The notes: generated by a model from the sequence alone, not told the origin. 64,000 bases of DNA from Hyphobacterium sp. CCMP332 (GCA_014323545.1 CP058647.1:1-64000), one strand, 5' to 3'. Positions 1-64,000 are shown, counted from the first letter of the stretch. Program-made: numbers and translations.

Positions 1-1266
1 ATTGGTGGCGGATATAATGGAGGTAATCCGTTAAGCAATAATTTTGGTGGAAAACTGGCCGAACTTATTATTTATACCAGTGCACCAACTGCTATGGAAC
101 AGGAAAGGGTACACAGTTATCTTGCTTTGAAATACGGTTTGACCAAACAAAGTGCGGATAACGGTGGGACCACAGAAGATGAACGAGACTATTTTGCATC
201 GGACAGTACAGTAATTTGGGATTTTTCTGCCAATGTGGGATACAACAATGATATTACCGGGATAATGCTTGATAGTGGATCCGTTTTATCTCAGCTTGAA
301 TCTAAAAACGAAAGCGCCGATGCGTATATAACCATTCGAAACCCATCTTCGATCAACAGCATAGAAGCATTGATGTGGGGAAATAATGATTCGGCAATGA
401 ATTCAACCGGAGTGACAGATTTGCCACATTCTGAAGGCATAGTGGCCCGATTGGCCAGAGTTTGGAAGGTACAGGAACACGGTGATGTCGGGACCGTTGA
501 TATTCGTGTTGATTTATCTGCAGCCCCAAATTCAAAAACGGCTGCTGATTTACGTGTATTAATCGATAAAAACCAAAATGGGATTTTTGGCGACGAAACA
601 GTAGGTGGAGGCGGAATTGTAGGTACGGCAACAGACCTCGGCTCCGAAGTTTTTGAATTTACGGGGATAGACTTAAGCGACGGAGATTATTTTACCATTG
701 GTTCCGTAGATTTAAATACACCGCTTCCTTTGGAATTATTGAGTTTTACTGCTCATTTCGACGTAAACAACAACAATGCAATTCTCAACTGGAAAACGGC
801 ATCTGAAGAGAATGTTGAAGTCTTTGAAATTGAAAAAAGTAGAGATGCTTTAAACTTCAATAAAATTGCTGATGTTTCCGTTTCGGAATCTTCAGAGCCA
901 ATTAAAAGCTATTCATTTACAGATGAGCACCCATATGAAGGTAGAAGTTTTTACCGGCTTAAGATTGTTGATAATGATGATTCGTTCAAATTTTCAAGAA
1001 TTGTTGACATAAACAACAACACTGCACTTTCCGGAATTTCTATAAAACCTAATCCGGCTAAAGATGCCTTCTCCATATTGGGAATTCAGGATTCTGAGGC
1101 TATAATTTCAATTACAGATTTAAAAGGCAAGGAATTCGAAGTTTCATCTAATAAAAATGGAGAGGAGATAATTTTTAACATTTCAGGTTTAAATGCCGGA
1201 ATGTATTTGGTTAAAGTGGAGACTTTGACAAATTCGGTAATCTTCCGATTGTTAGTACAGCAATAA
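1..1266 (+). CDS. T9SS-sorted surface protein, 3' part only
   Basis: The reading frame is open from base 1, so the true start is upstream of the window; 421 residues are visible. The first part resembles the end of a LamG/DUF8202-type module found in large Bacteroidota surface proteins (an ERVHSYLALKYG segment at about residues 34-45). A fibronectin-like stretch follows, and the last 75 residues form a type IX secretion sorting domain (IKPNPAKD motif, closing GMYLVKV). The protein is probably secreted through the outer membrane and attached to the surface. The function of the missing N-terminal part cannot be told. Confidence 0.85.
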   Translation: MGGGYNGGNPLSNNFGGKLAELIIYTSAPTAMEQERVHSYLALKYGLTKQSADNGGTTEDERDYFASDSTVIWDFSANVGYNNDITGIMLDSGSVLSQLESKNESADAYITIRNPSSINSIEALMWGNNDSAMNSTGVTDLPHSEGIVARLARVWKVQEHGDVGTVDIRVDLSAAPNSKTAADLRVLIDKNQNGIFGDETVGGGGIVGTATDLGSEVFEFTGIDLSDGDYFTIGSVDLNTPLPLELLSFTAHFDVNNNNAILNWKTASEENVEVFEIEKSRDALNFNKIADVSVSESSEPIKSYSFTDEHPYEGRSFYRLKIVDNDDSFKFSRIVDINNNTALSGISIKPNPAKDAFSILGIQDSEAIISITDLKGKEFEVSSNKNGEEIIFNISGLNAGMYLVKVETLTNSVIFRLLVQQ

Positions 1267-1368
1267 TTTATTGTAATCTCTATAGCAGTAAGTAAATAAA
1301 ACAGAGAAAAAAACTGGAAAATCATATTAAAAGACGGGTGAACTAAATAAAGACATTGATTATATTTA

Positions 1369-3702
1369 ATGGAGTTTAAAGCCCGGTTTATGATACAATC
1401 TCCACAATTCCTGAAAAATCCATCCCTATATGCATTTTTACCTGTATTTTATATGGTATGGGCCGATGCTGTTCTAACACCTAGTGAAATCATGAGTATT
1501 AGAAAACTCATTGATGAACAGAAATGGTTATCAAAAGAAGAACAGGATTTTCTGATGAGTCACATCGATCCCAAAAATCCTCCTTCGCCTAATCAGCTTA
1601 AGCGATGGCAAAATGAAATTCAAAATACGGCCAAATACATCGATTCAGATTTAAAGATTACACTTGCTGAAATAGGCATTCAAATGGTAAAAGCGCATCA
1701 AAATGATGTTTCAGAAGATAAACTTGAACAGACAAAATTACATTTAATTGATCTTGAACAAGCTCTGGGAATTGTTTCAAATGAGTCGGCTTTTCATTTT
1801 CATACGGCCAAACATAAAACAGATGCCAATAAAGAAGAAGGTCGCAAAACCTTTGATGTTAAGAAAATGCAAGCCCTTCTTGATGGAAGCAATAAGGACA
1901 TCAATGACAAGGTTAAAACCATTTTAAGCGATCAGGAATTCAATTATCTGGATACCGATAATCTCAAAGAATACAGAGAACAAGTATTAAAGTGGTGCCA
2001 ACATCTGGCTGATCAGGGTTTTGGTTCTATGGCCTATCCAAAGGAATACGGAGGTGAGGGCGACATGGACAAATACTTCGCCATCATGGAAACGCTATCT
2101 TATCACGATTTGAGCACGGTAATAAAATTTGGCGTACAATTTGGATTGTGGGGAATGAGCGTTTATTTCCTTGGAACTAAAAAACATCACGACAAATACC
2201 TTGCAGCTATCGGGACTCTGGAAATACCCGGTTGTTTTGCTATGACTGAAACAGGCCATGGTTCAAATGTAAAAGGTATCGAAACGACGGCTACTTATAA
2301 CCACAAGAAACAAGTCTTTAACATAAACACACCTCATATAGGAGCGGGCAAAGAATACATAGGTAATGCCGCGGTGCATGGTAGAATGGCAACGGTTTTT
2401 GCCAAACTTATTATTGATGAGGTTGATTATGGTGTCAATGCCTTTGTGGTTCCGCTTCGCAATGAGAAAGGTCAATTATGGCCTGGAGTACGAATAGAGG
2501 ATTGTGGTAGAAAAATGGGATTGAATGGGGTAGATAATGGAAAAATATGGTTTGACAATGTAGAAATAGGGAAAGATGAAATGCTCGATCGGTATGCTTC
2601 CGTGGATGAAAATGGTGAATTCCAAAGTCCTATAAGCAGCGATAATCGGCGTTTCTTTACCATGTTGGGAACTTTGGTCGGAGGAAGAATTGGAATTCCA
2701 CGATCGGGCCTGAGTGCGGCGAAATCAGGTTTATCGATTTGCATCAAATACAGCCATTCCCGAAAACAATTTGGGCCTGAAAATGGAGAAGAAGTGCCAA
2801 TACTAAATTATAAAACTCATCAAAGACGACTTATGCCGCTTTTAGCCAATGCTTATGCAAGTCATTTTGCTTTACAATATCTCACTTCTCGCTTTTTGAC
2901 TAGAAAGGAAGAAGATATGCAGGAGATTGAAGCATTGGCAGCCGGTTTAAAGGCCTGGTGTACCTGGAATACCACGAGCACTCTCCAGGAATGTAGAGAA
3001 GCGCTGGGAGGTAAAGGTTATCTTTCGGAAAACCGTATCGATCGTTTAAAAAATGACACAGACATTTATACAACCTTTGAAGGCGATAATACCGTTTTAA
3101 TGCAACTTGTAGCTAAAAGTCGATTATCCGAATTTAAAAAGGAATTTTCCGATATCAATTTTTTTGGAATGCTTTCTTACCTCGCAGTACAGGCTAAAAC
3201 TAATCTTAGCGAGAAAAACCCAATAGTTGTTCGAAATACCGACCCGCAACATTTAAAAGATTTTGGCTTTCTGCTTGACGCATTTATGTACCGTGAACGC
3301 AGTGTGGTGACATCGGCAGCAAGACGCTTTAAAAACCATTTGGATCAGGGTATGGATTCATTTGATGCCTTTAACCAAACCCAATATCATATGCTTAAAG
3401 TGGGCTATGCATTTATTGAAAGAGTAATTCTTGAACAATTTATTGAAGAGATTCAAAAAAATAAGGATGCACAAATTCAAAGTGCATTAACCAGACTATG
3501 TCAATTATTTGCGCTTTCACAAATTGAGAAAAACAAAGGCTGGTATCTTGAAAATGGCTATATGAATGGTGCTAAAACCAAAGCTATCCGACAAATTGTC
3601 AATTCACTGTGCTATGAAGTAAGACAGGAAGCTGTTCCATTGGTGGAAGCCTTTGGGATTCCCGATAAATGTTTGTCAGCACCTATTGCTTTAAACAAAT
3701 AA
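1369..3702 (+). CDS. TerB-like / acyl-CoA oxidase-type flavoprotein
   Basis: A 777-residue protein. Residues 1 to about 130 are helical and resemble a TerB-like domain (an LTPSEIMSIRKLI segment). From about residue 165 it follows the acyl-CoA dehydrogenase/oxidase fold: the flavin/substrate motif CFAMTETGHGSNVKG, an RIGIPRSGLSAAKSGL helix, RKQFGP, and EALGGKGYLSENRI. The probable catalytic base is Glu571 in TTFEGDNTVL, placed as in peroxisomal acyl-CoA oxidases. It should desaturate acyl-CoA at C2-C3 in fatty acid oxidation, passing electrons to O2 or an electron-transfer flavoprotein. The start could also be the Met at residue 8. It is followed by a 398-base gap and appears monocistronic. 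Confidence 0.87.
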   Translation: MEFKARFMIQSPQFLKNPSLYAFLPVFYMVWADAVLTPSEIMSIRKLIDEQKWLSKEEQDFLMSHIDPKNPPSPNQLKRWQNEIQNTAKYIDSDLKITLAEIGIQMVKAHQNDVSEDKLEQTKLHLIDLEQALGIVSNESAFHFHTAKHKTDANKEEGRKTFDVKKMQALLDGSNKDINDKVKTILSDQEFNYLDTDNLKEYREQVLKWCQHLADQGFGSMAYPKEYGGEGDMDKYFAIMETLSYHDLSTVIKFGVQFGLWGMSVYFLGTKKHHDKYLAAIGTLEIPGCFAMTETGHGSNVKGIETTATYNHKKQVFNINTPHIGAGKEYIGNAAVHGRMATVFAKLIIDEVDYGVNAFVVPLRNEKGQLWPGVRIEDCGRKMGLNGVDNGKIWFDNVEIGKDEMLDRYASVDENGEFQSPISSDNRRFFTMLGTLVGGRIGIPRSGLSAAKSGLSICIKYSHSRKQFGPENGEEVPILNYKTHQRRLMPLLANAYASHFALQYLTSRFLTRKEEDMQEIEALAAGLKAWCTWNTTSTLQECREALGGKGYLSENRIDRLKNDTDIYTTFEGDNTVLMQLVAKSRLSEFKKEFSDINFFGMLSYLAVQAKTNLSEKNPIVVRNTDPQHLKDFGFLLDAFMYRERSVVTSAARRFKNHLDQGMDSFDAFNQTQYHMLKVGYAFIERVILEQFIEEIQKNKDAQIQSALTRLCQLFALSQIEKNKGWYLENGYMNGAKTKAIRQIVNSLCYEVRQEAVPLVEAFGIPDKCLSAPIALNK

Positions 3703-4100
3703 GATTAGAGATTAATCTGTTCCGAATTAAAAGAAAAGCCTCTTAATTGAGGGAATTTGATATTCTATCTGCTTTTTGTCCTTTGATTTAGTATAATCAT
3801 TTCCAGGAATGGTTTTTATCCAATATATTTTTATACAGTTTATACAACAAATGTGCTATAAATTCCACCTGTCCGTAAATTCTCCTTTTGCGCTTTTTAG
3901 TATTTCTCTTGTAAATGAAGAAATGGATTATTAAGAATTTAAACCATTTAAATTAATATTTGCAGTCAAAATTAAAACCAGAGCTATTTTCAAATTTATA
4001 GAAGGCATTTCCTATATATTAAGAATGTAGATTGTGGCTCTTATTTTAGTTTAATAATTTAGATATAAATATCTAATATTCAGATTATTAAATAATTATA
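3703..4100. other. 398-base intergenic region upstream of ppc
   Basis: No open frame of useful length was found on either strand. The region is very AT-rich. It holds a weak CCTC/GAGG hairpin just after the acyl-CoA oxidase gene without a following T run. The inverted repeat at 4060-4075 is listed separately. The ppc promoter should lie here, but I found no exact match to the Bacteroidota TAnnTTTG -7 element. Confidence 0.6.
4060..4075. promoter_or_regulatory. Inverted repeat upstream of ppc
   Basis: Two perfect 7-base arms, TAGATAT and ATATCTA, are separated by AA and end 25 bases before the ppc start codon. An outer pair, TAATAAT and ATTATTA, brackets it loosely. It could be an operator for a dimeric regulator, but the sequence is so AT-rich that chance is possible. 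Confidence 0.3.
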
Positions 4101-6875
4101 ATGTCAAGCTTAACAAACACGTTTAATCAAGTAAAATCAAAACTTGGGAAACCATATGAAGATCTGGAATATTTGCTGCAAAGATTAAAACAAGTATTGC
4201 AAAAAAATGGCGAATCAGAAATTGCGCAACAAATTCCCTGGATAGGCAATGATGATCCTGTGCTTGAAAAAATTTCTCCTCAATTGATCCAGTTATATTC
4301 ACTTATTTTTCAACTTGTCAATATGGTCGAAATAAATGGGGCAGTACAAAATAGGCGTCAAATTGAAGACCATGCTCTTGATTCCATTAACGGTCTCTGG
4401 GCAAGAAATATAAAAGAAATGCTTGATCAGGGATTTGATAAAGCTGAAATTCTTCAAACAATATCTGAAATTTCAATTGAACCTGTTCTTACAGCGCATC
4501 CAACTGAAGCCAAACGCGCCACCGTACTTGAACATTATAGAGAACTTTACTTATTATTGGTTAAGCGGGAAAACAGCATGTTTACCAGCGCTGAGATCAT
4601 TAATATAGATCACAATATTGAACAGGCACTTTATCGACTTTGGAAAACAGGTGAAATTTATCTCGAAAAGCCACATGTCGAAGATGAATTGAGAAATATC
4701 ATTCACTATTTGGTCAATGTATTTCCGGATGTCATACCTGTACTCGATCGCCGAATGTTGCAGGCAGCACAATTTGCAGGATTTAGCATAGAAGAAATTT
4801 GCAGGTCGCATGCTTTTCCGAAATTGACTTTTGGTGACTGGGTTGGGGGAGATCGTGACGGACATCCGTTGGTTACAGCAGAAATTACGAAGTACAGTCT
4901 ATTAAAGCTTCGTCTTAATGCATTTGTAGTTATCCGAAGGAAATTAATGAATTTGGTTCGTCACATCAGCTTTAGTCTTGAATTGAAAGATGCCCTCCCC
5001 GAAATGAAAAACCGAATTCGTGAAATGATAGAAGAACTGGGGGAAAGAGGCCCGGAAGCCATTGAAAGAAATAAGGGCGAAGCTTTTCGACAGCTTGTCA
5101 ATTTGATGTTATATAAATTACCTGTAGAAACCGCCAGAGGGCATGCAACACATCTGGCTGAACAAAATGGAGCCTATCTTCATTCAAAAAGACTCAAAAA
5201 AGATCTTCAAATTCTTCAAAGAGGGCTTCTCGATTATGGTGCGAAATCTGTCGCTCTTGATGATGTTACAACTGTAATTCGTACTGTGGAAACTTTCGGT
5301 TTTCATTTGGCTGCTATGGATATACGTCAGAATAGTGCCTTTCACGATAAAGCTGTAGAACAGCTTTTAGAAGCATCTCAGGCTGAAGAATGTAATTTCT
5401 CCGAATGGTCTGAAGAAAAAAGAGTAAAATTTTTAAATGCTGAACTGCGGTCTGCAAGACCTTTTACTCAGATCAATGCGCAATTGGGTCCTGAAGCAAC
5501 AGCAGTTCTTTCGTGTTATCGTGTTGTAGCAGGACATGCCCAAAAATACGGTTACAATTGTATCGGATCCTTTATTGTAAGCATGACAAGATCACTCTCC
5601 GATCTATTAGTGGTTTATTTATTGGCCAGGGAAACCGGTTTGACCTTTATGACGGAGAAGGGGGAGATTGTTTCTGAAATTCCGGTTGTTCCTCTTCTCG
5701 AAACTATAGAAGATCTGGAAAACGGCGAAAGTATTATGAAGGAGTTTATTTCTCATCCTATAACAAAAAGAACATTAAACCACTTAAAAGATAGGTACCA
5801 ATGGAAATCTCCGGTTCAGCAAATCATGGTGGGCTATAGTGATAGCAATAAAGATGGTGGCATCATGGCCAGCCAGTGGAATCTCTATAAGGCTCAATAC
5901 AAACTTTCGGAATTGGGCGAAAAGCTCAATGTCAGGATTCGCTTTTTTCATGGAAAAGGAGGTTCAATCAGCAGAGGCGCCGGCCCTACACACTATTTCA
6001 TAAAAGCCATGGCCCATGGATCGCCAAATGGCGATTTACGGCTTACCGAACAAGGAGAAACCATTGCTCAGAAATATGCTAATAACATCAACGCCGCTTA
6101 TAATCTTGAACTGCTAACAGCCAATACACTTAGTAAAAGCCTGAGAGACAATAGAACAAAACGCACTTTTCATCCACTTTCAGAAACGCTCGAGTGGTTG
6201 GCAAACCGTTCCAAATCCCATTATGAAAAAATGATGAAGCTTAATGGTTTTATTGATTTTTTCAGACAGGCTACCCCAATCGATGCAATTGAAGTGAGTA
6301 AAATTGGATCCCGACCTGCAAAAAGAACCGGCATGAATACACTTGATGATTTACGCGCCATTCCCTGGGTTTTTTCCTGGAGTCAATCGCGTGTGCATAT
6401 GACCAGTTGGTACGGCCTGGGAAGTGCTTTATCCGATCTTGAAAAAGAACAACCCGAAGCCTATGAATCCATGCGAAAAGCGCTGAAAAACGATCAGTTT
6501 GTGAGGTATGTATTTACAAATATTGATACTAGTCTGGCCGCTACAGACGAAAATATATTTCGACTCTATCTGAATCTTGTCAATGATGAAAAGCTAAAAA
6601 ATAAATTTGGTAATCGGTTTTTAGATGAATTAAAAAGAATGCGAGGGCATATGGAAGAACTTCTTGACAAACCAATTCAGGAACGAAGGGTAAATCACTA
6701 TTACTCAAACATGTTAAGAGCATCTTTAATGGAGCCATTGCATAAAAAGCAGGTTTCAATATTAAAGGAATGGAGGAATGCTAAGGAGAAAGACAAAAAG
6801 AAAGCAGATAATTTGCAGGTAGAATTACTGCTAACCATCAATGCGCTTTCCGGAGCCATGAGGAACACAGGCTGA
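4101..6875 (+). CDS. ppc: Phosphoenolpyruvate carboxylase
   Basis: A 924-residue PEP carboxylase, a little longer than the E. coli enzyme (883). It fixes bicarbonate onto phosphoenolpyruvate to give oxaloacetate, feeding the TCA cycle. Catalytic landmarks are intact: VLTAHPTEAKR with His133, GGDRDGHP near residue 248, the PEP-binding FHGKGGSISRGAGPTH near 614, GYSDSNKDGG near 583, and LRAIPWVFSWSQSR near 750. The C-terminus ends in AMRNTG, matching the conserved terminal Asn-Thr-Gly of the family. It stands alone on the plus strand, convergent with a lipoprotein gene 31 bases downstream. Confidence 0.97.
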   Translation: MSSLTNTFNQVKSKLGKPYEDLEYLLQRLKQVLQKNGESEIAQQIPWIGNDDPVLEKISPQLIQLYSLIFQLVNMVEINGAVQNRRQIEDHALDSINGLWARNIKEMLDQGFDKAEILQTISEISIEPVLTAHPTEAKRATVLEHYRELYLLLVKRENSMFTSAEIINIDHNIEQALYRLWKTGEIYLEKPHVEDELRNIIHYLVNVFPDVIPVLDRRMLQAAQFAGFSIEEICRSHAFPKLTFGDWVGGDRDGHPLVTAEITKYSLLKLRLNAFVVIRRKLMNLVRHISFSLELKDALPEMKNRIREMIEELGERGPEAIERNKGEAFRQLVNLMLYKLPVETARGHATHLAEQNGAYLHSKRLKKDLQILQRGLLDYGAKSVALDDVTTVIRTVETFGFHLAAMDIRQNSAFHDKAVEQLLEASQAEECNFSEWSEEKRVKFLNAELRSARPFTQINAQLGPEATAVLSCYRVVAGHAQKYGYNCIGSFIVSMTRSLSDLLVVYLLARETGLTFMTEKGEIVSEIPVVPLLETIEDLENGESIMKEFISHPITKRTLNHLKDRYQWKSPVQQIMVGYSDSNKDGGIMASQWNLYKAQYKLSELGEKLNVRIRFFHGKGGSISRGAGPTHYFIKAMAHGSPNGDLRLTEQGETIAQKYANNINAAYNLELLTANTLSKSLRDNRTKRTFHPLSETLEWLANRSKSHYEKMMKLNGFIDFFRQATPIDAIEVSKIGSRPAKRTGMNTLDDLRAIPWVFSWSQSRVHMTSWYGLGSALSDLEKEQPEAYESMRKALKNDQFVRYVFTNIDTSLAATDENIFRLYLNLVNDEKLKNKFGNRFLDELKRMRGHMEELLDKPIQERRVNHYYSNMLRASLMEPLHKKQVSILKEWRNAKEKDKKKADNLQVELLLTINALSGAMRNTG

Positions 6876-6906
6876 AGCAAGTGTAAATTCAGAAATTAAA
6901 ATTATA

Positions 6907-7932
6907 CTAAAAGGCCTCATCCGAAAACCTTATATCATCCATATATAAAGTACATTCATTTGATGTCGCTGAAATACCGAATTCGATACGATCATGAATC
7001 CACAATTCCAGAGGAATGGTAGGGCCTATTTGATCGATGATCAATTCACCGTCCTGCCACATTTGAACAATGCCATTTTGAACATCATAAGTCAAATGAA
7101 CCTTTACAGTTACCCATTGATTCGTTGGAAAGGGAATGGCGCTTTGTTCGGGCTGGTCAAATGTTAATTTTTCATTGAATTTATTTTCAATGGCCAATTG
7201 ATCTCCTCGAAAAATTATTCTCGGGCCTGGACTTTCAAAAAAGAAGGAAGATTCAAAATCTGCCAGGGTCGTAGGGAGGTTTCCGGAAATATAGAATTTC
7301 GCTTCAAACCAAAAATCATCTCCTTTTTCAAAATAGCTCAAGGTAGTGCTGACTGAAGATTTAGAAGTTGTCATAGACGGAGAGGGAGGTACAGCATAGA
7401 ATTTTAAAACTGTATTATTATTAATGATGACCGGATCCGGAATTAATTCAAACTTATTGTCAATGAAATCACAAGTTCCTTCAAAAATACATTTACGGAG
7501 TGCAACATAATCTTCAACAGTAGGGGCGGAAGGACTTTGCAATGTAAAACTGTTAAGAAACAGGCTATCTTGAGAAATGTCCATCCTAAAAATATCCAAA
7601 GTATTATTAAAACCTTCAAAATCGAGATATTGATTTCTTATGGGTGACAAATACTCGCCTTCCGAAATAATAAGATAGATGCCTGAATCGGTATTGAGAT
7701 ATGTATCAGCGTAAAAATTCGGATCGAAATACTGTGCTGCAAAACTGCACCCCGATTCATTGACATAATAAGCTTTACCATCTTCAAATATTCGAATATG
7801 ATCTCCTCCCTGATTGACAAATTCTGAGACCACTTTTAGCGGGGGACAACCATTATTTACATTAAGTGCATCATCCCTGCAGGAAATAAGCAGGAAAAGG
7901 CTCAAGACAAATAGGTGCAAGTATTTATTCAT
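6907..7932 (-). CDS. Lipoprotein with concanavalin A-like C-terminal domain
   Basis: 341 residues. The N-terminus is a lipoprotein signal peptide with lipobox LISC (Cys18). The C-terminal half (about residues 190-341) reads as a beta-sandwich of the polysaccharide-lyase/LamG type: WFEAKFYISG, RIIFRGDQL, NQWVTVKVHLTYD, VQMWQDGELI and YMDDIRFSD. This fold often binds or degrades glycans, but no catalytic residues can be assigned. It is probably anchored in the outer membrane. It is transcribed towards ppc and away from the SPOR-like gene. Confidence 0.7.
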   Translation of the reverse strand: MNKYLHLFVLSLFLLISCRDDALNVNNGCPPLKVVSEFVNQGGDHIRIFEDGKAYYVNESGCSFAAQYFDPNFYADTYLNTDSGIYLIISEGEYLSPIRNQYLDFEGFNNTLDIFRMDISQDSLFLNSFTLQSPSAPTVEDYVALRKCIFEGTCDFIDNKFELIPDPVIINNNTVLKFYAVPPSPSMTTSKSSVSTTLSYFEKGDDFWFEAKFYISGNLPTTLADFESSFFFESPGPRIIFRGDQLAIENKFNEKLTFDQPEQSAIPFPTNQWVTVKVHLTYDVQNGIVQMWQDGELIIDQIGPTIPLELWIHDRIEFGISATSNECTLYMDDIRFSDEAF

Positions 7933-8010
7933 TCTAGCATTTGCAATTTAATTATTTCTAAAGCATTGCATTTAGGTTAATCCTCCTTTTCTTAACTTTA
8001 AACTCTAATA

Positions 8011-8664
8011 ATGCGTAATAGCCATATGAATAAGCAATCAAATAAAAGTGGGAAGGTCGTTTTGATTATCGTAATTCTGGTCATTATACTGGCAGGAGCC
8101 GGAGCAGCATGGTACTGGTTTATGTATATTCCAGAGCAGGAAGCCAAGGAAAAAGCGCGTTTGGAGCAGCTGGCAAAGGAAGAAGCAGAACGCAAAGCCA
8201 GGGAAGCAGAAGAAGCCAAACAGGCTAAATACGACGATTTTATAAAAAATGCCGATTCGGAGTTTCAGGCTGAAAACTGGGAGAACGCTAAATCCATTTA
8301 TTCTGAAGCGTTAACTATGTATCCCGAACAAGAATATCCTCAGGATCAGATTTCCATTATAGATGCTAAATTAGATGAAATTGCAGCGATTGAAGCTGCA
8401 AAGCCAGGTACCATAGACATGTTGAGAACCGCCACTGGACGTTATTATATTATTCTTTCCAGCAGCATCGATGATGATCTGGCCATGGATTTTGCCAAAA
8501 AACTGGCAAAAAAGAAAATAAACGTAAATATCCTTCAAACCAGAGATGAAAAACACACTTATTTTGCGGTTTCTCCTGCCAACTTTGATACCCGGGAAGA
8601 AGCCGAAGCTGCTCTTTCAGATTACAGCCAATACGGAAATGGTCTTTGGGTTTTGAGATATTGA
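8011..8664 (+). CDS. Membrane-anchored coiled-coil protein with SPOR-like C-terminus
   Basis: 217 residues. A short cytoplasmic N-terminus precedes one membrane helix (about residues 16-38), then a charged Glu/Lys/Ala-rich coiled coil (42-72), a TPR-like helical pair (NADSEFQAENWENAKSIY, 75-105) and a terminal domain of about 75 residues. That domain (YYIILSSSIDDDLAMDFAKK, then FAVSPANFDTREEAEAAL) matches the pattern of SPOR peptidoglycan-binding domains. The likely role is at the cell wall or division site. The start may instead be the Met at residue 6 (8026). Confidence 0.7.
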   Translation: MRNSHMNKQSNKSGKVVLIIVILVIILAGAGAAWYWFMYIPEQEAKEKARLEQLAKEEAERKAREAEEAKQAKYDDFIKNADSEFQAENWENAKSIYSEALTMYPEQEYPQDQISIIDAKLDEIAAIEAAKPGTIDMLRTATGRYYIILSSSIDDDLAMDFAKKLAKKKINVNILQTRDEKHTYFAVSPANFDTREEAEAALSDYSQYGNGLWVLRY

Positions 8665-8748
8665 GATTCAACACATCTTTTGTATAATTGAGCAATTCAA
8701 ATCTTAATAAATAATTGATTATTTTAGATTGAAGATTGATTTTAGATT

Positions 8749-9351
8749 ATGCATAGAAAAGTAATTATCCCATTCATTTTGATTGCCTGCTTTTCTATCT
8801 CATTTTCGCATTCTTTGTTTCAAGCCGAAGATCCATCAATTATAAAAACAATAGAACCCTCATCAGAAAATTATGAACATTTTAATACCATGATGGATGT
8901 ACTGACGCATCAGCGTTGCCTTAATTGCCATCCATCGGATAATGTTCCTAAACAGGGAGAAGATAGTCATCCGCATCGTTTTGATATAGACAGATCCAAT
9001 AGTGTTGCTGCCACCAATTGCAATACCTGTCATCAGGCTTCCAATAACGACTATTCCGGTGTGCCTGGAGCGCCACATTGGGCTTTAGCGCCTCATAATA
9101 TGCGTTGGGAAGGGCTTTCTAGAATTGAGATTGCTGAAGCCATGCTGGACCCGGAAAAAAATGGCAATCGCTCGCATGAGGATTTATTGCATCACCTCAC
9201 TGAACACGAATTGGTGTTATGGGCCTGGGATCCGGGGCTCGATATTAATGGTAAACCCAGAGAAAAGCCGCCTCACTCCAAAGAAAAATACATTACTGCG
9301 GTTAAAGAATGGATAGAAGCGGGAGCTATAATTCCGAAAACAGATAATTAA
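8749..9351 (+). CDS. Diheme c-type cytochrome of the Ior operon
   Basis: 200 residues with an N-terminal secretion signal (first 27 residues) and two heme-c attachment motifs, CLNCH (residues 61-65) and CNTCH (85-89). Several His residues (HPHRF, HWALAPH) could be distal ligands. It is placed directly before iorA and iorB, so it probably takes electrons from the exported molybdenum enzyme and hands them to the respiratory chain. The stop codon is 6 bases before iorA. Cytochromes of this kind are common partners of IorAB-type dehydrogenases. Confidence 0.8.
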   Translation: MHRKVIIPFILIACFSISFSHSLFQAEDPSIIKTIEPSSENYEHFNTMMDVLTHQRCLNCHPSDNVPKQGEDSHPHRFDIDRSNSVAATNCNTCHQASNNDYSGVPGAPHWALAPHNMRWEGLSRIEIAEAMLDPEKNGNRSHEDLLHHLTEHELVLWAWDPGLDINGKPREKPPHSKEKYITAVKEWIEAGAIIPKTDN

Positions 9352-9357
9352 TGGAAA

Positions 9358-9843
9358 ATGATTTCATTTGAAATAAATGGACAAAGTGTAGAGGTCAATG
9401 TAGATGAAAATACGCCATTGCTATGGGTTATTCGCGATATCCTAAATTTGAAAGGTACCAAATTTGGATGTGGAAAAGCAGCATGCGGAGCTTGCACAAT
9501 ACATGTCAATGAAGAAGCAGTGAGATCTTGTTCCTATGCGGTCAAATATGCCGAAGGAAAAAAAATAAAGACCATAGAAGGTCTAGGGAATGAAGAAAGG
9601 CCTCATCCCGTACAAAAAGCCTGGATTGAAGAAATTGTGCCCCAATGCGGTTATTGCCAACCCGGTTTTATGATGGCAACTGCAGCATTACTCAATAGAA
9701 ATCCAAATCCCAGCGATGAGGATATCGATAATAATATCATCAATATCTGCAGGTGTGGAACCTATTATCGAATGCGCAAAGCCATAAGAAGGGCTGTGGA
9801 AATAAATAATTCAAAGCCGGAAGAATCCATAAAAAATGGCTGA
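9358..9843 (+). CDS. iorA: Molybdenum hydroxylase [2Fe-2S] subunit (IorA-like)
   Basis: 161 residues, the usual size for the small subunit of isoquinoline 1-oxidoreductase-type enzymes. It carries the plant-type [2Fe-2S] motif CGKAACGACTIHV with the fourth Cys in RSCSYA (residues 39-60), and the second C-terminal cluster, CGYCQPGFM and ICRCGTYYRMR (about 100-140). These two clusters carry electrons from the molybdenum centre of IorB. An out-of-frame ATG at 9351 overlaps the cytochrome stop; the in-frame ATG at 9358 is used. The last 8 bases overlap iorB, indicating translational coupling. Confidence 0.92.
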   Translation: MISFEINGQSVEVNVDENTPLLWVIRDILNLKGTKFGCGKAACGACTIHVNEEAVRSCSYAVKYAEGKKIKTIEGLGNEERPHPVQKAWIEEIVPQCGYCQPGFMMATAALLNRNPNPSDEDIDNNIINICRCGTYYRMRKAIRRAVEINNSKPEESIKNG

Positions 9844-12031
9844 ACAAAAGAAAATATCCAGACGCAAATTTCTGATTCGCAGCGGTCTTGGCGGTATTGG
9901 GGTACTAGCACTAGGTACATATATTGCCAGAAATCCATTGAGAAGGGGCATTTTAAATGCAGTGGAAAAAGGAATTTTACCCTATAGCGGAAAAGGGACT
10001 GAAGCAGCTCTTTGGTTTGAACTAACATATGAAAATAAACTCATTTTTCATTCTCCAAAAGTTGAAATGGGACAGGGAATATTCACAGCATTTACTCAAA
10101 TTATAGCTGAAGAAATGGATTTACTTCCTTCACAGATCGAGGTTAAGGCAGCAGCAACGGATACAGGTATAATTGATGCCATGAGCACAGGAGGTAGTTT
10201 ATCTGTAGCCCAACTGTGGGGCCCTCTCAGGGAGCTCTCCTCTACCATGCGCGAAATGATCAAGAATGAAGCCGCAGCAAAAATGGGCGTTGATATCAGC
10301 GCTTTGAAAACACTTGAAGGAATAGTTTCAAATGGTTCTCAATCAAGGACTTATGCAGAAGTGGCGGCCGGAGTGAAGGAATGGAAAATACCGGATGATG
10401 TTCCTGTACCAAAAACGAAGGATTTTAAATATATCGGCAGACCCATGCCTAGAGTAGATTTAAAGGAAAAAGTTTTTGGTTCTCCTATATATGGCCTGGA
10501 TGCTCAAATGCCGGATATGCTTTATGCATCGGTAATCCGGCCGGGAATAGTTGGAGCCAAATTTAAAAGTGCTGATACAAAAATAGCCTTGGACATGCCC
10601 GGGGTAGTAAAAGTGGTTCAAATCGATAATTGGGTGGGCGTAATCGCCAAATCATTTGCAGAAGCACTCGCGGCAAAAGACACGATAAAAGTAGAATGGT
10701 TATACGATAAACTATGGACCGAAGAGGAAATGCGCAAAACCTTAAGTGTGGGAATGGGCGATTCCTTTATGGCACAAAAAGAAGGTAAAAAACTTGCAGA
10801 TGATGACGATGAAGTGCAGACTATGGAATTCACCAGTCCTATAGGAGCCCACGCGCAAATTGAACCAAATGGAGCCCTTGCCTATTATAATGAGGGTAAA
10901 GTTACAGTGATTCTTTCCACGCAGGTCATCGGCGTGACGCAAAAACAAATTGCAAAAGCACTCGATATGGAACTTGAGGATATCAATGTGATTCCTACAC
11001 ATTTGGGTGGTGGATTTGGACGACGCCTCGATACCAATCACGCCATTCAGGCGGTGCAATTATCCAGAGAAGTGGGAAAACCGGTCAAATATGTATTTAC
11101 AAGAAAGGAGGAATTCCAAAATGATCAATTCCGTCCACCGACGCATCATATTGTAAAAGGAAAATTGGGTAGTGATTTATATTTGGAAAGTCTTGAACAT
11201 CATTATGCAAGCGGAGATGTCAGTATCAATTCAGCAATTCAACCTCCAATAGTAAAAACAGTTTTTGGAACCGATCTAGGAGCGGGTAGAGGAGCAAAAA
11301 TCATGTATGATGGGATTGAAAATTGTCGCTCGGTACAGTGGCATACCACCTTGCCATTTGCTACAAGTTGGTGGCGAGCTTTGGGATTATTAGCCAATAC
11401 CTTCGCCATTGAAAGTTTTATAGATGAAATGGCCCTTGAGGCAAGTAAGAATCCCATTGAATTCAGATTGAATAAACTGAGCGATGAAGGCAATAGCTTA
11501 AGGTTAAAAAAGGTTATCCAAATGGCCGCTGATAAAGGAAACTATGAAGATGTAGTCAAAAATGGAAGGGCCAAAGGATTTGCAGCTTCAATGGATAATA
11601 ATTCAATAGCAGCTCATGTGGTAGAATTAAGCATTGAGAAAGGACAAATAAAAGTTCATAAGGTATTTTGTGTTTTTGATTGCGGAAAAGTTATTAATCC
11701 GGACCAGGTACGTGCCCAATGTGAAGGCGCCATCATCATGGGTATGAGCGCAGCAGTTTATGAAAAAATGACCCTTGAGAAAGGAGAGTTGACTCCTACC
11801 ATTTACGGGCCTTATGAAATGGTGCGAATGAAACATGCCCCAAAAGAAATAGAAGTACATCTTATTGAAGGTCGTGATATTCCATTGCCTGTGGGCGAAC
11901 CTCCACTCGGACCAATCGGCGCTGCAATAGGCAATGCCATCCGACGTCTTACAGGGATTCGATTAAAAGATATGCCCCTTCAGGAGGCTTTGGATAAGGT
12001 TTACAGTAAAAATATGACAGACATTGGCTAA
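9836..12031 (+). CDS. iorB: Molybdenum hydroxylase catalytic subunit (IorB-like), Tat-exported
   Basis: 731 residues. A twin-arginine signal, SRRKFLIRSGLGGIG, starts at residue 8, so the folded cofactor-loaded enzyme is exported, probably carrying IorA with it. The body matches the xanthine oxidase family beta subunit of the isoquinoline oxidoreductase type: VEMGQGIFTAFTQI, HLGGGFGRR in the cofactor-binding region, FDCGKVINPDQV, and GEPPLGPIGAAIGNAI, which contains the conserved Gly-Glu-Pro-Pro loop. The enzyme should hydroxylate an aldehyde or N-heterocycle using water, passing electrons through IorA to the diheme cytochrome. The substrate cannot be read from the sequence. This family normally uses molybdopterin cytosine dinucleotide, which fits the mocA gene at 40.4 kb. 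Confidence 0.92.
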   Translation: MAEQKKISRRKFLIRSGLGGIGVLALGTYIARNPLRRGILNAVEKGILPYSGKGTEAALWFELTYENKLIFHSPKVEMGQGIFTAFTQIIAEEMDLLPSQIEVKAAATDTGIIDAMSTGGSLSVAQLWGPLRELSSTMREMIKNEAAAKMGVDISALKTLEGIVSNGSQSRTYAEVAAGVKEWKIPDDVPVPKTKDFKYIGRPMPRVDLKEKVFGSPIYGLDAQMPDMLYASVIRPGIVGAKFKSADTKIALDMPGVVKVVQIDNWVGVIAKSFAEALAAKDTIKVEWLYDKLWTEEEMRKTLSVGMGDSFMAQKEGKKLADDDDEVQTMEFTSPIGAHAQIEPNGALAYYNEGKVTVILSTQVIGVTQKQIAKALDMELEDINVIPTHLGGGFGRRLDTNHAIQAVQLSREVGKPVKYVFTRKEEFQNDQFRPPTHHIVKGKLGSDLYLESLEHHYASGDVSINSAIQPPIVKTVFGTDLGAGRGAKIMYDGIENCRSVQWHTTLPFATSWWRALGLLANTFAIESFIDEMALEASKNPIEFRLNKLSDEGNSLRLKKVIQMAADKGNYEDVVKNGRAKGFAASMDNNSIAAHVVELSIEKGQIKVHKVFCVFDCGKVINPDQVRAQCEGAIIMGMSAAVYEKMTLEKGELTPTIYGPYEMVRMKHAPKEIEVHLIEGRDIPLPVGEPPLGPIGAAIGNAIRRLTGIRLKDMPLQEALDKVYSKNMTDIG

Positions 12032-12096
12032 TTCAGAACCAAGCATTTCTATTCGTAAATTATCAGTAGCAAGGAAATGGAATTATCTACAATGCA

Positions 12097-12258
12097 TTAA
12101 TCGTGTTTGGCAATAACCCATACAGCATGTATTATGCCGGGTAGGAATCCGAGCAAGGTTAGCAATATATTGAGCCAAAATGCGCCTCGGATACCAACGG
12201 TTAGAAAAACGCCCAATGGCGGTAGCAAAATGGCAAAAATAATTCTAAGAATACTCAT
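12097..12258 (-). CDS. Pmp3/YqaE (UPF0057) small membrane protein
   Basis: A 53-residue gene on the minus strand inside what would otherwise be a 300-base gap. It begins MSILRIIFAILLPPLGVFLT and ends HAVWVIAKHD. It has two hydrophobic helices joined by a short polar turn (VGIRGAFW), the layout of the Pmp3/YqaE family. These proteolipids are linked to salt and membrane-potential stress in yeast, plants and bacteria. It is convergent with iorB and divergent from the GH16 gene. Confidence 0.88.
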   Translation of the reverse strand: MSILRIIFAILLPPLGVFLTVGIRGAFWLNILLTLLGFLPGIIHAVWVIAKHD

Positions 12259-12335
12259 GAGCTATTATTTAAAATGAATAAATTGAATGCTTCAATTTAA
12301 CAAAATAATAAGTTTTAAAACCCTTTCATTAACGC

Positions 12336-13196
12336 ATGAGATTAGCACTTATTCATAAAAATCCGTTTTTAATAATTATTCTGTTTTTGTTTTTAGCCTG
12401 TTCGGATGATGAAACTGTGCCTGCTGTTGAACCCATTACAGAAAATGACAGTACAGAAACAAGCTGGGAGTTGATTTTTGAAGAAGAATTTGAAAATAAT
12501 CTTGTCAAATGGAATATCTGGGAAGGCGGGGCTTTTAACGAAGAGATACAATTGTACCGCAAAGAACAATTGAGCATAGCCGATGGCAAACTGAGCATCA
12601 AAAGCAAACGCGAAGCTATTACGGGTTTTGAACATCCCTGGAGCAATAATTCCAAAGAATTTGAATACGTATCGGGCCGCATAGAATCCAAAACACTTTT
12701 TAGTCCTTCCGACAGTGCAGGTGAAAGAGAATACCGTTTTGTTGCAAGCATCAAATTGCCTCTGGGTCATGGCATGTGGCCGGCCTTTTGGACTTACGGC
12801 GATCCATGGCCTACTCAAGGAGAGATTGATATTTTGGAAGCGAGAGGAGGCGAGCCTTTTATGTTTCAAACCAATATTTTTTACGGCACAGAAACCGACA
12901 TCAATATCAATAGCAATAACGATGTAGAGCATATTCCCGGTCCTGATTTAACGGCAGACTTCCATAGCTATGAAATGATCTGGAAAGCGGATTCCATCGA
13001 TATTTTATTTGATGGTTCCCTGCTTTTCAGTTATGCCGCCAATTCCAAAAATAACATCGAGAATTTCTATGGCTCAGATCAGAAAATCGTTTTAAATACC
13101 GCTGTTGGAGGATTTTTCTTTTTCGATCGCAACTCTGCGAATTATGCTGATAGCTCTATAATGGAAATCGATTGGGTCAGGGTTTATAAAAAGTAA
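12336..13196 (+). CDS. Glycoside hydrolase family 16 lipoprotein (beta-glucanase/laminarinase-like)
   Basis: 286 residues. The lipoprotein signal has lipobox FLAC (Cys22), followed by an acidic linker typical of surface export in Bacteroidota. The GH16 jelly-roll domain covers about residues 45-286. The catalytic motif GEIDILEARG is intact: the first Glu is the nucleophile, the second the acid/base. GMWPAFWTYG forms the substrate groove just before it. It should hydrolyse beta-1,3/1,4-glucans such as laminarin. No SusC/SusD pair or other polysaccharide-locus gene is adjacent, so it looks like a stand-alone scavenging enzyme. Confidence 0.92.
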   Translation: MRLALIHKNPFLIIILFLFLACSDDETVPAVEPITENDSTETSWELIFEEEFENNLVKWNIWEGGAFNEEIQLYRKEQLSIADGKLSIKSKREAITGFEHPWSNNSKEFEYVSGRIESKTLFSPSDSAGEREYRFVASIKLPLGHGMWPAFWTYGDPWPTQGEIDILEARGGEPFMFQTNIFYGTETDININSNNDVEHIPGPDLTADFHSYEMIWKADSIDILFDGSLLFSYAANSKNNIENFYGSDQKIVLNTAVGGFFFFDRNSANYADSSIMEIDWVRVYKK

Positions 13197-13266
13197 TCTA
13201 TTTCATCTTTTAATGCTTAAATCATTGTAGAATAATTTAATTTTTAGGGAGCTCCCAGAAATTGAA

Positions 13267-14307
13267 ATGAATAACAGACTCATTCGCACCTTATTGATTA
13301 TTTACTATTGTACTTTTTGTCATTTTCTAAGTTGGGCAGATACGGAAAGCACTGAAACAGACTCGAGCTATGTTGCTTCCTTTTACAATCATCTCAATTG
13401 GCGGTATTATTTGTCACAGAAGTACACTTCTTTGCGTTTGGCCAATGTAAGCGAAAATTACGAACTGAATTACATTCCCAATACCTCACTAAATATGGGC
13501 ATTGGCGCCACCTATAAATGGGCCACGCTCAACCTGGCCTATGGATTTAGGTTTTTGAATGGAGATCAGGATAAAGGAAGAACAAGATGGCTTGATTTGC
13601 AGGCCCATCAGTATTTTAGAAAAATTACCATCGATGTACTCGGTCAGTTTTACTCGGGCTTTTATTTATCACCTGCAGGCAAAGCAGTAAAAGTGGGAAA
13701 ACAATACTATAACCGTCCGGATTTGAATGTGATTCAAGTAGGTGCTTCTGTACAGTACATATTTAATCATCAACGGTTTTCATACCGGGCGCTGTTTTTT
13801 CAAAATGAGTGGCAAAAGAAATCGGCTGGTAGTCCGCTTGCAGGTTTTGAAGTTTTTGTAGTCAATATCAATGCGGATAGCAGCATTGTTCCATCTTTAA
13901 TTAGCAGGGCAGAGTCTGATCTCAATACTAATTTACTTCGATCCTTTCAGTTTGGCCCCAATTTTGGCTATGCACATACTTTGGTGTTTAAAAAGCATTT
14001 CTATTTATCTCTTTCCGGATCGGTTAGTCTGGGTTTTGGCACAAACTCCTTTTTAGATTTGGGAAATAATGCAAGAATCAATTTCACTCCTAATTTTTTT
14101 GTAAGAGCTTTTGCAGGTTATAATTCAAGGAAATGGGCCATTGGACTTACGGGCATCAATAATGGGCAGAGTCTGGCCAAAGCAAGTGGAAATGAGCGAG
14201 TGACCATTTACAGTGGTAATTTCAGAATTAATTTTGTGTACAGGGTATTACCAAATCGAAGTACGAAAAGAGTGCTCAAACCAATTGATGATTTTGACTT
14301 TGATTAG
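13267..14307 (+). CDS. DUF4421-type outer-membrane beta-barrel protein
   Basis: 346 residues with a signal peptide (about 25 residues) and alternating hydrophobic beta-strands throughout, e.g. WATLNLAYGFRFLNGD, LDLQAHQYF, KITIDVLGQFYSGFYL and FLRAFAGYN-like strands near the C-terminus. The arrangement matches DUF4421, a Bacteroidota family of predicted outer-membrane barrels of unknown function. It follows the GH16 gene by 70 bases on the same strand and may be co-transcribed with it. Confidence 0.7.
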   Translation: MNNRLIRTLLIIYYCTFCHFLSWADTESTETDSSYVASFYNHLNWRYYLSQKYTSLRLANVSENYELNYIPNTSLNMGIGATYKWATLNLAYGFRFLNGDQDKGRTRWLDLQAHQYFRKITIDVLGQFYSGFYLSPAGKAVKVGKQYYNRPDLNVIQVGASVQYIFNHQRFSYRALFFQNEWQKKSAGSPLAGFEVFVVNINADSSIVPSLISRAESDLNTNLLRSFQFGPNFGYAHTLVFKKHFYLSLSGSVSLGFGTNSFLDLGNNARINFTPNFFVRAFAGYNSRKWAIGLTGINNGQSLAKASGNERVTIYSGNFRINFVYRVLPNRSTKRVLKPIDDFDFD

Positions 14308-14516
14308 CAAAGCCAAGAATCAGTATGAGAATTTAATGCAGTTTGATTGCAAATAACAATTTGTTCATAGATACGAGTAGAGATTATCCATTTATCTGAC
14401 CGACCATTCAAGCCCCTTTCAATCCTACAAATCTTCATCATCAAGCCTGATACAAATCATTGCAATTTGGCTCTTTCTGGCTTAGGTTCAATGCTATAAT
14501 CGCAGAAATATTTGCG

Positions 14517-15551
14517 ATGGAAAAAAGATTGTGCATAGCGTTCTCCCAATGGCAAATGTTCCTGGAGACCCTCAGCGAGCATCACAAAATCTATGCACCG
14601 GTGAAAATTGATCAAACGATCGATTATTCCCTAATGAAAGACAAAGCGAGTATCAGCAATATCATTTATAACACACCAAAGCCTGTTACACCACTAAAAC
14701 TTTTTTTCCTTCCTGTAAAAGAGAATGTCGTCAAAGCACCTTCGAAATCAACCAGACTTCGAATAATCCTCGGCATTCCTTCCTGCGATCTTGATGCATT
14801 GGGTATTTTGGATGAATTCTATCTCAATCCACCCTATGTCGATGAATACTATAAAGCGCGAAGGGAAAACACGCTGCTTATTGGTACGGACTGCCATTCA
14901 ATCAATGAACATTGTCATTGTACCAGCTATGGCGTAAATCCTTATCCTGAAAAGCATTGCGATATAACACTTTCAAGAGTTGATGAAAACTTCATCCTGC
15001 AAATTCAAACGAATAAGGGAGAAAAATTTATTGAAGAAAACAGGAAACTTCTCAATAAAGCGGTTGAACCAAATCACGAGCATTTAAATAAGATTTCTGT
15101 CAAAAGGAATGAAGTCTTAAAAGAGTTAAACTATAAAAATAAAGATCTTCCCAATTACAAGCAGACAAGTATTTTGGTTAAAGAAGCGCCCGAATCACTT
15201 TGGGAAAAATATGCAAGGCATTGTGTGGCATGCGGCGCTTGTGCTACTATTTGTCCTACATGTACCTGTTTCTTACTGATCGATCGCCCTGGTTTTGAAA
15301 AGGTAAGACAAATGGATGCATGCCAATATCCCGGATTCGTTCGCACCGCAGGGGGTGAGGATGCCTTGGCAAGCCGGGCTAAACGTTTCCGAAATCGATA
15401 CATGTGCAAATATGTCTACAAACCGGCAAAATTCGAATCTCTTGCTTGCACAGGTTGCGGCAGGTGCATAGAAACATGTATTGCAAGGATCAATAAGAAT
15501 GAATTATTTATGGAGGCCGCTAAGACTCATAAATTATCAGAAAATGTCTGA
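14517..15551 (+). CDS. hydB: Sulfhydrogenase beta-type Fe-S subunit (HydB/AsrA family)
   Basis: 344 residues from ATG 14517. An upstream TTG (14460) is possible, but the family motif (KIYAPVK) begins near residue 24 from this ATG. The N-terminal half has the HydB/AsrA signature with Cys90 (PSCDLDALGILDEFYL), Cys126, and Cys133/135 (HCHC). Two [4Fe-4S] motifs follow: Cys236/239/242/246 (HCVACGACATIC) and Cys311/314/317/321 (ACTGCGRCIETC). In group 3b sulfhydrogenases and sulfite reductase this subunit carries electrons between the NAD(P)H flavoprotein (gamma) and the catalytic part. Here it opens an operon whose catalytic part is a membrane group 4 hydrogenase. It overlaps the gamma gene by 8 bases. 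Confidence 0.9.
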   Translation: MEKRLCIAFSQWQMFLETLSEHHKIYAPVKIDQTIDYSLMKDKASISNIIYNTPKPVTPLKLFFLPVKENVVKAPSKSTRLRIILGIPSCDLDALGILDEFYLNPPYVDEYYKARRENTLLIGTDCHSINEHCHCTSYGVNPYPEKHCDITLSRVDENFILQIQTNKGEKFIEENRKLLNKAVEPNHEHLNKISVKRNEVLKELNYKNKDLPNYKQTSILVKEAPESLWEKYARHCVACGACATICPTCTCFLLIDRPGFEKVRQMDACQYPGFVRTAGGEDALASRAKRFRNRYMCKYVYKPAKFESLACTGCGRCIETCIARINKNELFMEAAKTHKLSENV

Positions 15552-16368
15552 TTTCGAAAATATATATCGTCCATTAAAAGCTCCGGTCATCGACATTTTG
15601 GATGAATCTCCACTGATCAAAACGTTTGTTATGAAACCGGAATCAGAATTTACTTTCAAAACCGGGGAGTTTATCGAAGTTACACTTAATGGCTACGGAG
15701 AAGCACCATTTACTCCTTCATCATCGCCATTGAATCACGATCAGCTCGAGATAACGGTTATGAAAACCGGTTATGTGACAGATAAACTTCATGAAATTAA
15801 AAAGGGAGAGGTTTTAGGTATTCGCGGTCCTTACGGAAGGGGATATCCTCTAGATAAATTCTACGGAAAAGAAGTAATTATACTGGGTGGTGGTTGTGGT
15901 TTTGCACCGATCCGATCGCTTATGTACAATCTGATCGCCGAAAAAGACAAATTCAAGAAAGTAACGCTTTGCTATGGTGCTAAAAATCCAAGCGAATGTA
16001 TTTATAAACCATTTGTGGAAGAAGTAAGACAAGTGGACAATTTTGAAGTCTACCGCAGTGTGGATCATGCTGATGGAAACTGGGGTGAAAAAGTGGGAGT
16101 GGTGACAATACTACTTGATGATATAAAAGTGAATCCCAAAAACGCGGTGGCAGTTGTATGCGGCCCACCGATTATGATGAAGTTTGGGACTTTCAAGCTT
16201 AAGGAATTAGGATTTAAAGATGAGGACATTTATCTCTCAATGGAGAAAAACATGTCCTGTGGATGTGGAAAATGCGGACATTGTATGCTTGGCGATTATT
16301 TCGTTTGCAAAGATGGCCCCGTATTTTCCTTTGATGAGATCAGAGACACCCCTGATATTTGGACCTAA
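15544..16368 (+). CDS. hydG: Sulfhydrogenase gamma-type flavin/NAD(P)H subunit (HydG/AsrB family)
   Basis: 274 residues from ATG 15544, which overlaps the end of hydB. It is a ferredoxin-NADP reductase-like protein: an FAD domain (RGPYGRGYP; EAPFTPSSSP in the flavin loop), an NAD(P) domain (LGGGCGFAPIRSLMY, CGPPIMMKF), and a C-terminal [2Fe-2S] site of the PyrK/HydG type (SCGCGKCGHC, then FVCKDGPVF). In Pyrococcus sulfhydrogenase the homologue exchanges electrons with NADPH. Its presence at the head of this operon implies that the membrane hydrogenase couples to NAD(P)H rather than only to ferredoxin. The choice of NADH or NADPH cannot be read reliably. Confidence 0.9.
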   Translation: MSDFENIYRPLKAPVIDILDESPLIKTFVMKPESEFTFKTGEFIEVTLNGYGEAPFTPSSSPLNHDQLEITVMKTGYVTDKLHEIKKGEVLGIRGPYGRGYPLDKFYGKEVIILGGGCGFAPIRSLMYNLIAEKDKFKKVTLCYGAKNPSECIYKPFVEEVRQVDNFEVYRSVDHADGNWGEKVGVVTILLDDIKVNPKNAVAVVCGPPIMMKFGTFKLKELGFKDEDIYLSMEKNMSCGCGKCGHCMLGDYFVCKDGPVFSFDEIRDTPDIWT

Positions 16369-16379
16369 AGCAAAGGAAG

Positions 16380-16859
16380 ATGAGTAAAAAGTTGCTTATA
16401 GATTTGTTAAAGCTTAGAGATCTCGAAAGGGTAAGTTTCGAGGCTGCCGATCCTGCTTTACTCAAAGGAGAAATTGGTTTTAAATCTATTCGTGAGCTGG
16501 CTACATTCCGATTTACATGCAGACGTTGCATGGATGCACCGTGCATCGACAGTTGTCCTGTTGATGCATTGCAAAGGGATGAAGAGCATGTCATTCACAG
16601 AAAACTCAATCTATGCATACGCTGTAAATCCTGTATTGCCATGTGTCCATTTGGCACGATGCCCCTTGATCTTTTTCAGGTCAAGCCTGATCATGAGATC
16701 TATGACATTTCCAATAAAGAGGAAATGAAACGCTTTGCCGATAATTTTCCCGATGAAATGGTGACCCTTACAGAGGAAGAAGAAGATTGGGAAAAGCACA
16801 TTTATGCTTTAGGAGATCATGTTTTGATTAAAGATTATGCATGGCATGAATTGCCATAA
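16380..16859 (+). CDS. Two-cluster [4Fe-4S] ferredoxin-like subunit of the hydrogenase
   Basis: 159 residues from ATG 16380, which has an AAGGA six bases upstream. Two [4Fe-4S] clusters are predicted from CRRCMDAPCIDSCP and CIRCKSCIAMCP, in the style of HycB/CooF electron-transfer subunits. It lies between the flavin module and the membrane subunits and is the natural bridge from the HydBG unit to the NuoB-like subunit. The acidic C-terminal region (VTLTEEEEDWEKH) has no cluster and may be a docking tail. Confidence 0.88.
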   Translation: MSKKLLIDLLKLRDLERVSFEAADPALLKGEIGFKSIRELATFRFTCRRCMDAPCIDSCPVDALQRDEEHVIHRKLNLCIRCKSCIAMCPFGTMPLDLFQVKPDHEIYDISNKEEMKRFADNFPDEMVTLTEEEEDWEKHIYALGDHVLIKDYAWHELP

Positions 16860-16869
16860 ATTTTGAACC

Positions 16870-17796
16870 ATGAGAGAAGTATTTTACTTTCTGATTTTTC
16901 CGGGTCTCGCTTTTGTAGCGACTATAGGAGGTGTTTTGTCATGGCTGGACCGAAAAGTTACTGCATGGGTACAATTCAGAAAAGGACCGCCATTCTTGCA
17001 ACCGCTCTATGATTTTCTCAAGCTTTTATTGGTAAAAGAGACGATCGTACCGGCCAAAGGTTCGATAACCTTATTTTTAATGGCACCTGTTTTTGGTCTT
17101 TTTGGAGCGCTGATGGCCAGCGTTTTTATACTTCTTCCCGCTTTCAACATAAACTCCGGATTCGAAGGCGATTTGATTGTTATCTTTTATCTATTGATCA
17201 TTCCTCCTTTGGCTTATATTCTGGGAGCCATGGCATCAGGCAATCCATTGGCTTCAGTGGGAGCATCCAGAGAAATCAAATTGATCCTGAGCTATGAGTT
17301 GACCTTTATTTTATTACTATCGGCCCTGGTATTTAAATCGGGAATGACTGTAAGCATGCGCGAAATAATTGCAGCTCAATCTGAAACCGTTTTCATCGGA
17401 AGTATTTCCGGTGTACTGCTTTTCATAGTCGCGATATTTATCATACAAGCAAAATTGGGTTTTGTACCTTTTGATATAGCTGAAGCTGAAACAGAGATCA
17501 ATCATGGCTCATTTATCGAGTATTCCGGATCTGCATATGCCATCATCATTCTGACAAAATATATAATGCTCTTTACTTTGACGGCATTTGTGGCTACAAT
17601 TTTCTTTGGGGGCTTGAGTATTACGGGTATGGGAGCCCTTTACTCAATACTAAAATTACTCGCCGTGGTGGTGCTGGTCATTTTGATTAAAAACACCAAT
17701 CCAAGGTTGCGCATAGGACAAGCAATGAGGTTTTTCTTTTTATGGATGAACCTTTTGGTGATCATTTCGATCGTTTTGACATTTTTTGGATTCTAA
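16870..17796 (+). CDS. mbhM: NuoH-like membrane anchor of group 4 hydrogenase (MbhM/EchB/HyfC type)
   Basis: 308 residues and about eight membrane helices. It has the NuoH-family cytoplasmic loop signatures: GGVLSWLDRKVTAWVQFRKG near residue 18, and FVPFDIAEAETEINHGSFIE near 202, whose acidic residues line the entry of the E-channel in complex I and in Mbh. It anchors the NiFe module to the membrane and relays redox-driven conformational change to the antiporter subunits. It begins 10 bases after the ferredoxin gene. Confidence 0.93.
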   Translation: MREVFYFLIFPGLAFVATIGGVLSWLDRKVTAWVQFRKGPPFLQPLYDFLKLLLVKETIVPAKGSITLFLMAPVFGLFGALMASVFILLPAFNINSGFEGDLIVIFYLLIIPPLAYILGAMASGNPLASVGASREIKLILSYELTFILLLSALVFKSGMTVSMREIIAAQSETVFIGSISGVLLFIVAIFIIQAKLGFVPFDIAEAETEINHGSFIEYSGSAYAIIILTKYIMLFTLTAFVATIFFGGLSITGMGALYSILKLLAVVVLVILIKNTNPRLRIGQAMRFFFLWMNLLVIISIVLTFFGF

Positions 17797-17800
17797 GATT

Positions 17801-18247
17801 ATGGGATTTAAGGACTTCATATTTAAAAAATCGCTTTGGGTATTCCACTTTGGTGGAGCTTCCTGCAATAACTGCGATATCGAGATTCTCGATTGTTTGA
17901 CCCCGCGTCATGACCTGGAACGCTTTGGTATTAAACTCGTCGGAAGTATTCGTCACGCTGATGTATTGCTTGTCAATGGATCTATTAATAAGAAAGACAA
18001 GGATAGACTTGAAAGGCTTTACCAGCAGGCGCCAAAACCGATTTTGGTTGTGGCTATAGGAGCCTGTGGCTGTTCAGGTGGTATATTTTCCGACAGTCTG
18101 TTTTTCGCAGGACCGGTGAACCGGATTATACCCGTAGATGCATATATACCAGGTTGTCCGCCCAAACCGGAAGCCATCATCGCCGGTATAGTAAAATTGG
18201 CGAATGCCAAAAAAGGAAGAAAGAAACAAAATGAAAAGGTGTTATGA
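17801..18247 (+). CDS. mbhJ: NuoB-like small subunit of group 4 hydrogenase (MbhJ/EchC type)
   Basis: 148 residues from ATG 17801, 4 bases after the NuoH-like stop; a TTG at 17786 inside the previous gene is less likely. Ligands for the single proximal [4Fe-4S] cluster are Cys22 and Cys25 (GGASCNNCDIE), Cys89 (GACGCSGG) and Cys119 (PGCPPKPEAI). The short length, with one cluster and no signal peptide, is typical of group 4 enzymes and complex I. It delivers electrons directly to the NiFe site in the large subunit. Confidence 0.95.
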   Translation: MGFKDFIFKKSLWVFHFGGASCNNCDIEILDCLTPRHDLERFGIKLVGSIRHADVLLVNGSINKKDKDRLERLYQQAPKPILVVAIGACGCSGGIFSDSLFFAGPVNRIIPVDAYIPGCPPKPEAIIAGIVKLANAKKGRKKQNEKVL

Positions 18248-18678
18248 CAAAGGAAGAATTATATCGTCAGCTTGAACAAAACCTTGAGCATTACAATGTG
18301 ATAATAAACAAAGTGAAAAGCAATAGGGTGATTATAGATGTGTCAGCAGATGACATAGTAGAATTGTCAAAATACTTCTTGCAAACATTGAAATGTAGAT
18401 TGGTGACAGCCACTGCTACACAGCCGGAAAGGGATTTTGAGATCTATTATCATTTCAGCCATGATGAAACAGGCTTGATCATGAATCTGCATGTCAGAGT
18501 CCCCTATGATCAACCTGAAATCAAGTCCATTGCAACTTTGACAAAATCGGCTAACTGGATAGAAAGAGAAATGCATGAATTATTCGGAATTGAATTTGAA
18601 GGTCATCCGGAAAAAGGACCTTTGATTTCCGATGGTAATTGGGAACCTGGAGAATTTCCTTACAGAAAGAAAACCTAA
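18244..18678 (+). CDS. mbhK: NuoC-like subunit of group 4 hydrogenase (MbhK type)
   Basis: 144 residues, starting in an ATGA overlap with the NuoB-like gene. The C-terminal block NWIEREMHELFGIEFEGHPE followed by GEFPYRKK is the hallmark of the complex I 30-kDa family. It has no cofactor of its own and packs against the large subunit. It is separated from the large-subunit gene by 4 bases. Confidence 0.92.
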   Translation: MTKEELYRQLEQNLEHYNVIINKVKSNRVIIDVSADDIVELSKYFLQTLKCRLVTATATQPERDFEIYYHFSHDETGLIMNLHVRVPYDQPEIKSIATLTKSANWIEREMHELFGIEFEGHPEKGPLISDGNWEPGEFPYRKKT

Positions 18679-18682
18679 TATC

Positions 18683-19888
18683 ATGAAAGAAAAAATCATC
18701 ACAATTGGCCCTTATCATCCACTTCAGGAAGAACCCGAATTGTTTAAACTCTATTGCGATGGGGAAACGGTCAAAAACGTTGAATGGGTAACCGGTTATA
18801 ACCACAGGAGTATTGAGAAACTCAGTGAAGGAAAGACATTTGACCAATCATTTTTCCTTGTTGAAAGAGTTTGTGGAATATGCTCTACCTCTCATCCTTT
18901 TGCATTTGCCAATTGTATTGAAGAGATCGTTGGTGTAGAAATTCCCAATCGCGCCAAATACATAAGGAGCATCATAGGCGAAATGGAACGAATTCATAGT
19001 CATTTACTTTGGGTCGGTTTGGCAGGTCATTTTCTCGGATACAATACGGTTTTTATGTGGGCATGGAAATACCGCGAACCGGTTCTTGATCTCTTTGAAA
19101 TGATCTCCGGTAATCGCAACAGTTATGCCATGTTCAAAGTCGGAGGTGTGAGACGAGATATTCCAAATGATCTGATTCCAAGGGTAAGAAAAGTAGTAGC
19201 AGATGTGAAAAAGAAATGCGATCTACTGACCGGTGCAGTAATGGACGATCCGGTAATACATGCTAGGACCAAAGGAGTAGGAGTAATAAACCGCAAAGAA
19301 GTAATAGAATACGGAGCGTTGGGCCCAACGGCAAGGGCAGCAGGTGTAGAAATTGATGTGAGAAGAGATGATCCTTATGCAGCCTACGATATGGTTGATT
19401 GGAAAGTAATTACCGCGCAGCAAGGTGATGTTTTTGCCAAAGCTGAAGTGCGATTGCTGGAAATGTACGAATCTATTTCAATTATCGAGCAGTGCCTCGA
19501 TGGCCTTGAGAAATTACCGGAAGGAGATATAGAAACTCTGGTGAAAGAAATTCCGGCGGGAATTGGTTTCGGCCGTGCTGAAGCACCGCGTGGTGAAGTA
19601 TTTCACTTTGTTGAGACCGATGGATCACAATACCCCAAAAGACATAAAATACGCGCACCGAGCTATATGAATATCCCGACCTTCAAAGTTTCTGCAGTGG
19701 GACAAACGATTTCGGATTCTACAATTGCTTTAGCAGCTGTGGACCCTTGTTATTGTTGCACCGAAAGGATGGCATTTGTGTATGACTGGAAAAGTGGGAA
19801 AAAGTTATTCAACGGCGAAGACCTGATTAAATTCGGTCAATTGAAGACGGATGATGTGAAAAGAAAATTGGAAAAAAATAATTCATGA
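18683..19888 (+). CDS. mbhL: [NiFe]-hydrogenase large subunit, group 4 (MbhL/HycE/NuoD type)
   Basis: 401 residues from ATG 18683. Both NiFe-binding motifs are present: ERVCGICSTSH with Cys64/Cys67 and His71, and DPCYCCTER with Cys356/Cys359. This separates it from complex I NuoD and from the MBX/MBS sulfur-reducing enzymes, which have lost these ligands. A 39-residue tail follows Arg362-Met363; this matches the site at which HycI cleaves HycE, and a HycI homologue ends the operon. The enzyme should reduce protons or oxidise H2. An ATG at 18632 lies inside the previous gene and is less likely. Confidence 0.96.
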   Translation: MKEKIITIGPYHPLQEEPELFKLYCDGETVKNVEWVTGYNHRSIEKLSEGKTFDQSFFLVERVCGICSTSHPFAFANCIEEIVGVEIPNRAKYIRSIIGEMERIHSHLLWVGLAGHFLGYNTVFMWAWKYREPVLDLFEMISGNRNSYAMFKVGGVRRDIPNDLIPRVRKVVADVKKKCDLLTGAVMDDPVIHARTKGVGVINRKEVIEYGALGPTARAAGVEIDVRRDDPYAAYDMVDWKVITAQQGDVFAKAEVRLLEMYESISIIEQCLDGLEKLPEGDIETLVKEIPAGIGFGRAEAPRGEVFHFVETDGSQYPKRHKIRAPSYMNIPTFKVSAVGQTISDSTIALAAVDPCYCCTERMAFVYDWKSGKKLFNGEDLIKFGQLKTDDVKRKLEKNNS

Positions 19889-21729
19889 TCTACGATTTCA
19901 TCATATGGATACCCTTATTGATCGGATTTATACTCCTGATATTTCCTGAGAGAATCAAAAGCATAAAGGCGGCCATCGCTTTATTTACCGGAGTATTTGT
20001 ATTTTATCATTCTATCCTCCTTTATTTTGGATTGAGTAGTATTCAAAATTCTACAGTAGGGAAATGGCTAGCCCAACTTTTTGATTCCGAACAGGTGTCG
20101 GCTCTATTCCTTGTGGATTCACTCAACACCTTAATTGTGACATTTATTGGCTTCTTTACCTTCCTGATTCTGGTATATGCACTGGTATTTATTAGTAAGA
20201 AGGATAAATGTCCAAATTACTTCTCATTCATTCTTTTAACATTGGGTGCATCAAATGGTGCTGCATTGGCTGATAACATGTTATTATTTCTTGGATTTTG
20301 GAGTTTTTTAGCCATTTCACTGTATCAACTGATCCCCTCAAATAATAAAGAAAGCTCGGCAGCAGCTACCAAGTCCTTAATTATAATTGGCGCATCTGAT
20401 GTGATCATGCTATTCGGTATAGCTATTATATGGTCGAACACTAACTTGCTGGCCTTCTCTAAACTTAATCTTGAAACAGACAGTAGTCTGAATATAATTG
20501 CATTCATCGCATTATTAATTGGCGCATTTACCAAAGCCGGAGCATTTCCATTCCACAGTTGGATACCTGATTTTACTCAGGAAGCGCCCGCTACTTCATC
20601 GGCCTATTTGCCTGCTTCGCTGGATAAATTACTAGGTATTTATTTCATGGCGCGATTAATCAATGATGTGTTTACAGTAAATCAATGGCTGACACTTGCT
20701 ATAATCATTGTGGGGGTTTCAACTATCATCAGCGGTGTGATGATGGCTTTGATACAGCACGATTACAAGAAATTGTTAGGTTTTCATGCCGTTTCTCAGG
20801 TGGGTTATATGATTACCGGACTCGGTTTGGGTTCTGCTCTGGGCTTAATTGGTGGGCTTTTCCATATGATTAATAATGCACTCTATAAAAGTGGTCTTTT
20901 CCTTTCCGCAGGTAGTGTTGAGAAACAAAGTGGCCATCGTAAAATTGAAGATCTGGGTGGATTGTCTAAAAATATGCCGGTAACCTTTGTTTCGGCACTG
21001 GTATTTGCCCTGGCCATTAGTGGAATTCCTCCAATGAATGGCTTTGCCTCAAAATGGATTATTTATCAGGCCATTATCGATTTTGGCAAGACTCCCGGAA
21101 TAGCAAATAATCTGTGGATATTATGGCTTGCATTAGCCGTAATTGGTTCGGCGCTCACACTGGCGAGTTTTATAAAATTTATTTCAGGAATATTCCTTGG
21201 AAGACAAAAAGAGGAATTAGTCAATGTGAAGGAGGCCAAGATCCTGATGCAGATTCCTATGCTGATTATTGCTGTTTTCTGTATTGGATTCGGCGTTTTT
21301 GCCACAAATTATGTGGTGCCATTTTTATTTAAAGATATTGTTCCGAGCACATCATATATCGGCACATGGAATTCTGTGCAGGTAAGTTTGCTCATTGTCC
21401 TGTCTATAGTGATGGGATTAATAATATATGCTCTGACGAATGTTAAGGGCTTCAGACGTGATGAAAGTTTTGTAGGAGGGGAAATGATGTCTGACAAAGG
21501 CGTTTATGAAGTAACTGGTTTTTATAAAACCATTAGTGATGCCAAACCGCTTTCCTTTATCTATCATAAAGCAGAACACAAGTGGTTTGATATCTACGAG
21601 CTCTCTAAAACAGGAGTATTACGGCTAACGCAGCTTCTGAAAAGAGCTCACCATGGAGTGTTACAGACCTATGCTATCTGGCTAATTATAGGACTGATTT
21701 TAATGATGATCCTTTTACTCTTATTCTAA
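19885..21729 (+). CDS. NuoL/MrpA N-terminal-like antiporter subunit
   Basis: 614 residues, about 14-16 membrane helices, starting 4 bases before the large-subunit stop. It belongs to the proton-conducting NuoL/M/N-MrpA/D family. TM7 Lys217 ([20 protein letters not shown]), TM8 Lys248 (SLDKLLG) and the [18 protein letters not shown] block are present. At the position of the usual TM5 glutamate (FWE in MrpA/NuoL) there is Ser140 ([13 protein letters not shown]). The next gene carries the separated C-terminal MrpA region. It may form an altered or non-pumping half-channel beside the MrpD subunit. Confidence 0.88.
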
Positions 21730-21733
21730 AACT

Positions 21734-22312
21734 ATGGATGTGCTAATTTCCATAATACTTGTAATAATGATTCTGGGAGCAGTATTTGCTTTAAATGCAA
21801 GAGACTTGCTATCTGCAGTAATTTCAACCGGTTTGGTGGGTTACAGTCTTGTAATCTGTTTTTTGCTCTTAAAAGCTCCTGACCTTGCTATAGTTCAGAT
21901 TGTCGTTGAAACGATCACCTTGGTCATCATGATTGCAGTGGTATTAGATAGTTCCAAAGAAGAACTAAGAGAAAAAACCCTGATCAATTTGAAGGGTGTT
22001 AGCTATATCAATTTCCGCTATGTTTTGAACCTGCTTATGATCACTTCATTCGGGTGTATTCTATTTTATTTCTTTTTCGAATCTATTGAACTCATGGCAC
22101 CTTTAGGTGAACACATTACCAGGATGTCAACAGCCTATATTAAAATGGCTGCAGAAAAAACCGGAAGCGCAAATCTTGTAACCGGTATCCTATTTGATTT
22201 TAGGGGATATGATACGCTTGGTGAAGCCACGATATTATTTACTGCTGTAATTGGCGTAATCACAGTATTACGGATTTACGGCAGGAAGAAAGATAAATTA
22301 GTAAATCAATGA
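21734..22312 (+). CDS. MrpA C-terminal / MbhD-MbhE-like membrane subunit
   Basis: 192 residues with about six membrane helices. The first half carries a DUF4040/MbhD signature ([20 protein letters not shown]), the second an MbhE/MrpA-tail signature ([20 protein letters not shown]). In typical Mrp antiporters both are the tail of MrpA; in archaeal Mbh they are two separate proteins. Here they form one protein. In Mbh and Mrp structures this region lies near the proposed sodium pathway. It overlaps the next gene by 4 bases. Confidence 0.87.
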
Positions 22313-22746
22313 AAGGCATGACCCTCATAGTGAAAACGGTAGTCAGAATAATGGCAGGGGTGATTTTCATTTATGGCATGTACATTATTCTTCATGGCCA
22401 TTTAACACCGGGTGGAGGATTTGCAGGTGGAGCTGTAATCGCAGGATCATTGGTATTACTTGTTCTGGCATTTGGAAGTGATAAGCTAAATCTAAAATTG
22501 AAGGAAAAAGGATCAGCCATTTTTGAAAGTCTGGCACTCCTGGCTTTTATCACTTTGGCATTAATCGGATTTGGTATTGGAATGCATGTGTTTTTTGGTA
22601 ATTACTTACCAAAAGGAGAAATCGGAGAATTAATCAGCGCAGGCACCATCCCGCTATACAATATCGCAATAGGAGTGGAGGTTGCGGCAGCATTGTTCAC
22701 TATTTTTTTAGCATTGGTAATATTTAAGGAGGAGGTGAAGTCATGA
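22309..22746 (+). CDS. mrpB: MrpB/MbhF-like subunit
   Basis: 145 residues, four membrane helices. The family signature [19 protein letters not shown] lies near residue 27. It is part of the Mrp cation/proton antiporter module attached to the hydrogenase. Its start overlaps the preceding stop (ATGA), and its stop overlaps the mrpC start. Confidence 0.92.
22731..22735 (+). promoter_or_regulatory. Strong Shine-Dalgarno before mrpC
   Basis: GGAGG, in the context AAGGAGGAGGTGA, lies 7 bases before the mrpC ATG (22743), inside the mrpB coding end. Such a perfect site is unusual for Bacteroidota genes and is not seen before most other genes in this window. Confidence 0.7.
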
Positions 22747-23081
22747 CAGTGTTTATATTGTGTTTTGTGCTTTTCCTTGTCGGACTTTACGGAGTCCTTA
22801 CAAAGAGAAATGTAATCAAGATCGTTATAAGTCTGGCGATTATGGAAATAAGCATCTTTCTATTACTCGCATTGATAGGCTATGTAGATATGGGAGATGC
22901 GCCGATAATAGTAAATGGATCGGAACAGAAGATTTTTGTTGACCCACTGCCTCAGGCAATGGTTCTTACAGCTATTGTAATCGGTCTGGCAACGAATGCC
23001 ATGCTCCTTGCAATGGCCATTAGACTGTATCGCAAATACGGCACATTTGATATTCGTGAAATGAGAAACTTAAAAGGTTAA
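22743..23081 (+). CDS. mrpC: MrpC/MbhG-like (NuoK-type) subunit
   Basis: 112 residues with three membrane helices, homologous to NuoK/MrpC. The conserved block DPLPQAMVLTAIVIGLATNA starts near residue 67. In complex I and Mrp this subunit continues the charged central axis. It ends 3 bases before mrpD. Confidence 0.93.
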   Translation: MTVFILCFVLFLVGLYGVLTKRNVIKIVISLAIMEISIFLLLALIGYVDMGDAPIIVNGSEQKIFVDPLPQAMVLTAIVIGLATNAMLLAMAIRLYRKYGTFDIREMRNLKG

Positions 23082-23084
23082 TCC

Positions 23085-24623
23085 ATGGAATCTTATATTC
23101 TACCATTATTCGTTGTATTGCCTTTGGCCGCCGCATTTATCATACCGGTAATGGGTAGATTTTTCATTGGATTCCCAAGAATAAAGGCATCCTTTATATT
23201 TTTGGTGTTGACGCTTTTTAGTCTTTATGCCATGCTTTACTGGGACAGACAAAGGGTGGTTTATGCTATTGGCGGATGGGGGGCTCTTGATTCTATTCCT
23301 ATTGGTATTTATCTCGTTTATGATGGTTTTAGCTCCTTTATGCTCGGTATTGTAAACTTCATTGCCTTTCTAGCGGCATTCTTCGCCATAGGCTATATCA
23401 AAAAATATACGGCAGAGACGAATTTCTATACCTTGCTATGTCTTATGATAGCGGGAATGAATGGTGTGATCCTCTCCGGAGACCTTTTTAATCTTTACGT
23501 TTTTCTCGAGATCGCCGCAATCTCTTCATATGCTCTCGTGGCATTTGGAGTGGAAAAAGAAGAACTCGAGGCTTCGTTTAAATATATGGTTTTGGGCGGA
23601 TTGGCATCTATGATCATTCTGTTTGCCATTGCCATGATCTACTGGGCAAGTAGCACCTTGAACATCGCGGATATTTCGAAGGTATTGGCCGGTTCTGAAG
23701 GATCCTACTTAGTCGTATTTATTCAAATCCTATTAATCGTCGGATTTGGTTTGAAGTCAGCAATTGTTCCTTTCCATGCCTGGCTACCAGATGCGCATTC
23801 ATCGGCACCATCACCAATTTCATCCTTGTTATCAGGAATTTTGATCAAGGCTATTGGTGTATATGTTTTAATTAGACTGTTTTTCAATATGTTCATCATC
23901 TCTTATGAGATCGCAATCACATTTACCGTATTGGGTATTTTATCCATTATTGTTGGCGGTTTGATGGCTATCGGACAGTGGGATTACAAAAGATTGCTGG
24001 CTTATTCAAGTATTAGTCAGGTTGGATATATATTCACAGGACTGGGAGTGGGGATGATAGTCATTTCAAATGGAGAAAGCATGAGCATAGCCTCAATGGC
24101 TATTTTTGGTGCCTTGTTCCATTTAGTCAATCACGCGGTTTTTAAAAGCCTGATGTTTATGAATGCCGGTTCGATTGAACATGCTACGGGTATACGGGAC
24201 TTAAGACTACTCGGTGGTCTCGGTAAATTGATGCCTGTAACCTCCGCTACTTCATTTAGTGGTTCAATGGCTATTTCCGGTTTGCCACCATTTAGCGGAT
24301 TTTTCAGCAAATTGGTAATCATTATAGCTGCAGTGCAGGCACAATTATATACTGTGGCATTCATTGCTGCCATTATGAGTGTGATAACGCTCGGTTATTT
24401 CTTGAAATTCCATAGGGAATCATTTGCAGCAGAACCAAGATCAAATTTCAGCGCTAAGCGGAATTTACCATTTAGTATGAAAGCACCTATGATTGTTTTA
24501 GCATCCATGTGTCTGCTTTTAAGTGCAGTTATGATTCCGCAATTGCGTGAAATGCTATTTGCGCCTGCAGTGGATTCACTTTTGGAATTGACATCTTATT
24601 CATCACAAATTCTGGGAGGTTGA
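23085..24623 (+). CDS. mrpD: MrpD/MbhH-like antiporter subunit
   Basis: 512 residues, about 14 membrane helices. Unlike the first antiporter subunit of the operon it keeps the complete ion-pathway set: TM5 Glu142 (NLYVFLEIAAISSYAL), TM7 Lys in GFGLKSAIVPFHAWLPDAH, a TM8 Lys in GILIKAIGVY, and WDYKRLLAYSSISQVGY. It is therefore the best candidate for the proton- or sodium-translocating unit. Its stop TGA is followed after one base by the mrpE start. Confidence 0.94.
   Translation: MESYILPLFVVLPLAAAFIIPVMGRFFIGFPRIKASFIFLVLTLFSLYAMLYWDRQRVVYAIGGWGALDSIPIGIYLVYDGFSSFMLGIVNFIAFLAAFFAIGYIKKYTAETNFYTLLCLMIAGMNGVILSGDLFNLYVFLEIAAISSYALVAFGVEKEELEASFKYMVLGGLASMIILFAIAMIYWASSTLNIADISKVLAGSEGSYLVVFIQILLIVGFGLKSAIVPFHAWLPDAHSSAPSPISSLLSGILIKAIGVYVLIRLFFNMFIISYEIAITFTVLGILSIIVGGLMAIGQWDYKRLLAYSSISQVGYIFTGLGVGMIVISNGESMSIASMAIFGALFHLVNHAVFKSLMFMNAGSIEHATGIRDLRLLGGLGKLMPVTSATSFSGSMAISGLPPFSGFFSKLVIIIAAVQAQLYTVAFIAAIMSVITLGYFLKFHRESFAAEPRSNFSAKRNLPFSMKAPMIVLASMCLLLSAVMIPQLREMLFAPAVDSLLELTSYSSQILGG
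24614..24619 (+). promoter_or_regulatory. Strong Shine-Dalgarno before mrpE
   Basis: GGGAGG lies 5 bases before the mrpE ATG (24625), within the last codons of mrpD. Confidence 0.6.
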
Positions 24624-24624
24624 C

Positions 24625-25110
24625 ATGAAAAAACTGGCATATATTATAATCGGATTTGGCCTTTGGATGATTTTCACATTCAAGCTCAGTTGGGAAAATA
24701 TTATTGTCGGTATCCTTGTTTCGACCATAACAGTATTCCTTTTTGGAAAATATTTTGTTCAGGATCTCAGCAAATTGCTCGAACCAAAGAGGTATTACTG
24801 GTTTATTGTGTATTTATTCGTGTTTATCTGGGAATGCATTAAGGCCAATTTTGATGTGGCTTATAGGGTATTACATCCTGACCTTCCTATAAAACCCGGT
24901 ATTGTGAAAACCAGGACTACATTGAAAACAGATGTTGCCAAAACCACATTGGCCAATTCCATAACAATGACACCCGGAACCATCACAATGGATATTATTA
25001 ATGATGACATTTATATACACTGGATTTATGTGAGAAGTACCGATCCAAATGAATACGGAGAAAGAATTGTAGGAAAATTTGAAAAGTACATAAAAAAGAT
25101 ATTTGAATAA
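24625..25110 (+). CDS. mrpE: MrpE/MbhA-like subunit
   Basis: 161 residues with two or three N-terminal membrane helices and a C-terminal cytoplasmic domain. The MrpE signature TTLANSITMTPGTITMDI lies near residue 110, followed by IYIHWIYVRS. The family is required for assembly of Mrp-type antiporters, and MbhA plays the same part in Mbh. A 6-base gap follows before mrpF. Confidence 0.93.
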   Translation: MKKLAYIIIGFGLWMIFTFKLSWENIIVGILVSTITVFLFGKYFVQDLSKLLEPKRYYWFIVYLFVFIWECIKANFDVAYRVLHPDLPIKPGIVKTRTTLKTDVAKTTLANSITMTPGTITMDIINDDIYIHWIYVRSTDPNEYGERIVGKFEKYIKKIFE

Positions 25111-25116
25111 TAAGAT

Positions 25117-25383
25117 ATGACTGAATTCCTCAACATACTGCTTTACATACAAATTGGATTGGTATTGCTCTGTCTTTACAGGATTGTGAGAGGGCCATCC
25201 ATTGCAGATCGCATGGTGGGGATCGATATTTTTGGAATCCTGGTTGTAGGCATTTGCGCAATTATCGCGATTCAGACCGACAGAATGTTTATTCTGGATA
25301 TCGGTATTGCATGGATCATATTGAGTTTTGTAGGAACACTAAGCCTGGCGAAATACCTGGGAGGAAGGAGGCTCAATGACTAG
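25117..25383 (+). CDS. mrpF: MrpF/MbhB-like subunit
   Basis: 88 residues, three membrane helices, with the MrpF motif RIVRGPSIADRMVGIDIFG near residue 22 containing the conserved Pro and Asp. It overlaps mrpG by 8 bases. Confidence 0.92.
   Translation: MTEFLNILLYIQIGLVLLCLYRIVRGPSIADRMVGIDIFGILVVGICAIIAIQTDRMFILDIGIAWIILSFVGTLSLAKYLGGRRLND
25367..25371 (+). promoter_or_regulatory. Strong Shine-Dalgarno before mrpG
   Basis: GGAGG, in the context GGAAGGAGG, lies 4 bases before the mrpG ATG (25376), inside the mrpF coding end. Confidence 0.6.
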
Positions 25384-25789
25384 TATATTCGCAGCAATAT
25401 TGCTTGGAATAGGAGTTTTATTCAATTTATTTGGATGTATCGGCTTAGTACGTTTGCCCGATGTATACAATCGACTCCAATCTGCTACCAAATGTGTGAC
25501 ACTTGGAACATGTAGCATATTATTAAGCGTGCTTATCTACTATGGCTTTAACAGTATAGGTGTAAAAGCACTGATAGCCATACCTTTATTATTTTTTTCA
25601 GCCACGGTTGCAGCACATGCATTAGCACGTGGATCATATCAATTTGGTATAAGGCTAGGGGAGAAAACGGTGGTGGATCATTACAAAGACAGAAAAACCT
25701 TAGAAGAAGGAGGTAAAAATGAAATATCCGAAGATAAGAGAGATCAGGGAAGCACTGGTATCCCTGTTCACACCGGCATACACAAATAA
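25376..25789 (+). CDS. mrpG: MrpG/MbhC-like subunit
   Basis: 137 residues. Three membrane helices hold the MrpG motif GLVRLPDVYNRLQSATKCVT near residue 21, then LLFFSATVAAHALARGSY. The hydrophilic C-terminal tail is longer than usual, and its last 71 bases overlap the next gene in another frame. The Shine-Dalgarno and start of that gene therefore sit within the mrpG tail, so the tail sequence is probably shaped by the downstream gene. Confidence 0.9.
   Translation: MTSIFAAILLGIGVLFNLFGCIGLVRLPDVYNRLQSATKCVTLGTCSILLSVLIYYGFNSIGVKALIAIPLLFFSATVAAHALARGSYQFGIRLGEKTVVDHYKDRKTLEEGGKNEISEDKRDQGSTGIPVHTGIHK
25707..25714 (+). promoter_or_regulatory. Strong Shine-Dalgarno before the NuoI-like gene
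   Basis: AAGGAGGT lies 4 bases before the ATG at 25719. It supports that start although it lies 71 bases before the end of mrpG. Confidence 0.7.
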
Positions 25790-26333
25790 ATTTCCATACA
25801 AGGACCATATACCTGAAGTAGGATTCAGGGGCAAACCTGTGGTGGATGAAGAATACTGTGTGGGTTGTGAAACCTGTGCTAATGTATGTCCCTCGCATGC
25901 CATAACTTTTGAAGACCAGAAGGAGAGAGGCCTCAGGATTATTACGCGGGATTATGGGAAGTGTATTTTTTGCGGACAATGCGAAGATCATTGTATTACG
26001 GGTAAAGGTGTGAAATTGTCGAAAAGTATATATGACCTCGCAACATTGGATACAGCAGAATTAGTTGAAAAACAGGAACGAGAACTGGTAATATGCGACG
26101 GCTGTGGTACGGTGATTACAACAAAGGAGCATTTACAATTTTTGAGAAATAAACTCGGCCCACGCTATTATTCCAGTATTTTAAATCTTAACGTTCTGAA
26201 TAGAGATCTCGAATTGGCAAAGGAAGAGGATACAAAAGTGGAAGTAAAAGACTGGTTGAAAAGGAAGGATATGTTCAATAACCTCTGTCCCAATTGTTTA
26301 AGAAAAATTCAGGTGAAAAATTTAATGGGCTAA
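25719..26333 (+). CDS. mbhN: NuoI-like ferredoxin subunit with C-terminal Cys4 site (MbhN/HycF type)
   Basis: 204 residues. Two [4Fe-4S] clusters are encoded by CVGCETCANVCP and CIFCGQCEDHC (about residues 47-90), as in NuoI, MbhN, HycF and EchF. Beyond residue 120 there is an extra region with two CxxC pairs, CDGCGTVITT and NLCPNCLRKI, about 60 residues apart, which could hold zinc or iron. HycF-like proteins sometimes carry such a tail. It completes the electron path between the ferredoxin/HydBG side and the NuoB-like subunit. Confidence 0.9.
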   Translation: MKYPKIREIREALVSLFTPAYTNKFPYKDHIPEVGFRGKPVVDEEYCVGCETCANVCPSHAITFEDQKERGLRIITRDYGKCIFCGQCEDHCITGKGVKLSKSIYDLATLDTAELVEKQERELVICDGCGTVITTKEHLQFLRNKLGPRYYSSILNLNVLNRDLELAKEEDTKVEVKDWLKRKDMFNNLCPNCLRKIQVKNLMG

Positions 26334-26340
26334 AGTCAGA

Positions 26341-26802
26341 ATGACAAAAATCCCGTATGATTTGAAATTGGATCAAAAAATAAGGCGAATCCTGCTCGAT
26401 AAAATACCATTATTTGTAGGCGTTGGGAATGTTTTCAAACACGATGACGGTATTGGAGTATATATTGCTGAGGAGCTAAAAAAAGACAAAGAAAATGTCA
26501 TAATAGCCGAAATGAGTATAGAAAAGTTTATCGGCAAGATAAATAATACCCAGCACGATGTTCTCGTGATTATAGATGCTATTAGTTTCAATAAGGAGGT
26601 CGGCTATGTTGATATAGTACCGGTTTCGAAAATTCTGGATCAGACTTCTTCAACACATAATCTATCTTTAAAAAGAATAGCCGAGTTTTTTGATAAACCC
26701 GTTTATATTCTCGGCATCCAACCCGCAGATGTATCGGCAGGAGAGGGCTTTTCAAATCAAATAAAGAAGAGCGCCAATGAACTATTGGGACTTTTATTGT
26801 AA
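26341..26802 (+). CDS. hycI: HycI-type hydrogenase maturation endopeptidase
   Basis: 153 residues. It has the family pattern GVGNVFKHDDGIGVYIAEEL (nickel-sensing Asp in the DDG stretch), VLVIIDAIS with the second Asp, and a STHNLSLKRI segment with the His. These proteases remove the C-terminal tail of the large subunit after nickel insertion. It is the last gene of the operon, 7 bases after the NuoI-like gene. No hypA-F or slyD genes are in the window, so the other maturation genes must lie elsewhere. Confidence 0.93.
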   Translation: MTKIPYDLKLDQKIRRILLDKIPLFVGVGNVFKHDDGIGVYIAEELKKDKENVIIAEMSIEKFIGKINNTQHDVLVIIDAISFNKEVGYVDIVPVSKILDQTSSTHNLSLKRIAEFFDKPVYILGIQPADVSAGEGFSNQIKKSANELLGLLL

Positions 26803-26896
26803 CTGCAATAAATGACCTTAACTCGGTTTGGCTAAAATATCAATGCCAGTTCGCAAGTTTCTGATTAAAAATTTGAAATAGCATTGGGGATTTATT

Positions 26897-27820
26897 TTAT
26901 GAACCCGATATATCTTGTTTCTTCATGCTCCAGGGAAAGAGATAACCCTTTGTAAAAGCTACAGATAGGGCAGAAGGAATTTCGGCTTCCGATTGTATCA
27001 CTTTGGCCCTGGATTCCTCAATTTTAGCCATCATCTCCTGTTCGAGGGCGACGGCCTGGGCTCTTCGCTTTTCGGCTTTTGCCTTTGCTATTTCCAGGTC
27101 TGCCATGGCCTGATCTATTTGCAATTTGGCACCAATATTTTTTCCGATATTAATATCGGCTATATCGATCGACAGGATTTCGAATGCGGTGCCTGAATCG
27201 AGGCCATGCGATAAAACCAATTTTGATATTTTACCCGGTTCTTCGAGGACTTGCAGATAACTGGGGGCCGAGCCAATACTCGATATTATTCCCTGACCCA
27301 CACGCGCTTTAATCGTTTCCTCTCCGGCACCTCCAACCAGTTGTTTTATATTAGTGCGAACGGTAACGCGAACATCTGCTATCAACTGAATGCCATCATT
27401 TGAAACAGCCATTATGGATGGCACCACTATGATATAGGGTGTTACGGATATTTGCACGGCTTCAAGCACATTCCTTCCTGCCAGATCAATTGAGCAGGCA
27501 TTGGCAAAGCTCAATTCCAGATTGGCTTTATCTGCAACAATCATGGCTTTAATAACATTTATTACATTGCCCTTGGCGAGATAATGTGTTTCCAAAAGGT
27601 TTGAATTGATGTCTTTTAAACCCGCTTTTTGGCCAAGAATCAATGATCGCGCAATAAGATTGGGTGGTACTTTTCTGAAACGCATAAACGCCAGATCCAA
27701 AAGTCGAATTTTTACGCCAGAAAAAATTGCGGTGATCCAGATATTAAAAGGTAAAAGATAAAAGAGCAGCCAGATGGAAGCCAGAACCAATCCCGCAAAA
27801 ATCATTTCTTGATATACCAT
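26897..27820 (-). CDS. floA: Flotillin-like protein FloA
   Basis: 307 residues, the family length (UPF0365/YqfA). An N-terminal membrane hairpin (residues 8-35) is followed by [19 protein letters not shown], the SPFH-like core ([20 protein letters not shown]), and a C-terminal Ala/Glu/Lys-rich coiled coil ending [15 protein letters not shown]. FloA forms membrane microdomain scaffolds in Firmicutes and occurs in many Bacteroidota. It converges on the hydrogenase operon with a 94-base gap that holds no clear hairpin. Confidence 0.93.
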
Positions 27821-28170
27821 TTATGTACAGGATTGTTTGAGCAATAAAAGCGAAAGTTACATCTATTATGCCTGATTTTATTGCTGTATCTAAATTTGAT
27901 TAAGATTTTTCAATTGTTGCATCATATAAAGCTCAGGTTTAGCTTTTAAAGCAAATTGATATTTTTTAATAGTTTCAGTTTTTCAGTGATTAATTCACAA
28001 ATCATTCAAAGCACTGATAAAAATCATTCTAATTTGTTCATGAATTCTGGAATATGCATTTAAAGCTCAACAAGATTAGATAATGCTACTTAAAAGTATA
28101 TTTTTAAAAGGCATAGGAGTCTTTTTCTTTTATTGATAATAGTGAATATCAAAATGCATAATTAAATTAT
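27821..28170. other. 350-base intergenic region between floA and the histidine kinase gene
   Basis: A divergent promoter region. It is strongly AT-rich and has no open frame or clear repeat. Both promoters must lie here, but I see no confident -33/-7 match. Confidence 0.5.
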
Positions 28171-29232
28171 ATGGAATCTTCCAGAATTTTTGATGCCCTG
28201 AGCGACGTTGTAGTAATCTGTGATAAATACTCAAAAATAATTGAAGTTTCACCATCAATTGAAGACATTTTTCTATACAAAAGGGAAGAAGTGATAGGTG
28301 AGGATTTGAATATTCTCATACCACAGCGATTTCACAAAGGCCATCAAAAGATGTTTAAGAGCTATACCCAAAACCCTGTTTCAAGAAGGATGGGAACCGG
28401 GCGGAAGTTATTTGCTATTGATAAAAACGGGGATGAATTCTCTATTGACATTTCACTTTCATCTGCAGTAGAGAATGGCCAAATGATGTTCATTGCCATA
28501 ATTAGAGACATTAGTGATATCATTCAAATACAAAGAAAACTGGAGGAGGCCAATTTAGAATTAGTGTCCAGAAATAAAGAACTCGATCAATTTGCACATA
28601 TTGTTTCACACGACCTTAAGTCGCCCATAAATAACATTACAGCATTAATTAACCTAATAAAAAGCGATCACCTTGAAAATATAGGTAAGGAAGGAAGGGA
28701 ATTGTTTAAACTTGTTGAAAAGTCGAGTTTGAGAATGAATGGCCTGATCGAAGCCGTTCTCAGTTATTCAAGAGCGGGGCATTCACAAATAGAAAAAAGC
28801 AAATACAATCTGCAGGATTTGATAGCCGAAGTGGTTGAAAATCTTCAAATAAAAGAAAGCTTTGAAATCATTAACAGGGTTGAAAATCTGGATCTACATT
28901 CCAACAGAACACAGATGTTTCAGGTGCTTTCCAATCTGATCGGCAATGCAATAAAATATCACGACAAGAAAAAGGGCAGGGTAGTGCTGAGTTCGAAAAC
29001 AACCATCGATGAAATAGAAATAAGCGTAAAAGACGATGGTCCCGGAATAGAGGAAAAATACCACAATACCTTATTTAACATATTCAGCAAGGCCCACAGC
29101 TCTTCAAGAAAAGACAGCAGTGGAATAGGATTGGCGATTGTCAAGAAACTGGTAAAACAGAATAATGGAACAATCAAAGTTATTTCTGCCCCGGGGCGGG
29201 GATCTGAGTTTATTTTTACCTGGAAAAAATAG
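28171..29232 (+). CDS. Cytosolic PAS-domain sensor histidine kinase
   Basis: 353 residues, no membrane helix. A PAS domain spans residues 1-120 (VVVICDKYSKIIEVSPSIED; a terminal FIAIIRDISD segment). A HisKA domain has His147 in FAHIVSHDLKSPINN. A HATPase_c domain has the N box NLIGNAIKYH, G1 DDGPGIEEKY and G2 SGIGLAIVKKL. No response regulator is adjacent, so it is an orphan kinase. The PAS contains no obvious heme or flavin-binding motif. Confidence 0.92.
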   Translation: MESSRIFDALSDVVVICDKYSKIIEVSPSIEDIFLYKREEVIGEDLNILIPQRFHKGHQKMFKSYTQNPVSRRMGTGRKLFAIDKNGDEFSIDISLSSAVENGQMMFIAIIRDISDIIQIQRKLEEANLELVSRNKELDQFAHIVSHDLKSPINNITALINLIKSDHLENIGKEGRELFKLVEKSSLRMNGLIEAVLSYSRAGHSQIEKSKYNLQDLIAEVVENLQIKESFEIINRVENLDLHSNRTQMFQVLSNLIGNAIKYHDKKKGRVVLSSKTTIDEIEISVKDDGPGIEEKYHNTLFNIFSKAHSSSRKDSSGIGLAIVKKLVKQNNGTIKVISAPGRGSEFIFTWKK

Positions 29233-29292
29233 GGCAATTCAAACTTTACCCATTTATTAATTACAAATCCAATTGAATAAGACTAAATAGCT

Positions 29293-29844
29293 TTATTGCA
29301 AGATAACTGGAACAGTAAACTTGCTTTGAACCCATACAAAGTTGATTGTGACGCCTTCATCATTAGGACTAAACCCGATGGTAAAGGTCTCTACTTCGGA
29401 TGCAGGTTTTTCAACAGGCGCATCAACGGTAAGTATGTCCAATTCGGGATCGGGCTCCGATACACCAAAAAACACATCAGTTTCAGAGTTTAAAGTTACT
29501 TTAAACACATCAGGTCCCGGAACCGCATACATACGATAGGTTCCTGCTTTAATAGGCTCACCGGCAAATAAAACATCCTTATTAAAGGTAATTTCCGTAG
29601 CCGCATTGGCACCTAATCTCCAGTATTTACCATAGGGCTGTAAGGCACCATCTTCCTCAGAACCAAAAATAAGTCTGCCTTTTTTAGAAGGCTGAGAGTA
29701 TTCGATGGTAATTTCCAGTCCGTCCTGGTTATAAGTGGCCGTTGCCGGAGGACTGACAGGAGTGGCAATAAATAAACCGTAAAGGGACCAGAGGATAAAA
29801 ACCCCAAGAAGGATTCCAATTCCAATTAATATTTTTTTTAGCAT
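29293..29844 (-). CDS. DUF2911 membrane-anchored protein
   Basis: 183 residues with one N-terminal membrane helix (residues 4-26) and a DUF2911 domain typical of Bacteroidota: ITIEYSQPSKKGRLIFG, YGKYWRLGANAATEITF, and AGTYRMYAVPG. The function of the family is unknown; it is predicted to be a periplasmic beta-sandwich. It starts 20 bases downstream of the helicase stop, on the same strand. Confidence 0.85.
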   Translation of the reverse strand: MLKKILIGIGILLGVFILWSLYGLFIATPVSPPATATYNQDGLEITIEYSQPSKKGRLIFGSEEDGALQPYGKYWRLGANAATEITFNKDVLFAGEPIKAGTYRMYAVPGPDVFKVTLNSETDVFFGVSEPDPELDILTVDAPVEKPASEVETFTIGFSPNDEGVTINFVWVQSKFTVPVILQ

Positions 29845-29864
29845 GATTTCTGATTTTAGTGCGT

Positions 29865-32039
29865 CTAAGTTAATCTATTCTGATGAGCAATTACCATTTT
29901 GATCTCTCCATAGGAATAATTTTTAGGTAGATTAGATTTGATTTCTGCCAGGCCCACTGCATCGGATTCAAGCACCTTTTGTATTTTCTTGATTTTGGTA
30001 TTGGATACCAGATCTTCGATTGGAATCTTACCTGTTTTAATATATTCTGCCAAATGGCCTTCGATGGTACTTTCCACCAATGCTCTTTCTGCTGCAATTT
30101 CCTTAATTGTTTTGCCATTTTGAAATAATTTAAAGCTGATCTCAGCCGTAGGCGTTTTATCCTTGGCAGGCTTTTTCACTTTTCCGGATATCAAATCCTT
30201 GCTGAGACGGGATTTAAATTTTTCTCCAAAATCAGCGCCCGATTTCAAATTCCCAATTAAATAAGAAAAGCGTTCTATATCCTGTATTTTTCGAATCAGG
30301 ACATCGCTTATTTCTTCCAACTCTTTGCGATAAGCTTTTACCTTTTTCTCTTTTGCTATTTCAGCCGCATGCGCCTGAATCTTTTCTGCAATGGGCAGGA
30401 GTTTATCTAGAAAATAACGTTCTGCTTTTGTGCTTCTATCGGCTAAGCGATCGAGATAATCCGCATGGCCTAGAATGCGCTGAATTTCCTTTGAAAAACC
30501 TTCTCCTATGCCTCTTAATTCCTGTATTTCATCCAAAATCGCTTTTGTCCATTCGCTGTATTTCTGTTTGATGGAGCGATTTTCATCTTTGTTAAAGCCT
30601 TTCTGATGATGCTTTAGTTTATTGTGCAATGTTGAAAGATCATAGGCATTCTGTCCAAGCTCCAATACAAATGCCTTTTGATTGTCTTCAAGATTTTCTT
30701 CCAATTCTTTTTGTTCCAATTGTGCGGCATTGAATCGGGCCAGACTCTCGTCAATTTTTGGAGGATTTTCAGGAAGGGGAGAGGATAAAACCAATCCTTT
30801 GAGCGAAGTCAGCCGCGAAAGAGCCACATAGAGCTGTCCGGGAGCAAAAGTGCCCGAAAGATCCAGAATGGCCTTTTCAAAAGTTAAACCCTGACTTTTA
30901 TGAATCGTCACCGCCCAGGCCAGTTTGATTGGGAATTGCTTAAAACTTCCGAGATAACTTTCTTCAATTTCATTGCTTTCTTTATCGAGAATGTATCTTT
31001 TGTTTTCCCAGATATAGGGACTCACCAAAACTTCTGATCCGTTTTCAAATTGAACCCATATTTCTTCCTGCGAAAGACTCGAAATCAAGCCGATTTTACC
31101 GTTAAAAAATTGCCCTTCGCCGCTCGGATCGTTTTTAATAAACATGACCTGCGCGCCTTCTTTTAATAGCAATTGCTCAGAAGTTGGAAACATACTTTCG
31201 GGAAAATTGCCATCAATTTCGGCATGAAAGGTATAAAGCGATGCATCCAGATCACTCAGTTTTTGCTGATTGAGTTTATCCGCGCGATAATTATGCGTGG
31301 TTAAATGTATAAAGCCGGCTTCCCCCGCTTCGGCAAAATCGGGATTGTAATAGCCATTAAGGAAATTAAGGTCCTCTTGACTTTGCTCATTGTGCCGCAA
31401 ACGGTTGAGCAATTCGATAAATTCCTGATCATCCTGACGGAATATTTTCCTGAGTTCCACATGAATGGGTGGATTGTTTTCAAGTGCTTTGGAATAAAAA
31501 AAGTAAAGACTCGGATAGTAATGACCCAGCAGTCTTTTCTCATGTTCTTTGACTACCGGAGGCAATTGCATTAAATCACCAATAAATAGAATTTGAAGCG
31601 CACCAAAAGGAGAGGAGTTTTTACGGAGGTAACGCAAAGTAAAATCAATGCAATCGAGTAGATCGGCGCGAAGCATGCTGACCTCATCGATAATTAAAAG
31701 CTCAATTTCATTGATGAGCTGTCTTTTGCTGGCATTAAATTTAAAGTCCTGAAAAAGGGTCTTTGGGATGGACACCCGGTCATTTGTTTGCTCCAGGGCT
31801 ATATTTTCCGGAATAAAAGACCCAAAGGGCAATTGCAAAAGCGAATGGAGCGTAACACCGCCCGCATTAATGGCGGCAATACCCGTTGGAGCTGCAACCA
31901 CCGCTTTTTTATGCGTATGGTCGATGATGTATTTGAGAAAAGTCGTTTTTCCCGTTCCCGCTTTTCCAGTGAGAAATATATGCCTGTTGGTTGTATTGAT
32001 ATAGCTGGCCGCCAGTTTGGCCATGGCCTGTAATTCCAT
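29865..32039 (-). CDS. Pif1-like ATP-dependent helicase with C-terminal HTH
   Basis: 724 residues. Walker A FLTGKAGTGKTTFLKYI (about residue 20-35), Walker B LLIIDEVSMLRADLLD, an LFIGDLMQLPPV motif, and the motif V/VI region VTIHKSQGLTFEKAIL with YVALSRLTSLKGL are all as in Pif1/RecD-like SF1B helicases. After a charged region the C-terminus has a helicase-associated helix-turn-helix (FQNGKTIKEIAAERALVEST). It likely resolves G-quadruplexes or R-loops, or assists replication. It may be co-transcribed with the DUF2911 gene. Confidence 0.92.
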   Translation of the reverse strand: MELQAMAKLAASYINTTNRHIFLTGKAGTGKTTFLKYIIDHTHKKAVVAAPTGIAAINAGGVTLHSLLQLPFGSFIPENIALEQTNDRVSIPKTLFQDFKFNASKRQLINEIELLIIDEVSMLRADLLDCIDFTLRYLRKNSSPFGALQILFIGDLMQLPPVVKEHEKRLLGHYYPSLYFFYSKALENNPPIHVELRKIFRQDDQEFIELLNRLRHNEQSQEDLNFLNGYYNPDFAEAGEAGFIHLTTHNYRADKLNQQKLSDLDASLYTFHAEIDGNFPESMFPTSEQLLLKEGAQVMFIKNDPSGEGQFFNGKIGLISSLSQEEIWVQFENGSEVLVSPYIWENKRYILDKESNEIEESYLGSFKQFPIKLAWAVTIHKSQGLTFEKAILDLSGTFAPGQLYVALSRLTSLKGLVLSSPLPENPPKIDESLARFNAAQLEQKELEENLEDNQKAFVLELGQNAYDLSTLHNKLKHHQKGFNKDENRSIKQKYSEWTKAILDEIQELRGIGEGFSKEIQRILGHADYLDRLADRSTKAERYFLDKLLPIAEKIQAHAAEIAKEKKVKAYRKELEEISDVLIRKIQDIERFSYLIGNLKSGADFGEKFKSRLSKDLISGKVKKPAKDKTPTAEISFKLFQNGKTIKEIAAERALVESTIEGHLAEYIKTGKIPIEDLVSNTKIKKIQKVLESDAVGLAEIKSNLPKNYSYGEIKMVIAHQNRLT

Positions 32040-32263
32040 AGCTGGTAAAAATAAGGACAGATTTCACATTATTTTATGAGAATGTGTGAAGGGGGGAAAT
32101 TAAGAATTAAAAATTAAAAATTATCAATCAAAAATGTGCACGTCAATGTCCAGCTTTGCTGGTTAACATAATATAAATTATCTAACAAATATATAATATA
32201 CAGCCAATTCAAGTCGCTTGAATATTTAAAGCGCTAATATTGCATCGAATTAATTAAATACAG

Positions 32264-33184
32264 ATGCCTGTAAATTTTTCGCAGTATATCGACAAAGCCT
32301 TTGAAAAAATCCAATCGATTAAGGATCAGGGTAAACTCGCGAATTATATTCCCGAGCTGGCGCGAATAAATCCGGATAAATTTGGTGTGCATCTCTATAC
32401 ACGCGAGGCTGAGAATTATGGCAAAGGCGATTACAAAGAGAAATTCTCGGTACAGAGCATTGCCAAAGTCCTTTCTTTAAGCCTGGCTTAAGAGCGCACA
32501 GGTGAAAAACTCTGGAAACGCATTCATGTGGAACCCAGCGGTACCAAATTCGATTCGCTTATCCTGCTCGAAACCAATGATGGCATTCCCAGAAATCCCT
32601 TTGTCAATTCCGGTGCCCTGGTGGTATGCGATATTCTCATTTCACAACTAAAAGATGCTAAAAGCGAGTTTTTAAGCTTTGCACAGGAGATTTCAGGCTA
32701 TGGCGATCTCTCCTATTCTCAAAAGATTGCCCAATCGGAGAAAGTGCATGGCTACAGAAATGTTGCGCTTTGCAATTTTATCAAATCCTTTGGCAACATT
32801 AAAAACGAACCTGAAGAGGTGCTGGATTTTTATTTTACCATGTGCTCGCTGGAAATGAGCTGTATGGAACTTTCGCATTGTTTTTCTTTTTTGGCCAATG
32901 GCGGCAAGCGTTTTGGTCATAACACACAGATCATCTCCAAAATGAAATCCAAACGGATTAATGCCCTTATGCTCACCTGTGGTTTTTACGATGAATCGGG
33001 TGAATTTGCCTTTAAGGTGGGTTTACCGGGAAAAAGTGGCGTCGGTGGCGGTATTGTGGCACTCAACCCCAATAATTACTCTATTGCTGTATGGAGTCCC
33101 CGCTTGAATGCCATGGGTAATTCCTATAAGGGTATGCGTTTTCTCGAAGAATTGACCACCCATTCCGAGCTTTCCATTTTCTGA
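32264..33184 (+). pseudogene. glsA: Glutaminase gene interrupted by one in-frame stop
   Basis: Read through, this is a 306-codon frame of normal glutaminase length, converting glutamine to glutamate and ammonia. The first part (32264-32491) carries the catalytic SxxK serine motif (FSVQSIAKV). A TAA at 32489-32491 then interrupts it. The same frame continues with ERTGEKLWKRIHVEPSGTKF, NSGALVV and GKSGVGGGIVALNPN to a normal stop at 33184. The TAA falls where homologues usually have an aromatic or hydrophobic residue, so a single base change explains it. The rest of the frame is undamaged, so the change is recent or a sequence error. An internal ATG at 32528 could only produce a fragment without the catalytic Ser. 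Confidence 0.88.
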
Positions 33185-33306
33185 TCTCCTATTCTTTTAA
33201 TGGCAATCTTTTTGGCAGCAGTATTTCAAAAAGAATATTTGAAGCCATCTATGAATTTTTGGCCTTTTCAAGCTGTTAGGTTTAATCTTTTCCAAATCCA
33301 AAAACA

Positions 33307-33675
33307 ATGCCCTCAATCCGGGGTTTTAAGCATATGATTTACATCCTTGCGCTTATTTCTGCCGCTTCCTTTTTGTATTATGGATTGAATTGTCTTCTTA
33401 GCTTTAAAATGAAGGAAGAATTCCGGCGTTTTGGTTTGGATGCACAACGCCAACTAACCGGTATCTTACAATTACTCGGCGCGATGGGTTTATTGGTGGG
33501 TGTTTTCTTATCGGCCGGAATCGGCGCTTTGGCCGCCGCTGGCTTGTCATTGCTTATGCTTTTTGGTTTTGCTGTCCGTCTTAAAGTAAGAGATGGCCTC
33601 CTCGCCTCCCTGCCCAGTTTTATTTTTATGCTTTTAAATGCCTATCTCAGCTATGGTTTTTATCTATTGCTCTGA
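33307..33675 (+). CDS. DoxX-like membrane protein
   Basis: 122 residues, four membrane helices. The pattern (FKMKEEFRRFGLDAQRQLTG, then LGAMGLLVG) fits the DoxX-like family of Bacteroidota, which has no settled function. The start may be the Met at residue 10 (33334), directly before the first helix. It converges on a second DoxX-like gene 16 bases away. Confidence 0.72.
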   Translation: MPSIRGFKHMIYILALISAASFLYYGLNCLLSFKMKEEFRRFGLDAQRQLTGILQLLGAMGLLVGVFLSAGIGALAAAGLSLLMLFGFAVRLKVRDGLLASLPSFIFMLLNAYLSYGFYLLL

Positions 33676-33691
33676 TTGGCTACAAGCAGGC

Positions 33692-34054
33692 TTATATAAA
33701 ATAAATCACCAACGATAATGCCAGAAATAAAAGTGCAGGATAGGTTTGTTTGAACGAATCCTTGACTTTTACATGCATGCTCACTGCTCCCAACATCATA
33801 AAGGCCAGACCCAATGCGGCAATCATTTCAAGCGAAGGATAATAGATAGAGATCAGCAATAGCAATGATAGTGCAACTTTTATAGTGCCTACAGCAAACA
33901 TCACCCAGCTCGGCAATCCATAGACAGCGAATTCTTCTTTGAGCGACTTGGCATCACCCCCGCGAAAAGGGCTTGATTTTTTACCGCGCAGCAGCCATAC
34001 ATTGAGAATGCTCAGACCCACTACGATTTTTAGTACAATTTCAAGGTATTCCAT
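33692..34054 (-). CDS. Second DoxX-like membrane protein
   Basis: 120 residues, four helices, with the same plan as its convergent neighbour: a polar loop SLKEEFAVYGLPSWVM after helix 1, then VGTIKVALSLLL and LGAVSMHVKVKD. The two are probably distant paralogues. Function unknown. Confidence 0.75.
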   Translation of the reverse strand: MEYLEIVLKIVVGLSILNVWLLRGKKSSPFRGGDAKSLKEEFAVYGLPSWVMFAVGTIKVALSLLLLISIYYPSLEMIAALGLAFMMLGAVSMHVKVKDSFKQTYPALLFLALSLVIYFI

Positions 34055-34771
34055 AAAATCATTATTTAATAATATTAATCTACATATATTAATAATAATT
34101 CGAGTTGAATTGTTTTCTTCAGCCCTCGAAAAGATTTGCCTTGTTCACCAATCTCAAACCAATTGATCCTTTACACTTTCCAATCCCAAATTAAACAGTG
34201 AATTTTTCGTGAGCCGAATTGCTTTTGTTTGCATTTTGAATTAAGTCTTCGCCCAACAGCAGGGTTTTATCGAATTCTTTAAATTCAGTAATTATTTTCG
34301 AAAAAATCGTAAACGCAAAATATGAATTCCATTTGCGGGATTACGGCGGATTTACTGTTTTTTTAGTTTCCTATATAAAGATGCCAATGATGATGTTTAT
34401 ACAATCGATTTGGGCAGCCCCAAAATTGCATTCAGAAATACAGCGAGGCCTTAAAATGGCATTGTCAAGCAGCAATGATCAACAATTTTGTTCTGGGAGA
34501 ATATTATGAAAGTGGCAGTCAACTTTTTAATATAGCCAAAGTAATATTGACCTGGGAAATTATGTTGCAGCTTTATAGAACCATATAAAATTTTGTCTCG
34601 TTCTGCTCAAAATCAACAGATTGCTTCACTCTTATACTCGAATGGTTTTGAAAAGCTACTTTAATACAACTATCTAAGGCTTTGATATTCTGTAATATAT
34701 ATTTAAATAATTGATAAAATAGAAGGATTCTAATTGCATTTGGTTAAATTTATTCTGTTTAATCCAAGAGC
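34055..34771. other. 717-base region without an intact gene
   Basis: No convincing gene is present on either strand. Around 34315-34560 there are short protein-like stretches in different plus-strand frames (for example FLYKDANDDVYTIDLG and NNFVLGEYYESGSQLF), broken by stops and frame changes. These look like remains of a decayed coding sequence, but I cannot name its family. The last 90 bases are AT-rich and probably hold the promoter of the next gene. Confidence 0.3.
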
Positions 34772-35647
34772 ATGTGGCAAAAAAAGCAACTACTCCGAAC
34801 TTCCCAATTGCTTGTATTACTTATTTTTATAAGTAGTAATTCCTTTTTTCAAAATCTTGACTCCCTTCCATTCAAAAAAGTCAATATTTATTCGGGCAAA
34901 TACATAATTGATCGGTTTGGCTTTTCAGAACTCAGAATCAAAACAAGATCGCCTCAAATCAGTCCTGTTGATAAAATTTCTCTTGGAGAAAGCAAACTGG
35001 CTGGCACTTTGACATTATTTACGGGAATGCAAACAAGCCTGGAATCGAATAGTATTTTTCTCATCGAAAATTACATGAAAGATATGAAAAGCGGCAAGTT
35101 GTATTTGTTTCAAGTCTATGTGGAAGGCAGCTATGAGAAGAGCAAAGAGCGCATCAACAATCCCGATGGAAGTGTTTCCACCAATACGGTAGAACAATAT
35201 GATCTGAACTGGGAAAACGCAAATATTGGATTTCTAATTCTAAACAATGATACTCTCAGCACATTTAATATAGTACTTCGGGAAAATAGCGATTCGCTTT
35301 CACATTTTTGGAGGAGCTTTAATCAAAGAAAATATGGATGGATAAGTCAAAAACTGGCGCGATATGCTGATTATGAATTATCCCAAGATTTTATGATCCT
35401 GGGGGTCTTTAAAAAAGAGCCCTACAAACTTATCAGCAGCGCCAAGTATTTCAGAACACATTTGTTAAAGGGAGAATTGCTTAGTATGGAATGGCAGGAT
35501 TCACCTCAAATGGGTTTAACATCAAAGAAAAACAGGGTCAATCCATATCTCTTATACCCTAAAGCGGATGAGAAATTGGCCAGGGATCATCTCCTGCTCT
35601 GTGCCATGGCCCGAAGTTTTTCGATAACGCTAAGCAGATATAAATGA
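34772..35647 (+). CDS. Hypothetical exported protein
   Basis: 291 residues. An N-terminal hydrophobic segment (residues 12-27) may be a signal peptide or anchor. The body is mixed alpha/beta with YLFQVYVEGSYEKSKER and IGFLILNNDTLSTFNIVLREN, and no recognisable catalytic motif. I do not recognise the family. It stands alone, flanked upstream by the decayed region and downstream by the convergent cupin gene. Confidence 0.6.
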   Translation: MWQKKQLLRTSQLLVLLIFISSNSFFQNLDSLPFKKVNIYSGKYIIDRFGFSELRIKTRSPQISPVDKISLGESKLAGTLTLFTGMQTSLESNSIFLIENYMKDMKSGKLYLFQVYVEGSYEKSKERINNPDGSVSTNTVEQYDLNWENANIGFLILNNDTLSTFNIVLRENSDSLSHFWRSFNQRKYGWISQKLARYADYELSQDFMILGVFKKEPYKLISSAKYFRTHLLKGELLSMEWQDSPQMGLTSKKNRVNPYLLYPKADEKLARDHLLLCAMARSFSITLSRYK

Positions 35648-35746
35648 ATATTATTTTGAAAGCATAATCATTATAAATTGGTTCTTTTATTTGAGATTTG
35701 AATCAATTCTATAAGCATTTCTAATTATTTACCTCTTAGGATGGCT

Positions 35747-35784
35747 GCAAAAAATTAAAAAGGGATTTGCTTTCCCAAATCCCT
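35747..35784 (-). terminator. Rho-independent terminator of the cupin gene
   Basis: A 9-bp perfect stem, AGGGATTTG/CAAATCCCT (35761-35769 and 35776-35784), with a 6-base loop. Read on the minus strand it is followed by a T-rich run (TTTTAATTTTTTG). It lies 42 bases after the cupin gene stop. Confidence 0.8.
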
Positions 35785-35825
35785 CTAAGTTAAATTAACT
35801 TTAAATAAGTTTAAGAATATTATTT

Positions 35826-36641
35826 CTATGCTCCTTCTCCAAACATGATCAGTATTACTTCTACAGCCTCTTCCCTGTCATTCCACCATTTGTGATTGGA
35901 ATTAGCAGGAATAAATACGGTATTACCCTCAGAAATGGTTACACTTTTTCCATCTACCTCACCATCAATGGTGCCTTTAATTGTTACGGCGAGCATTGGA
36001 AAAGGCGCCGCCTGTTCTCTCGCATCATCTCTCACTCTTTCACCGGGTAAAATTCTGTACCAGGCAGTCCTCAGCCCTTTTTCATAATAAAAAATAGTGA
36101 AATTCGAGCCATGCGCCTGTCTCGTTAGTTCTTCTCTGAACGGGATGATTTCAGGAAAGCCTTTTGTCCAGAAATGAAAAGAAAAAGCATTGAGTTTGCT
36201 GTCCTCATCCTCATTCGGTTTGAAGCCATTGATTTCATTGACGCTCATTGGGGTATAGTCGGAAGCAAAGGCTTTTCCTTGTGCGGTCAATGCGTTTATC
36301 TTATTTTCATAAATGGCATTAAGTGTTTCAAATTCAATACTATATGCATAGCATGGAGTATCGGGCAAACCCTCTTTTAAATTGACCAGCCATTTTCCAT
36401 TTTCCCGGAGGCCTTTAATGTTTACTGTCCATTGACCTGCATTTGGTATTTCAATACCAATTACTCGGGCTTCTTTTGCAAAACGATCTTCCTGGTAATC
36501 TTTTACAAATGATTTTATAATTTTTTCTGCTATTGCTTTTTGTTCGGAATCAATATCAGACTTAGAAGTTGGACTTTGAGCTAGGAGCAAATTTGTCGTT
36601 AACAGTGCCAATAGACATGTAATCAATGTTCTCTTTTTCAT
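35826..36641 (-). CDS. Exported cupin-domain protein
   Basis: 271 residues with a Sec signal peptide (cleavage probably after LLLAQ near residue 22). The N-terminal 100 residues resemble a small SCP2-like domain (GQWTVNIKGLRENGKWLVN). The C-terminal 90 residues are a cupin (GNTVFIPANSNHKWWN), with the expected His but few other metal ligands. The role may be sensing or binding a small ligand in the periplasm. It lies 119 bases downstream of the LytTR regulator on the same strand. Confidence 0.7.
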   Translation of the reverse strand: MKKRTLITCLLALLTTNLLLAQSPTSKSDIDSEQKAIAEKIIKSFVKDYQEDRFAKEARVIGIEIPNAGQWTVNIKGLRENGKWLVNLKEGLPDTPCYAYSIEFETLNAIYENKINALTAQGKAFASDYTPMSVNEINGFKPNEDEDSKLNAFSFHFWTKGFPEIIPFREELTRQAHGSNFTIFYYEKGLRTAWYRILPGERVRDDAREQAAPFPMLAVTIKGTIDGEVDGKSVTISEGNTVFIPANSNHKWWNDREEAVEVILIMFGEGA

Positions 36642-36760
36642 AATTATTAAATTTTAAATTTGACTTTCTCCAATCCCTCGATTGAATTCGAATTTCAAAT
36701 AAGTCCTTGAAAAGGCTCTGCTACAAGTCAGAAAAACGTTTTGTGGAGAACGATGCCGAT

Positions 36761-37594
36761 TTAGGGGCGAATGGCCATAGCTTTTCGAATGGTATTAACA
36801 TATCGGCCGGATACTGGTACAATTTCTTTCGATTTTTTATCCTTTAATGTCATCGCTTTGCTACTTAAATTCTGGATTTCAAAGTGAATAGTATTGATTA
36901 AATATTGACGATGACATTTTTTAATCGTGCTAAAAGGCCTGACAATTTGATTTTCAATATTTCGCAGACTGGATCTGAACACTCTCTTTTTCAAGCCTTC
37001 CTCTTTTGACCAAAAGAAAATATCAACATAATTATCATCACTTTTTACATATATAAGATTTCTCAAATTCACTATAAAGGATTTGTCATCTTTTGATTTG
37101 ATTTCAAAGTCGGTTCCTGAAGCAATTTTTGAAACTTTTTTCAAATTGAGAAATTGAGTGATCCCAAGGATGAAGAAAATTACAGTAAAACTGATGATGA
37201 CGATTCTGAACAGAACCATTATAAAATCATTAAATTCAAATTGCTGGAATCCTCCCAAAAAAGACTTATAGAAATAAATATTCATGCCTGTAAAGAGAAA
37301 GACAAGCACATACCATAAAAGTGTTTTACCCACAGTCCAGTTTTTAAAAAGTCCAGGGTATATGCGGGGAACCAACCAGTCCATGAAAATGACTGAGGCC
37401 GAAAAAATAATTCCCAAGAGAAAAATTAAAAAATCGACATAAAAACTTCGGCCGGATTGATCGGCGATGTCAAATGGATTATAAATCAGTATAAACAAAC
37501 TGCAGACCACTCCAATCAGCAAGATCAAAAACAATTTTCTTTTGGATTGGGAAGGGCTCGGAAATGGATTGTATAAAAATTCCAATATTCTCAT
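36761..37594 (-). CDS. Membrane-bound LytTR transcription regulator
   Basis: 277 residues. Four membrane helices (about residues 20-155) precede a LytTR DNA-binding domain (170-270): NLIYVKSDDNYVDIFFW, RSSLRNIENQI, CHRQYLINTIHFE and PVSGRYVNTIRKA. Proteins of this layout sense a signal in or at the membrane and bind DNA directly, without a phosphorylated receiver. The downstream cupin gene is a likely target or partner. Confidence 0.88.
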   Translation of the reverse strand: MRILEFLYNPFPSPSQSKRKLFLILLIGVVCSLFILIYNPFDIADQSGRSFYVDFLIFLLGIIFSASVIFMDWLVPRIYPGLFKNWTVGKTLLWYVLVFLFTGMNIYFYKSFLGGFQQFEFNDFIMVLFRIVIISFTVIFFILGITQFLNLKKVSKIASGTDFEIKSKDDKSFIVNLRNLIYVKSDDNYVDIFFWSKEEGLKKRVFRSSLRNIENQIVRPFSTIKKCHRQYLINTIHFEIQNLSSKAMTLKDKKSKEIVPVSGRYVNTIRKAMAIRP

Positions 37595-37715
37595 TTGCCA
37601 TTAAATATAATTCCGATTGCAATTTTGAATTTATCAAATATTAAACATTTTGGTCCTATTGTATCAATTTCTATATAATAAGATTATACTTGATATAAGG
37701 CCCAATATTTATGTA

Positions 37716-39245
37716 TTACTCACCCCGGAACAAAAATAGTTTGCGTGTCAAAATGAGCTCATCACTTTGAAAATGAAGAATATACATGCCATTGCCAATT
37801 GATTTGGGAATGTTTATGGAATTCATCGATGACTTGCTTATATCGGTTTCGTAGACGCTGATTCCTTTTGAATCCACAATGTTCAAATGGCCTTCAAAGT
37901 CACCCTTGAATTGAATCTCGCCCTTATTTGGATTGGGAAAAACTTGCAATTTATTCAAATCAGATCCATTCAGCCCTGTAAAAATAGCCAGTACACAATC
38001 GGAGGTATCGCGGCATCCATTGACTTCCAGACTGACGGCATAATTGCCCGTACTGCTAATGGTATAGCTCTGTGAATTGGCGCCAGATATAGGATTAAGT
38101 CCTGCCTGACAGAGAAACCATTGATAATTGGCGCCGTTTTGAAGCGCTGTGAGGGTATTGCCATTGACGCTTACACTGTCATTTATCGTTTGTAAAACTA
38201 CATTTAATGTGATGACCGAATCGCAACCAGCATTATTGGGGATGGTATCCATATAGGTGCCTGTGGCGGTGTACACATAATTTCCGCTCGGGGAAACAAG
38301 TGAATCACAAATGATTTCGGTAATTGATGAACTGCTTTGATTTAGAATGGTCAGATTAATTCTCAATGCGGTATCGCAACCGAAGGCATTGGGAATGGTA
38401 TCCACATAATTTCCCCAACTGGTCCATGTATTATTACCACTCGGAGAGGTATAGGAATCGCAGGCCGTGACGGTATCATTGGCAAATACCACCGGCGCAG
38501 GATTCATTGTTTTTCCTGAAATCCAATTGGAAATACTTCCATTTAATGTAAAACCGGTCAATGTTCCATTGTTCAGCCCGTTTTCATCGATTAGCGTATT
38601 TATGCCACTATTATTCCCCCCGGCCATGCCCTGATTGAATTGGTAATAGGCCATTAAATTGGGCGTGGATGAACACAATTCCATTAGGGTATCGGATTGA
38701 ATTTCCTGAGGCGTTCTGGCCACATTCCATATTCTCAATTCATCGATGCTTCCTTCAAAAGGTATGGAGCCGCCATTGACCCTTTGACCAATGATTAAAT
38801 TCTGATTCCCTGAGGGGGTATTGACCGTAGTCAGGAGCCCTGTACCCACCTGTTGGCCATTTTTATACAAATATCCGGTGCCATTATCCAGCACAAAAGC
38901 CACATGCGTCCACTCCCCTTCAACAATTACATTGGCTGCAGTAGAAATATTGGCATTGGTGCCTCCCGATATAAATTTTAAACTCCGGTCCCCTCCCACT
39001 GAAAATGTGTTTCTCGAACCCACGGCGTTCAGACCATAGTCTGATATACAAAGATTAGAGGCCGCCGCTCCCGGAGCTACATTGACCCAGGCTTCAAAAG
39101 TCCGGTTGTTTGAGCCCTGAACACCCGCAAAGCTTGTTTGCACAAAATCGTTGACGCCGTCAAAGTTTAAAGCATTTTGAGCATTTAAATGAAGAACAGG
39201 GAAAATAAATAATGTGCATAGAAAAATTTGTAAGAGTGATTTCAT
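37716..39245 (-). CDS. LamG-domain T9SS-secreted adhesin-like protein
   Basis: 509 residues. A signal peptide ends near residue 22 (LHLNAQ). A LamG/laminin-G-like domain spans 25-180 (ALNFDGVNDFVQTSF, EGSIDELRIWNVARTPQEI). Two imperfect repeats of about 60 residues follow, each with the pattern C(D)SxxSPSGN...DTIPNxxGCD (residues 255-350), then an Ig-like segment (NYQWFLCQAG) and a T9SS sorting domain (VFPNPNKGEI to LTRKLFLF). It is a surface or secreted carbohydrate- or protein-binding protein. Confidence 0.88.
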   Translation of the reverse strand: MKSLLQIFLCTLFIFPVLHLNAQNALNFDGVNDFVQTSFAGVQGSNNRTFEAWVNVAPGAAASNLCISDYGLNAVGSRNTFSVGGDRSLKFISGGTNANISTAANVIVEGEWTHVAFVLDNGTGYLYKNGQQVGTGLLTTVNTPSGNQNLIIGQRVNGGSIPFEGSIDELRIWNVARTPQEIQSDTLMELCSSTPNLMAYYQFNQGMAGGNNSGINTLIDENGLNNGTLTGFTLNGSISNWISGKTMNPAPVVFANDTVTACDSYTSPSGNNTWTSWGNYVDTIPNAFGCDTALRINLTILNQSSSSITEIICDSLVSPSGNYVYTATGTYMDTIPNNAGCDSVITLNVVLQTINDSVSVNGNTLTALQNGANYQWFLCQAGLNPISGANSQSYTISSTGNYAVSLEVNGCRDTSDCVLAIFTGLNGSDLNKLQVFPNPNKGEIQFKGDFEGHLNIVDSKGISVYETDISKSSMNSINIPKSIGNGMYILHFQSDELILTRKLFLFRGE

Positions 39246-39421
39246 GGGAACGGAATTTTATACACAGATAAATTTATCATTATTTATCAAAAAGCAGAGC
39301 CCGTAATTTTGAATTTTCATATAATCGAATCCATGTCGGCTATGTGTTTTACATTTTTTACAATCGAATAAATTCTATCTTTAAATTTTATGAAAAAGAT
39401 AAAAAAAGCTGGATTCTCGCG

Positions 39422-40447
39422 ATGACTCAGGAGTTTAAAAAAATTATAGAGGCTGCAGCAGTGGCCAATAAAAAGGGACTCAATTGTTTATTGGCCAGTC
39501 TTGTAGCGCTCGATGGTTCCTCTTATCGCAAACCGGGCGTTAGAATGCTGATTCTCGAAGATGGCCAAATGATTGGCGCATTGAGTGGTGGCTGTGTGGA
39601 AAAAGAAGTTTTAAAACAATCGCAAGAACTATTTGAAAGCAAAACGGCCAAATTAATCCGCTACGATGGGCGCTATCGTTTGGGTTGCGAAGGCGCTTTG
39701 TATATTCTGGTCGAACCATTTCATCCATCCGAAAATTTTATCAATGCATTTTACCGATGTCTGGAGAAAAGAGAAAATTTTATCATTCATTCCTTTTTCA
39801 GAAAAGAAGAAGGACTTCAAAACGGAGCCGGTTCAAGGATTACATTTAAAAACGAAAATCAATTTTCATTCTCAAATACGCCTATGGACAGCAAAGGCCT
39901 GGAGTGCTTTAGTGAGGAATTAACATCCATCTTAAAATTAATGGTATTTGGTACGGAACACGATGCCAAACATCTGAGTCAAATGGCGTCTATTCTGGAT
40001 TGGGAAGTAATAATCATTGCTTCTCCAAAGGTCAGAAAAGACCTTCGGGATTTTCCCGGAGCAAAAGAAATATGGCACATCGCTCCTGAAGAATTGTCTT
40101 CAGTTCATATAGACGGTCAAACCGCCATAGTATTAATGACCCATAACTACGCCCTCGATTTGCAATACTTATTGAATTTAAAGAATTGTCAGGCCACTTA
40201 TATTGGCATTTTAGGTCCGGTCAAAAGAAAAAACCAGCTACTCGATGAGTTAATCCTGCATCAGTCCGATGTAGATCTTTCCTGGCTCGAAAAAATAAAA
40301 GGTCCGGCAGGCCTTGACATCGGCTCCATCAGTCCGCAGGAAATCACTATTTCCATTCTGTCTGAAATCCTTGCTATAAAGCGAAACCGGCAAGCCAATT
40401 CACTGAGCGAGAGATCCGAAAGTCTTCAAAACACCGAACAAAAATAA
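39422..40447 (+). CDS. xdhC: XdhC/CoxI-family molybdenum enzyme maturation factor
   Basis: 341 residues from ATG 39422; the in-frame ATG at 39344 would add a poorly conserved extension. The N-terminal XdhC/CoxI domain has VALDGSSYRKPGVRMLILED and LSGGCVEKEV with the conserved Cys; the C-terminal Rossmann-like domain has VLMTHNYALDLQYL and YIGILGPVKRK. XdhC proteins bind molybdopterin cofactor, sulfurate it and insert it into xanthine oxidase-family enzymes. The only such enzyme in the window is IorAB at 9.4-12.0 kb, a likely client. The next gene (mocA) starts at the base after its stop. Confidence 0.92.
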   Translation: MTQEFKKIIEAAAVANKKGLNCLLASLVALDGSSYRKPGVRMLILEDGQMIGALSGGCVEKEVLKQSQELFESKTAKLIRYDGRYRLGCEGALYILVEPFHPSENFINAFYRCLEKRENFIIHSFFRKEEGLQNGAGSRITFKNENQFSFSNTPMDSKGLECFSEELTSILKLMVFGTEHDAKHLSQMASILDWEVIIIASPKVRKDLRDFPGAKEIWHIAPEELSSVHIDGQTAIVLMTHNYALDLQYLLNLKNCQATYIGILGPVKRKNQLLDELILHQSDVDLSWLEKIKGPAGLDIGSISPQEITISILSEILAIKRNRQANSLSERSESLQNTEQK

Positions 40448-41053
40448 ATGCTGCCAAAAGTCCATTTTCTTCTTCTGGCCGCCGGTGCTTCAATACGCAT
40501 GGGGCGAATCAAACAGCTTTTACCCTGGCAAAAGACCAGCCTGCTCGAACATGCTCTGAAGGAAGCATTAAATTCCAAAGTTAATCGGGTAAGTCTTGTT
40601 CTGGGCGCCAATGCGGAGACCATTCTTGAAAGAACCGATACATCAAAGGCCAATGTGCTCATTAACATTAACTGGAAAATTGGCATTGGATCTTCCATCG
40701 CTTATGGTATTGGAGAAATACTTAAAAAGAATCCTCCCGATGCGCTCTTGATAAGTCTGGCCGATCAGCCTTTTGTAAATACCGAATATTATGATCAAAT
40801 GATCGCACATTATGACTCGGATGAAAAAACGATTGTTGCGAGCCAGTACGAGGACAATATTGGTACACCTGCATTATTTGGCAGCGCTTATTTTAAATCC
40901 CTTTGTGATTTAAAAGGCGATGAAGGCGCGAAGTCCTTAATCTTAAAATTTAAGGACCATTTAATTACCCTGGATGGTTCTGAAATCCACCGTGACATAG
41001 ATACCATGCAGGACTACTATGAGGCGATTGAGAACATAAAAAAAAGAGAGTAA
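40448..41053 (+). CDS. mocA: Molybdenum cofactor cytidylyltransferase MocA
   Basis: 201 residues, a MobA-like nucleotidyltransferase: LLAAGASIRMGRIKQLLPW at the N-terminus binds the nucleotide, then LLISLADQPFVN and a closing HRDIDTMQDYYEA segment with the family's D-T pair. It should convert Mo-molybdopterin to the cytosine dinucleotide form used by xanthine oxidase-family enzymes such as IorB. It is directly coupled to xdhC. Confidence 0.92.
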   Translation: MLPKVHFLLLAAGASIRMGRIKQLLPWQKTSLLEHALKEALNSKVNRVSLVLGANAETILERTDTSKANVLININWKIGIGSSIAYGIGEILKKNPPDALLISLADQPFVNTEYYDQMIAHYDSDEKTIVASQYEDNIGTPALFGSAYFKSLCDLKGDEGAKSLILKFKDHLITLDGSEIHRDIDTMQDYYEAIENIKKRE

Positions 41054-41064
41054 AAACTCTCTTT
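41043..41064. terminator. Bidirectional terminator between mocA and the MscS gene
   Basis: A perfect 9-bp stem, AAAGAGAGT/ACTCTCTTT, with an AAAA loop. It begins within the last codons of mocA. On the minus strand it is followed by a run of eight Ts, on the plus strand by a short one; it can end both converging transcripts. Confidence 0.8.
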
Positions 41065-41089
41065 TCAAAATTATTACCATGAGCTTAAA

Positions 41090-42001
41090 TTAAGCACTTA
41101 TTTCTTCCTCCTGTGGCTGGAGATTCATTTCAGAAAGCTTCTCTCCACCTTTGATTCCAAAGTCCAATGTTCGAATTGGGAATGGAATGGTAATATCATT
41201 TTCATTAAAGGCTTCCTGTATCGCCATAATAGCCTCGCTCTTAGCATCCAAATAACCTGTTTGTCCGGGATACTTTATCCAGAATACAATTCGGAAATTA
41301 ATAGAACTCCCGCCAAATTCTTCAAAATACAAAGCCACGTCTTCTTCGCGAATTAAAAATGGCAGGGTTTTGATGGTGCCTTCTGTGATATCTTTGACCT
41401 TTCTGAGATCATCAGCATAAGATACTCCCACGTTGAGATCGATTCGACGCTCATCTGTTTTGGTATAATTCTGCAGCGGATTTTGAAAAACATCTTTATT
41501 GGGAATCATGACATGTATGCCTTGAAAAGTACGGATGGTGGTGACTCTTAGGTTAATGGTTTCAACCACACCCATATAATCATTGGATTCTATAATATCT
41601 CCTACCTGAATCGGTCTTCGGACGGCCATTAGAATACCCGCCATAAAATTGGCTGCGATGTCCTGAAAAGCAAAACCGAGGGCTAAACCAACGATCCCCG
41701 CTCCTGCCAGTAAGGATTTCACCGTTCCATCCAATTGCAACACTTTAAGGGCCATCAAAACACCCAAGGCTAAAAGACCAAAACGCACAATGTTGGAAGC
41801 AAGATTGTTGAGCGCTGTTTTGTCTGACACTTTTCCCAATCCACGATGAACGAGTTTTCTACCAAAACCCGATATCAATGCAAATGAAATAATGATAAGA
41901 ATCGCAACGATGGCATTTGGTACGTTGGAGATGATCGCCTCGTACCAGCTGTCCAGCTTATTGAATAAAATATTGGAAATTTCTTCTATGTTAAAATTCA
42001 T
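41090..42001 (-). CDS. MscS-family mechanosensitive channel
   Basis: 303 residues. Three membrane helices come first; the third has the Gly/Ala-rich pore pattern SLLAGAGIVGLALGFAFQDI. Then come the beta domain (VGDIIESNDYMGVVETINLR, TTIRTFQGIHVMIPNKDVF) and the C-terminal alpha/beta domain (ALYFEEFGGSSINFRI). It is of the short YbdG/MscS type and releases solutes on hypo-osmotic shock. Confidence 0.93.
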   Translation of the reverse strand: MNFNIEEISNILFNKLDSWYEAIISNVPNAIVAILIIISFALISGFGRKLVHRGLGKVSDKTALNNLASNIVRFGLLALGVLMALKVLQLDGTVKSLLAGAGIVGLALGFAFQDIAANFMAGILMAVRRPIQVGDIIESNDYMGVVETINLRVTTIRTFQGIHVMIPNKDVFQNPLQNYTKTDERRIDLNVGVSYADDLRKVKDITEGTIKTLPFLIREEDVALYFEEFGGSSINFRIVFWIKYPGQTGYLDAKSEAIMAIQEAFNENDITIPFPIRTLDFGIKGGEKLSEMNLQPQEEEISA

Positions 42002-42134
42002 GATTTTTAATTTTCCCTTTGTATTGCAATTATGATACTCGCTTAAAAATCATCAATTACGCTGTTATTATTCCATACTTGTGTGTAATCGACACGAATA
42101 TGGGGAGTATTTTCTACAGAATAATGTTATTCAT

Positions 42135-42578
42135 TTATGCCTTTTGATCAGCTATCACTGAAGTTTTTAATCCATCATTCAGCCAGGCAATGGCGGCTTG
42201 TTCATTTTCACAGACTTCAAAAGGCACAGGGTTATTGAAGAATTTGAAGATCATTTTCAGAGCGCCCCGAATCATTGTTTGAGGAACAATATAAGCAATA
42301 CCAATACAGTATTTTTTAATCAGAGCATTGTTGTCTTTCATCCAGCCGGCCATTTGTTTTTGATATTTGAGACTGGGCAGTCCGGCATTGCTGGCATCAA
42401 AGAGTAAGGCTATCTTTTCTTTTCTATTATAGTTGTCTTTTAAGCCCTTTAAATAAGCAGCAAAACTTTCATCATTTGCAGCTTCACCGGTAAAGGTCAT
42501 TTTAATTAGTGGGTATTGGGAGCGGTCAAATGAAACATAGTTTTCAGACATGTCTCTTGTAATGGGATAAAGTCTCAT
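42135..42578 (-). CDS. Small SpoIIAA/STAS-like hypothetical protein
   Basis: 147 residues, no signal peptide or membrane helix. The pattern (YPLIKMTFTGEAANDESFAA, KIALLFDASNAGLPS, CENEQAAIAWLND) resembles the STAS-like or SpoIIAA-like domain of Bacteroidota, which typically binds small ligands or partner proteins. The start could also be the Met at residue 9. Its stop lies between the MscS gene and a cyclase gene on the same strand. Confidence 0.6.
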   Translation of the reverse strand: MRLYPITRDMSENYVSFDRSQYPLIKMTFTGEAANDESFAAYLKGLKDNYNRKEKIALLFDASNAGLPSLKYQKQMAGWMKDNNALIKKYCIGIAYIVPQTMIRGALKMIFKFFNNPVPFEVCENEQAAIAWLNDGLKTSVIADQKA

Positions 42579-42633
42579 GCCCTATTAATGCATAAAACAA
42601 AGATTTGTTTGTCAGACATTAAAAAATATAGTT

Positions 42634-43683
42634 TTACGAAGAAATAGATAAGAGTTCAATTTGTTTTGATTTTCCCTTGAGATCAAATGAGCCCTTGTTT
42701 TGAATCTTGAAATTATTTATTAGTCCAGGTTCAATCTCAGCCATTACTTCCTTTGATATATAAAGATCCTGGTTAGCTTTTTTGGCCTCATCGAGAATTC
42801 TGGCGGCTGTATTTATCGGATCGCCATGAAAAGCGATTTCCTTTTTGTATTTGCCTACTTCGGTTACAACCACCTCTCCCAGGTGAATACCCGCTCTGAA
42901 TTCAGGGATAACTTCAAATTCTTTTTGATAATAAGAAGTTTTCTTTTTTATCATGTCATTGAAGCCAAAAAACGCATTTATACTTTTCAGACATCTGTTT
43001 TTAACATTTTCCTGCCAGGTCAATACCGCCTCATCGCCCACATATTGGTAGATTTCCGCTTCATATCGCGACATTACTGCCAAATCATTAAAACATTCCT
43101 GAATCAATCTACTGTATTTGATATGTCCCAATTTTTCAGCCAGTTGTGTGCTGTTCTTTAAATCCAAAAACATAGATAGCCGGTTCTCTTTTTTGGGGCG
43201 ATAGTATTTGGCACTTAAGATTTCCCAGAGCTTATCCTCCCCTAAAAGTTGGCTGATATGGCTCAGTACCGACATCCCAAAATCCACGACAATGACATAG
43301 AAATAAATGGGGAAACTAGAGACGTTAAACATAAATGGAAGGAGGCTTTGCTCATGATCCATAAAAAGATCCAAAACAAAATAGGAAACAACAATTAACG
43401 CACTTAAAAACAGGACGGACATTAGAAGCCGGATTCCCAACAATTCCAAAATGGATATTCTTTTGACAAAGTATTCGGATGAATAAATCCGTATAAAACC
43501 CGAGATGGCCCCAAAAACCGGCCCGACGATCAAAGACAATACAATACTTAGACCAAAGCTAAATTGCAGCGCGCCCAGCTCTTTAGTTCCAAGACCGCGA
43601 ATCACACATAGAAATAACAAAGCCAGGGTCCAGCCTATGATGTAGTCTCTTATTATCCTGATTTTGAATCCATTATTCCACAT
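42634..43683 (-). CDS. Membrane class III adenylate/guanylate cyclase (copy 1)
   Basis: 349 residues. Four or five membrane helices occupy residues 10-150, then a class III cyclase domain (about 165-349). The two metal-binding Asp residues are in FLDLKNST and YVGDEAVLTW; the transition-state Asn/Arg pair is in GDPINTAARI. The active site looks complete. It makes cAMP or cGMP; the specificity-determining residues cannot be assigned safely. A paralogue lies at 47.6-48.7 kb with the same layout. Confidence 0.9.
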   Translation of the reverse strand: MWNNGFKIRIIRDYIIGWTLALLFLCVIRGLGTKELGALQFSFGLSIVLSLIVGPVFGAISGFIRIYSSEYFVKRISILELLGIRLLMSVLFLSALIVVSYFVLDLFMDHEQSLLPFMFNVSSFPIYFYVIVVDFGMSVLSHISQLLGEDKLWEILSAKYYRPKKENRLSMFLDLKNSTQLAEKLGHIKYSRLIQECFNDLAVMSRYEAEIYQYVGDEAVLTWQENVKNRCLKSINAFFGFNDMIKKKTSYYQKEFEVIPEFRAGIHLGEVVVTEVGKYKKEIAFHGDPINTAARILDEAKKANQDLYISKEVMAEIEPGLINNFKIQNKGSFDLKGKSKQIELLSISS

Positions 43684-43758
43684 TTGAAAGATTAAAATAT
43701 GGATAAATTCTGAATGATGACAAATGGGATTTATTCAGGTATCAAAGTAGTATAGCCC

Positions 43759-45801
43759 TTACCACAATCCTTTTTCCTTCAGCATTTGAATTCTTCTGGC
43801 TTTGGTTTTTTCAAAATTCATCCGCATTTTTTTCATGCTGGCCTTAAAACGAGGGTTATTGGCAATTGGCTCAAATAATTCATCCTGATCTATCCATTTG
43901 ACCACAAAATACAAGATGTTATTCTCCTTTGAAAATTTATCAAAAGCGTTTAGAGCCTCATTTTCTTTGCCTTCATACATATACAACAGAGCCTTTTGTA
44001 GATTGGTATAGGTATTTTCATTCTCATTGACATACTTACTGTACAAATCATGTCTTTCTTTGGCCATTTGTGTATCCCCGACATGTCGAGCTACAAGGGC
44101 AATCGTCAGGTCTTCTTCCTGAAAAAGATTCAATCCATACAATTCCTTTTTTTCAAGTAGTTTCTTATAATAAAAATAGGATTTATCATAATCCTTAGTA
44201 GCGTAATACAATTTGCCTAATTCCTTAATTACATCAACTCTATTGGTATCAAGTAAATAAACACTGTGCATACGATTTATGGAATTCTCAATTGAATCGT
44301 CCATGAATAAGTCGAGATAAATGTCCAGATACAATGAAAATATATTGGATGGATCATAATCCAGAGATTTCTGGATTTCAATTTTGGCTTTTTCTATCAT
44401 GCCACTTTGACTCAAGGCATTGGCAAGAATCAAATGAGAAATACTTGCATCATTGGAATCGACTTTGCTGTAATCCAATTGCATAGCTGCCATGGCATGA
44501 ACCAAATACTTTTCCGTATCGGGTATGTAACGATGATAGATCTCAGAAAGAAAATTATGCGTCCATGCCGAATTTGGACTGATCTCCAGCACTTTTTCAA
44601 AATACTCAACGGCTCTTTCGAACTTAGCGGTTTGCATATAATAAAGACCACGAGCTATAAGGGATTCAGGAAGGTCCGGATCGAGTAAAATGGCTTTATC
44701 TGAGTAATTATTTAAATCTTCGAGGTAAGATTTGTCGCTTTTAAACATATCCTTGTAATAAAAGGCGACACCGGAGTACGCATAGGCTTGTGCAAAATTG
44801 TCATCGAGTGCAATGGCTTTTTGAAAGTAGAACAATGAAGAATCGAGTCCATATGCTTCTGTTCCATTGAGAAATTCAATAGCACGAAGAAAAAAGTCAT
44901 AAGCTTCCAGGTTCTCTGTTGGAATTTTTTCAATTTGGTCTATTTCTTCGGGTTTAACCAAAGCCTCAATGTTTGAAGCTATTTGTCTGGAGATGCTCGA
45001 CTGTAATTCAAATACATTGGTCCATTTCCTTTTGTACTGTTCCGCCCAAACCTGTTTATCGCTTTTAGCTTCAATTAACTGTACACTCAAAAGAATCTCC
45101 TCTCCTATTTTCTGCCCGCTTCCTTCCACGATATATTTGACTTTGAGCTCTTCTGCTATTTCAGGCAATGTCATATTGACATTTCTGTATTTCTCAACCG
45201 AAGTCCTACTTATCACCCGCAAATCCCCGATTTTCTGAAGATTATTTAGAATGGATTGCATCATTCCGTTAATAAAATATACATTGCCGCTGTCAAGACT
45301 TTCATTCTTAAATGGCAGTACTGCAATCGATTTGAATTCTGTTTCCTTGTTGACATTTTTAAAATAGAAAAAATACCGGACCGCAATCATTGCACTTATA
45401 ATTAACAAAATCAGAAGGTATTTTTTAAGACTTCTTTTTTTTGGAATGTCCAATGGCCTAATATCATTTTTTTCAGGAGTCTGCCGATGTTCTCCCGGAG
45501 ATAATCCGTACTTATCTTTGAAGCATTTTATGAAATAGGAAGGGCTGCTAAAACCGGTCTGAAATGCAATTTCAGAAATACTCAACTCGCTTTCCTCCAA
45601 TTTATTTTTAGCCTGTTCAAGACGTATTTCCCTGATAAATTGATTCACAGACATGGAACTGTGTTTTTTTACTGTTCTCAGCAAAGTGGATTTGCTTATA
45701 GCAAGAATATCTGCCAGATCCTGAACCCCGAAGTTTTCGTTCGCAATATTATCCTCTACTGCCTTTATTAGTTTTTCCAGGATAGGATCGTCTGCTTTCA
45801 T
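43759..45801 (-). CDS. AraC-type HTH / membrane / TolB-like / TPR regulator
   Basis: 680 residues. An AraC-family HTH domain is at the N-terminus (residues 10-105; IRLEQAKNKLEESELSISEI and FSSPSYFIKCFKDKYGLSP). One membrane helix follows (127-147), then a TolB/FlgO-like domain starting SIAVLPFKNESLDSG (158 to about 290), and at least seven TPRs (320-650). The DNA-binding end is cytoplasmic and the TPR end periplasmic, so it may be a one-component transmembrane regulator. A phased direct repeat in its upstream region (45877-45912) is a candidate binding site. Confidence 0.9.
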   Translation of the reverse strand: MKADDPILEKLIKAVEDNIANENFGVQDLADILAISKSTLLRTVKKHSSMSVNQFIREIRLEQAKNKLEESELSISEIAFQTGFSSPSYFIKCFKDKYGLSPGEHRQTPEKNDIRPLDIPKKRSLKKYLLILLIISAMIAVRYFFYFKNVNKETEFKSIAVLPFKNESLDSGNVYFINGMMQSILNNLQKIGDLRVISRTSVEKYRNVNMTLPEIAEELKVKYIVEGSGQKIGEEILLSVQLIEAKSDKQVWAEQYKRKWTNVFELQSSISRQIASNIEALVKPEEIDQIEKIPTENLEAYDFFLRAIEFLNGTEAYGLDSSLFYFQKAIALDDNFAQAYAYSGVAFYYKDMFKSDKSYLEDLNNYSDKAILLDPDLPESLIARGLYYMQTAKFERAVEYFEKVLEISPNSAWTHNFLSEIYHRYIPDTEKYLVHAMAAMQLDYSKVDSNDASISHLILANALSQSGMIEKAKIEIQKSLDYDPSNIFSLYLDIYLDLFMDDSIENSINRMHSVYLLDTNRVDVIKELGKLYYATKDYDKSYFYYKKLLEKKELYGLNLFQEEDLTIALVARHVGDTQMAKERHDLYSKYVNENENTYTNLQKALLYMYEGKENEALNAFDKFSKENNILYFVVKWIDQDELFEPIANNPRFKASMKKMRMNFEKTKARRIQMLKEKGLW

Positions 45802-45876
45802 AAATTGATTTTAGCTCTAAAAAAAATATATCCTCAAAGATGGAAATTCATCCGATTGAATCATAATCCATGGCAT

Positions 45877-45912
45877 TGACGCAAAATTGATACTTCTGAC
45901 GCAAAATTTATA
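45877..45912. promoter_or_regulatory. 20-bp-phased direct repeat, candidate AraC-type operator
   Basis: Two copies of TGACGCAAAATTKATA (45877-45892 and 45897-45912) differ at only one base. Their start-to-start distance is exactly 20 bp, two helical turns. They lie in the divergent region between the AraC/TPR regulator and the ankyrin lipoprotein. AraC-family proteins commonly bind such direct repeats. Confidence 0.6.
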
Positions 45913-45990
45913 TCTATTGAATAGCGCTTGATAGCCTTCACAATGCTTTGCAAACGACTTTTGCTGGTATAAACAATTGAAATATACATC

Positions 45991-46566
45991 ATGAAAAATT
46001 TAACATCATTATTAATTTTAGCACTTCTCTTTTTTGTTATTGCATGTACTTCAGAAAATAAAAACAAAGATGAAAGTTCAGAAAAAAGCAAACCTGGTAG
46101 GAATATCCACGAAGCGAGTTTTTTTGGAGATGTGGAATCCATTAAAGAGCATATTGCTTATGGAAGCGATCTCAATGTAAAAGATGATTACGGATCTACA
46201 CCGCTTCACATTGCCATAACTTTTAATAAAAAAGAAGTTGCACAGGAATTAATTCGAGGTGGGGCTGATCTTGAAAGTAAAAGCAACGACGGTTCTACTC
46301 CCTTGATTTCCGCAGCGTTTTTTGGCAGAACCGAAATTGTAAGATCACTACTTGATCACGGTGCCAATCCCAATGCCCAAAATCAATACAATGCAAAAGC
46401 CTATGACAATGTAACAATCCCATTTGATCAATTGAAACCTGTTTATGACCAATTAAGCAGAGATCTTGGCCCACTTGGTTTCAAACTGGATTATGATGAA
46501 TTGAAAAAAGAAAGATTGGTAATTGCTCAAATGCTGGAAACAGATTCAGTTAACATTACAAATTAA
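45991..46566 (+). CDS. Ankyrin-repeat lipoprotein
   Basis: 191 residues. The signal peptide ends in lipobox VIAC (Cys19), followed by a charged linker and three ankyrin repeats (residues 35-130; DDYGSTPLHIAITFNKKEVA and DGSTPLISAAFFGRTEIV). Ankyrin lipoproteins usually act as periplasmic protein-binding modules, sometimes as immunity or protective factors. It starts the plus-strand pair with the acyltransferase gene 2 bases downstream. Confidence 0.88.
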   Translation: MKNLTSLLILALLFFVIACTSENKNKDESSEKSKPGRNIHEASFFGDVESIKEHIAYGSDLNVKDDYGSTPLHIAITFNKKEVAQELIRGGADLESKSNDGSTPLISAAFFGRTEIVRSLLDHGANPNAQNQYNAKAYDNVTIPFDQLKPVYDQLSRDLGPLGFKLDYDELKKERLVIAQMLETDSVNITN

Positions 46567-46568
46567 AA

Positions 46569-47663
46569 ATGGAAAATACACTTAGAAGATATGATATAGA
46601 TTGGCTTAGGGTTATTGCCATAGGATTTTTATTAATCTATCATGTGGCAATTCCCTTTCAGCCATGGGGAGTGTTTTTCGGATTTATAAAAAGCCCTGAA
46701 AACCTGGATTCCATCTGGATTCCAATGTCAATGATCAATGTCTGGAGAATCCCGCTTTTGTTTTTTGTATCGGGAATGGGACTTTATTTTTCTATGAAAA
46801 AAAGAAATTGGAAAATGCTTCTATCCGAAAGAACGAGAAGGATTTTACTCCCTTTTATTGTCGGTATTCTAACGGTGGTACCCTTGCAGGTTTTAATTTG
46901 GCAGCATTATTATAATCAGGAATTAAAGTTTGTTTTTAATCCTGCACATTTATGGTTTCTTGGAAATATATTCATCTATGTGCTGCTGTTATGCCCATTA
47001 TTTTATTTTATCAAAAGAAATGAAGAAAAGTGGAGGTCTGTTTTAAATAGGGTTTTTGATAATCCTATTAAATTAATCTTAATTGCGGCCCCCTTTATGC
47101 TTTCCGTAGTATTGATAAAACCTGCAGCCTATGCCATGTATGCCATGACGATGCATGGATTTATTCTTGGATTGTTGGCATTTCTATTTGGTTTTCTATT
47201 TGTATTTACCGGAAAAGTATTTTGGGATACAATGAAAAAATGGAAATGGTCATTTTTAAGCACCGCTCTTTTAATGTATTCCATGAGATTCTATTTTTGG
47301 GAATTAGAAGGGCCAAAATACCTGATGGCACTCGAAACGGTCATTTGGATATATGGAATCTTCGGATTATCCTTTAGCTATTTAAATTTTAACAACAAAT
47401 ACTTAAGTTATTTAAGTGAAGCTGCCTATCCTGTTTACATTGTACATTGGATATTTATACATCTCGGTTCCCTTTGGATTTTTAATATTAATATTCCTGT
47501 GAGCCTTCAATTTATTGGATTGGCAATATTTACATTTTTTGGTTCAATTCTAGCTTACCACTATCTGATAAGAAACCTGAACATTTTAAGACCGCTCTTT
47601 GGCTTAAAGCTGAAAAGCAAAGCACAGATGCAAATTAATCCTCAAGCCCGTATAAGCCTATGA
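46569..47663 (+). CDS. Acyltransferase family 3 / OpgC-like membrane protein
   Basis: 364 residues, about ten membrane helices. The N-terminal motif RRYDIDWLRVIAIGFLLIYH contains the His and Arg/Asp residues conserved in acyltransferase-3 proteins; NPAHLWFLGNIFIY and YPVYIVHWIFIHLGSLW follow. It probably transfers an acyl group such as acetyl or succinyl to a surface glycan or lipid. Its last 29 bases overlap the end of the second cyclase gene on the other strand. Confidence 0.85.
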   Translation: MENTLRRYDIDWLRVIAIGFLLIYHVAIPFQPWGVFFGFIKSPENLDSIWIPMSMINVWRIPLLFFVSGMGLYFSMKKRNWKMLLSERTRRILLPFIVGILTVVPLQVLIWQHYYNQELKFVFNPAHLWFLGNIFIYVLLLCPLFYFIKRNEEKWRSVLNRVFDNPIKLILIAAPFMLSVVLIKPAAYAMYAMTMHGFILGLLAFLFGFLFVFTGKVFWDTMKKWKWSFLSTALLMYSMRFYFWELEGPKYLMALETVIWIYGIFGLSFSYLNFNNKYLSYLSEAAYPVYIVHWIFIHLGSLWIFNINIPVSLQFIGLAIFTFFGSILAYHYLIRNLNILRPLFGLKLKSKAQMQINPQARISL

Positions 47664-48726
47664 TTTTTTGTTTGCCCTTGAGACTAAACTCGCCCTTGCT
47701 TACAAAATGGTATTTTTCGTTTCTCTGAATTAACAAATACAGATCTCTGGAAATTATGAGGTCTGTTTTTAATTCTGAACACATGTCCTGTATTCTCGAA
47801 GTTGTATTCATTAAATCACCAGAGAACGTAATTTCCTTTTTAAGAGCTCCTATTTCGCCAATGGTCACTCTACCTAAATGTAAAGCGGCTTTAAAATCAG
47901 GAACAATTCCGTATTTATTATTAAAGTATTCTTTCTGAGAGTTCAAAGTATTTTTCATTGAGAAAAAACAATCCACACATTCTGCATTGTGAATTCCCTT
48001 ATCATAAGGCCAGGTGATTACTATTTCATCCCCAATGTATTCATAAACCTCTCCCCTGTGTTCAATTATTGGTTCAGAAAACACCTCGTAGTAATCTTTT
48101 AGAAAATTGAAATAATCGATATTGCCCAATTTTTCAGCGATACTGGTCGAAGATTTCATATCCAGAAACATGAAAATTCTAATTTCCTCTCTGGGCTTTG
48201 CATATCTGCCAGTAAAAAAATTGAATAAAACCGAATGGCCGATATTTTCACTGACTGATGAATAAATAAGTGCGATAAAAAGCGAAAATGACAATTGGAA
48301 TAGGGTGTTGAAAAATGTAACACTAAAAAGAAATTCAATAAATCTTGAAAATACGGCTTCACTCAAAATATTGCTTCCCATTTCTATAGCCGCAGCCATC
48401 GGATATGTTAATAGCATTGTTACTAAAAAGAAGAAGACATATAGCAGAAATTTGTAAAGCAGTTTTTTTCTGAAGCCCTCCCTTTTAAATAAGTTTTTAA
48501 AAACTATTATTTCGAGAAACCCAATAAATAAACCAAATAAAAAAACAGCTACAGAGGAAAATATGAAGATGTTAAAAGTCACCTCAATGACTTCTGATTG
48601 GCTCGTTTTTATATTTCTGGTAGCAATTACTTCGGTGAGTAAAAACAACCATCCCACCAGCATAAACAAAATGCCGAAAGGCAGAATTCTCGATAAATTA
48701 TACTTGAATTTTGGACTGAGATACAA
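47635..48726 (-). CDS. Membrane class III adenylate/guanylate cyclase (copy 2)
   Basis: 363 residues with the same plan as the cyclase at 42.6 kb: membrane helices within residues 15-165, then a cyclase domain with metal ligands in MFLDMKSST and YIGDEIVITW and the pair in GDLMNTTSRI. The C-terminal segments (SKGEFSLKGKQKIIGLYGLE here, NKGSFDLKGKSKQIELLSIS there) are also alike, supporting paralogy. Its 3' end overlaps the convergent acyltransferase gene. Confidence 0.9.
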   Translation of the reverse strand: MYLSPKFKYNLSRILPFGILFMLVGWLFLLTEVIATRNIKTSQSEVIEVTFNIFIFSSVAVFLFGLFIGFLEIIVFKNLFKREGFRKKLLYKFLLYVFFFLVTMLLTYPMAAAIEMGSNILSEAVFSRFIEFLFSVTFFNTLFQLSFSLFIALIYSSVSENIGHSVLFNFFTGRYAKPREEIRIFMFLDMKSSTSIAEKLGNIDYFNFLKDYYEVFSEPIIEHRGEVYEYIGDEIVITWPYDKGIHNAECVDCFFSMKNTLNSQKEYFNNKYGIVPDFKAALHLGRVTIGEIGALKKEITFSGDLMNTTSRIQDMCSELKTDLIISRDLYLLIQRNEKYHFVSKGEFSLKGKQKIIGLYGLED

Positions 48727-48804
48727 GTCTTCTTGTCATTTCTAATTGCGTATCAAATCTAGGGATTTAAATCATAATTGTTTCTGACCTTTGTAATCGG
48801 CTAA

Positions 48805-48832
48805 CAAAAAAAAAGGGAGTCGATGACTCCCT
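48805..48832 (-). terminator. Rho-independent terminator of the coiled-coil lipoprotein gene
   Basis: A 7-bp GC-rich stem, GGGAGTC/GACTCCC (48815-48821 and 48825-48831), with a GAT loop, lies 9 bases past the stop codon. On the minus strand nine Ts follow. Confidence 0.85.
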
Positions 48833-48840
48833 AATTCTGA

Positions 48841-49578
48841 TTAGATTTTCAGTTTGCTTTTTACAATTTCGATTCGCTCTTTGGCTGGTTCATAACCCAT
48901 GGCCAATGATTTGTCATAATTTTTTAAAGCTTCCTCAAGATTTGATTTCTTGCGCTTTGGTGCAAATTGCATATGATCAGCTACCGATTCCATACCCTCA
49001 CCTTTTGCAAAGTAAATTTCGGCTTCTGTTAATACCACTTTGTTCAGAGCATCTACCAATTCATTTTCTTTTTGCTGCAAATTGATATCTTTCATGGCAA
49101 TTTCTTCTTTTGCCTCTGACAATTGCTCCATTGAAATGGTCAATTGATTTTCAATATCAGCATTTTTGGCCTGAAACTGGGCGACTTTTAATTGAAGTTG
49201 CTCATTCATTTTTTCCATTTCAGAAATCTGGGCTTTTAATCGCTTAACCTGAGAAGCATAAGCCGATCTGGTTTTTTCCAATTCACCTATGGTCCATTCA
49301 GCTTTTTGAGTGTATAGATTTAAGTTTTTCATTCGATCTATATAATTCTCTTCCGTCATACCCATTTCCAAGTCAATCACTACATAGTTTCTGTTCGCTT
49401 CTATGGTGTCAAGGTATCTTCCCATTTGATCGAGCAGGGCCAAAGAATAATTGTTATCATTAATAATGCTCTGAAGAGAATCCAGTTTTAATTGATTTTC
49501 AGCAATTAATTTTTCTGAAGGGTTATTGCATGCACCGAATACTACGAGCGCAGCAATGTAAAGAAATTTGTTATTCAT
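48841..49578 (-). CDS. Coiled-coil lipoprotein
   Basis: 245 residues. The lipobox is FGAC (Cys17). Residues 20-185 are almost wholly helical with heptad patterning (SQVKRLKAQISEMEKMNEQL, QLTISMEQLSEAKEEIAM). The C-terminal part is a short TPR-like helix pair (EALKNYDKSLAMGYEPAKER). I do not recognise a named family. A promoter-like TGAC-N15-CGTC element lies just upstream, shared with the neighbouring ATP-grasp operon and the RMND1-like gene. Confidence 0.75.
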   Translation of the reverse strand: MNNKFLYIAALVVFGACNNPSEKLIAENQLKLDSLQSIINDNNYSLALLDQMGRYLDTIEANRNYVVIDLEMGMTEENYIDRMKNLNLYTQKAEWTIGELEKTRSAYASQVKRLKAQISEMEKMNEQLQLKVAQFQAKNADIENQLTISMEQLSEAKEEIAMKDINLQQKENELVDALNKVVLTEAEIYFAKGEGMESVADHMQFAPKRKKSNLEEALKNYDKSLAMGYEPAKERIEIVKSKLKI

Positions 49579-49596
49579 TTATTTTATTTTATCCAT

Positions 49597-49623
49597 TGGA
49601 CGAGACCCTTATAAAAAGTCACT
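49597..49623 (-). promoter_or_regulatory. Candidate ECF promoter of the coiled-coil lipoprotein gene
   Basis: On the minus strand AGTGAC (49623-49618) is followed after 15 bases by CGTCCA (49602-49597). The arrangement matches the two other elements at 53.8 and 55.3 kb. A start site near 49590 would leave a leader of about a dozen bases. Confidence 0.55.
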
Positions 49624-49652
49624 TCTTTTTTGAATAATTTTTTTTTGGGTTT

Positions 49653-50384
49653 TCAATGAGTTGTTACAAGGGGGGCAAAAGAGCTATTCATTTTGCTAAC
49701 CGAAATTTTCAAAGCATCTATCATTGCCATACAAAGGGTCTTTAATTCTTCAGTACCGGCGTATTTCTGATTGACTTCTATTTCAATTCCCATGTAGCAG
49801 TCGTCGGGAAATAATTTTCGTAAATGGGCCGTCAGGCCATCTTCAGCACCGGTATAGGGGCTATTGTGTAGGATCTTTTTTGATGGCAATTGTTTTTTAA
49901 GCTCATCTTCCCAAAAGGTACAGAGTACAGTTTCATGAGCTCTCAGTTCATCAAACAATAAACCGATGTCGACTCCGCGCTCTGTATCATTCCAATACGG
50001 TGTAAAAGTGTGAATGCTCAGATGCAATACCATGGCACGGTTAAAATGTTCCTTCACGTATTTTTCAACATTTTTACGATGCGGGTAATAATAATTATCC
50101 AGGATTTCTTTTTTACCTATTTCATCAAGTACTCCAGAAAACTCAGAAAATAAGTCCTTCCTATGCAAACTTCTGTTGCAATCGACAAGCAGACGGCTGA
50201 TTTCAGTTTCGAATAATTGAGCCTTGAAAGCCTCCTTAAATGTTTTAGCTATTTCTGCCGATCCAAAGTCTATACCCCGGTGACTGTTCAATGCTGCACC
50301 TGCAGATTCAAAAAGTGAAGCGTACTGTGCGGGTATTTCATTGCCCGAATGCTCTGAACTTATGACTAGCTGTACTGGACGCAT
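49653..50384 (-). CDS. N-formylglutamate amidohydrolase-like hydrolase
   Basis: 243 residues. Zinc-binding motifs of the family: SSEHSGNEIP near residue 10, HRGIDFGSAEIA near 35, and VLHLSIHTFTP near 118, then a MGIEIEVNQKYAG segment. In histidine degradation such enzymes cleave N-formylglutamate, but no hut genes are nearby. Here it is the last gene of the ATP-grasp/GCS2 operon and probably cleaves an amide made by, or related to, the ligases' product. It overlaps the GCS2 gene by 19 bases. Confidence 0.88.
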   Translation of the reverse strand: MRPVQLVISSEHSGNEIPAQYASLFESAGAALNSHRGIDFGSAEIAKTFKEAFKAQLFETEISRLLVDCNRSLHRKDLFSEFSGVLDEIGKKEILDNYYYPHRKNVEKYVKEHFNRAMVLHLSIHTFTPYWNDTERGVDIGLLFDELRAHETVLCTFWEDELKKQLPSKKILHNSPYTGAEDGLTAHLRKLFPDDCYMGIEIEVNQKYAGTEELKTLCMAMIDALKISVSKMNSSFAPLVTTH

Positions 50385-51622
50385 GGGTCAAATTGTTTGT
50401 TTTCTGGTAGGTTTTGACTCAATTCCTGATATATCAGTTTCAAATTATTTTCTGTATATACTGAATTGGCCACTTTTAGTATCCTGGAAGCCAAAGTCCC
50501 TTCCTCCAGAATAAAATTGAGGGTATCGTACCATGGTGATAAATCCTTTGGAAAATGCTTCATGCATATTTCCAAAAGGTCTTTCCAGAGATCTTTTACG
50601 GGCATCTTATCTTTGTAAATAGCAAAACATTGCAAATAGTCCGAATCTTCAATGATTGCATCAGAGCTATCGTTTATACATAGTTGCAGAATATCATAAA
50701 GTGAATTCGTATTCGCAGATTTTTGTGTTTCATATGAAGCTATCCTCTCTTCTGTTAATAGTTTGATCAAATGTATTAGCAATGAAGCAATGGCGAGATC
50801 TGCTTTTGGACATTCCTGTATATCGATAATTCGAATCTCAATAGAACCTCTGTCAAAACGGGAAATAATACCTCTTGAATTTAGCCAGACCGGTTTTAAT
50901 ATGCCATCATTATTGTAAGGCTTTACCTCCTCCTCAATCTTTTTATAAATTTTATCCTCGTAATCTTTTTCTGAAAGCATCAGATCCGGAATCACCATTG
51001 CGGTAAAACTCGGCATGCGTTTCTGGTTGTTTTGATAATATATTAAACGCTTGTCATGTACGCCTGAATAAGCTTTATCAAGTATTGGCGAACTTGCTGA
51101 TAATGAAGGTATTATTGGCAATACCAATCGACAAGCCGTATGCAATCTGGCAAACTCTTCATCATCAAAAAATGGCAAATTGATATGCATGCTTTGCAAA
51201 TTTGACCAACCGTGACCCGAGCAATCAAAGATTTTATTATAGCGCTCATAGACTTCCGAATTACCATGTGGCCATAGAAAAGTCTCTTTTTTAGGATTCA
51301 TCCAGGGATGTGCAGCTCCTGGCATCAATCGGGCATTGAATTTATTTTTTAATATGGTATTGATTTGTAGAATATTGCTCACAAAATCTTTCTCCATTTG
51401 GATCAAGTCTGTAATCGGTTTGGTGCATTTCAGCTCAATTACATGAAGAACCAGTTCATTAGAAATACTGATCGGACCATTTTCATAATCATCAACCAAT
51501 TCCCCTGCCAGTTCTTCCAATAATTTATCAGCTATTGGCATGACGTCAAGACTATCGCGGTTAACAATCATGTATTCCAGCTCTATGCCAAAACCTTCAA
51601 ATAAATGCATTTTATCTGCCAT
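50366..51622 (-). CDS. GCS2-family carboxylate-amine ligase
   Basis: 418 residues, of the YbdK/GCS2 glutamate-cysteine ligase-like family. Glu-rich metal/ATP motifs include FGIELEYMIV near residue 10 and VIELKCTKP near 62; then HINLPFFDD and GSIEIRIIDIQECPKADLAI. It should join an amino acid or amine to a carboxylate using ATP. The substrate is unknown. Classical glutathione synthesis is not supported because the partner is an RLAN-type ATP-grasp and not a GshB. Confidence 0.85.
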   Translation of the reverse strand: MADKMHLFEGFGIELEYMIVNRDSLDVMPIADKLLEELAGELVDDYENGPISISNELVLHVIELKCTKPITDLIQMEKDFVSNILQINTILKNKFNARLMPGAAHPWMNPKKETFLWPHGNSEVYERYNKIFDCSGHGWSNLQSMHINLPFFDDEEFARLHTACRLVLPIIPSLSASSPILDKAYSGVHDKRLIYYQNNQKRMPSFTAMVIPDLMLSEKDYEDKIYKKIEEEVKPYNNDGILKPVWLNSRGIISRFDRGSIEIRIIDIQECPKADLAIASLLIHLIKLLTEERIASYETQKSANTNSLYDILQLCINDSSDAIIEDSDYLQCFAIYKDKMPVKDLWKDLLEICMKHFPKDLSPWYDTLNFILEEGTLASRILKVANSVYTENNLKLIYQELSQNLPENKQFDPCVQYS

Positions 51623-53072
51623 GATCCCTGGATATTACGATATTCATTAAATGCTTCATAATGCTTTCATAAACTTCCATATTGCCCACCTTATCTTCGG
51701 ATCCTGAATCAATATTTGGGTTATCATTTACTTCAATGACATAGAAATTACCATTACTTTCCTTAACATCAACTCCATATAAACCATTTCCGATAAGTTT
51801 TGAGGCTTTTATAGCAAGCGATATTAATTTTTTTGGTGCCTGATCTATGGCTATGGTTTCTCCATTGCCCTCGCGATGTTCTGTTGCCGATTTCCATTCG
51901 ATGATCTGCCAATGGTTTCTGGCCATAAAGTATTTGCAAACAAAAAGTATTTTGCCATTTAAGACCCCTACTCTCCAATCAAAATCGGTAGGCATAAACT
52001 CCTGGGCAATGAGCAAATCGGTATTCTGAAAATACTCTTTTAAGAGCGCATCTCTTTCTTCCACATTTTCCACTTTCTTAACTCCTTTTGAAAATGAACC
52101 ATCGGGTAATTTTATCACAAATGGGAAAGCAAAACTTTCAATCTCCTTTATGTCGTTTTTGTGAAATATAAGTGATTTTGGTGTGGCTACATTATTAGCT
52201 CTTAGCAGTTCTTCCAAATAAACTTTATTAGTGCATTTTAATATGGAATTGGGATCGTCTATTACGGCCAGGCCTTCATGTTCGGCTTTGCGAGCAAAAC
52301 GAAAAGTATGATGGTTAACATTGGTGTTTTCACGTATAAAAAGGGCATCGTAATCGGTTATTTTGCCATAATCACTTTTACTTATAAAATCCGCATTAAA
52401 TCCGACGTTTTCTGCAGCTTTAACAAACTTCTGTAAGGCCCTGGCATCCGAAGGAGGGGTTTCATCACCCGGCTTTACCAATATGGCCAAATCGTATTTG
52501 CGGCGTTTGTAGTTTTTCCTTGATATATTTTTACCGCTGAGAAAACTTTCAAGTGATTTGATCAGGAAGTGATTGCTTTTTGCATCGAGATCCTTGAGGT
52601 TTATTGGCTTCAATGAATGCAATTGCCATTTTTCTTTTTTAATAAAAATGACCTGTTGTAAAGGCGTCTGAAAAAGATTGAACAACAAAATACCTATCCT
52701 CGATAAAGACGGATCCTCTGTTAGTCCAAAATAAACGGTAAACTCTACTTTTTCATTGTAACTGGACTTCTCCAATACTTCCTGAATCAGTTTGTCAAAA
52801 TCTTCTGCATCTTCTCTTGCCAGATTGGGCAATTTAAAATCCAAAAGTGTTGAAGTAACAGGAATTGATTTGTGGCCCCTTGCTTCTGCCAATAAAGAGA
52901 TATAATAGCCTTCACTCTGGTACTGATAGCTTTTACACAGATTTATAACCTTTACTTTTCTTTGTTTAGCATATTCCTCATTTGAAATATAATCCTGTGG
53001 TTTTATAAGCTGCACGCTATCAAGCTCAAGGTTCCATTTCTCCGGATGCTCAGTTACAACTATTCTATGCAT
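51612..53072 (-). CDS. RLAN / RimK-like ATP-grasp ligase
   Basis: 486 residues. An N-terminal alpha/beta region (1 to about 190) matches the RimK-like ATP-grasp N-terminal (RLAN) domain. The ATP-grasp domain (about 290-480) has FPFVIKLPDGSFSKGVKKVE in the ATP loop, and YGVDVKESNGNFYVIEVNDN with the Mg-binding Glu/Asn. RimK-like enzymes add amino acids to a carboxyl group in an ATP-dependent way. Its neighbours are a second ligase, a papain-like peptidase and an amidohydrolase. It overlaps GCS2 by 11 bases. Confidence 0.88.
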   Translation of the reverse strand: MHRIVVTEHPEKWNLELDSVQLIKPQDYISNEEYAKQRKVKVINLCKSYQYQSEGYYISLLAEARGHKSIPVTSTLLDFKLPNLAREDAEDFDKLIQEVLEKSSYNEKVEFTVYFGLTEDPSLSRIGILLFNLFQTPLQQVIFIKKEKWQLHSLKPINLKDLDAKSNHFLIKSLESFLSGKNISRKNYKRRKYDLAILVKPGDETPPSDARALQKFVKAAENVGFNADFISKSDYGKITDYDALFIRENTNVNHHTFRFARKAEHEGLAVIDDPNSILKCTNKVYLEELLRANNVATPKSLIFHKNDIKEIESFAFPFVIKLPDGSFSKGVKKVENVEERDALLKEYFQNTDLLIAQEFMPTDFDWRVGVLNGKILFVCKYFMARNHWQIIEWKSATEHREGNGETIAIDQAPKKLISLAIKASKLIGNGLYGVDVKESNGNFYVIEVNDNPNIDSGSEDKVGNMEVYESIMKHLMNIVISRDHGR

Positions 53073-53076
53073 TTAG

Positions 53077-53790
53077 TTAGGGTTCTATAACAAGCAAATT
53101 TGCATCATAAGTGACAATTCCTAAAAGAATTGAATTGATAACCCTTTGCACATCAATTCTATAATACTGAACGGAGTCTTTTATAGGATTTGGGTTTAAA
53201 GGATCGGCAATTCTACATTTTTTAGTTAGGTGATCATAATCGCTGATTACAACAAAATGGCCTGAAGGTTCACCCTTAGTATCATGATATACATTTAATT
53301 CTCCTATTTCCCTTTGGCTGTTGTAAAGATAGGTAGCGCTTAAACCACTTAGTATAGGTTTACCTTCAGAAAGTATCCTCTTGATGAGTGAGGGTCTCAA
53401 TTCTTCAAACCTGATCTCTCCTCCCATTTCAAGAAATTGCAAATATGCCTTGGTAGCTTGCCGGAGCTTTTTCGAATTTTTGTAAAACAATTGTTCCTTT
53501 AGCTTTTCAGATATATCAATATCTTTTGAAAACCAGGAAGGGTCGAATACATGTAAATTATAAGTATAAATACAGGCTTTATAGTTTCTTTTAAGAGCAT
53601 GATTTCCTAACATGACAGCTAATGTACCACCGTCTTTGAGTGTTTTAACGTCTTTTATCAAATCACTCAAGTCCATTTTATCACCATAATATGAATACAC
53701 AGCATGTAAACAAGTGGGTCCACAACTTTCATCGGTAGGTTGAGGTAAAATCTTTATATGTGCTTTCGTTTTTATTGAAGCTTCAGTCAT
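53077..53790 (-). CDS. Papain-like C39-type cysteine peptidase
   Basis: 237 residues, no signal peptide. The catalytic motif LPQPTDESCGPTCLHAVYSY has Gln17 (oxyanion) and Cys23; the probable His is in SGHFVVISDYD, followed by DPLNPNP with the Asp/Asn. It may trim or transfer a peptide, or act as a transglutaminase-like acyl transferase. It is the first gene of the four-gene operon, 4 bases before the ATP-grasp gene, with a candidate ECF promoter 22 bases upstream. Confidence 0.85.
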   Translation of the reverse strand: MTEASIKTKAHIKILPQPTDESCGPTCLHAVYSYYGDKMDLSDLIKDVKTLKDGGTLAVMLGNHALKRNYKACIYTYNLHVFDPSWFSKDIDISEKLKEQLFYKNSKKLRQATKAYLQFLEMGGEIRFEELRPSLIKRILSEGKPILSGLSATYLYNSQREIGELNVYHDTKGEPSGHFVVISDYDHLTKKCRIADPLNPNPIKDSVQYYRIDVQRVINSILLGIVTYDANLLVIEP

Positions 53791-53811
53791 ATTATTTTTA
53801 TTATTATAGCT

Positions 53812-53839
53812 ATGACGTTAAATGTGATCAAAAGTCACA
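53812..53839 (-). promoter_or_regulatory. Candidate ECF promoter of the ATP-grasp operon
   Basis: On the minus strand TGTGAC (53839-53834) is followed after 16 bases by CGTCAT (53817-53812). It matches the two similar elements at 49.6 and 55.3 kb. An overlapping inverted repeat, AATGTGA and TCACATT with a 7-base spacer (53821-53841), lies in the same 68-base divergent region. Confidence 0.55.
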
Positions 53840-53858
53840 TTGCTTTAAAAGTATTTAA

Positions 53859-54425
53859 ATGTCTGAATTAAGCGAAAAAGAATTGGTACTGGGGATGAAA
53901 GATGGCAAGTCGCGCTATTTTTCGCTGTTTACTGATAAATTCGAGACCTACATTTTAAAACGATGCAATAAATATGTTAAAGATACCGATACGGCCAAAG
54001 ACCTTGCGCAGGAAATTCTCATCAAGGTGTATTTGCAGATTCCCAATTTTCGCGAAGAAGCAAAACTCAGCACCTGGCTATATGCCATTATCCATCATAC
54101 CTGTGTAGATTATTTAAGAAAAAATAAGAAGAATGTTCATCGCGTATTAAGTGTAGAACTCAATGACAGCTTGATAGATGTGGTGGATTATGATGAAGAG
54201 CTGCCTGAAGAACTAAACATGGAAATTCTGGATGCATTTTTAAATGAATTAACGCCGGAAGGCAAATTGATTATTCTTTTAAAATACAAGGAAAAACATT
54301 CCATAAACGATATTCAGCAGAGTTTGGGACTTTCAGAAAGCGCAGTAAAAATGCGTTTGAAAAGAGCCAAAGATCTACTCAACAAGCTCTATTCTGAGAA
54401 CTTGAAAAAGATGAATAGAAATTAA
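53859..54425 (+). CDS. ECF-type RNA polymerase sigma factor
   Basis: 188 residues. Region 2 (about 20-95) has DTAKDLAQEILIKVYLQI and FREEAKLSTWLYAIIHHTCV; region 4 (about 125-180) has EKHSINDIQQSLGLSESAVK and RLKRAKDLL. No anti-sigma gene follows: the next gene is a convergent RMND1-like gene 1 base away. Regulation may therefore be by level or by a distant partner. Similar promoter-like elements around it suggest the flanking genes are its targets. Confidence 0.93.
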   Translation: MSELSEKELVLGMKDGKSRYFSLFTDKFETYILKRCNKYVKDTDTAKDLAQEILIKVYLQIPNFREEAKLSTWLYAIIHHTCVDYLRKNKKNVHRVLSVELNDSLIDVVDYDEELPEELNMEILDAFLNELTPEGKLIILLKYKEKHSINDIQQSLGLSESAVKMRLKRAKDLLNKLYSENLKKMNRN

Positions 54426-54426
54426 T

Positions 54427-55248
54427 TTATATTAATTTGCTAATAAGCGTATCCAATACTTCAATTACAATCAGTATGATAATTATCCATTCCAACCGAC
54501 TGCTTTCACGATGATGATTATAAGCAATGTAAAGATTCAAATTGTCTTCAATGATCCTGAAGGTGTTTTCTATCGATTGATAACGACTGCGGAGTTCAAA
54601 ATGTCTTGAAAGTGTTTTATGCAGTTTGTCAATGTACTCATCTTCCCATGTAATGTCGGGGCTATCGAGAATATAAAGGTTTTCAGCTATGCCGTTTTTT
54701 GCTGTAAGAGATTGCCCGGATAACCGAAGTGCCTCTTTGTGTTTTAATTTAATTTTTCCCGATTTACCGAGAATCAATGTAGAATTTTTAATTTCTTTTA
54801 GTATTTGCTGACTTAGAATACCATAATAATTAAGGCCAACCGATTGCGCTAAATTGAGCATTATGGCTTTGTTTATTTCATGATCAAAACGACCTATTGT
54901 TAAATAATCAAAAGTCATTTCAAACTGTCGGAAATCATTGCTCAAAATAATGTTGAGTTCATCAGAAAGAAATTCTGAAGCAGGGTTTTTGCAATAGAAC
55001 TTTGTTTTGTCGAGATGCAGTTTTATTTCATCCTCCGAAAAGCCGGCGAAAACAATCAGACCGTAATTTAAAATCAATAAGTATTGATCTTTGATTAGAT
55101 GATAATAAAGTTCAGAAGAATTGGATGAAATAAGGTGTTTATTATTGTTTTTTTTGTATTCTATTAAATCAATACTAGAGGCAATATTAAATGCTCTATA
55201 CTCAATTTCTCTTTTCTGAATTCCGGTGTTTTTTACAAGCGTTTCCAT
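54427..55248 (-). CDS. RMND1/DUF155-family membrane protein
   Basis: 273 residues. The DUF155 core is recognisable in LILNYGLIVFAGFSEDEIKL, FDYLTIGRFDHEINKAIML, YGILSQQILKEIK and SLTAKNGIAENLYILD. The protein ends in a single C-terminal membrane helix (RLEWIIIILIVIEVLDTLI). Homologues in mitochondria (RMND1) and yeast (SIF2/RMD) are membrane-attached; in bacteria the role is unknown. A candidate ECF promoter stands 40 bases before the start. Confidence 0.88.
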   Translation of the reverse strand: METLVKNTGIQKREIEYRAFNIASSIDLIEYKKNNNKHLISSNSSELYYHLIKDQYLLILNYGLIVFAGFSEDEIKLHLDKTKFYCKNPASEFLSDELNIILSNDFRQFEMTFDYLTIGRFDHEINKAIMLNLAQSVGLNYYGILSQQILKEIKNSTLILGKSGKIKLKHKEALRLSGQSLTAKNGIAENLYILDSPDITWEDEYIDKLHKTLSRHFELRSRYQSIENTFRIIEDNLNLYIAYNHHRESSRLEWIIIILIVIEVLDTLISKLI

Positions 55249-55287
55249 AGTTCTGATCCTAAATTTTGATCAAATTCGAATAACCTT

Positions 55288-55314
55288 AAGACGCTGTTTT
55301 ATCAAAAAGTCACA
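55288..55314 (-). promoter_or_regulatory. Candidate ECF promoter of the RMND1-like gene
   Basis: On the minus strand TGTGAC (55314-55309) is followed after 15 bases by CGTCTT (55293-55288). The 13 bases after TGAC (TTTTTGATAAAAC) resemble those of the element at 53.8 kb (TTTTGATCACATT). Confidence 0.55.
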
Positions 55315-55346
55315 ATTTATATCAATGAATTTTTTAAGACATAAAA

Positions 55347-55374
55347 AAACCCCATTCCGGATGAAATGAGGTTT
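55347..55374 (-). terminator. Rho-independent terminator of the BNR T9SS gene
   Basis: On the minus strand AAACCTCATT pairs with AATGGGGTTT (one G-U pair) around an 8-base loop, followed by further Ts. It lies 21 bases past the stop codon. Confidence 0.8.
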
Positions 55375-55394
55375 CTTATTTAATTGAAAATGGT

Positions 55395-57290
55395 CTACTC
55401 CACTATGAGTTTTCTTGTCAATATATTATTTCCATTACCCACAGTCACAAGATAAATTCCTTTCTGAACATCTGATAGGTCCAGAATAACTTCATTCAGA
55501 CCTTTTGTAATAGAAAGGTTTTCATTTTTCACAATCTGGCCCATAAGATTACTTAGCACAAGCTGTGATTCCCCGTTTAGCTGAGATTCAAACTGAAGAT
55601 TTGAAAAACCACTTGCTGGGTTAGGATATAACTTTATAGTATTTTCATCCAAACCAACATCATTTAACGCAACTGCATTATCAATAATACTTTGGTCTAA
55701 TTTCAAATAAGTCATAAAGTTTTTCTCCAATACTGTTGCATCCACCAAAGAAGTGCCGCCCCATGAATCATGTTGGAAAAGTATATGAAGAAAACCGTCG
55801 CTTGATTGTTTGGTCATGCTTGGGAATGCTTCCTCGCCTACCGTTCCATCGGTAATATCATTGGCAAAAAGTAGAGATGCAATATTTTTAGCATCGCTCC
55901 AGCTTGCTCCCCCATTACCCGACACCATGGTAAACAAATCTCTTCTATATAAATTATCAAAAGGGTTGTTATTTGAACCACAGGTCACAGCGTCAAATAC
56001 GATATAAAGGTTGCCGTTATTGACATTTTCGCAAACACTCGGATGTGTCATGGAACCCGCTACATAACTCGGCTGATCAGCAAAAGCAGAGGGATAAGTA
56101 CCCATGGTTGTCAAATCCGGAATTGAATCTGTCAGAATATAATTGGCATAGTCAACAGAATCGTTTAAATCAAATCCCGCAGGCATGTCTGAATTCCAAT
56201 ACCAGATTCCTCTAGTTAAAGGAAACCATGAATTTGATGTCAAGTCTCCGGGGTTGGTCAAAGCAGCCATAAGACTACCTGTAATGTGAATTCTGCCATC
56301 TGCTCCAATCGTTACTCTTGCATCCGGATGCGGAGTTAATACCTGATAACCACCTGATGCTGAATCAAAAGCAGCATTTATAGTGTCAAAAACATGAACA
56401 GCAGTTGATGTCCATGTTGCTCCACGATCCGTAGACATTAACATCACAAGGTCATTGGGATCAGTTCCGGAATAGCCGGTATATCCTCCAGTAACAATCA
56501 CAACGGTATCACCTTTGGTGTCAATGTCATAACCATCTGCACCGGTTCCTCTTAAAGGTGCTCCTGCTGCTGAATCGGGAAATAAACTATTGATTACCCA
56601 GGTTTGTCCGCCATCATCGGAGCGTCCAAATTCACAGCTAGCGTTGGCCACCTGTGCCACTGCATACAAAGAATTTCCTTCCGCGGATACATTGTACCAT
56701 TGGAATGGCTCGTTATTAACACCATGCAATGGAGCTGTCAGATCGAAAGCCGTATAATTGGTTTGTCCTTTTACAGGATTGGTAAACAATCGTCTCGGAT
56801 GAGCAAAAATTGCTTCATTGGAAGCTTTTATTGGCGCCACTGAAGGCCAGCCCATTCTGAGATCGGCAATACCATAAGGGGTATTCAATGAATCTCCCGG
56901 ATTCCAGGTTTGCGTACCCGCATCGTAATAATTATAACCAATTCCCCTCAAAGCCAGCGTCGGATCGGTAATGGTGTCCAAACCCTTAGTCCAAACCACC
57001 TGAATATTGCCATTGTCATCCTGATGAATTCTTCTCGACACACCTGCATTGGTTTGAAGGTCGTACCAGGTAAATCCAACTGTATCCCCATAAGATGGAA
57101 TGGAGGTAGGCTGTTTTAGATATGAGTTTTTTGGAATATTTATACTTTCCTGCCCAGTTTTGGCTTTTTCTACCGCAGGCAGAGCAGTTTTGAAAAGCTC
57201 GGGATTTGTACGCGTCAATTGAGCATATGATCCAAAGGAAAATAATAAGGTTGCAATAAGTAATAAGTAAATTCTTTTCATTGGGTTCAA
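55395..57290 (-). CDS. T9SS-secreted sialidase-fold (BNR) protein
   Basis: 631 residues with a signal peptide (cleavage near residue 23, SYAQ). The body (about 70-540) is of the six-bladed propeller BNR/sialidase type with Asp-box-like repeats (SDDGGQTWVINSLF, STDRGATWTSTAVH, SGNGGASWSDAKNI). The C-terminus is a T9SS sorting domain (IKLYPNPASGFSNLQF to ILTRKLIV). It is probably a secreted surface protein; glycosidase activity is not established because the catalytic residues cannot be placed. Confidence 0.88.
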   Translation of the reverse strand: MNPMKRIYLLLIATLLFSFGSYAQLTRTNPELFKTALPAVEKAKTGQESINIPKNSYLKQPTSIPSYGDTVGFTWYDLQTNAGVSRRIHQDDNGNIQVVWTKGLDTITDPTLALRGIGYNYYDAGTQTWNPGDSLNTPYGIADLRMGWPSVAPIKASNEAIFAHPRRLFTNPVKGQTNYTAFDLTAPLHGVNNEPFQWYNVSAEGNSLYAVAQVANASCEFGRSDDGGQTWVINSLFPDSAAGAPLRGTGADGYDIDTKGDTVVIVTGGYTGYSGTDPNDLVMLMSTDRGATWTSTAVHVFDTINAAFDSASGGYQVLTPHPDARVTIGADGRIHITGSLMAALTNPGDLTSNSWFPLTRGIWYWNSDMPAGFDLNDSVDYANYILTDSIPDLTTMGTYPSAFADQPSYVAGSMTHPSVCENVNNGNLYIVFDAVTCGSNNNPFDNLYRRDLFTMVSGNGGASWSDAKNIASLLFANDITDGTVGEEAFPSMTKQSSDGFLHILFQHDSWGGTSLVDATVLEKNFMTYLKLDQSIIDNAVALNDVGLDENTIKLYPNPASGFSNLQFESQLNGESQLVLSNLMGQIVKNENLSITKGLNEVILDLSDVQKGIYLVTVGNGNNILTRKLIVE

Positions 57291-57467
57291 TTTTTTTTCT
57301 TCTTTAAAGATAGATATTAATTTTTGATGAGTCTCAATTCAGATAGGTGATTTGATTTAAGGCAAATGTGAGAGATAAAGCTAATTATTGAAATATGGAA
57401 AGAATTATAATTAATAGGTTTCTGATATTTTACATTGTTTAACTATTATGAAGAAAATACAATGCTT

Positions 57468-58142
57468 CTATTTCCCTAAATGAAACATGCCCTTAGAAGT
57501 TAGAGCCAGTATGGTATCGTTCTTTTTGGGTTTAATCTTGTACCTTCCTGTGAATCCCGAGAAAGCCGGTAAAATTATATTGCTATCTGATATACAGAAA
57601 CAGGGCAGTGTGATGCCTTGTCTTGCGGCCCCTTTTAGTCTAACCCCTGGATGAATATGTCCGGAAAATTGTCTTGAATTAGCATTGATTTCGCTTTTCG
57701 ATTCGTGAATAAAAATAAAGGGGTCAATTTCATGAATGGGCTCCGTCTGCTGAATTTCGGCTTCATCATATGCTGATTTGGGTAAAATATCATGATTTCC
57801 CGGAACAAGTAAGATTTTTAAATTGGGATACCCTGTTCTTAATTCCAACAAATGCTCCCAGTCCTTATTCATTTTAGAATGCGATAAATCACCTAATATC
57901 ATTAAAGTTTTAGGTGAATAGGATTTGATCAATGCATCCAACCGTTTAAAGTCATCGATGCTTACCGAATTGGAGACGGCTATTCCGTTTTTCCTAAAAT
58001 GGCCCGATTTTCCAATATGCAGATCAGCAATTATAAGAGCTTTTATTTTTGGCCAGAAAACAGCCCTTCTGTAATCAAAAACCAGATTTTCACCATCCAG
58101 TGAAATACTCGTAGATTTTATAAGTCCGGTTTTTAAATCCAT
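57468..58142 (-). CDS. pdeM: Ligase-associated metallophosphoesterase PdeM
   Basis: 224 residues of the calcineurin-like type. Metal motifs: ALIIADLHIGKSGHFRKNG (residues 35-53), LMILGDLSHSKM (79-90), LLVPGNHDI (111-119), and FSGHIHPGVRL (159-169). The length and the DLHIGK motif match the ligase-associated DNA damage response endonuclease PdeM. Its usual partners (an LdpA-type ligase, an Lhr-like helicase, an exonuclease) are not adjacent here. Confidence 0.9.
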   Translation of the reverse strand: MDLKTGLIKSTSISLDGENLVFDYRRAVFWPKIKALIIADLHIGKSGHFRKNGIAVSNSVSIDDFKRLDALIKSYSPKTLMILGDLSHSKMNKDWEHLLELRTGYPNLKILLVPGNHDILPKSAYDEAEIQQTEPIHEIDPFIFIHESKSEINANSRQFSGHIHPGVRLKGAARQGITLPCFCISDSNIILPAFSGFTGRYKIKPKKNDTILALTSKGMFHLGK

Positions 58143-58181
58143 TTTTCAAAAATATCAATTACCTTTTAAAGCAATAAAAAA

Positions 58182-58207
58182 GCCCGTTTCAAAAATTTGA
58201 ACCGGGC
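58182..58207. terminator. Terminator between the pdeM and CHRD genes
   Basis: A long stem, GCCCGTTTCAAA with TTTGAACCGGGC (one mismatch or wobble), separated by 2 bases. The minus strand has TTTTTT after it, and the plus strand CTTTTT. It ends transcription of the CHRD gene. Confidence 0.8.
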
Positions 58208-58229
58208 CTCTTTTTGATCTATTTTTTAA

Positions 58230-59087
58230 CTATTGATCATTTGCTCCAATATCTCCCTGAGCTACAATTGTTGATAAGGCCGTGTCTGCAAGGTGTACAT
58301 TGACATAACCATTTACCACTAAAACATCAGCATAACCAAAATCATCACCTCCATCTGAACTTGCTACGTTGGTTTTGCTCATTCCGCTTGTTCCATCCAC
58401 TGCATTAAAGGAAAAGTAAATCGGTCCTCCCGTTGCAGCATCATTTTCATGGATGTGCGCCGGATGACTTCCGCCTGCAGGTGTATTTTGCAAAGAAATG
58501 GTTGCAAGTGCCTCTCCATTAATTCTCTCTTCAAATAACACAGTTCCCAAAATTCCCGAATTATCAAACTCATTAAGAGTATAACTTTTTGATTCTCCTG
58601 TTAAGGCATTTGATCCTATATCACCCTGGGCTACAATGGTACCAAGATTATCCGGTGCCAAATGCACATTAATATAACCATCAAAATCAATTAGTTCTTC
58701 GTATGTGATGGCTGTATCATCGTCTTTTGTAGTTACGGTAGTTTCACTCATACCGGAATTTCCATCCACATTTGTAAGGGAGATTGCAATACCACCTCCT
58801 GTGGCCGCATTATCCATATGAATGTGTGCCGGATGATCTCCATCGGTCGGTGTTCCTGTAAGTTCTAGGGTAACTTTCGTAGTTTGATCATCCACTTTTT
58901 CAAATTTGGCGGTTCCGCTAACTCCGGATCCTCCCATTTCAGCAAGGTCATAGGTAGTGGATGGTAAAGTTGGCGCAGGAGTACTGCTGTCTTCGTCATC
59001 ATCTCCACAAGATACAATGGCAAAAGATAGTACTACTGCCATGATTATGCTTAAATAGTGTTTAAATAGTTGTTTTGTAGTCTTCAT
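58230..59087 (-). CDS. Two-domain CHRD lipoprotein
   Basis: 285 residues. The lipobox is IVSC (Cys27), followed by an acidic linker. Two CHRD-type domains repeat: GDHPAHIHMDNAATGGGIAI (about residues 82-101) and GSHPAHIHENDAATGGPIYF (about 205-224), each followed by a G-Y-(V/I)-N-V-H-L-A motif and IVAQGDIG. The His-rich HPAHIH loops look like metal sites. CHRD domains are named for a domain in chordin; bacterial function is unknown. Confidence 0.88.
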   Translation of the reverse strand: MKTTKQLFKHYLSIIMAVVLSFAIVSCGDDDEDSSTPAPTLPSTTYDLAEMGGSGVSGTAKFEKVDDQTTKVTLELTGTPTDGDHPAHIHMDNAATGGGIAISLTNVDGNSGMSETTVTTKDDDTAITYEELIDFDGYINVHLAPDNLGTIVAQGDIGSNALTGESKSYTLNEFDNSGILGTVLFEERINGEALATISLQNTPAGGSHPAHIHENDAATGGPIYFSFNAVDGTSGMSKTNVASSDGGDDFGYADVLVVNGYVNVHLADTALSTIVAQGDIGANDQ

Positions 59088-59194
59088 AATGTTTAAGTAT
59101 TTGGTTTAAGTATATTTAAAATGAGAGATTACTCATTTTACTCTTATTTATATACAAAAAGGAACATAAATACCCCAATAGAGTTTGAATTTAA

Positions 59195-60715
59195 CTAAAA
59201 TGAATCCCGCTTTTTGAGCATTTTGATATAATAAATAAATGCAGAAATGCATATTGCAATCATGTAAAATGCTATCGGAAGACCTCCAATTGTCGAAATC
59301 ATTTTTATTCCTTCGATTCCTGCATAGGCTACCATGATTAAGGCCATTATACCAACTAAAATACCCCAAATAATTTTAATTCCGGTTGGCGGTTCCGGAT
59401 TTTTGGGCGTCAAACCACTGGTGCTTAAGGCACCCATGGCAATGGTTGTGGAATCAGCAGCTGTCACAAAAGAAATAAACACAGCCAGGAAAAAAAGAAT
59501 GGATATAAAATCACCGCCGGGAAAATGTTCTATTACGGAATAGACTATGCTTTCGGGACCGGATTCTTGTAATTTCATTGATAAATCAATTATTGATAGA
59601 TTTTCATATACAAGAGCAGATCCCGAAAATACCGACATCCAAACAATTGCGAACAAGGCTGGAAAAATCCAGGTGAATAATATAAACTCCCTAATGGTTC
59701 TTCCATAGCCAAGATTTCCTAGAAATAAAGCAGTTACCGGTGCCCAGGCCATCCAGTTGGCCCAATTAAACACCGTCCATTTTTTAGGCCAATCATCACC
59801 GCTCTCAGCCCCAATAAAGGTGCTCTTATCAATAAAATCACTTATATAAAGTTTGAGGCCTGAAAAATTGAGTTCCAAAACTTCCTTTAAGGGTATAAAA
59901 ATGACAAAGATTAATAGCAGAAGTATAAATACCCTTAAATTCCAATCAGAAAGGATTTTTACTCCTTTAAGCAGGCCACTGACTGCAGAAATCAGAAAAA
60001 TAGCCACTACAGCAAAACAAATACATGCCAAAAGGATAAAATTGGTTTCTGTACCAAATATGAGATTTATACCTCCCGCCAATGTCAATAGGCCTCCACC
60101 CAAACTGGCTGCCATCCCTGCCACTAATGAAAACAATGCGACAGCATCTAAACTTTTGGACAATAATCCCCTGGGGTTCCTACCAAACAAAGGAAACAAA
60201 GTTGCTGATATGGAATAATCCGATCCTTTATTAAAAAAAGCCAAAGCAAATAATAATGAAGGCAAAACATAAATGGCATAAGGGGTAAAACTCCAATGTA
60301 AATACATGGTGGACATGGAAAATATGGCTGCGGCTTCGGATTTGGGTTCTATATCGAGCGATTCAGGAGGACTTATATAGTGAAAGATGGGTTCTGCCAT
60401 ACCCCAGAAAAGAATGCCCGTTGCTATGGTCGTACAAAGAACTATGCTGAACCACCTCCAGCGATTTAATATGGGAACTGCCTTATCTCCTCCTATCCTG
60501 ATTTTACCTAAGGGGCTAATAAATATCACTAAAGACATCAGCACTAATAAAATCGTAGCTGTACTAAATAACCAGGAAAAATGATTGAGAATACTCTCAT
60601 TTATTAACTGAACGACATTGAGAAAAAGCAATTTGTCATATACACTCAAAGCCAGGGCAAGCAAAAGAGCTATCAGACTGGGCCAGAATACTGCATGTCT
60701 TATTTGAGAAAACAA
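59195..60715 (-). CDS. BCCT-family betaine/carnitine/choline transporter
   Basis: 506 residues, 12 membrane helices. Family segments include ILFWGMAEPIFHYISPPE near residue 101, MYLHWSFTPYAIYVLPSLLF near 136, and NLGYGRTIREFILFTWIFPA, whose order fits BetP/OpuD-type carriers. It probably imports a quaternary ammonium compatible solute with Na+ or H+. The C-terminus is short and lacks the long osmosensing tail of BetP. No choline oxidation genes are nearby. Confidence 0.9.
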   Translation of the reverse strand: MFSQIRHAVFWPSLIALLLALALSVYDKLLFLNVVQLINESILNHFSWLFSTATILLVLMSLVIFISPLGKIRIGGDKAVPILNRWRWFSIVLCTTIATGILFWGMAEPIFHYISPPESLDIEPKSEAAAIFSMSTMYLHWSFTPYAIYVLPSLLFALAFFNKGSDYSISATLFPLFGRNPRGLLSKSLDAVALFSLVAGMAASLGGGLLTLAGGINLIFGTETNFILLACICFAVVAIFLISAVSGLLKGVKILSDWNLRVFILLLLIFVIFIPLKEVLELNFSGLKLYISDFIDKSTFIGAESGDDWPKKWTVFNWANWMAWAPVTALFLGNLGYGRTIREFILFTWIFPALFAIVWMSVFSGSALVYENLSIIDLSMKLQESGPESIVYSVIEHFPGGDFISILFFLAVFISFVTAADSTTIAMGALSTSGLTPKNPEPPTGIKIIWGILVGIMALIMVAYAGIEGIKMISTIGGLPIAFYMIAICISAFIYYIKMLKKRDSF

Positions 60716-60727
60716 GTGGTCTAAAAT

Positions 60728-60760
60728 AAAAAAAGGGGAAACAACGCATCCCCTTTTTTT
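60728..60760 (-). terminator. Terminator after the lipoprotein gene at 60.8 kb
   Basis: The stem GGGGA/TCCCC (60735-60739 and 60749-60753) is extended by A and T runs and has a 9-base loop. It lies between the BCCT start and the stop of the next minus-strand gene, and can serve both directions. Confidence 0.75.
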
Positions 60761-60775
60761 TGTCTAATTAATGTT

Positions 60776-61855
60776 TTAGAAATTTTCAAAATCAATCTGT
60801 AAATCCCTTATGTCTTTGGGTACAAATGGTCTCAAGCCTGTCAGGTCTACAAAACTGGCAGGATAGAGCTGAGGATCCGCATTGTAATTGCCATCGCCAA
60901 GGAATCCATCGGCATCTGAAAAATAACCTGGTGCTAAGTAATTAAAAAGTGCAGATTCTACAGAATTACCATATTCTGCTTTGCAAACTTCAAGAATATT
61001 GAAATTATTGAAAACGCCGTTAAATGAAGTTTCACTTGAAGGTGGTAAGGCCACTTCTGCTACCCCAACTTCATTTACTTCATCTCCTCTAGCGCGGAAA
61101 GCATAATTCCTTCCTACAACACCTGAACCACCATCGCTAAACTGAAAATATGGATGATTTGAGTTGCCGTAAACGGTAATCACATCACCGTTTTTTTGTG
61201 CCAGCATGCGCAATCCATCCAGGGCAAAGGTATCGCTGGCATCAGTTGGAAAATCGGCTACCCATACTTCCATTTCAGCATCGGCATCTACGACATTCTC
61301 TGTATAGCGGACCTTATAAAAAGTATTTAATGTGCTTGAATCATTATTTACTCTGTCCATTTGATATACATTCATAATGGCAATTCCTTCAATAGGCGAA
61401 TTGTTCCAAAAGACTTGCATGGCGATTTCATCATCGGCCTTGTCTTTGACCTGAAGTCCAAATTGATAAACTGTTCCATCCACTATTGGCATTTCCTTTA
61501 CTACCAATTCTTTGACACGTCCATCATCATCACTGGTGAAATCCAAAGCTTGTGCCCTAGAAAGATTATAGGTTCTTATTCCCAAAATCAATGTTTCAAC
61601 AATTTCTGCTGAGTTTTCGCCAATATGAATAAATAAAGGCAATCCTTGATATACAAAAGACATGTCAAAAACTGAATCCGGATCATGAAGAAGTTTTCCA
61701 CCTGAATTAGCATCGGAAATTGAGTTGGGAATATCAATTTTAAATTTTTCGGGAACAATATTATTATCCTGTGGTTCGGTTTCCTCGTCATCGGAGCAGG
61801 AAAGTAGGACTAAAAACAAACTAAAAACGAGAAGTGAGCTTAAAATTTTTTTCAT
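60776..61855 (-). CDS. Hypothetical lipoprotein
   Basis: 359 residues. The lipobox is LLSC (Cys20), followed by an acidic SDDEETEPQD linker. The mature protein is mixed alpha/beta with TYNLSRAQALDF, RYTENVVDADAEMEVWVADF, and RNYAFRARGDEVNEVG, and has no catalytic motif I recognise. It may be a surface-exposed Bacteroidota lipoprotein of unknown function. It stands alone, with its own terminator. Confidence 0.7.
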   Translation of the reverse strand: MKKILSSLLVFSLFLVLLSCSDDEETEPQDNNIVPEKFKIDIPNSISDANSGGKLLHDPDSVFDMSFVYQGLPLFIHIGENSAEIVETLILGIRTYNLSRAQALDFTSDDDGRVKELVVKEMPIVDGTVYQFGLQVKDKADDEIAMQVFWNNSPIEGIAIMNVYQMDRVNNDSSTLNTFYKVRYTENVVDADAEMEVWVADFPTDASDTFALDGLRMLAQKNGDVITVYGNSNHPYFQFSDGGSGVVGRNYAFRARGDEVNEVGVAEVALPPSSETSFNGVFNNFNILEVCKAEYGNSVESALFNYLAPGYFSDADGFLGDGNYNADPQLYPASFVDLTGLRPFVPKDIRDLQIDFENF

Positions 61856-61969
61856 ATCAAAAGGGTTAATTTTCCATCAAATACATGTGTAATTACGCTT
61901 ATTCCGTTTTTAAGTTACAATAAATGCATTAAATGTGAAAGAGAACAGCTATGTCAGGAATAATGACAT

Positions 61970-62299
61970 TCACTTATTCAATTTAGAATTGCTTTTATGT
62001 CTTTGTGAATCTCTACTGGTTTTTTTCTTCAGATTCTTTTCAAATGCCTTGCCAAGATCAATATTAGTTTGATTGGCCAGACAAATTAAGACCCAAAGCA
62101 CATCGGCCATTTCATCTTCAAGACTGTATTTCTCATCGCTTTTTTTGAAGGATTGATCGCCATACGTTCTGGCAATTATTCTGGCTAATTCACCTACTTC
62201 TTCGGTTAAAATCGCCATATTGGTCAATTCACTGAAATAACGAATCCCGTACTTCTTAATCCATTGATCAACCTGATTTTGTGCTTCTGAAATTTCCAT
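61970..62299 (-). CDS. MazG-like nucleotide pyrophosphohydrolase
   Basis: 109 residues, the size of the short MazG-like (RS21-C6/dCTPase-type) enzymes. The metal-binding pattern EEVGELARIIA plus LEDEMADVLWVLICLA matches the EExxE/ExxD motifs of the family. It probably hydrolyses non-canonical or excess NTPs or dNTPs. It lies 2 bases after the end of the efflux adaptor gene, so it may be translated from the same transcript. Confidence 0.88.
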   Translation of the reverse strand: MEISEAQNQVDQWIKKYGIRYFSELTNMAILTEEVGELARIIARTYGDQSFKKSDEKYSLEDEMADVLWVLICLANQTNIDLGKAFEKNLKKKTSRDSQRHKSNSKLNK

Positions 62300-62301
62300 A
62301 A

Positions 62302-63486
62302 TTAATGTTCGTGTCCGTGCCCGGCTTCATCCTTTTTCCATTCGGACAATAAATAATAAGCCTGATTATAAGCAAATTTTGTCCCGGGCTCAATGTCTGC
62401 TAAAAGTTTAACTTCTACCCAATTTTCAGATTCTATACCTGTTATTACCTCGACAGCGGAAAATTCCCATTCCAGTTCATGCATTTCAGCGGAAAAAATG
62501 TATTTCTTATCTCCATCCATCACAATTGCATCCATGGGCAGGGCATTTTTAATTTGCTCTCCGGTGATTATTCTACCTCTGCAATACATACCAGAAATCA
62601 AAAGACCTTCTTCATTTTCAATTTCAGCGTGAATTTCCACAGCCTTGGGGTTGGATTCAAAAACTTTACCAACGGAAAAAATTACAGCTTCGTATTCCTT
62701 GTCTTCGAGCGAAGCCACCTTAAACCTTACCTTTTGACCAACCTTAACTTTTTGAATATCCATTTCATAAACTAAAAAATGAGCATGAATATGATCATTA
62801 TTCACTATTTCGAAAAGGTTTTCCTGGGCTTGAACGTATTTACCTCTTCTTACATTGACAGATCTTATATAACCGCTTATTGGAGATTTTATGGCAAGTT
62901 CTGTGTATATTTTCCCATTTCTTATTTGCTCGGGATTGGCATTCAGAAGTTTTAAAGTGTATTCCGTGGTTTTGATTTCGGCCTTTAAAGAAAGATAATC
63001 CGATTTCACTTTTTGAAACTCTCTTCCCGAATTAATTTTTTCGCTATAAAGTTTTTTCTGTCTTTGATATTCGAGTTCCAAATAATCTAATTCACTTGTT
63101 TTCTTGATGAAATCGGACTGAAGCTTTAAAAGATCAGGGTGAGAGATATAAGCAAGGACCTGCCCTTTATTTATTCGATCTCCTTCAATTACTTTAATTT
63201 GAGTAATGTTTGCACCAATGACAGCGCTTACGCTGGCTTCACTTTGAGGTGGCAAAGTTAGCTGTCCGTTTGTTTCCACAAATGCATTCAGGTTTCTTTT
63301 ATCCATTTTATCTACCCTTATACCAAGCGCATCAAATTGCTTTTTGCTCAAATGAATTAGGCCTTCATCATGATTGTGATCTTCAACATTAGTATTTTCT
63401 TTTGCCTGATTCTGGCAGGCTATAAAAAACATTAATGAAAAAATATATATTACTGATTTTCTGATATTTATACTATACTGATTCAT
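62302..63486 (-). CDS. RND efflux periplasmic adaptor lipoprotein, metal-type (CusB/CzcB-like)
   Basis: 394 residues. The signal ends in lipobox FIAC (Cys24), followed by a His-rich stretch (EDHNHDEGLIHL). The membrane-fusion core includes SAVIGANITQIKVIEGDRIN (barrel-sandwich), a helical hairpin (about 130-195) and AIKSPISGYIRSVNVRRGKY. It ends in a His-rich tail (GHGHEH), suggesting Cu, Zn, Co or Ni handling. It links an inner-membrane RND pump, not in this window, to the TolC-like protein encoded next to it. Confidence 0.9.
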   Translation of the reverse strand: MNQYSINIRKSVIYIFSLMFFIACQNQAKENTNVEDHNHDEGLIHLSKKQFDALGIRVDKMDKRNLNAFVETNGQLTLPPQSEASVSAVIGANITQIKVIEGDRINKGQVLAYISHPDLLKLQSDFIKKTSELDYLELEYQRQKKLYSEKINSGREFQKVKSDYLSLKAEIKTTEYTLKLLNANPEQIRNGKIYTELAIKSPISGYIRSVNVRRGKYVQAQENLFEIVNNDHIHAHFLVYEMDIQKVKVGQKVRFKVASLEDKEYEAVIFSVGKVFESNPKAVEIHAEIENEEGLLISGMYCRGRIITGEQIKNALPMDAIVMDGDKKYIFSAEMHELEWEFSAVEVITGIESENWVEVKLLADIEPGTKFAYNQAYYLLSEWKKDEAGHGHEH

Positions 63487-64000
63487 TTATTTACCGTAAA
63501 TATATTCAAGGCGGATAACGGCCTGATTGTAATAATTCAAATTTTCCAAATACTCATATTTGAGTTGCAATGCCCTGTCAACATTTTGGAAGTACTCCAA
63601 ATAACCGATGGCATCCAGATCATAACTTTTTTGCGCTGTTTTAATGATCAGACGCGCCTGTGGCAATGCTTTTTCCTGATAATAATTTAAACTGTTTTCA
63701 AATTTTCTAATCTCTTGTAATTGTTGATTAAAGTGATTGTCTAATGTATGAGAATAATATTCAGCTTTTATTTCTGCAATTTTTTGATCCAATTTAGCTT
63801 TGCGAACATCTGACCTTATATTATTGTAAAATACTGGAATTAAAATCCCCGCCTGAAATCCGTCAAATCGCTGTGATGAATTCGCCAATTCTCCATTTGA
63901 AAGTGTAACACCCTTAAGCGAATTGTTAAAATAGCCTATCCTGAATTCTGGTAAATATGTGCTCGATTTAGCTTTTCGATTTATCGCGGCTTTCTGAATT
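63487..64000 (-). CDS. TolC-family outer-membrane efflux protein, C-terminal part
   Basis: The frame stays open to the last base of the window, so the start is beyond the edge; about 171 residues are visible. A TTG at 63888 could be taken as a start, but the reading frame continues upstream (STYLPEFRIGYFNNSLKGV). Long amphipathic helices (NHFNQQLQEIRKFENSLNYY; YLEYFQNVDRALQLKYEYL) fit the TolC/CusC alpha-barrel. It ends one base before the adaptor start, so the order is outer-membrane protein then adaptor. Confidence 0.88.
   Translation of the reverse strand, partial: IQKAAINRKAKSSTYLPEFRIGYFNNSLKGVTLSNGELANSSQRFDGFQAGILIPVFYNNIRSDVRKAKLDQKIAEIKAEYYSHTLDNHFNQQLQEIRKFENSLNYYQEKALPQARLIIKTAQKSYDLDAIGYLEYFQNVDRALQLKYEYLENLNYYNQAVIRLEYIYGK

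Follow-up and report, generated by a model that had tools for sequence, protein, structure and literature searches.

Gene neighbourhoods in which a RLAN domain and a RimK-like ATP-grasp ligase occur with papain-like peptidases and with GNAT or GCS2 partners were reportedly predicted in 2009 by Iyer, Abhiman, Burroughs and Aravind (Mol Biosyst 5:1636), and the four-gene neighbourhood described here was probably noted by them. To our knowledge, Ngg is the one characterised GNAT/ATP-grasp enzyme of such logic. According to PMC8070244 (citing Sagot 2010), Ngg combines the N-acetylation of a glutamine with the joining of another, and PMC10318531 discusses DUF3335-GNAT fusions from Iyer et al. 2009. 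Our search of the literature, with the text of the 2009 prediction outside the comparison, found no paper on the function or product of the operon.

The window analysed here is a stretch of 64,000 nucleotides from Hyphobacterium sp. CCMP332, which belongs to a 3.33-Mb single-contig genome. On its minus strand, at 49653-53790, it carries four ORFs transcribed in the order C39/papain-like protein, RLAN plus RimK-like ATP-grasp ligase, GCS2 ligase and FGase-family hydrolase. The predicted features of the operon and its flank are:

53077..53790, minus strand: C39/papain-like cysteine amidase or transpeptidase, first gene (237 aa; PF13529, PF03412)
51612..53072, minus strand: RLAN plus RimK-like ATP-grasp amide ligase, second gene (486 aa; PF14401, PF08443)
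52560..52997, minus strand: RLAN domain of the second gene (PF14401, residues 26-171)
51696..52229, minus strand: RimK-like ATP-grasp domain of the second gene (PF08443, residues 282-459)
50366..51622, minus strand: GCS2-fold carboxylate-amine ligase, third gene, overlapping the second by 11 bases (418 aa; PF04107)
49653..50384, minus strand: FGase-family (N-formylglutamate amidohydrolase-like) amide hydrolase, fourth gene, overlapping the third by 19 bases (243 aa; PF05013)
53791..53858, no strand: intergenic region of 68 bases between the operon and the divergent ECF gene (from the sequence)
53859..54425, plus strand: ECF sigma factor, divergent, candidate regulator outside the core (PF04542/PF08281)
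54427..55248, minus strand: DUF155 (RMND1-like), optional companion, with the ECF gene between it and the operon (PF02582, 1.5e-29)

From 5' to 3', the junctions of the four ORFs are a 4-base gap, an 11-base overlap and a 19-base overlap. ORF calls and Pfam searches returned the coordinates and domain names that the initial annotation had assigned to the four genes, and the tight arrangement that it described was borne out. The operon promoter likely lies in the 68-base intergenic region, where a -35/-10-like pair is found at 53831-53803 on the minus strand, the count of such pairs not being clearly above that in shuffled sequences. This region (53791..53858) is too short to hold a carrier or precursor gene missed by annotation. 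A RiPP precursor or LysW-like carrier inside the operon was ruled out as well, since its genes leave no space between them and LysW is absent from the genome. The nearest RLAN relatives of the window protein are from Cytophagales, such as Roseivirga, Fulvivirga and Reichenbachiella.

The first protein matches PF13529 (2.5e-10) and PF03412 (2.9e-7). Residues Q17, C23, H178 and D196 do not vary among 36 homologues drawn from many phyla and, judged from the alignment, are the predicted oxyanion glutamine and Cys-His-Asp triad of a papain-type, C39/papain-like peptidase. In the same homologues the invariant residues reach well past the triad (e.g. Y156, R160 and E161). With the AlphaFold model (pLDDT 90.9), the best Foldseek matches were the PeiR endoisopeptidase, C39 peptidases, the PCAT/ComA proteases and the phytochelatin synthase Alr0975, and the structures of CtaG (closthioamide) and AziU2 (azinomycin) were also retrieved. 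The likeness to Alr0975 is at the level of fold only (TM about 0.4-0.5) and weaker than that to PeiR and the C39 peptidases. The predicted activity may be either hydrolysis or transfer.

The second protein carries RLAN (PF14401, 9.2e-44) and RimK (PF08443, 1.2e-12) domains in one polypeptide, the fusion that places it among the RLAN/ATP-grasp neighbourhoods. Across 19 homologues the nucleotide and metal positions of the ATP-grasp domain are kept, with K321, Q357, D435, E447 and N449 among the conserved set. The region of residues 381-402 has an invariant run of its own, Y381, M383, A384, H387, W388, Q389 and I390 (YFMA..HWQI), unlike RimK; therefore, specificity is not simply transferable from RimK. 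The structural model (pLDDT 80.6) is closest in fold to ArgX/LysX, Ddl and RimK, with about 300 of its 486 residues covered, and phmmer with the RimK-like domain matched RimK (7qyr/7qys), 5k2m (LysX/ArgX) and 4iwx. The Foldseek matches shown cover the ATP-grasp part only, and no solved structure was matched by the RLAN domain. Among phages, relatives were limited to two Yersinia phages with a distant ATP-grasp match (29% identity). In one locus (L085, genome G297) RLAN (207 aa) and ATP-grasp (298 aa) appear as separate ORFs adjoining a GNAT-C39 protein.

The third protein has the Pfam GCS2 fold (PF04107, 6.3e-17, 62.3 bits against a cut-off of 21), and hhalign aligned it to E. coli YbdK with 90% probability (E 1.6e-6). 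In 19 homologues the invariant positions are G12-x-E14-x-E16, N55-E56, E63, H146, R258, E262-x-R264 and D267, so that the G-x-E-x-E and R..IEIR..D motifs are kept. The match to models of canonical GCS2 enzymes is weak (63.4 bits against a cut-off of 371 for NF010039), and glutamate specificity is thus not transferable. The only other GCS2 protein of this genome lies outside the operon (L002, 1580387-1581076, 642 aa), and its C-terminal part resembles CBS repeats.

The fourth protein has the Pfam FGase fold (PF05013, 1.1e-18, 68.6 bits against a cut-off of 28.9) and keeps the invariants of the family: E11-H12, H35, D39, R64, N70-R71, H121, H125 and R136. Its nearest solved structure, 2odf, is an uncharacterised protein. 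The label of N-formylglutamate hydrolase-like gene given in the initial annotation holds as far as membership in the FGase family of amidohydrolases, but not as the HutG N-formylglutamate deformylase, which was ruled out (13.2 bits against a cut-off of 278.75 for TIGR02017).

Membership in described enzyme groups was judged by the curated cut-offs of NCBIfam. RimK, the S6 glutamate ligase, was ruled out (86.9 vs 143.4 bits, TIGR00768), as were LysX/ArgX (86.6 vs 275.6 bits, LysW being absent from the genome), GshA/YbdK/gshA_cyano (49.8/176.4 for the YbdK model TIGR02050, 30.5/249 for the gshA_cyano model TIGR02048 and 63.4/371 for NF010039) and CofF and MptN, whose curated cut-offs were missed. 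Synthesis of NAGGN by Ngg was also rejected: the window operon has no GNAT or AsnO, and TIGR03103 is missed even by a GNAT-type relative (34.9/569). That the ligases make a known compound, an objection foreseen in the initial annotation, finds no backing here, as no protein reaches the cut-offs of the glutathione, YbdK, RimK, LysX, CofF or MptN models.

RLAN loci (n=127) were collected both from genomes of the order and phylum to which the window belongs and from named genomes of a public collection. An adjoining GCS2 protein of the window subfamily was found in 96 of them, together with C39 in 84 and FGase in 65 of those 96, counts that vary slightly between tallies owing to overlap filtering. 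A GCS2 or GNAT partner is present in 121/127, and in the window C39 and GCS2 are adjacent to the ligase as operonic partners. The strand is identical for the members of the set throughout. Complete C39-RLAN-GCS2-FGase copies, on one strand and in the same order, number 58; they come from many phyla, and the median gaps between their genes are 0, -4 and -12.5 bases. The four-gene neighbourhood is not due to chance. Pairwise distances of the four proteins show a moderate correlation only (0.28-0.59).

Among 395 genomes of the phylum of the window, RLAN occurs in 44, the GCS2 subfamily in 30 and the C39 subfamily in 27, strictly nested; the nesting probabilities (~1e-34 for GCS2 within RLAN genomes and ~1e-38 for C39 within GCS2 genomes) ignore relatedness among genomes and hence overstate the independent events. 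The RLAN system is therefore patchy, in about a tenth of the genomes of the phylum, yet passed on, by inheritance or transfer, as a set. A lack of the RLAN and GCS2 pairing in relatives would have refuted the initial annotation; it is kept in the 96/127 loci, and the 30 GCS2 genomes are all RLAN-positive. GCS2-type loci carry about 14 phylum labels, among them Bacteroidota, Balneolota, Ignavibacteriota, Fibrobacterota, Planctomycetota, Acidobacteriota, Pseudomonadota, Thermodesulfobacteriota, Myxococcota, Nitrospirota, Omnitrophota, Spirochaetota, Tectimicrobiota and Uhriibacteriota, of which individual assignments may be wrong because many genomes are metagenome-assembled. Several hosts are marine, and others include Fibrobacter of the rumen and gut, Omnitrophota from groundwater and plasmids of soil Azospirillum.

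GCS2 and GNAT are alternative partners of the RLAN/ATP-grasp protein. GNAT is present in 25 of the 31 loci without GCS2, and no such GNAT lies nearby in 95 of the 96 loci with GCS2; the sole GCS2 locus with a nearby GNAT-like match (L108) has it in a separate upstream ORF. Among the 31 loci, GNAT is fused to RLAN in 16, at the N-terminus of a RLAN/ATP-grasp protein of about 650 aa; it is fused to C39 in 6, mostly Pseudomonadota, where a GNAT-DUF3335/C39 protein stands beside RLAN; it is separate in 3 and absent from 6. Two of these last six (L107 and L132) end at contig borders, and in L132 the first 24 residues of GCS2 are visible before the contig end. FGase was found in 65/96 GCS2 loci and in 0/31 of the others, none of the GNAT types having it, a restriction that ties FGase to the GCS2 product.

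In the RLAN/ATP-grasp tree, a GNAT clade of 14 rows (L152 and 13 fused proteins, 99% support) lies inside the GCS2-type rows, so the partners have been swapped, the direction of the exchange not being fixed by this midpoint-rooted tree. L121 and L161 each fall alone among GCS2 rows, where support is weaker. The mutual exclusion explains the absence of GNAT in the window, which has the standard GCS2-type architecture and no odd loss. Both traits that the initial annotation had called notable, the missing GNAT fusion and the presence of FGase, are real, but rather than odd they follow the general rule of GCS2-type loci (95/96 without GNAT; FGase in 65/96).

The GNAT half of a relative matched the Ngg model TIGR03103 weakly (6e-9, 34.9 bits against a cut-off of 569), and the GNAT domains score better to RimI, a protein N-terminal acetyltransferase, than to Ngg. 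Two arrangements read by eye are recorded here. In the Planctomycetota locus L139 (12751-14190) GCS2 and FGase are separated by a different protein, GNAT-like at its N-terminus and nitrilase-like at its C-terminus, and the Verrucomicrobia locus L152 (738-6270) has, in one direction, apparent argininosuccinate synthase, GNAT, RLAN/ATP-grasp, diaminopimelate-decarboxylase-like and dapA-like genes.

Regarding the flanks, no transporter, regulator or tailoring gene of a wider conserved cluster recurs past close relatives, save DUF155 and the divergent ECF gene (five Cytophagales loci). The ECF gene holds the same position in L017, L088, L089 and L093 as in the window. DUF155 lies directly upstream of the first operon gene, in the same direction and within about 45 bases, in 8 Cytophagales and 2 Sedimenticola loci (L015, L016, L018, L020, L094, L098-L100, L149 and L163), the two of Sedimenticola being of the GNAT-C39 type. 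In the window it is found 636 bases upstream of the operon, behind the divergent ECF gene. In the order of the window, DUF155 is present in 6/9 RLAN genomes vs 15/139 others (Fisher p 0.0003, relatedness ignored). We consider this association a lead, through which DUF155, of the RMND1 family of a human disease gene of unclear biochemistry, gains a candidate bacterial operon partner. In Pontibacter-type genomes (L014, L116, L117, L138 and L155) argE-/argH-like genes are located about 2-4 kb upstream on the same strand; arginine/lysine genes near the operon, in these genomes and in L152, were dropped as a substrate hint because they concern too few lineages. In two gammaproteobacterial MAGs (L157 and L166) the operon is followed at once by a small ORF that resembles Rieske-type iron-sulfur proteins. 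The GCS2/GNAT exclusion, the FGase restriction, the phylum spread and the DUF155 link are results of the present analysis, any of which may have been reported earlier.

The reading that we prefer, held tentatively, is that the operon may encode a non-ribosomal pathway to a short, N-capped, amide-linked peptide metabolite. Its basis is that a single conserved operon brings together two amide-ligase folds that depend on ATP and two hydrolase folds for amide bonds, with family-defining residues invariant. The GCS2 enzyme would activate a carboxylate with ATP, most likely the gamma-carboxylate of glutamate, and thereby cap the amino group of an amino acid X. A carboxylate would then be activated by the RLAN/ATP-grasp ligase and joined to Y through a second amide bond. 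The result would be a gamma-Glu-X-Y-like product, made by a glutathione-like logic of unrelated specificity; the cap could be aminoacyl instead. The papain-like enzyme would form an acyl-enzyme on the product, followed by trimming or by transfer to an acceptor, and its presence in both the GCS2 and the GNAT-C39 types would fit an action on the shared core. The FGase-type hydrolase may remove the cap made by GCS2 and recycle the parts. In GNAT lineages the acetyltransferase replaces GCS2 and would give an N-acetyl-X-Y product, as Ngg does for N-acetylglutaminylglutamine. The alternation of GCS2 and GNAT, the tie of FGase to GCS2, the precedent of Ngg, the fold likeness of the C39 model to Alr0975 and the lack of a precursor or LysW-like carrier also speak for this reading. 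Against it stand the weak match of the GCS2 protein to canonical enzymes, the ATP-grasp residues that differ from RimK, the better scores of the GNAT domains to RimI, which favour a protein target, the restriction of the Alr0975 likeness to the fold, and the moderate correlation of distances among the four proteins.

The exchange of GCS2 for GNAT suggests the same amine-acylating job for both, so that GCS2 would perform the amine capping done elsewhere by GNAT: one intermediate's amine would be acylated by means of ATP and an amino acid in one case and of acetyl-CoA in the other. The order of the reactions, the glutamate cap and the small-molecule target are those we infer. The initial annotation had proposed that the set could build and trim a small amide-linked metabolite or tag proteins; the building and trimming agree with the two ligase and two hydrolase folds and their conserved residues, and between metabolite and tag we lean to the small metabolite. 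A four-gene unit kept in some 14 phyla without an assigned product points to a common metabolite or modification awaiting description. Moreover, the GCS2/GNAT exclusion offers a handle, since both variants should share the acceptor and the core amide bond and one informs the other. In a bolder form, which we regard as rather unlikely, the GCS2-type operon would be a second widespread glutathione-like pathway making a novel gamma-glutamyl-capped tripeptide or conjugate in about 14 phyla, with an N-acetyl counterpart in the GNAT relatives and a papain-like enzyme that uses the product.

The main rival, somewhat unlikely in our opinion, is protein modification, in which the RLAN/ATP-grasp and GCS2 ligases would add amino acids to a protein and the papain-like and FGase enzymes would remove them, as a tag that is written and erased. 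Characterised GCS2 enzymes have small substrates, and the known substrate of the FGase family is a small N-acyl amino acid; these properties, the lack of any conserved gene for a target within the operon or close to it and the missed RimK model (86.9 vs 143.4 bits) argue against a tag. Nevertheless, the nearest relatives of the ATP-grasp domain (RimK, LysX and ArgX) have proteins as their substrates, RimI is the best-scoring match of the GNAT partners, the companion DUF155 is in the RMND1 family, linked to mitochondrial disease, and RimK/RimB is an established write-erase pair (PMC12239564).

A specialised metabolite, such as a signal or antibiotic, in whose synthesis the C39-like protein would act as a bond-forming transpeptidase and not as a peptidase, is less likely and seems improbable to us. 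Enzymes of the CtaG/BtrH type are bond-forming transpeptidases, and the Foldseek matches to CtaG and AziU2 and the C39 invariants past the triad are consistent with such a role, as is the presence of the ATP-grasp protein CtaD in the closthioamide cluster (PMC6772006). However, recurrent genes for a carrier protein, an exporter, resistance or tailoring are lacking, and a four-gene set found with few additions in some 14 phyla looks more like core than specialised metabolism.

A compatible solute similar to NAGGN appears quite improbable. The combination of GNAT, ATP-grasp and peptidase in related loci follows the logic of the NAGGN operon and several hosts are marine, but the operon lacks an asnO-like gene, scores fall far short of the NAGGN synthetase model, and the hosts from rumen, gut, groundwater and soil do not fit. 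Finally, that the operon conceals a known pathway, whether for glutathione, gamma-glutamylcysteine or ergothioneine or for the breakdown of histidine through HutG, is scarcely credible: the GCS2 and FGase folds are those of such enzymes, but the gshA_cyano, YbdK and HutG models are missed by the margins given above and the partner genes of those pathways are absent from the neighbourhood.

The preferred reading, a capped peptide metabolite, can be set against several described systems. In RimK/RimB glutamylation of S6 and in the RloABC operon, a RimK-like ligase shares its operon with a hydrolase that counteracts it (PMC12239564); unlike in the window, that hydrolase is an aspartic peptidase and neither GCS2 nor FGase is present. 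In the NAGGN operon asnO-ngg-peptidase, GNAT and ATP-grasp make an N-capped dipeptide and a peptidase gene lies alongside (PMC8070244), whereas the window locus has no AsnO-like gene and no GNAT, C39 replaces the glutamyl aminopeptidase and a RLAN domain is present. LysX/ArgX, which work with the LysW carrier, are the nearest solved folds to the ATP-grasp part, but the window genome is without LysW. Glutathione synthesis uses a GCS-fold ligase and then the ATP-grasp enzyme GshB, as in the reaction order proposed here, and Alr0975 is a papain-fold enzyme that forms an acyl-enzyme with glutathione; the window C39 protein is alike by fold only, the GshA/GshB models are missed and FGase is without counterpart there. 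The RLAN/RimK-like ATP-grasp neighbourhoods predicted in 2009 reportedly share the core of RLAN and ATP-grasp and have, as partners, a papain-like protein together with GCS2 or GNAT, and the window locus belongs to this already predicted kind of system.
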